Part shown: positions 1 to 23,753 of the stretch, in pieces
Position numbering within the stretch: the first letter of the stretch is position 1
Layout of the letters: each line of letters starts with the position of its first letter
From: Tubulinosema ratisbonensis
Lineage: Eukaryota; Microsporidia; Tubulinosematidae
Assembly (NCBI GenBank): GCA_004000155.1
Contig: RCSS01000086.1
Location: 1 to 23,753 of the forward strand
DNA: 23,753 nucleotides
Direction: 5' to 3'
Program-made: the position numbers and the translations under genes
The notes under the pieces: model-generated
The model's database searches: none
What the model was told of the DNA's origin: nothing
What the model saw: only the letters and a program-made list of their open reading frames with translations

Positions 1-717
1 ACAACCACTGATGTGAGTAAAACAAAAAATGAAAGTGAGATTAAAAATTTTAAAGAAGAAAAAGAACCTTTTACAGTTTTGGTTGATGTTAGGACGAATG
101 AAAATACATCAAAAGATAATATTGAAGAACAAGCCGAAACAAAAGAAGATACAGCAAAGCTCGAAGAACAAAAAACAAGTAAAGACCAACCAGAAGAAAA
201 CTTTATTATGAAATCAACTATCCCAAAAAAAGAAATTCAAAACACCCCAGAAAATTATGAAATTCTTTACGCAACAGAAAACGAAGAAAATCCCAAATCT
301 AATGTTGTAGAGGTCACTAAAGAGGATGTTTCATCTTTATGTGTTAAAGAAACGTACACGAATTTAGAAAGCAAGGTAAAATCAGAAGAAGGTAAATTTA
401 ATGAGATAAAAAATTTAGAATATTTTAATGAAAGAATTTCAGAAGAATCTAAACAAAAAAACGAATTGCAAAAAGATAAAACTTCTTTCGAGAATAACGA
501 AAAACCCGTTGAGTTGAATGATAATAATAAGGTCATTTCATTGAAAGAAACATTTGAGAATAATGAGGCGAAGGATATAATAAAAACAAGTGAAGAAGTG
601 CCACAGGAATATACTTCTGTAAAAACTGAAGAAATTAAATTGAAGAATGAGTTAAAGGATGTGTTTATGAAAGGATTGGAGGAAAGTAATAAGAATAAAG
701 ATGAAGATTTATGGTAA
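1..717 (+). CDS. Lys/Glu/Asn-rich hydrophilic protein, 3' part only
   Basis: The frame is open from the first base to a TAA at 715-717, giving 238 visible residues, so the gene begins outside the window. The GTG at 13 is not a credible start in a eukaryote and no ATG opens the frame. The visible part is strongly hydrophilic, dominated by Glu, Lys, Asn and Ser, with many short acidic/basic runs such as KEEKE and EEQKTSK. It has no membrane segment, no cysteine cluster (one Cys) and no recognisable domain. It ends in DEDLW. The composition suggests a disordered or partly coiled-coil protein, as in many lineage-specific microsporidian proteins, but no function can be assigned. A 21-bp tandem repeat lies just after the stop. 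Confidence is for a real coding region, which rests on 238 codons without a stop in very AT-rich DNA. Confidence 0.8.
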   Translation, partial: TTTDVSKTKNESEIKNFKEEKEPFTVLVDVRTNENTSKDNIEEQAETKEDTAKLEEQKTSKDQPEENFIMKSTIPKKEIQNTPENYEILYATENEENPKSNVVEVTKEDVSSLCVKETYTNLESKVKSEEGKFNEIKNLEYFNERISEESKQKNELQKDKTSFENNEKPVELNDNNKVISLKETFENNEAKDIIKTSEEVPQEYTSVKTEEIKLKNELKDVFMKGLEESNKNKDEDLW

Positions 718-734
718 ATTAAATTAGGATATGT

Positions 735-840
735 TTTTGAATTATTTTGTATATATTTTAAATTATTTTGCATATATTTTTGAATTACTTTGCATTTATT
801 TTGAATTTTTTTGCATTTATTTTGAATTATTTTGCATATA
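735..840. repeat. 21-bp tandem repeat, five copies, after the first gene
   Basis: Five head-to-tail units start at 735, 756, 777, 799 and 820. They are 21 bp, except the third, which is 22 bp. The consensus is close to TTTTGAATTATTTTGCATAT, with most differences at one or two bases. The array starts 17 bases after the stop codon of the upstream gene, in its 3' flank. It is a minisatellite-like array and no coding role is evident. Confidence 0.75.
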
Positions 841-1205
841 ATTATGAATAACCCTATAATTCATATTGGAATAAAATTGAAATTAAAACCATATAAATTC
901 TATGTTTCTTATTATTTTTATCATGCTTTTTTAAAAAAATCGCAATTACTTTTTAAACTTCTTATATTTTGTCTTGAGCTTTTTAAAATAAAACAATAAA
1001 AAAATAATATTAGTTTTTATCTTACTGCTGATAAAAAAGTATCATGCCGGCAAAAAATAAAAAAGTGATTTTAACAATAATAAATTGTTAAGTTTAAATG
1101 TTTTAGATAACCAAAGCTTAAAAAATTTTTGATGGAATTTGAATTAAACTGATTTTTAATGTTTGATAAGATGATAAAATAATTTTTTTGTTTATCGATT
1201 TTATA
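841..1205. other. Intergenic spacer, nothing recognised
   Basis: AT-rich spacer between two plus-strand genes. I see no supported reading frame, RNA gene or repeat. A minus-strand open stretch at 1071-1298 overlaps the 5' end of the next gene and looks like chance. Confidence 0.5.
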
Positions 1206-1209
1206 CCCC
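1206..1209 (+). promoter_or_regulatory. CCCC start-associated motif
   Basis: Four C bases stand out in AT-rich sequence and end 10 bases before the ATG at 1220. A C-run close to the start codon is the characteristic microsporidian upstream signal. It supports the ATG at 1220 over the in-frame ATG at 1244. Confidence 0.6.
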
Positions 1210-1219
1210 TTCATTAAAA

Positions 1220-2083
1220 ATGAAAGAGGTTCGAAATCTTTATATGAAAACCCCGCCAATGAATACATTAGAAATACAAAAAGAAACAAATAAAACAAAA
1301 TGTATAAGAATAATCTTTAGATCAATTTTTATAATAGAATTTTTATATTTTCTATTTTATAACGCATATTTTATGTCTTTTTCTATGATTTGTGATTCAA
1401 ATCTAAATTTACGTAATTTAATATTATTCCTTATTTTGTTAATTATACTTAATTCCCTTATTTTCACCATAGAAATCTTTAGCTTAAAAATCTTAAAAAT
1501 GGTTATTGTTGAAATAATTATAATAGGTGGACTTTTTATATTCATATTTGATGTTTTTCTGATAACCGAAAATTTTTTAATCATAGTTAAAATTTTGTTG
1601 AATAGTTTTTTATCTGAAGATAAGAGTATTTACAAAAATACCAATTACACTTATGTTTTTATGTTAACTACCTTTGTATGTTTTGTGTTATTCATTTTAA
1701 TGTATTTCAAAAAACAGCTCAAATCAGCTAAAAATATTGAAGTTGGATATCTTGAAAGAATATTTCATAATTTTTATTTCATTTTAGTGATAATTATCTT
1801 TTTTTCATATATAAACTTTTTTCAAGCTTATGGACCTGGTATTTATAAAATTTCATATTTAGCAATGTATTCGGTTGTAACAATCTTAGGATTTAACATT
1901 ATTCTTAAAAAAGTAGAAAAATGCGCGTTTATTAAATCTCAAGTTATTCTGTGTTTAGTATACAAAACAACCATCTTAGCTTTTATCTTTTATATAAAAA
2001 TGTCTGAATATTGTCTTGTTCAATTAGATGTGGCTCTTGAGCAAAAATTTTTAACTTTTAGAGATGGGTTTTGTTTTAAATAA
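1220..2083 (+). CDS. Orphan multi-pass membrane protein (about 7 segments)
   Basis: 287 residues with ATG at 1220 (a CCCC motif sits just upstream) and TAA at 2081-2083. A hydrophilic N-terminus of about 30 residues is followed by about seven hydrophobic segments, roughly at residues 32-52, 63-84, 89-110, 144-163, 184-202, 208-228 and 240-257. A Lys-rich loop (FKKQLKSAKN) lies after the fourth segment, and the C-terminal tail of about 30 residues is polar and ends FCFK. I recognise no family motif, and the segment count is by eye. Length and topology resemble the membrane protein at 5641-6495, but I see no clear residue-level similarity. It is probably a lineage-specific integral membrane protein of unknown role. 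Confidence 0.8.
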   Translation: MKEVRNLYMKTPPMNTLEIQKETNKTKCIRIIFRSIFIIEFLYFLFYNAYFMSFSMICDSNLNLRNLILFLILLIILNSLIFTIEIFSLKILKMVIVEIIIIGGLFIFIFDVFLITENFLIIVKILLNSFLSEDKSIYKNTNYTYVFMLTTFVCFVLFILMYFKKQLKSAKNIEVGYLERIFHNFYFILVIIIFFSYINFFQAYGPGIYKISYLAMYSVVTILGFNIILKKVEKCAFIKSQVILCLVYKTTILAFIFYIKMSEYCLVQLDVALEQKFLTFRDGFCFK

Positions 2084-3361
2084 ATTAATATTTAACAGAG
2101 CTTTTATTATTAATTTTTCAAAAGAGCTTGGTTATGTTAAAGCAAATAGAACAAATTTCATTCATTTATATAGCAATTACAATTTTTAAAATTTTTTTCA
2201 TTTGACAAGTTAATGTTTCAATAAACGTTTTACTTTAAACTGGCTTTGGTTTTGAAAATTATGTTTTCTATCACATTTAAACATTAATTATATTTATGTA
2301 TTTTTTAAGTAATGTAATAAATTATTGTAAAACTTTAAGCTAAGTCTTTCCCGATGTTTTTATTAAGTAATTTCTCATCTTTACATTTTTACTTATTAAT
2401 TTCATTTTAAAAATTAGTCAATCTAGGAACCTCTTGGTATATACACTCAGGAATATTTAATTAAGGTTTCAAAATAATAAATTGATCTTGTTTTAATTTG
2501 ATCAATGGTATTTAATTAAATTTAAAAAGTCAAATATTATTTCTCAAATGTATACAAATACACTTTGTTTACATATTATACTATAACAATTATACATAAA
2601 TCTTTTTGTTGTAAAAAATAACTTATTTTCTTTATTTAATATCTCAAGAAACAAGTAAAACTGATAACTTACAAAAAATGTTCTTTTAATACAGTATGTT
2701 TTAAATCGAATCAGAACTCAAAAAATAATTATTTTAAGAAAAATTTATCTAGCTTTATTAAACTCTATAAAGCAACTGTTTTTAAAAGAACTAGAAAAAC
2801 ACTGAATAGTATTCGGTTTAGTTTTAGATAAGCTATGCTTTATATTATAATTTATTAAATATTTTTTTTTATCAGATATATTTTGTAAAATAATAATTTT
2901 TGAAATTTATGATTGAATATCACCATAATAACATTTCTAATAAAGCTAATACATTGCGAATCTTATATTTATACTTTTTTTAAGATTATTATATTTTTTA
3001 TATTAAAATAGATTGTTTAAATAAAAAATTATAAAATTTTATTGTTCTTATTATAGTGTTTTTTACATGTCTATTTTTTGGTACTTTAAGTTCCTTTAAA
3101 TCCTCTATTAAAAATTTTAAACAATATTATTATTTTTTTTCGAGTAAATTTACAGTAATTTATTATTCTTTTATTCATTAGTGTTGATAAATAAAAATTC
3201 TTGGTTTAGAAAGGATGTTTTTATTTTCTTTTACATTGATTGCAAGAAATTGTTGCTAACAATATGATATTCTCACGATTGACAAGATAAATATTTTATA
3301 TTATTCCACGTTTTTAAAATTTTAGAACATTACTACAAATTTTAATCAAAAAAATTAATTA
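2084..3361. other. Long AT-rich spacer, nothing recognised
   Basis: About 1.3 kb between convergent genes. It has frequent stops in all frames and many A/T runs. I found no coding relic, RNA gene or clear repeat. Confidence 0.5.
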
Positions 3362-3367
3362 TTTATT
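3362..3367 (-). terminator. AATAAA polyadenylation signal for the TBC gene
   Basis: The minus strand reads AATAAA about 14 bases after the stop of the TBC-domain gene. A close signal of this kind fits the short 3' ends of microsporidian transcripts. AATAAA is common by chance in such AT-rich DNA, so confidence is limited. Confidence 0.4.
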
Positions 3368-3381
3368 AATAAAATAACCCT

Positions 3382-4245
3382 TTAAACCTTTGTAATCAGG
3401 CTATTTATTGTTGTTTTTAACAAACTAATTAAAGTTTTTTCTTCAATATCAAGAATAGCATGTTTTTTAACTTCTATTTCAAAGTTAAAATATGATTCAT
3501 TAGTATAAATGTTATCAAGTTCTTTTAAGAATTGTAATGAAAAATGGTATATAAAATCATTCCCAAAACAAATAAAACAATCTAACAAAATAAATCTAAA
3601 ATTTATATTTACTCTTCCAAACAATGTAATATACCATTTAAGAAAGATATTATTTATAAAAAATTCTAAATCTTTTTGAGTATAAGATTTTATATTGTTT
3701 ATTTGCAATAACTGCTTTAATTTCTTTAAATAGTTTTCTTGTTTAAAAATTGCAAGTTTAAAAATTTCGCTCATTTTCAGTAAAGAAATAAATATTCCTG
3801 TTCTAACTAAATTGTTTTTGTTTTTAAATAACAAAATAATATTTTTCATAATCTCAGCCGTTCCTTGAATATATTCGCCTGGAAAATATTTGTCGAATTC
3901 TGTTAACTGATTAATTAATAGAATTTTGAAATCTTCATGTTCTTTATCTGGAATATCAGTCAGTCTCATCCTTATTACTTCGTCTTCTATTACTTTAATG
4001 GATTCTGGACTGTTTTGAGTTAAGTTATTTACAAAGTTAAAATCTAGCTCTAATTCGCTCAGCCAAAATTTTATCCTACTGTTATGATTAGATAGCGTGC
4101 TCTTTAAACTTTCACTAAAATGATACAGTTTAATTCTTTGACTTTTGTTTAAAGAAATGTCACTTATTGCCCAATCAACTTCAAATGTAAAAATCTCCAT
4201 CAAAACAACTTTTTTTAAAATGGTTGTTAATAAAAGCAAGAACAT
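3382..4245 (-). CDS. Divergent TBC-domain protein, probable Rab GTPase-activating protein
   Basis: 287 residues. TBC proteins speed GTP hydrolysis by Rab GTPases on membranes, using an arginine and a glutamine finger. Seen here: SRIKFWLSEL (56-65) matches the first TBC helix. I86-x-x-E89-x-x-R92 matches the IxxDxxR arginine-finger motif with Asp changed to Glu. Y125-I-Q127-G matches the YxQ glutamine finger. KWYITLFGR (203-211) and ILLDCFICFGNDFIYHF (219-235) match the late WxLTLF and LD..L.EG..FI.. blocks. R92 and Q127 are 35 residues apart, the same spacing as in yeast Gyp1 (R343/Q378). The domain fills most of the protein. A second in-frame ATG at 4200 (residue 16) gives a cleaner N-terminus, and the first 15 residues are hydrophobic. 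Neither start has a C-run motif, so the start is uncertain. The substrate Rab is unknown. Confidence 0.75.
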   Translation of the reverse strand: MFLLLLTTILKKVVLMEIFTFEVDWAISDISLNKSQRIKLYHFSESLKSTLSNHNSRIKFWLSELELDFNFVNNLTQNSPESIKVIEDEVIRMRLTDIPDKEHEDFKILLINQLTEFDKYFPGEYIQGTAEIMKNIILLFKNKNNLVRTGIFISLLKMSEIFKLAIFKQENYLKKLKQLLQINNIKSYTQKDLEFFINNIFLKWYITLFGRVNINFRFILLDCFICFGNDFIYHFSLQFLKELDNIYTNESYFNFEIEVKKHAILDIEEKTLISLLKTTINSLITKV

Positions 4246-5605
4246 TTCTAGCTAAATTAAAAAAATAAAAACTTTAAACTTTATTAATATTCCTGTTTAA
4301 GAATAAAAATATCAAATAAAAAAATTTTAAAACAGTTTTTATAAAAGTGTTTTTTATTTATTTCTAGGATAATTTTATAGGTTGTAGTAGTTAAATAATT
4401 ACTCATGATAAAATGTCATATTAAAAATCAAAATCTTAGCAGATTCTCTTTTTTAAACATATTGTGGGATATTTTGGTTACGTGTCAATAATAAAACTGT
4501 AATGCTGTTAGATTTCAAATTAAAAAATATATTTTTGCGAACGAAATTTCAAAATTATATTAGATATTTGTAAATCTAACACCTTCACTTTGGTTTAAGA
4601 CCCTTTTTACTTGAACTACTTTTTAATAGTTTTTTAGACCACAAGACACTTATTATAAAATTTTATTCGAACATGTTTGTTTAAGACACATGTGTTTTAA
4701 GTAACATTAAATTGATTTTAATTTGTATCAAAATACAAGTAATTGTATAATATAAATGCCTTTGTTTTTATTAAACAATATTTGATAAAAATTCCTTATT
4801 CATCTAAATTGTTTTATTTTTATATTCTAAAGCAAAAACCAATCAATATGTTTCTCCTTTAAATTAATGGATATTTTTTAAGAAAACAACCAATTATTAA
4901 AAATTTTGTTTTAGTTTTAAATCCAAATGAATCTTATAGAAATAAATAAAGTTTGAATGTTATATTGTTGTGGTTTGATAAAAAAAATGATTTGAATAAC
5001 TAATAAACCAAAAGCATTTATTAAATTTCATATTATTCTATGATAAATTTAAAAAAATTAATTAGCGCAAAAATTAATTAATGAAATGACAATTTTATTA
5101 GCAATTAATAAACTCTGAGTTATGATTCAATGAAGTTAATATTTAATTAAAGGGCTAGTTTCTTATAAAAAAATACCATGTTTTCGAATATTTAGGTTAT
5201 GTCAAAAAGAGNGATTAAGCCATGTTTTTANATCCAGTACAAAAACCACGTTTTGATGTGTTGGTCGAAACATTAGCACTGAGTACCTTTTTACAGCATT
5301 GCTTTTTTTGATTTTTCTCTTTTNAATTTACATTTAATAATCCCTTCTATTAGGCATATCTTAGTTTTCCCGACAAATTTTGATCATGATATTCAAAATG
5401 CAAGTTCGTTTCTTGTTAAAGCTTGGAACAAAGGGCTAAACTCCTACAATAATTTTTTTAAATTAAGAATTAAATATTTGGAACATTTTACCGGAAAGAA
5501 ATTTAAACAATTAACTTAAAATTTTCAAAGATCAATCAAAATTTAAATTTACGTGGTTGATCTAAATTTTAATAGAAAATTTTGTTTTTTAATTACGTAT
5601 ATCAA
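4246..5605. other. Long AT-rich spacer with three ambiguous bases
   Basis: About 1.36 kb separating two minus-strand genes. N bases lie at 5212, 5231 and 5324. The part around 5200-5450 is somewhat less AT-rich than its surroundings, but I could not find a reading frame, RNA gene or known repeat there. Confidence 0.5.
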
Positions 5606-5611
5606 TTTATT
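5606..5611 (-). terminator. AATAAA polyadenylation signal
   Basis: AATAAA on the minus strand, about 30 bases past the stop of the membrane-protein gene. Position and strand fit, but the hexamer is frequent by chance here. Confidence 0.35.
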
Positions 5612-5640
5612 TAATTTTTACTTCGATATTTTCTGCAATA

Positions 5641-6495
5641 TCATATAAACTCAACGGGTAAGAAATTAAAAACAATATCATCACAAAAAAATATAAAAAA
5701 AATAGCACAAAAGAAATACTCACCGGTGCTTATATGGTTTGTTCCATAATAAAACATCAAAACCAAACTTAAAAAATCGATAAATAAAATTAAATAACAA
5801 TTGAAAAGATACAACATTGATTTGCAAGGAAATGATTGTAAATACACAAAGAAAAGTATCATCAATGCTAAAAAACTAAAAAACAAAAAATGAATTTCAA
5901 GTAAATACATCTTTTTTCTTTTTATAGTACATAAAATATAAAGTATTAATTTGAACAAAATGATCAAATTTAGAATTAATAACAGAAAATAATAAATGTG
6001 ATTTATATGTAAATTTGAAACATATGAATAAATGTATAATTTTTTTGAAATTAAAAAACTATGAGTTAATGTGATGAAATAGCTTATTACTTGAATTATA
6101 TAGCGCTGTTTAGGTAGATACATTTCAAAGATGAGTAAAAAGGAATATAAAAAAATACTAATTGTTATTTCGAATATGGGATTCTTTGTATATAAAGCTA
6201 GAAGTGTTGAGAACATAAAATTTATTATTTTTACAAATAATATTGTAAATTTAACTGAATTGCTTGTAAGAAAAAATCTTATTATTAATTTAGAGTCTCT
6301 TAAAATCTCTTGTTGGGTGTTGTTTGTGTTGATAGAATTATTTATATCTCTTATAATAGAAAATATAAAAAAATCAGTGTTTTCTGCTACGATAACTTCC
6401 TCTTCTAAAAGTTGTTCAACGTCATTGTCTTCATTCTCTTCAAACTGTAAAGATAAATTCGGAATCATTGCATTTATTTTGTCTCTTGGTGGCAT
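5641..6495 (-). CDS. Orphan seven-segment membrane protein with acidic N-terminus
   Basis: 284 residues from the ATG at 6495 (MPPRDKINAM) to a TGA at 5641-5643. The frame stays open upstream only to a TTG, which I do not accept as a start. Residues 17-40 are acidic (EENEDND, LLEEEV), and residues 1-80 contain no strong membrane segment. Seven hydrophobic segments follow at about 84-102, 106-126, 132-150, 167-190, 197-219, 227-250 and 259-278, with a basic loop (IKRKKM, 191-196) between the fourth and fifth. No family motif is recognised. The topology suggests a cytosolic acidic head and an integral membrane body. It resembles the protein at 1220-2083 in size and segment number but not clearly in sequence. 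It has no C-run start motif. Confidence 0.8.
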   Translation of the reverse strand: MPPRDKINAMIPNLSLQFEENEDNDVEQLLEEEVIVAENTDFFIFSIIRDINNSINTNNTQQEILRDSKLIIRFFLTSNSVKFTILFVKIINFMFSTLLALYTKNPIFEITISIFLYSFLLIFEMYLPKQRYIIQVISYFITLTHSFLISKKLYIYSYVSNLHINHIYYFLLLILNLIILFKLILYILCTIKRKKMYLLEIHFLFFSFLALMILFFVYLQSFPCKSMLYLFNCYLILFIDFLSLVLMFYYGTNHISTGEYFFCAIFFIFFCDDIVFNFLPVEFI

Positions 6496-6853
6496 TTGTA
6501 AGTTTAAAAAGAACAAAATTTTTTTAAATTGCTTTTTTGATTAATTTATTCCAAATTGGTATTCCAAATTTCCAGCCATCCGATTATTTTAACATGTTAT
6601 AATTTATTTAAAGTACATCACAATTAAAAAATACTTAAATTAATGATCAAAATTGTGTCAGTAAATAATAATTAAGGTAAACTTACCTGTCAACAATGAT
6701 GTTAATTTCATTTAATATTCTCGACCTGAAGAACATATAAAGGATAAATAATGCTTGAAAATAAATAAAATGGTTCCTAAAAATGTTTATAGTTCAAATA
6801 TTTTTAAAGATAATCATGGTAACAAGAATATTTCTATTATAATTGTAAGTTCC
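6496..6853. other. Spacer, nothing recognised
   Basis: AT-rich spacer upstream of the membrane-protein gene. It presumably holds that gene's promoter, but no distinct element can be picked out. The plus-strand open stretch that runs into it from 6131 is the antisense shadow of the gene. Confidence 0.45.
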
Positions 6854-7075
6854 TGTAACCAAAACTTGCAAGGTAAGATAGACTTAGGCAATTAGTAGAA
6901 TGGACGGGGTGGATTTTAGCAAGTGAAAGGCTCACAGTATCTTGAGCTAACCTAAGTATGGGAAACATATTTTAATTAATGTTTCTTTCAACTGGGTATA
7001 AATATTCTTATATGGAAGACATAGCGAAAAGATCTTTGGATGGATTTCTTATTTCTATAGAAAATAAAAAACACT
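6854..7075 (+). repeat. Dispersed TGTAA repeat, copy A (most complete)
   Basis: This segment is clearly less AT-rich than its flanks and aligns by eye with 13939-14140 (same strand) and with the reverse complement of 21760-21975. Shared blocks in order are TGTAA at the 5' end, GCAAGGTA near 6868, TATCTTGAGCTA near 6940 (TATCTTGTGCTA in copy C), and CGAAAAGATCTT near 7025, followed by an A-rich 3' end. It could be a solo LTR (TG start, internal TATAAATA) or a SINE-like element (A-rich tail). The 3' boundary is approximate. Confidence 0.65.
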
Positions 7076-8191
7076 TCTAATCAATTATTTTTATTACTCT
7101 TTGTCAAAATAAAAAAGTGATATTTTATTAATATTCTTTAGAAGTTTTGGTCATACATTCAAACATAAAAAAGCTTAACAAAATAATCAATGATATTAAA
7201 AAACATTTATTTATTACTTGAATATTTAACTAAATTTGTTATTCATTTATTTCTTATAATTTAAGAAAAATGTGTTTTTTTATTTAAAGCACAAACAAAT
7301 AAAAAATTTAAATATTTTATCTGTAAAATGAAAGTTTTTTAAAAATTTATCTTAAAAACACAAATTTATACTCCTCCTCAAAAAAATTTTTATTATTAAT
7401 GATTTTTTGATATCTTTAAAATCTTATTAAGTACACAGTATCTTTTACATTTAAAATTAATAAACACCAATTCAAAGAAGTATTTCATAAATTTCTACAA
7501 TATAGAGATAAAATTTAAAAAATTTTCTTTAAATTTAGTAATTTAACTACATAATTTTTAAAAATATTTGTTAGAGTAATATCTTACACAATTAGTTTAT
7601 TTAAAATTATTAAATAATTTACACCATTAATAAACCATAAAAGAATTAAAATTCTTTCTAACTGATTTCTTATGCACAGAAAATCTTAATAAATTCTTTT
7701 AATATTTTAAATACCTAATTCTATCTTTTATTTTTAAATATTATTTGTTAAATAATTTATTCTATTTAGTTAAGAAATAATTTATTTTATTTTATTTTTT
7801 TTATCTTAAGTTTATTTTATTTTGCTAAATTATTATTCTTTTTTAATGTTATTCTCTTTTTTTTTAATTGTGTAATATTCTTCCTTTATTTTACATAATA
7901 AAAAGTAATTATCTTTAATTTAATTATTTTTATATTCTAATTTTTATAAATTTTATTAAAAATTAACTAAAAATAATTATCAAAGTATTTTTTTATTGTT
8001 TATAGAAGAAATCTTTTGCTATATCTTCTATATAAAATAATATTTATTTTATAAGAAATTTTTTTTTAATTTAAATAATTTAAATAATTTATTTTATATT
8101 TTTTTAATAATTTATTAAATAATTTATTTTATATTTTATATTTTTAATATTTTAAATAATTAAAAAATATTGTTTAATCTCACAATATCTC
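7076..8191. other. Extremely AT-rich spacer with short repeats
   Basis: About 1.1 kb that is almost pure A and T, with long T-runs. At about 8070-8140 a block containing AAATAATTTATTTTATATTT is repeated twice with small changes. No gene, relic or RNA is visible. It lies downstream of the Cdc20-family gene and separates it from dispersed repeat copy A. Confidence 0.55.
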
Positions 8192-8197
8192 TTTATT
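8192..8197 (-). terminator. AATAAA polyadenylation signal for the Cdc20-family gene
   Basis: The minus strand reads TAG (stop), then AATAAA after a gap of only five bases. Such tight spacing is typical of microsporidian genes. Confidence 0.5.
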
Positions 8198-8202
8198 TAC
8201 AC

Positions 8203-9180
8203 CTAAATAATTCTATCAACCTCATCATCAACCTTCCAAACATTAACCACACTATCAGCTGACCCTGTCAAATAAAAATCTTCATTCTCATTAATAGCAA
8301 AATGAATTATTCTATTTTTATGGCCACGGTTCACTCCCTTAACACATAAATTATTGCTTAACACTCTGCTATCATTAAGTGAATACCCATGGGTGCTGAT
8401 TATCTTATTTTTATTGGTCCAATATAAATTGCATACCTGTGAGTTTGTGTCTATTGATTTTATCAGTCTTGGTTTGTTTAACAGATACCANTGTTTTACA
8501 CTTTTATCAGCTGTGCCACCACCAGTGAGAAGTAAGTATGGGTCTGTTTTGGAGAAACAAAGTGCTTTGATGGCTGCTTTATGATTCTTTATGCTATAAA
8601 TTGATTCTGTGATCATACGACTGTCATACACAAATACGTTGTTGTCATTGCCACCTGAGGCAAGCATAGTGTTTGTACAATTTAATTTTAAACCACATAC
8701 CTCTTGTAAATGATTTTGTATGTTTATTTTTGTGATACCAATACGTTCATCTACCATTTTTATTGATTTGTCTCTACTCCCAGTATAGAAACATCCTTTC
8801 TCCCATTGAATAACACCCACTCTACTTCTATGTACCTTATAAGTCTTATTTTTTAAACTTAATAAGTCTAATACTTCTACCCTTCCTAAAGTACATCCTA
8901 TTCCTAATTTAGTACCATCATTGTTGTAATAAACTGATGTGATTGATTTGTTAGAGTATTCATAAATTAATTCATGTTTACTGGTATGAAAATTAAAGAC
9001 ATACACTTTGTTACAAATACCATAAGCTATGTTCTCTTTAGACCAACTAATTAGGTTTGTATAAAAATCATCAGCTAAGTTATGTATTTTATGAGTACGG
9101 AATGGCTCAGTGCATAAGTATTCTTTTTTATTGTTTAGGTAAGAATGTTTTACTTCTGTGTCTAATATAAATCTATCCAT
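8203..9180 (-). CDS. Cdc20/Cdh1 (Fizzy)-family activator of the anaphase-promoting complex
   Basis: 325 residues. Proteins of this family bind the APC/C ubiquitin ligase and present cyclins and securin to it during mitosis. The start is the ATG at 9180, preceded by CCACCCTT; the frame runs on upstream only to a TTG. Residues 2-8 (DRFILDT) are a weakened C-box. DDFYTNLISW (37-46) is the family block opening the WD40 propeller. Later family signatures are MLASGGNDN (172-180), HKAAIKAL (200-207), LLTGGGTADKSVK (217-229), DTNSQVCNLYW (244-254) and ISTHGYSLN (261-269), then GSADSVVNVW (306-315). An N at 8491 makes residue 230 His or Gln. The C-terminus is DRII where the family normally ends in Ile-Arg. 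The N-terminal arm is very short, with no visible Mad2-binding, KEN or D-box motif. Family is certain; Cdc20 versus Cdh1 cannot be decided. Confidence 0.95.
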   Translation of the reverse strand: MDRFILDTEVKHSYLNNKKEYLCTEPFRTHKIHNLADDFYTNLISWSKENIAYGICNKVYVFNFHTSKHELIYEYSNKSITSVYYNNDGTKLGIGCTLGRVEVLDLLSLKNKTYKVHRSRVGVIQWEKGCFYTGSRDKSIKMVDERIGITKINIQNHLQEVCGLKLNCTNTMLASGGNDNNVFVYDSRMITESIYSIKNHKAAIKALCFSKTDPYLLLTGGGTADKSVKXWYLLNKPRLIKSIDTNSQVCNLYWTNKNKIISTHGYSLNDSRVLSNNLCVKGVNRGHKNRIIHFAINENEDFYLTGSADSVVNVWKVDDEVDRII

Positions 9181-9182
9181 AA

Positions 9183-9185
9183 GGG
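9183..9185 (-). promoter_or_regulatory. CCC start-associated motif of the Cdc20-family gene
   Basis: The minus strand reads ACCACCCTT directly before the ATG at 9180. This matches the microsporidian C-run start signal and decides the start codon. Confidence 0.65.
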
Positions 9186-9189
9186 TGGT

Positions 9190-10350
9190 ATTTACTGTGT
9201 TTATGACAGTATTTTTAATTTGTGTATTATTTGTTTGTGTGTCATAAGTCAATTTTAAACAATAAAATATTTAATATTTTTAACATTAATTAAAAATTAT
9301 TTTTAATAATTTTGTTTAATATTATAATTGTTATTTTATTTATTATTATCTTATTATTTTATTTATTTTATTTATCATTAAATTTATTTTATTTTTAATT
9401 CTTTTGTTTATTATTTAATTTTATTTAANGAGACATCAAAGATGTTATATGATAATTTATTTATTTGATAAGTCAAAAGTATTTTTTAAAATCTTAGCTG
9501 CATTATGATCAATGCTAGACGATCACTTTAATGGTTTTAAATAATAATTTTTTATGTAATTATAGTTTGTCTGTCCAGCTATTGGATACTTTTTTTCAAT
9601 TTTTTAACATATTATAGCTGATATTTTGACAATTTTTATTAAATTTCAAAAATTATAAAAACATTCTTTAGGCAGTTAAAAGGGAAATTGTTACCAATTT
9701 AAACTTTGTTTTCTTTTCTCTTTTATATCTATTAACAAATAAATCATTTAGTGCTAGCTTTATACAAAAAAAAATTTTTGATTTTGTAAAAGAATTGATA
9801 AAAAATGTCTTGTTTATTTGAATAACTTATCAAAAATTTAAATTTTTACTCCAAACCCCTTTTTTATTTTCTTTTTTGCTATTTCTAGAAAATTCTTCTT
9901 TAAAATAAATATGAAAACTAAAAAAAATAGAACAAAAAATCATAAAATTTTAAAATACACCCAATAAAAGATAAAAATAAAAAAATCAGAGTTTTCAGGA
10001 TGATGTAAATTAATATAAAATTAATTTTGCTAAATTGATTTATATTATTTTAAATTTCTTTTTATGTCAAAAAGTGAAAAAAAAAGTTACTTATATGTAC
10101 GAGTACCTATTGTATCAGCTAATCATATTTATCTTTTATTTTGTTGTACGCTTTATTTGAAAAAAAGCTTTTTAGCTTATTAAATATATGCAGTTTTTTG
10201 TGTTTTTTCTAAATAGAGTCGTATTCATCAAAAATATATTAAAGTAAATTTTTGCTTGAAAGCGATTAAAAATTTGAAATATTCAATAATTCTAATTTAG
10301 TAAATTTACTCAATTTACAACTTATACGTATATTTAGATTTAGAAATAAA
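9190..10350. other. AT-rich spacer between divergent genes
   Basis: About 1.2 kb between the Cdc20-family gene (-) and the membrane-anchored protein gene (+), so both promoters should lie here. One N occurs at 9429. The first 250 bases are almost pure A/T. No coding relic, RNA gene or clear repeat was found. Confidence 0.5.
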
Positions 10351-10356
10351 AAATTG

Positions 10357-10359
10357 CCC
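10357..10359 (+). promoter_or_regulatory. CCC motif touching the start codon
   Basis: The sequence reads TTGCCCATG, with the C-run immediately before the ATG at 10360, as in other microsporidian genes. It fixes the start. Confidence 0.65.
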
Positions 10360-11934
10360 ATGTACATAAAAAAGAAATGGATTTTAGTATTTTCATTCAT
10401 TTTTGTAGGATTTCTAGTTTACTTTGGAAAAAATATGATAACCTCTGAAGGAAAAGAACCAAAGGAACCAGAAAAGAAAACTGACTACGAAGACTCAAAA
10501 AAAGAAGAAGAATTAGACAAATTACTAAATAAAAACAAGCCTTTGATTGAAGAAGAGGAAATCGCAGAAGTAACGGAGAGACTAGATATTACTGACATGT
10601 TTAAAAGAAATGGAAAAGATTGTAAAAATGAATTAAAAACAAATGAATTACAGAATCAAGTTATTGATAGTGTTGAAACGGAAGAAACTTTGACTAAAAC
10701 GGATGATTTTTTTAAAGAAAAAAGTTCCTGTATTGAATATTTGATGAATTTTAAAAATAATAGCTTAAACACACCGACATTTGAAGGTGCTGCAGATTTT
10801 AAAAAATTAAATGAGCATGAAAAGATTTTAATTAAAGAATCACAAATAAAAAAATCAATTAAAGAAGAAACTAAGTCTTTAAAGGAAGAAAGCGATCATG
10901 AAGACGAATTATACTTATCAGAAAATGAAGCAATGCTTTTTTCGGTATTTTATTTATTCAAAGAATACGAAAAAGAATTAAATTCATCTTTAATGAAAAA
11001 AGATGAAAATATTTTAAATATTTTAAGCTTTTTAAAAGGTAATAGGAAAAATATCAAAAAAACATATCAAGAATTTGTGACACTTGTTGAAATCTTTGAT
11101 GAAATATATCGAAAACACGATAAAAGAAACAAAGTGGCGTGTTTTGCACAATTTATAATAAACTATCTCGTAAATAAAGATTCTTTGGCATTAAATGGTA
11201 TCAAAGAACATGGTTCAGATACAAATAGAAAAATTAGCAGTTTTGCAAAAAGATTTTGTATACCAATTAAACACAACGAAACATTTTATTTGGAAAGGTA
11301 TCTTGAAATAAATCGTGGAGATGGTATTACAATAGACAGTGATTTTGAATCTATTACGATAGATTTTAAGAAATATTTTGATGAACAAGATTGTACTTTT
11401 CTTCCACTTGAATCTTCAGTTTGTTCATCATGTGATCCTATATCTTGGCTCTGTTTATCAGAAGAATTCATTGATATCACTTTTGTTTTGTTTGATCGCT
11501 TTTCAGAATCACTTGAATTTTCATCAATAGTGTCGGGTGATTTTTGTTCATTTTTTTCAACTATACTTGTTTGCTTTTTTTCGCCTAAATTATTTGTTTG
11601 TGGGATATTATTTTCGTTCTTTTCTTCGTTCTTTGAATTTTTTTTTATGTTGAACAAAAAAGATATATTTGAAAAGGCATTTAACATCCTGGTTAACCAT
11701 GTATTTGAATTATTGTTGGTATTGTTTTCACCAGTTTTTACTTTTGAACTTGTATTTTTATTCAAAACATCTTCAAAATCGTTCTTTGGTCTTTTAACTA
11801 AGATGTCACCACATGGCTCATCACAGCAATTTCTTTTTCTCGCACATAATAATATAATTAAAAGTATAGTGATGTTGTATAATTTCATTATAGGGTTAAA
11901 TTTGTTTTTTATTTATGATAAGAAAGCTTTTTAA
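10360..11934 (+). CDS. Membrane-anchored Glu/Lys-rich protein; its 3' 40% is antisense to another gene
   Basis: The frame runs 524 residues from ATG 10360 to TAA 11934. Residues 1-6 are basic (MYIKKK) and 7-22 form one hydrophobic segment, so the protein has a signal anchor or uncleaved signal peptide. Residues 25-80 are Glu/Lys-rich (EEEIAEV near 66). Residues 185-345 look like an ordinary folded or helical domain (NEAMLFSVFYLFKEYEKEL; IYRKHDKRNKVACFAQFI). From about residue 350 the composition switches to Phe/Ser/Leu-rich text (FFSFFSSFFEFFF) that looks like the antisense of the gene at 11286-11888. The natural protein may once have ended near 11400, with loss of a stop extending it, but as it stands no stop precedes 11934. 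No homologue recognised. Confidence is high for the first 345 residues and low for the rest. Confidence 0.75.
   Translation: MYIKKKWILVFSFIFVGFLVYFGKNMITSEGKEPKEPEKKTDYEDSKKEEELDKLLNKNKPLIEEEEIAEVTERLDITDMFKRNGKDCKNELKTNELQNQVIDSVETEETLTKTDDFFKEKSSCIEYLMNFKNNSLNTPTFEGAADFKKLNEHEKILIKESQIKKSIKEETKSLKEESDHEDELYLSENEAMLFSVFYLFKEYEKELNSSLMKKDENILNILSFLKGNRKNIKKTYQEFVTLVEIFDEIYRKHDKRNKVACFAQFIINYLVNKDSLALNGIKEHGSDTNRKISSFAKRFCIPIKHNETFYLERYLEINRGDGITIDSDFESITIDFKKYFDEQDCTFLPLESSVCSSCDPISWLCLSEEFIDITFVLFDRFSESLEFSSIVSGDFCSFFSTILVCFFSPKLFVCGILFSFFSSFFEFFFMLNKKDIFEKAFNILVNHVFELLLVLFSPVFTFELVFLFKTSSKSFFGLLTKMSPHGSSQQFLFLAHNNIIKSIVMLYNFIIGLNLFFIYDKKAF
11285..11290 (-). terminator. AATAAA overlapping the stop codon of the nested gene
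   Basis: On the minus strand the TAA stop (11286-11288) lies inside AATAAA. Stop codons overlapped by the polyadenylation signal are known from compact microsporidian genes. This supports 11286-11888 being a real transcription unit. Confidence 0.5.
11286..11888 (-). CDS. Secreted Asn/Ser/Lys-rich protein, nested antisense gene
   Basis: 200 residues from ATG 11888 to TAA 11286, lying wholly inside the plus-strand frame 10360-11934. The start is preceded by AACCCTATA, a C-run start motif, and the stop is overlapped by AATAAA. Residues 1-16 (MKLYNITILLIILLCA) are a good signal peptide. A basic RKR and four cysteines (C15, C21, C22, C26) follow. Residues 45-160 are hydrophilic, rich in Asn, Ser, Lys and Glu, and probably disordered. 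The last 35 residues (from about SCSSKYFL) differ in character and may be overprinted from the plus-strand gene. It has no known domain; a secreted or exported parasite protein is the reasonable guess. Third codon positions of the two frames coincide on opposite strands. Confidence 0.7.
   Translation of the reverse strand: MKLYNITILLIILLCARKRNCCDEPCGDILVKRPKNDFEDVLNKNTSSKVKTGENNTNNNSNTWLTRMLNAFSNISFLFNIKKNSKNEEKNENNIPQTNNLGEKKQTSIVEKNEQKSPDTIDENSSDSEKRSNKTKVISMNSSDKQSQDIGSHDEQTEDSSGRKVQSCSSKYFLKSIVIDSKSLSIVIPSPRFISRYLSK
11893..11895 (-). promoter_or_regulatory. CCC start-associated motif of the nested gene
   Basis: The minus strand reads AACCCTATA before the ATG at 11888, with four bases between the C-run and the start codon. 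Confidence 0.6.
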
Positions 11935-12875
11935 TATTATAAATTTTTGTGATAAACTTTTTCATTACGTTATAGATGAAATCAAAGTTTTTGTTTGAAT
12001 CTAAACCATCATAGTTGTTAAATCAAACTAGTTTAACTAAAAATAGAGAACTATAACTAGTAATTTTACGACTAAATTTTAGATAAATAATATCTGTTTT
12101 TTTTCTTATCGCATATTTGTATCTAGATAAAAATTATAAAAAGATAAAAAAATTTTTAAATAATTAATTTTTAATATTTGGTTTTTACACTGTAACTGCT
12201 TGGTTTTTATTTTATCATAATGAATTTAATTTTATATTTTTGCGTTCTTTTTATTTTTACTAATTATATTCACAATATTGTTTTGTAGATTTGAAATATG
12301 CTTTGGTTTATAAAACGATTTTGTTTCAAAAATTAAGATTTGCAATTTATTATTATTTTATGATACCAAGCAGTTTACTTAAAATTAGAAGGATATAATT
12401 TTATAAATCTAAAATTACTTAATTTTTGTAAAATGTGACTCAAAGTTTTTATTTAAAAATTTTTTTAGTAAATAAATTCTAATTTACTCAATACAATTAA
12501 AACTACAAACTTTGTAGAATTTAAATGTAAAATTTCTCCTCGAATTATATTTTTTTAGATCAACTTATAAGATTTTCAATCAATACAAAACAATTTAGCT
12601 AAGTTGTTCTATAGGTAATTTTTCAATACAAATAAATGATAATTAAGCAGTAAGGGTTTTATGTTTAAATATAATTGAATTATATTATATACTTTATTGA
12701 TATTAAATTTGCCGCGAAATAAACTTGACACCTGATAATAATATAAATACCACTAAGTTACATATAAACCCATTTTTATTTCCTTATAGACATAAAAGTA
12801 ATAAAATATTACTATTTATACTAAACTACACTCGGCCATAAATGTTAGAGTTTTGCAAGATATTTAATAGTTTTT
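11935..12875. other. AT-rich spacer, nothing recognised
   Basis: Follows the antisense gene pair. The upstream region of the minus-strand nested gene lies at its left edge. No gene, relic or clear repeat seen. Confidence 0.5.
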
Positions 12876-13175
12876 CGGATATGAGAGTGATACGAGAAAG
12901 TAATTGTAAAAAATTGCTAAATCAAAAGAATCCAAACATGACAAATATGAACCTGGTCCATGTTGAAAATCTCTTAAAATATGTATAGAGACTCTTAATG
13001 TACACTAAAAATCCTTTTGAATATTTCAGCTCTATTGTCTCAAAATAATAAAAAGAGGTTTCTCAATACTATCCAAAACATAATTTCCCATCATAAATTT
13101 TAAAGGGTTTATTTCATGGAACAAATAAATAATGCGATGAGTAACTATTCACAAAAGAGCACCAAGGACAGATTT
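12876..13175 (-). pseudogene. Possible unrecognised coding relic
   Basis: The base composition is less extreme here than in the surroundings. On the minus strand two adjoining frames give protein-like text: HRIIYLFHEINPLKF and NYVLDSIEKPLFIILRQ, then after a frame change DNRAEIFKRIFSVH and EIFNMDQVHICHVWILL, with at least three stops between. No family is recognised. It may be a decayed gene or transposon fragment, or chance. Confidence 0.2.
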
Positions 13176-13938
13176 TTATTTATTCAACAGACTTCATTAA
13201 CATTGTAAAACTTAAAAGTATTACTTTAAAACTTTTATTAAGATTATGTCTGTAAAATGTTAATAAAATTGGTTATAATTATATATTTAAAAGTAGCTAG
13301 TTGTTTAAATATTTAAATATACATAATTAAAAGTTCTATTAAATGAGAAAATAAAGAAAGGCAAAACGAGTGCAGGAAAATATCCAAGGGGAAGCAGATT
13401 TTAATAATTAAAAATATCAAACACAAAAAAACTTTTGATTTTTAGAATCAAATGAAAATAAAACATTATTTTTTTGGGGATATGTCTTTTAATATCTTGT
13501 GATATAAATAAACACATTTAGAATTTGTTTCTCAAATTATTATTTATTTAATTTCATTTTTTTAAATTTTGCTGGTATTCTTACTTTTATTTGACGAGAA
13601 TCTTAGATGGGTCATTTTTTTAATAAAATTTGTTTAATATATCATATAAAAATTAAAACTTTACTTTACTTTTTCTTCTTTTATTTTTACTAAATAATTT
13701 TTCTTGCATTTAAATTAATAAATTGATATATCTATTTATTCATTTTAGAATTTTTCACCCTACTAAATTATTAGGATTAATTCTTATTTTACAAAGGTCT
13801 TTTTTCAAAAAGGTTTTATTATTCTTAAAACAACAAAATGTTTTAGAAATAAAACCACATTTAAATCCTAATCCAAATACAAATCATCTACTTTTCATAG
13901 TGTAAAATAAAATAAAATATTCGAAAATAATCGTTTTT
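13176..13938. other. AT-rich spacer, nothing recognised
   Basis: A 60-codon open stretch at 13723-13905 (+) has low-complexity Phe/Leu/Asn text and no start motif, and is not supported as a gene. Nothing else stands out. Confidence 0.45.
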
Positions 13939-14140
13939 TGTAAAATTTTTAATTAAAAGATAATATAAGAGCAATGCAATTTATTAGATAGCTGTATATT
14001 TAACTCGCATTATCTTGAGCTATATCTAATTATGCAGAAACATATTTTACCGTAAATTTCTTTTAATTTGGAAGTATACTTTTATAGAAGATATAACGAA
14101 AAGATCTTCGTATAGATGTGTTTTCCTTAGGCAAAAAAAC
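13939..14140 (+). repeat. Dispersed TGTAA repeat, copy B
   Basis: Begins TGTAA and shares TATCTTGAGCTA (near 14010), GCAGAAACATATTTTA (GGGAAACATATTTTA in copy A) and CGAAAAGATCTTCG (near 14098) with copies A and C. The 5' third is more decayed than in copy A. The 3' end, with GGCAAAAAAAC, is A-rich like the other copies. Confidence 0.6.
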
Positions 14141-15104
14141 TATATATTAAAAAACTATGTGTCGCATAAACTTTTATTTTCAAATTCACTGATTTGAGAG
14201 GAAAAATTAAAGAATTAAAAAAATATATAAAACGAAGATGTGTATAAATTATTTTGCAAACAAGTCAGTAATATAAATACCGAGGATAAGATGATCTTAT
14301 ATTACCTATATAAAAAGCATGACGACTGTATTTTAATTTAAGATAAATTACGTTTTAAGATTAAAATAATTTCTAATGCTGTTATAAATATATTTCAATT
14401 TTACAAAATCTTTAAAATAAAGACTTTTAATTTCAAAAATTTGTTTTAATTTTTTTCTTTAAAAGTGGATGAATCTTACTTTTTGATTTAAATCTTGAAA
14501 TTACAATATTTCTGTGAGATTGCTGAGACTTCCAAACAACTACTGCGATCGTTTATTAATTAATGTTTGTGTGGGACATAAATTATAATCAATAATAAAT
14601 TTTTGAATAGGTATAATTTCAATATAAATAATAAATTTATAATCTTTTATTTTTGTAAATCACAAGAAAAGCAAATATTTGTCATTTTAAAATTTAATGC
14701 TTTTTTATAAAATAATTAATTTTAAAAATAAAATAATAGCTAAATATAACCCGAAATTAAATAATAAAAATAAACATAACTAAAATATAGTAACATATTT
14801 GTAAATGTTTTGATAAAATTTTAAAAAAGTTATAAATATCGTTCTAGTAAAACCCTTATCCAGATAAAAGCATTTATTTTTTAGAAAAGTATGATTTTGG
14901 ACTTCCCAAAAAGGTTGGAAAAGGAAAATTATAATTTCAGTTTTTTATAATTCATTTTCTGTAAATAGTCGAAACATATATTAACATAACACTAATTTTG
15001 TAATTAATTAAAGATTTTATTTAAATGGGTTTATATTCACTAAATTTAAGCTATATAATCATATGAAAAAAAACATTTCTAAATTTTCATTACTTTTTAA
15101 TTCT
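14141..15104. other. AT-rich spacer, nothing firmly recognised
   Basis: No coding relic identified. A small hairpin (ATAAGAT/ATCTTAT) lies near 14287-14301. At about 14988-15013 a stretch weakly resembles one arm of the palindrome at 15987-16063 and could be a decayed left end of the Merlin-type element. Confidence 0.4.
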
Positions 15105-15985
15105 AATAACATTTTTCTGGGAAATTATTTTAAAAATAACAGTATTCTTTTTTTGTTGACTTCAGCTCTTTCGCGATAATACTTTTTAAGGTGTGACTAT
15201 ACATCTTCAATCTAGTTTGTATGGTAACCATCGTCATTAACAAATCATTCTGAGTAATTTACAACAATATGTTTGGATCCGAATTTTTTTATCGCTTATA
15301 GATAGGACGGATAACCGTCACTTATTTAGATACTATTTTTGTTATTTTTTTTAGAAAATACAACGACCATTGTTTCAATTTCTCTGTTTGGTATTAGCTT
15401 CACAAAAAAATTTTGTGGATTATCACTTTCAACGCCACCAATAATCCACTGAACATTTTTTTTATTGTCTAAAGTATTTGATGAATAGGTTATAATTAAG
15501 CCATTACATATGGCTGTTTCTTCAATCTGAATTTCAACATCTTCGAGACCAATTTTTTTTTGTTCTGATTGTATGTTGTTAATTAATATATCTTTTAATT
15601 TAATGTAGATTAGCTCTGTAATTTCAGTCAAATTTATTGCCCGGGATTTGTAAAATCTGGAACAAAAGCGTATATGGATCTTAAAATTTTATGACAAGAG
15701 ATTCTTATATTTTAAAATTTAAAATTGTATTTCAAAGACTGCATGTTTTGGATTTATAATTTTTACACTTAAAAACTAACTTATCAATTGAAAAAATATC
15801 ATTTTCAAGACACATGTCTGTTTTACATGATGGGCAGGTATTTTCATTTTTAAAGCTGGTGGTTCATCAGAAATTCAAAAACTGCAGCGTCATCGGTGAA
15901 TAATTTACGATAAAGATTTAAATCATTAACGTGATTTGTTTCATTACATTCCTTTTCTATAAAATTAAAGTTAAAAAAAAGATTA
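15105..15985 (-). mobile_element. ISXO2/IS1595-type (Merlin) transposase pseudogene
   Basis: Read on the minus strand, the pieces follow the order of an ISXO2-like transposase. An N-terminal helical part (NDLNLYRKLFTDDAAVFEF, near 15890-15930) comes first. A zinc ribbon (CPSC...C...C, near 15760-15830) follows, one frame away. Next is a middle stretch (KILRSIYAFVPDFTN, near 15640-15690) in a third frame. The catalytic block IQIEETAICNGLIITY, QWIIGGVESDNPQNFFV and LIPNREIETM (15360-15540) comes next, then SDGYPSY (15300-15322) and HTN*IEDV*SHLKKYYRERA (15160-15230). At least three frameshifts and five in-frame stops are present. The first catalytic Asp is Glu (15521-15523), while the second Asp (15317-15319) and the Glu (15206-15208) remain. 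The 101-codon open stretch 15326-15631 is just its longest surviving piece and has no ATG. The element is dead, but the family assignment is firm. The 77-bp palindrome lies at its 5' end. Confidence 0.88.
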
Positions 15986-15986
15986 C

Positions 15987-16063
15987 TTAATTAGAATTAC
16001 CGTTACATAGTAAATTAAGGATAATTTATCCCTAATTTACTATGTAACGGTAATTCTAATTAA
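15987..16063. repeat. 77-bp near-perfect palindrome
   Basis: Two 38-base arms (15987-16024 and 16026-16063) are reverse complements with one mismatch, separated by one base (T, 16025). The arms contain CCGTTACATAG and CTATGTAACGG. The palindrome directly abuts the 5' end of the Merlin-type transposase relic and lies about 130 bases from the Ty3 relic. It may be a terminal inverted repeat duplicated head to head, or an independent foldback element. Confidence 0.9.
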
Positions 16064-16189
16064 ATAGCGCCATAATTTTTATTAAAAGATTTTTTGTTAT
16101 TTTTTTTATTTACTTCTGTGTAGTTTTCATCTCTAAAGGGCTATTATTTTTTTTATTTTTAAATTTTTTAATAATTTTTTTTAAATAAA

Positions 16190-18128
16190 TTATTATGTTG
16201 GTTATACAACAGTTTATCGGTGATATTTTAGTAATTGGTAGAACTAAGTCTAAACATGAAACAAATCTAAAACATGTGTTATATCGATTGAACAGTCTAA
16301 AGAAACCCCGCGAAAAAAGAAAAAACGTGTAAAAATTTCTATAGTCTAGCAAACACTGCCTGATTTAACTCCTACTGTAAGTGTTTTTTATTTATTTTTA
16401 AAGGAATATAAATATAAAAAGAAGGGAGCTTATTAAACATTATCATTTAAGAAACAATTTAAATAAAGCAAATAAGAAAACATTTGTATCTATTTATTTA
16501 AATCATTGGGTGTTTGGGTTATATCCCGTAGGATATAACAATAATATACGAACTTTAGAATTTTAACTAGAGCTTTTAAAAATTTCCCAACTATAGCAAG
16601 AAGCCAAGGTATTTTAAAATATAAAGAACCAAAATCAAAGAAAGATTTACAAAAATTTATTGGCATGAAAAATTATGATATTAATTTTGTTAGAAATATT
16701 ACTGATCGTTTTATAATGTTGTATAAATTACTTGAAAAATAAAGTAAATGAATATAGGGCAATATTCATAGTTTAGAATTTCACAAGCTTAAAGACATCT
16801 GAAAGCAAAATTAGAGTTAGTAACTTTAGAATTAAATGGAAACCTTGTATTCTAAACTGATACTTCTAATACATGGATTGAAGTGTGCTTGTTACAGAAT
16901 AATTAACCTGTTGGATATTTTTCTACAACTCAAAATAAAGCAGAGCAAAATTATGGTATATTCTAACGAAAGGTTTAGCTGCTTTATGGCGAAGGAAAAA
17001 GAAGGTTACTATTTAATAGGCAAAAGGTTTGTTTTAAGAACTGATCACAAAGCAATAGAATATATCAACATAAAATTAGAATTCAAATCTGCGAAAAATA
17101 AGAGATGGATTTGAGGATTAATAGATTTAGTTTTGAAGTTTAGTTTATTGAAGATGATAAACTCATCAAAGCCGACATTTAAAGTAGGACGACAAAAAAT
17201 TGGTCAAAATCAAAGAAAAAAATGTAAAATCATTGAAATTTATAAAAATTTTAATTATAAAAAATATCTTCAACCAACTAAAAAAGGAAGAGATTAGAGA
17301 TATTGAAAAATTGAGAAAATTTTCAAAACTTTGTAAAATTTGTCAAAAGAAAGACTAGAATATGAATAAGATTGGAAGCTTCGTAAATGTATTGAAGCAT
17401 AGGGAGGTTATGGTATAGACATTTTAGAACTTAAAAAAGACAAGTTGATTATTTTAGCTATAGACTAATATAGTCAAAAAATATTTGAGATAATTTTTAA
17501 AAGTAAAGAAGCTACTCAAATATAAGAATTTATTGAAAAACCATATGAAAATTTTCTTTTAAATCCTTTAAACAGAGACCGAAAGGTACTTGTAAAATAA
17601 TATTTAAAATTTTACAAACAAAAAGGCTATTACACATAGATTTACTATTCTTAACTACAACAAACTCAAAGGAAGGATAGAATGATTAAATAGAACTATA
17701 AGAGAATCAATTAAAAAAACAAAAAGATCTATATAGAAAAATATTTCTAAAATAATTTACAACTACAATAACTTAGTGAATAGAAGCATAGGAATAACGC
17801 TGGTAGAAGTGTTGTTAGGAGTAAATCAGCAAAATGAGCCAAACAAAAGTAAAAGATATAGCAATAGAATTTAAAATAAAAAGAAGAAAAGAGGAATTTT
17901 TTACGATAGGACAAAAGGTTCTATTAAAAAACAAGAATAAAGACAACAGGACGGAGAACAACTTCAAAGAATTAGGCGTGATAAAGAAAAAAAATTAGTG
18001 ACAACAGATATGAAGTCAAAATTGATAAAAAAAAGATTTTAAGAAGTCACACAAGGCAACTAAGAGCCTTTGAAGAGGGTGATGTTGTGTGTCCTAAAAG
18101 GATTGTACGCATTAAAGAAGACAATTAA
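16190..18128 (+). mobile_element. Ty3/gypsy retrotransposon pol pseudogene, 5' truncated
   Basis: Decayed pol pieces occur in normal order on the plus strand. The reverse transcriptase starts at the catalytic box, where FIGDILVIGRTK (16213-16248) stands for the usual Y-x-D-D-I-L. The late RT/connection block is KSKKDLQKFIGMKNYDINFV (from about 16633). RNase H follows (TDTSNTW; PVGYFS; LRTDHKAIEYI, 16800-17070). The integrase zinc finger is represented by CKIC (near 17330), the integrase core by GYGIDILELKKDKLIILAID (near 17410), and its C-terminal half by GRIE*LNRTIRESIKK (near 17670-17720). The GPY/SH3-like end is GQKVLLKNKN and DNRYEVKID, then RSHTRQLRAFEEGDVV (17910-18090). Many stops and frame changes occur. 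Gag, protease and most of RT are missing. The 92-codon frame at 16836-17114 is part of this relic. No paired LTRs were identified. Confidence 0.88.
16376..16540. mobile_element. Possible solo LTR inserted in the Ty3 RT relic
   Basis: Between the FIGD block and the late RT block the RT text is interrupted by about 165 bases that begin TG and end CA. At the right end 16518-16526 and 16531-16539 form a perfect 9-bp inverted repeat (GTTATATCC/GGATATAAC). On the minus strand this gives a 5' end TGTTATATCC followed by GGATATAAC, a layout common at LTR ends. No target-site duplication was found, so boundaries and identity are tentative. Confidence 0.35.
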
Positions 18129-19836
18129 AGATAAATAATGATAAATTGAGAAAAAATAGTCGCTAATCATTTGTTTTTCCTCAAAAGTATAAATATTTAA
18201 GCTTAAAATAAACTATGGATTCTGGTAAAAATTCTATTTATAATTAAAACAAGCGAGAAAGGCCCTATAAGACATCTAACCTATTCTCTATCTTGGTTTT
18301 TATTTTTATTCTTTTCAATTCTTATTTAAAATCTGTGAAATGATTAAGCGGCTTGTGTTTGAAGCCACTAAACTATTCATAATTTTATATTTATGATAAA
18401 GAGTGAAATAATAATAGCTGTGGTTGTCTAAATTTTATAAAATAATTATGTTAGTCAATTTAAATAATTGAAACTTTTGCTACTTTACTGAAAATTATAA
18501 AAATGATTGTATCTTCTATTTGTTTAAAATTATTTTAACATGGGTTTCTGTCATTTTGTTTCTTTACTAAAGAATATAAGAGAATTGGTTACATTGCGTG
18601 ATTTGCCTTTATTTGTGATTTATAAAGATAATTTAACACAATTCTATCTACTTGTATCATAGAATCTGGTTTATTAAATATAATATTAAAAAAACAGGAT
18701 TTAGAACTATATAAACTAGTTTACCTATCGTTTTAGATTGCTTTGTCAAAATATTCGCTTATAATTGATCTAAATCTTTGTTATTTACATTCATATTAAA
18801 AAAATTTAATTTAAGAACAAGATTGTTAAAGATTGATTTTCTTTAAGTAAAGTATTTTTTAAGCATTTTAATTGTTTATTTTTACATCGTTATAAAAACT
18901 TATCGATTTTTTGTATCTTGCTAGTTTAAAATACATTGCGCAAGAAATACATCCACTTCTTTTTGTATATAGTTATTTTTCATTAAAAAAGATATTTTTC
19001 TCTATTATTCAGAGCAATGATTTACATTCTAGTTTATATGACATCATTATTAAATAAAAAATTTTTAAATTCAAGTACAATTTGTCATTTTTAATATTTA
19101 TTCAAATAGTTTATTTATATTCATTATCAAATATCTACTTTTTAGAGCTTATATTTTATATTTATTATGTTTATTGGTAATTAATAAATACTTATTATCT
19201 TTTAATCTAATTATTTATTTAAAAGGGCAAAATATCCTTAAAAAGAAAAAATTCAAGCATGATGAAAACCTGTTTTTTGAAATTTANAAAATTGCTCACA
19301 GTTTGTTTAATAACCAAAGATAACTTCAAGAGAAAGGGATAATTTAAAATACTTTTTTATGTAGCTGCTTATATAAGATGAACTTGGTTTCGCAAAGTGA
19401 GTTAATAGACATATATATGATTAAGCGCAAAATCAAAAACAGTAAGTTTAAACTTAAAACTAACATTTTTTTGAGATAAAAAGTAGCATTTGGTAAGATA
19501 GTTCTTTAATTATACTTTTGGATTCATACTTATAAAAAATTAACACATGTTGGATATTAATTATTCAACACCCCATGATTAAACCCCCCTTTTTTGTCAA
19601 ATCTGCAAAACAATGTTGCTTAGACTAAACATAGATAGTTTTATGATCGGTGTACAATAAATATAGTTTAAAATAAATAAAAATAATAATTTCAAAAAAA
19701 TAATGTATAGCATTTTCAATTTAATTCTCTTTTCTCAATAATAATTTTTAAATTGAAAGTTAATAAGTATATTTTAATTAGGATATATACATTAAATCAA
19801 TAATATTTTTTAACTTATTTATTTAAATATATTTTC
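18129..19836. other. AT-rich region downstream of the Ty3 relic
   Basis: The first 250 bases could hold the 3' LTR of the Ty3 relic, but no second copy exists in the window to prove it. One N at 19287. No coding relic was recognised between 18400 and 19836. Confidence 0.4.
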
Positions 19837-20786
19837 TTGAATAGCCAATGAAACATTTCTACACATCCAATTATAATATCTTATACAATCCTGAGCAGTA
19901 ATATTTGTAAAGGCATTGTTTATAAATTAACTAATCATAATTTCGCTATTTAAAACGTGTAAAATAACTATCTGATTTCGTACAATATGAGTTTTACAGG
20001 GTTACACATATAAGAGTAATGAGACAAGAACGCTAAATTGTAGAGTGAATTGCATATCATTCCACAGACTTCATGAATATGGTGCATCCTAACATTGTCT
20101 TTAAAATCAAAGCTCTACAATAGCCAAGATCATAATTCAAAATAATGATTAATTCTTTTATAAATCGAGGAAAATTTTCTTTATTAGAAGTGCCGTTTGA
20201 AAAAGTTTAGAATATTTTTCTCTCTCCAGATGCAGTAATAATAAGAGATTCAATTCTTCCTTGCACAGCAAGTGTTTGTATGATTCCCCTGGTGCCTATT
20301 CTTGATCTTTCATATGTTTTTCCAAAGTGGTAATTAAACTCACTTTAATCAATAAAAATGCATTTTCTAACAATTTATTGGTTATTATTTACAAAATTTT
20401 ATTACATTCGATCTTAACCTTAGTTTTTTTCTTAATTTGCTCTGCTGCGAACATAATAGCCTTTTTAGGGTAAATTAAAATTTGCTAAACACGAAGCAAC
20501 AGATCCACAAATAATCTGACCCCAATTCTTTCTTTCAACATCTCTCTTATATTCTTAATAGTGTATGCAGAGTTTTCACCGCTGATAACATCAACTTGTT
20601 GCAGAATATAATCTTTAATTTTTTGGGTCCTCTTCTTGTAATATTTTGTCGTATTGTGTTATTTTACAAACTTTCCATATTGTTTTTGACAATTTTTTTA
20701 GAGTTAGAATATTTGATGCTAAGATTATCAGCAGCCTTTTTTAGTTGTCCATCCTTTATAACTAGCGAAATCAGTCGTTGTTCAGA
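19837..20786 (-). mobile_element. Tc1/IS630-type (DD34E) transposase pseudogene
   Basis: Minus-strand pieces in family order. The N-terminal helix-turn-helix is EQRLISLVIKDGQLKKAADN (from 20783), then RRGPKKLK. The linker is DYILQQVDVISGENSAYTIK and IREMLKERIGV (20520-20620). The first catalytic block is CIFID*SEFNYHFGKTY (Asp at 20348-20350), with the following Glu codon now a stop. RSRIGTRGIIQTLAVQGRIE follows. The second block is DNVRMHHIHEVCG (Asp at 20097-20099). LSHYSYMCNPVKLILYEI comes next, where the catalytic Glu is Lys (19992-19994). The C-terminus is ITAQDCIRYYNWMCRNVSL. The second Asp and the Lys codon are in one frame, 34 residues apart, as in DD34E enzymes. At least three frameshifts and several stops make it inactive. 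The plus-strand open stretch 20596-20790 is its shadow. Confidence 0.85.
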
Positions 20787-21010
20787 TTAATATCAACTTA
20801 AACTCTGTTCAAGTTTGTTTTCGTTTTGTCGTTGTTGTTGCTGTACATATGCTTGTTTTTGAAAATAGTAAAGTTAAATTTTATTTAAAAATAATCTAAT
20901 GTGTTTTTTGAAACTCTACGTATATTATATAAATTCTATTTTAATCAAAACAAAGCATCTTAAGAGCATAATTGTACAAAAGTAATTCATTATAAGATAA
21001 AAATTTTATA

Positions 21011-21118
21011 AAAAGAAAAATAAATTCAGGAAAGAGAGAAGTTATTTTTAAAAAAAGAGAAATTAATTTTGATAATGGAGGAATTAATTTTGAAATTGAA
21101 GAAATAAATGTTAAAATG
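21011..21118 (+). repeat. 21-bp tandem repeat that reads as a 7-residue repeat
   Basis: About five 21-bp units. In one frame (open from about 20996 to a TAA at 21122-21124) they read KRKINSG, KREVIFK, KREINFD, NGGINFE, IEEINVK. There is no ATG before the array, so it is not a gene as it stands. It may be the end of a decayed repeat-containing gene or a minisatellite. Confidence 0.55.
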
Positions 21119-21187
21119 CTTTAAATAAAGAAAAAATTATCTAATAAATAATGAATTATAAATCATTTAATAACTATATAAATAAAA

Positions 21188-21258
21188 AACCTCCCGTAGG
21201 GCAAAGTCTTTTTACTACAATAAGAGACACGCGGTAGATGAGAACCACCACAACATCA
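21188..21258. other. GC-richer island of unknown nature
   Basis: About 70 bases with far more G and C than the flanks, including CCTCCCGTAGGGCAAAG and ACACGCGGTAGATGAGAACC. On the minus strand the block starts ATGTTGTGGTGG and ends CCTACGGGAGG followed by T6, which could be a Pol III-type stop or the 5' part of an LTR beginning TGTTG. No tRNA fold was recognised. Confidence 0.4.
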
Positions 21259-21759
21259 TTATATTAATTCACATTTTTCTATTTTATCTTAAATTATTTT
21301 TTATATTTTTTTATTTCAATAAATACATAAGCACTCCAAAGTTTATTTCTAAGAATTTTTAGTGTGTATTTCTATTTTTTAAAAAGCTTTTTTTATTATA
21401 TTTTTATCCCTACAAATATCTTTTATTAGTATATTCTCAACCTATTTGAACAAACGGTATAGGCAATCTTTAGGTGTTTTTGATGTTATCATTTATGTTT
21501 TCTAAACGAACGAGCTATTCTTTTCAATCTCAATTAAAACTTATTTATGCAAATTTAACATAATTTCTAAAATACTTTTCAGTTTCTATAATTGGGTCAC
21601 ATTTATAGCAAATTATATTCCTGGATAAAAATTTCTTTTTAATTAATGAACTTTACTTTGTTTATTATCGAAAAAATATAAGACCTGTCACTTCTAGGTT
21701 CATTTAAACTAAAAAATCTTGTCATATGGAAAATATTTTTAAATTTTGTTTTTTTCCTA
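21259..21759. other. AT-rich spacer, nothing recognised
   Basis: No gene, relic or repeat seen between the GC-richer island and dispersed repeat copy C. Confidence 0.45.
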
Positions 21760-21975
21760 ATTTTTTTTGTTGCTTATGGATGATAAATCTATACGAAGAT
21801 CTTTTGCTAGCCCATCTATAAAAAATATAAATACCAAGTCATAAGAAATATACTGTAAAAAGGGTTTTATTAATTGGATATAGCACAAGATATTACAAAA
21901 TTTTTACTAGCTGGTATCTACCCGTGCACTCTAGTGACTAGCTTAGTTTAACCTACCTTGCCGGTTTTAATTACA
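21760..21975 (-). repeat. Dispersed TGTAA repeat, copy C (reverse orientation)
   Basis: Read on the minus strand it begins TGTAATTAAAACCGGCAAGG (copy A: TGTAACCAAAACTTGCAAGG). It continues with TATCTTGTGCTATATCCAAT and AAAAGATCTTCGTATAGAT, the latter shared exactly with copy B, and ends in A-rich sequence (GCAACAAAAAAAATTA). Mismatches to copy A near the 5' end are mainly C/T and A/G transitions. Confidence 0.6.
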
Positions 21976-23753
21976 AAATTTCACTAAATATAGTTAAGAA
22001 AATTAAAAAACGCACACCTTAAATCAGTCGAATAAGTCTTATATATGTATTATTATTTATACTAAATATTTTTTCATTAATATTACTCATATTTCTTCAA
22101 TCAAAATTCTTTAGACCTCTTTTAAAATGATAAAAAATAATTTTAATATTTTTTGTAAAATAAAAACCGCTCGCTTATATAAGAATATCATTTAGTATAA
22201 TTTCGAGCAAACTGCGTTAATTTATTTTCTTGTATTTTTTAAGCACCTAAGGAATTTTTTTTTAATTTTTTAAAAATGAATATTTTTTAATAAAAATTGT
22301 AAAATTTAAAAAAATTAAAAAAATAAGAAGAAATTTTAATTAAAAGTAATAAATTTGAAAAAATGCTTTGATAATCTCTGATCTCAGTAGAACGATTTTT
22401 TTACATAAATGTAGAATAACACACAGGTCAAAAAAATTTTTTTATTTAAAATATTTTATTTTTTAAGTGTAAAAACTTTTTATTTCAATGGAAAGTATCT
22501 AGATATAAAATATAAAAATGTACTTTTTAAGTTATACTAAAAAAGCCTTTTTAGAATAAAATTTTTAATCTTATAATATATAGTCTTTATACAAAAATTT
22601 GTTTTTTTCTCATCAAAAATATTTAATTAGAAATATATAGATTTATGAAGAAAACAAAATTTTAATCAAACTGAGTAGCTACTAGTTAGAAATAAAAACC
22701 AATGTTTCTTATATTGAATAATGTAATATATGTTAAGTTTATCTTATTCTATGTTGAAAATACAATCGATTCATTTAAGTGGTATGATATTATTTAACGC
22801 AAACTGAGATTGGGTAGAAAAATAATGATAGAAATTTTAATGCATATGAAATAAAGAATTGATAGAAAAAAAATCTAAAGTTAAATAACGTAAATATTAT
22901 AAACTTGTAAAGATACATACTTATAATATAGAAGTTAGTTTGAAAAAAGTTTACCATTTTCAAAAAAATATAGGATACAAAAACAGGGATACTGTCAAAA
23001 AACTTCTTTCATAACTTTGTTAAAGTAGACCGTAAACTTATTTTGTCTAGCGCTTACATATTAAAAAAAATAGCCTAGCTCCTTTTGAACAAATATTAAA
23101 TGTATTTTATATTAAGCTGATATGAATACACGTAAATATATGACTCTATCTTTTTTATTAAATGTTATATAAAATTTTAAATTAAAACGCCGAACTTTAA
23201 AAATTGAAAAATATAATAATTCAAAATATAGAATAAAACTAGAAGCTCGTAAATCTTAATAACAAGGAGGGATTTAGAGCTTTTTAAAATTCTAAAAACT
23301 CTTAACTCTACTTTTGCAAAATTAATCTTAGACTCCGTGATTGACCATTAACAATTTACTTCTTTTTTTGTATATAATTTGTTACTGCACCAAATTCTCG
23401 TTTTACTAAATAAATTAGAGAAAATGCAATTTTTAACGTTTGAACAATAGGTAATACATTTAAATAATCTAAGGGGATCTCTTTTGAATCTAAAATTTAT
23501 GATGGCCATTTTAAGATTTTAATTTTATTTTTATTAAAATTGGGTTTATCAGCTTTTTTGTATCTTTGGCTATTCTACAGCGATTTTGTTAGAAAAGGAT
23601 TTAAAATCTAATCAAATATGTTAAATTTATAAATTAACAAATTGTTACTCAAAATCTAAAAAAAGAACCTTTAAATGTTTACAATAAAATTTATTTATTC
23701 GTTCGTTTTTCTGTTATAGGCTAATTTGAAACTGACTAAATCCTAGCCAAATC
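21976..23753. other. AT-rich region at the right edge, nothing recognised
   Basis: About 1.8 kb with stops in all frames. Short less AT-rich patches near 22975-23095 and 23255-23340 gave no recognisable protein text on either strand. No RNA gene or clear repeat seen. Confidence 0.45.

Follow-up and report, generated by a model that had tools for sequence, protein, structure and literature searches.

New protein C-termini have been described in Saccharomyces and Drosophila, where stop loss or a frameshift lets an old gene read into DNA that is non-coding in that frame; in PMC4494051 the additions are derived from noncoding DNA and are short, the largest in yeasts comprising 86 new residues. 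Antisense ORFs form a second class of relevance. One antisense register, termed 'frame 1', is favoured in that the sense ORF itself excludes 64 of 192 dicodons, and the cases treated in PMC11266595 are ORFs on antisense transcripts. By derivation 'frame 1' is the same wobble-on-wobble register as that found at the locus considered here, in the microsporidian Tubulinosema ratisbonensis, the difference being that here the antisense frame continues a real upstream gene. The locus lies in a window of 23,753 nucleotides (the whole stretch of DNA analysed), which is contig 34 of an assembly of 4.1 Mb in 236 contigs. Among PDB chains the uL6 protein of this genome best matches 6zu5 (263 bits), then 7qca, 7qep and 6rm3 (195, 177 and 150 bits), all of which we take to be microsporidian ribosomes; models for the microsporidian SSU rRNA, the TLC transporter and PTP2 each gave no match in the parts of the assembly searched, and those for PTP2 and TLC gave none in the control genomes either.

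Two frames are nested at this locus. The plus ORF (10360-11934, +) has 524 codons counted from its ATG and completely encloses the minus ORF (11286-11888, -) of 200 codons. The coordinates were re-derived and agree with those of an earlier sequence-only reading, which was also right that wobble position faces wobble position, the third positions of both frames being those where the coordinate modulo 3 is 0. This is the most permissive antisense register. A stop in one frame needs a TAN codon after a codon ending in T or C, or a CAN codon after a codon ending in T, on the opposite strand. The rule given earlier, that stops appear only opposite Tyr, His or Gln codons preceded by T or C, is right for Tyr and needs refining for His and Gln, where the preceding base must be T and not C. 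The account that we favour, with some reserve, is that two convergent genes were joined tail-to-tail at about 11410 by a truncating rearrangement that removed both stops.

Both frames begin in a convincing manner. A CCC motif stands immediately 5' of the plus ATG (10357-10359, +), and 5' of the minus ATG are found CCC (11893-11895) and AAATTT (11898-11903), together spanning 11893-11903 on the minus strand and corresponding to the signal pair described for microsporidia in PMC2803860; the CCC at each ATG had been noticed before. CCC near an ATG is an informative start signal: 14 of the 39 long ORFs carry it at most 12 nt from their first ATG, as against 140 of 5,894 background ATGs. Given this enrichment and the microsporidian signal pair, both ATGs are probably real gene starts. 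The AATAAA reported earlier on the minus stop was confirmed, the TAA lying within it, and was set aside as weak evidence, since AATAAA is near 25 of the 39 long ORFs and also near 28% of 31,532 background stop triplets.

The minus gene proper comprises about 158 codons (11413-11888, -), its product having a hydrophobic N-terminus, a Cys-rich start and a body rich in Ser, Asn, Asp, Glu and Lys; the protein is apparently secreted. The signal peptide proposed previously stands as far as the hydrophobic N-terminus goes, by eye, but no 19-residue window reaches a Kyte-Doolittle value of 1.6. A protein database search with the minus frame gave nothing among 165 candidates. The plus gene proper has 351 codons (10360-11412, +), delimited by codon likelihood, hydropathy and a paralog match, and is laid out as a membrane anchor (residues 9-27, by hydropathy), a linker rich in Lys and Glu and then a conserved domain that lacks its end.

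The position at which coding passes from one strand to the other was determined with a codon model whose training set was 39 ORFs of at least 200 codons without ambiguous bases (13,555 codons), taken from 20 stretches of 10 kb (one left out and three used in part) and from the window minus this locus. Inside the overlap there is a single switch of coding strand, as would be expected of a fusion, with its best position in the minus ORF at 11410, a value obtained without use of the paralog. Switch points within 2 nats of the best lie at 11383-11422, which is taken as the junction interval, and when the training genes were bootstrapped 500 times 98.6% of the switch points fell in 11380-11425; the change near 11400 seen in the sequence-only reading is thereby borne out. 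To the right of 11410 the lead is with the minus frame, by 17.4 nats, and to its left, as far as the minus ORF extends, with the plus frame, by 6.6 nats. Between 10360 and 11409 each of the ten 105-base blocks favours the plus frame under a codon likelihood in which minus-frame stops are penalised. A true sense frame trails by 17.4 nats in 0.27% of 749 overlapping 159-codon windows, from 1 of the 39 genes, when each gene is left out in turn. Coding-type codon usage in both frames of the overlap was not found, the one contrary block being 11650-11770, where the plus frame leads by 5.0 nats; a true sense frame trails by at least 5 nats in 2.2% of 322 forty-codon windows. The locus had been put forward as a fully nested antisense gene pair, and of this the two genes with their start signals stand, but not two functional overlapping genes, as the plus tail looks antisense-like and loses by those 17.4 nats.

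The junction is bracketed by an inverted repeat, perfect over 10 bp and with a loop of 32 nt, the left arm at 11379-11388 (+) and the right arm at 11421-11430 (-). Inverted repeats this close span 2.6% of positions in the window, 0.3% of 2,000 mononucleotide shuffles and none of the 5,028 coding positions tested, and the repeat may be a trace of the joining event or may be due to chance. By eye, both arms of this repeat (11379-11430) give Asp-Glu-Gln in the two frames.

A second and independent line of evidence comes from a paralog. The plus gene domain at 10894-11412 (+; residues 179-351) is shared by BLASTP with a frame elsewhere in the genome (G000:C179:24877-25779:-), 45 of 180 positions being identical (43.5 bits) with the alignment ending at 11412. 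A genome-wide search with the plus part gave this one relative (G000:C179:25213-25692, minus strand; E 2.8e-7; residues 181-340), and the reciprocal search returned window 10900-11406 with E 4.9e-7, so that similarity ends between 11406 and 11412. The open frame of the paralog has 301 residues and reaches the end of its contig; at the N-terminus a hydrophobic segment precedes the shared domain, and past the end of similarity the frame extends for about 100 residues, a part that is missing from the window. Thus homology breaks off at the switch point where the relative goes on, as judged from one paralog, and since the codon switch and the paralog break are independent of each other the same break point is reached by two lines. 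The C-terminal 112 residues of the paralog, when sought genome-wide, had their only copy in the paralog itself; absence of the missing part elsewhere in the genome is predicted by a deletion, and would also follow from divergence. With one paralog and no ortholog, gain in the paralog is conceivable beside loss in the plus gene; we infer loss, and with it the rearrangement. No family was returned by Pfam at E<=10 for the plus part, the plus tail or the paralog, nor a match for either full frame. Searches of a protein database found only the window's own protein, both with the full plus frame (7,996 candidates sharing most words scored) and with the alignment of plus domain and paralog (6,874 candidates), and a pattern search of genome contigs gave 69 matches, none of them a relative.

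The same break could conceivably have been made by an assembly join, in which the ends of unlinked genes were wrongly put together at about 11410. The assembly is a draft in its 236 contigs, and one published putative gene fusion proved to be a product of assembly errors, according to PMC4494051. But no ambiguous base or N run is present at the junction, the genome yielded no further near-identical copy of the locus, and we infer that a typical misjoin would need a longer repeat than the 10-bp inverted one; the lack of an N run and of a second copy makes this explanation the less likely, and it is regarded as very improbable.

More weight attaches to the idea that the convergent genes abutted or overlapped slightly and lost their stops by point mutation or a small indel, whether natural or a sequencing error, with no deletion involved. 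In yeast both stop loss and frameshift create new C-termini (PMC4494051), ambiguous bases are scattered through the assembly, 6 of them in the window, and stops in other frames lie close to the switch on both strands, which is why stop loss or an indel without deletion keeps some standing. Such stops are common opposite the minus gene (17 and 6 in the other two plus frames), and so their nearness to the switch says little; none of the ambiguous bases falls within 10360-11934, and two separate changes, or one well-placed change, would be required. It also leaves the similarity ending where the paralog goes on, and this is the reason that a rearrangement fits better. Further, 6 sampled convergent pairs (ORFs of at least 150 codons, gaps containing N dropped) are separated by 152-3,669 bp, and with such pairs at least 152 bp apart, touching genes that lack stops would be odd without a rearrangement. 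Loss of the stops without deletion is rated rather unlikely, if a contender to be taken seriously; of the earlier proposal that the 3' ends were extended into each other by stop loss, the mutual run-on stands and its cause is better given as a rearrangement.

With the switch at 11410 and the paralog break there, both tails are antisense run-outs: on the plus strand the last 173 codons with their stop (11413-11934, +), which lie opposite the minus gene, and on the minus strand the final 42 codons (11286-11412, -), which end in TAA opposite the conserved plus domain. The plus tail is 20% Phe and 14.5% Ser, is rich in Phe, Ser and Leu and has three hydrophobic stretches, and this is the expected back side of a gene rich in Lys, Asn, Glu and Asp. 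No similarity to it was found in the protein database, as part of the whole frame, or in Pfam, when searched alone. A structure model of the whole plus frame from the single sequence has a mean pLDDT of 39.8 and so is silent on the tail either way. A spliced plus gene was considered and set aside by eye, as an intron of about 400 nt would be required; microsporidian introns are rare and short.

Quite how exceptional it is for these tails to be open was estimated by shuffling codon order or by resampling synonyms according to genome usage, with 5,000 draws each. For the stretch opposite the minus gene's 158 codons, shuffled order gives an expectation of 2.76 plus stops, with none in 3.0% of draws (P 0.030), and resampled synonyms an expectation of 1.70, with none in 9.6% (P 0.096). 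The 42-codon minus tail is open with P 0.948 when synonyms of the plus codons are resampled and with P 0.028 by order. Openness is thus compatible with chance, and the earlier view that 200 codons open on two strands are unexpected holds weakly, to the extent that an open plus tail is mildly unusual (P 0.03 by codon order, 0.10 with synonyms resampled). It had also been suggested that avoidance of Tyr, His and Gln keeps the frames open; as they are open in 10% and 95% of synonymous draws, no stop avoidance need be invoked, and selection for keeping both frames open is not visible as stop avoidance beyond chance. In the other 39 long ORFs no antisense run in any frame reaches 173 codons, the longest having 148, and runs of at least 100 codons occur in 7 of the 39 in the wobble-on-wobble register as against 1 and 0 in the other two. 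The locus is the long end of this distribution and was selected for its length. In the sampled DNA there are four further wholly nested antisense ORFs of at least 80 codons (84-123). The window itself has a second long antisense overlap, of a minus frame at 5641-6540 and a plus frame at 6131-6544 (137 codons), which is likewise wobble-on-wobble with an antisense run of 130 codons; by eye, the minus frame resembles a multi-spanning membrane protein.

These data bear directly on whether the pair is a case of true overprinting, with both tails translated and selected and a new gene part born antisense. Both frames are open over a long overlap, as overprinting would have it, both starts carry likely signals, an antisense run of equal length is found in 0 of the 39 other long ORFs, the plus-tail block 11650-11770 scores as coding, and overlapping transcription is reported to be common in two microsporidia (PMC2803860). 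To be set against this are stop avoidance at chance level (P 0.10 and 0.95 with synonyms resampled), the antisense-like composition of the tail and the lack of relatives in searches of the protein database and genome contigs. Gene birth by overprinting, as first suggested, thus has little in its favour, the tail being without similarity and having lost the codon contest by 17.4 nats, and we think it very improbable. A combined reading, in which one join gave rise to two new C-termini, each encoded on the strand opposite the other gene, with both chimeric products being synthesised and retained, is likewise given very little probability.

Under the tail-to-tail join, a single rearrangement, either a deletion or an inversion breakpoint, would have severed the plus gene within the conserved domain and taken away both stops. 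Each frame would then have run antisense through its neighbour to the first stop, for 173 codons on the plus strand and 42 on the minus strand. The plus run-out would have stayed open because the join set wobble against wobble and because the minus gene is poor in Tyr, His and Gln (8 codons in 158). A plus protein, if translated, would gain a hydrophobic random tail, whereas the minus protein, if it originally ended at the junction, would change by no more than the 42 or so added residues. Hydrophobic random tails of this kind commonly destabilise proteins, and for this reason a plus gene that is decaying or truncated is to be expected. The inverted repeat at the junction is counted in support of the join, as is a profile match that spans the cut; counted against it are the reliance on one paralog with no ortholog found, the block 11650-11770, the weakness of the ubiquitin C-terminal hydrolase (UCH) link and a stop in another plus frame at the switch.

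That profile match bears on the identity of the plus gene. Plus domain and paralog were combined in a profile that was run against 942 sequences (3 UCH proteins, 39 genes and 900 shuffles), and the UCH protein L008 came first (E 0.0039, 12.4 bits, the next at 5.8), the match being at positions 145-214; the other two UCH proteins were the last two of the 924 listed. With single sequences as queries L008 ranked behind shuffles, second of 894 for the paralog and tenth of 887 for the plus part, and a profile-profile comparison (hhalign) with the three UCH proteins of the genome was negative (probability 0.2%). For membership of the UCH family (PF00443) there is no Pfam match, only the weak profile match to L008. 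A plus gene cut mid-way through a highly divergent UCH-type domain is accordingly treated as a lead and not as a classification. L008:1483-2433 (-) and L009:1435-2394 (-) encode short UCH-type proteins (PF00443), each with an N-terminal membrane anchor, and L009 is by eye without the usual Gly preceding the His of the His box. The plus gene resembles them in having an N-terminal anchor followed by a single domain, and in the first rank that the profile gives to L008, but differs in having no Pfam match and nothing beyond about residue 351. L008, L009, the plus gene and the paralog may form an anchored UCH-like group.

Elsewhere in the window, 8203-9252 (-) encodes a Cdc20/Cdh1-type activator of the APC/C (PF24807, E 4.7e-74) with one ambiguous base at 8491, and 16836-17114 (+) is probably what is left of a retroelement in decay, a fragment with an RNase H-like domain of reverse transcriptase (PF17917, E 5.9e-6). 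Beyond 12 kb, for the remainder of the window, one ORF of at least 100 codons is among those listed. Scans of the window with Rfam, at gathering scores, and for tRNAs gave no matches.

Overall, the locus illustrates how selection is not needed for long antisense ORFs to become nested, given a breakpoint in the wobble-on-wobble register with openness left to chance, and how fused convergent genes can take on the look of overprinting. Such loci are annotation traps and, if their product is made, natural starting material for new C-termini. Were the combined reading true, the locus would be a eukaryotic case in which antisense DNA gave birth to genes mutually and in one step. Among the matches listed from the open-licence PMC literature, no title concerned mutual antisense C-termini from fused convergent genes. 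As with the C-termini of Saccharomyces and Drosophila, an old gene reads here into DNA that is non-coding in that frame; unlike those cases, as described in PMC4494051, the run-out is of 173 codons, is antisense to a neighbouring gene, is mutual, and apparently came with loss of the original C-terminus.
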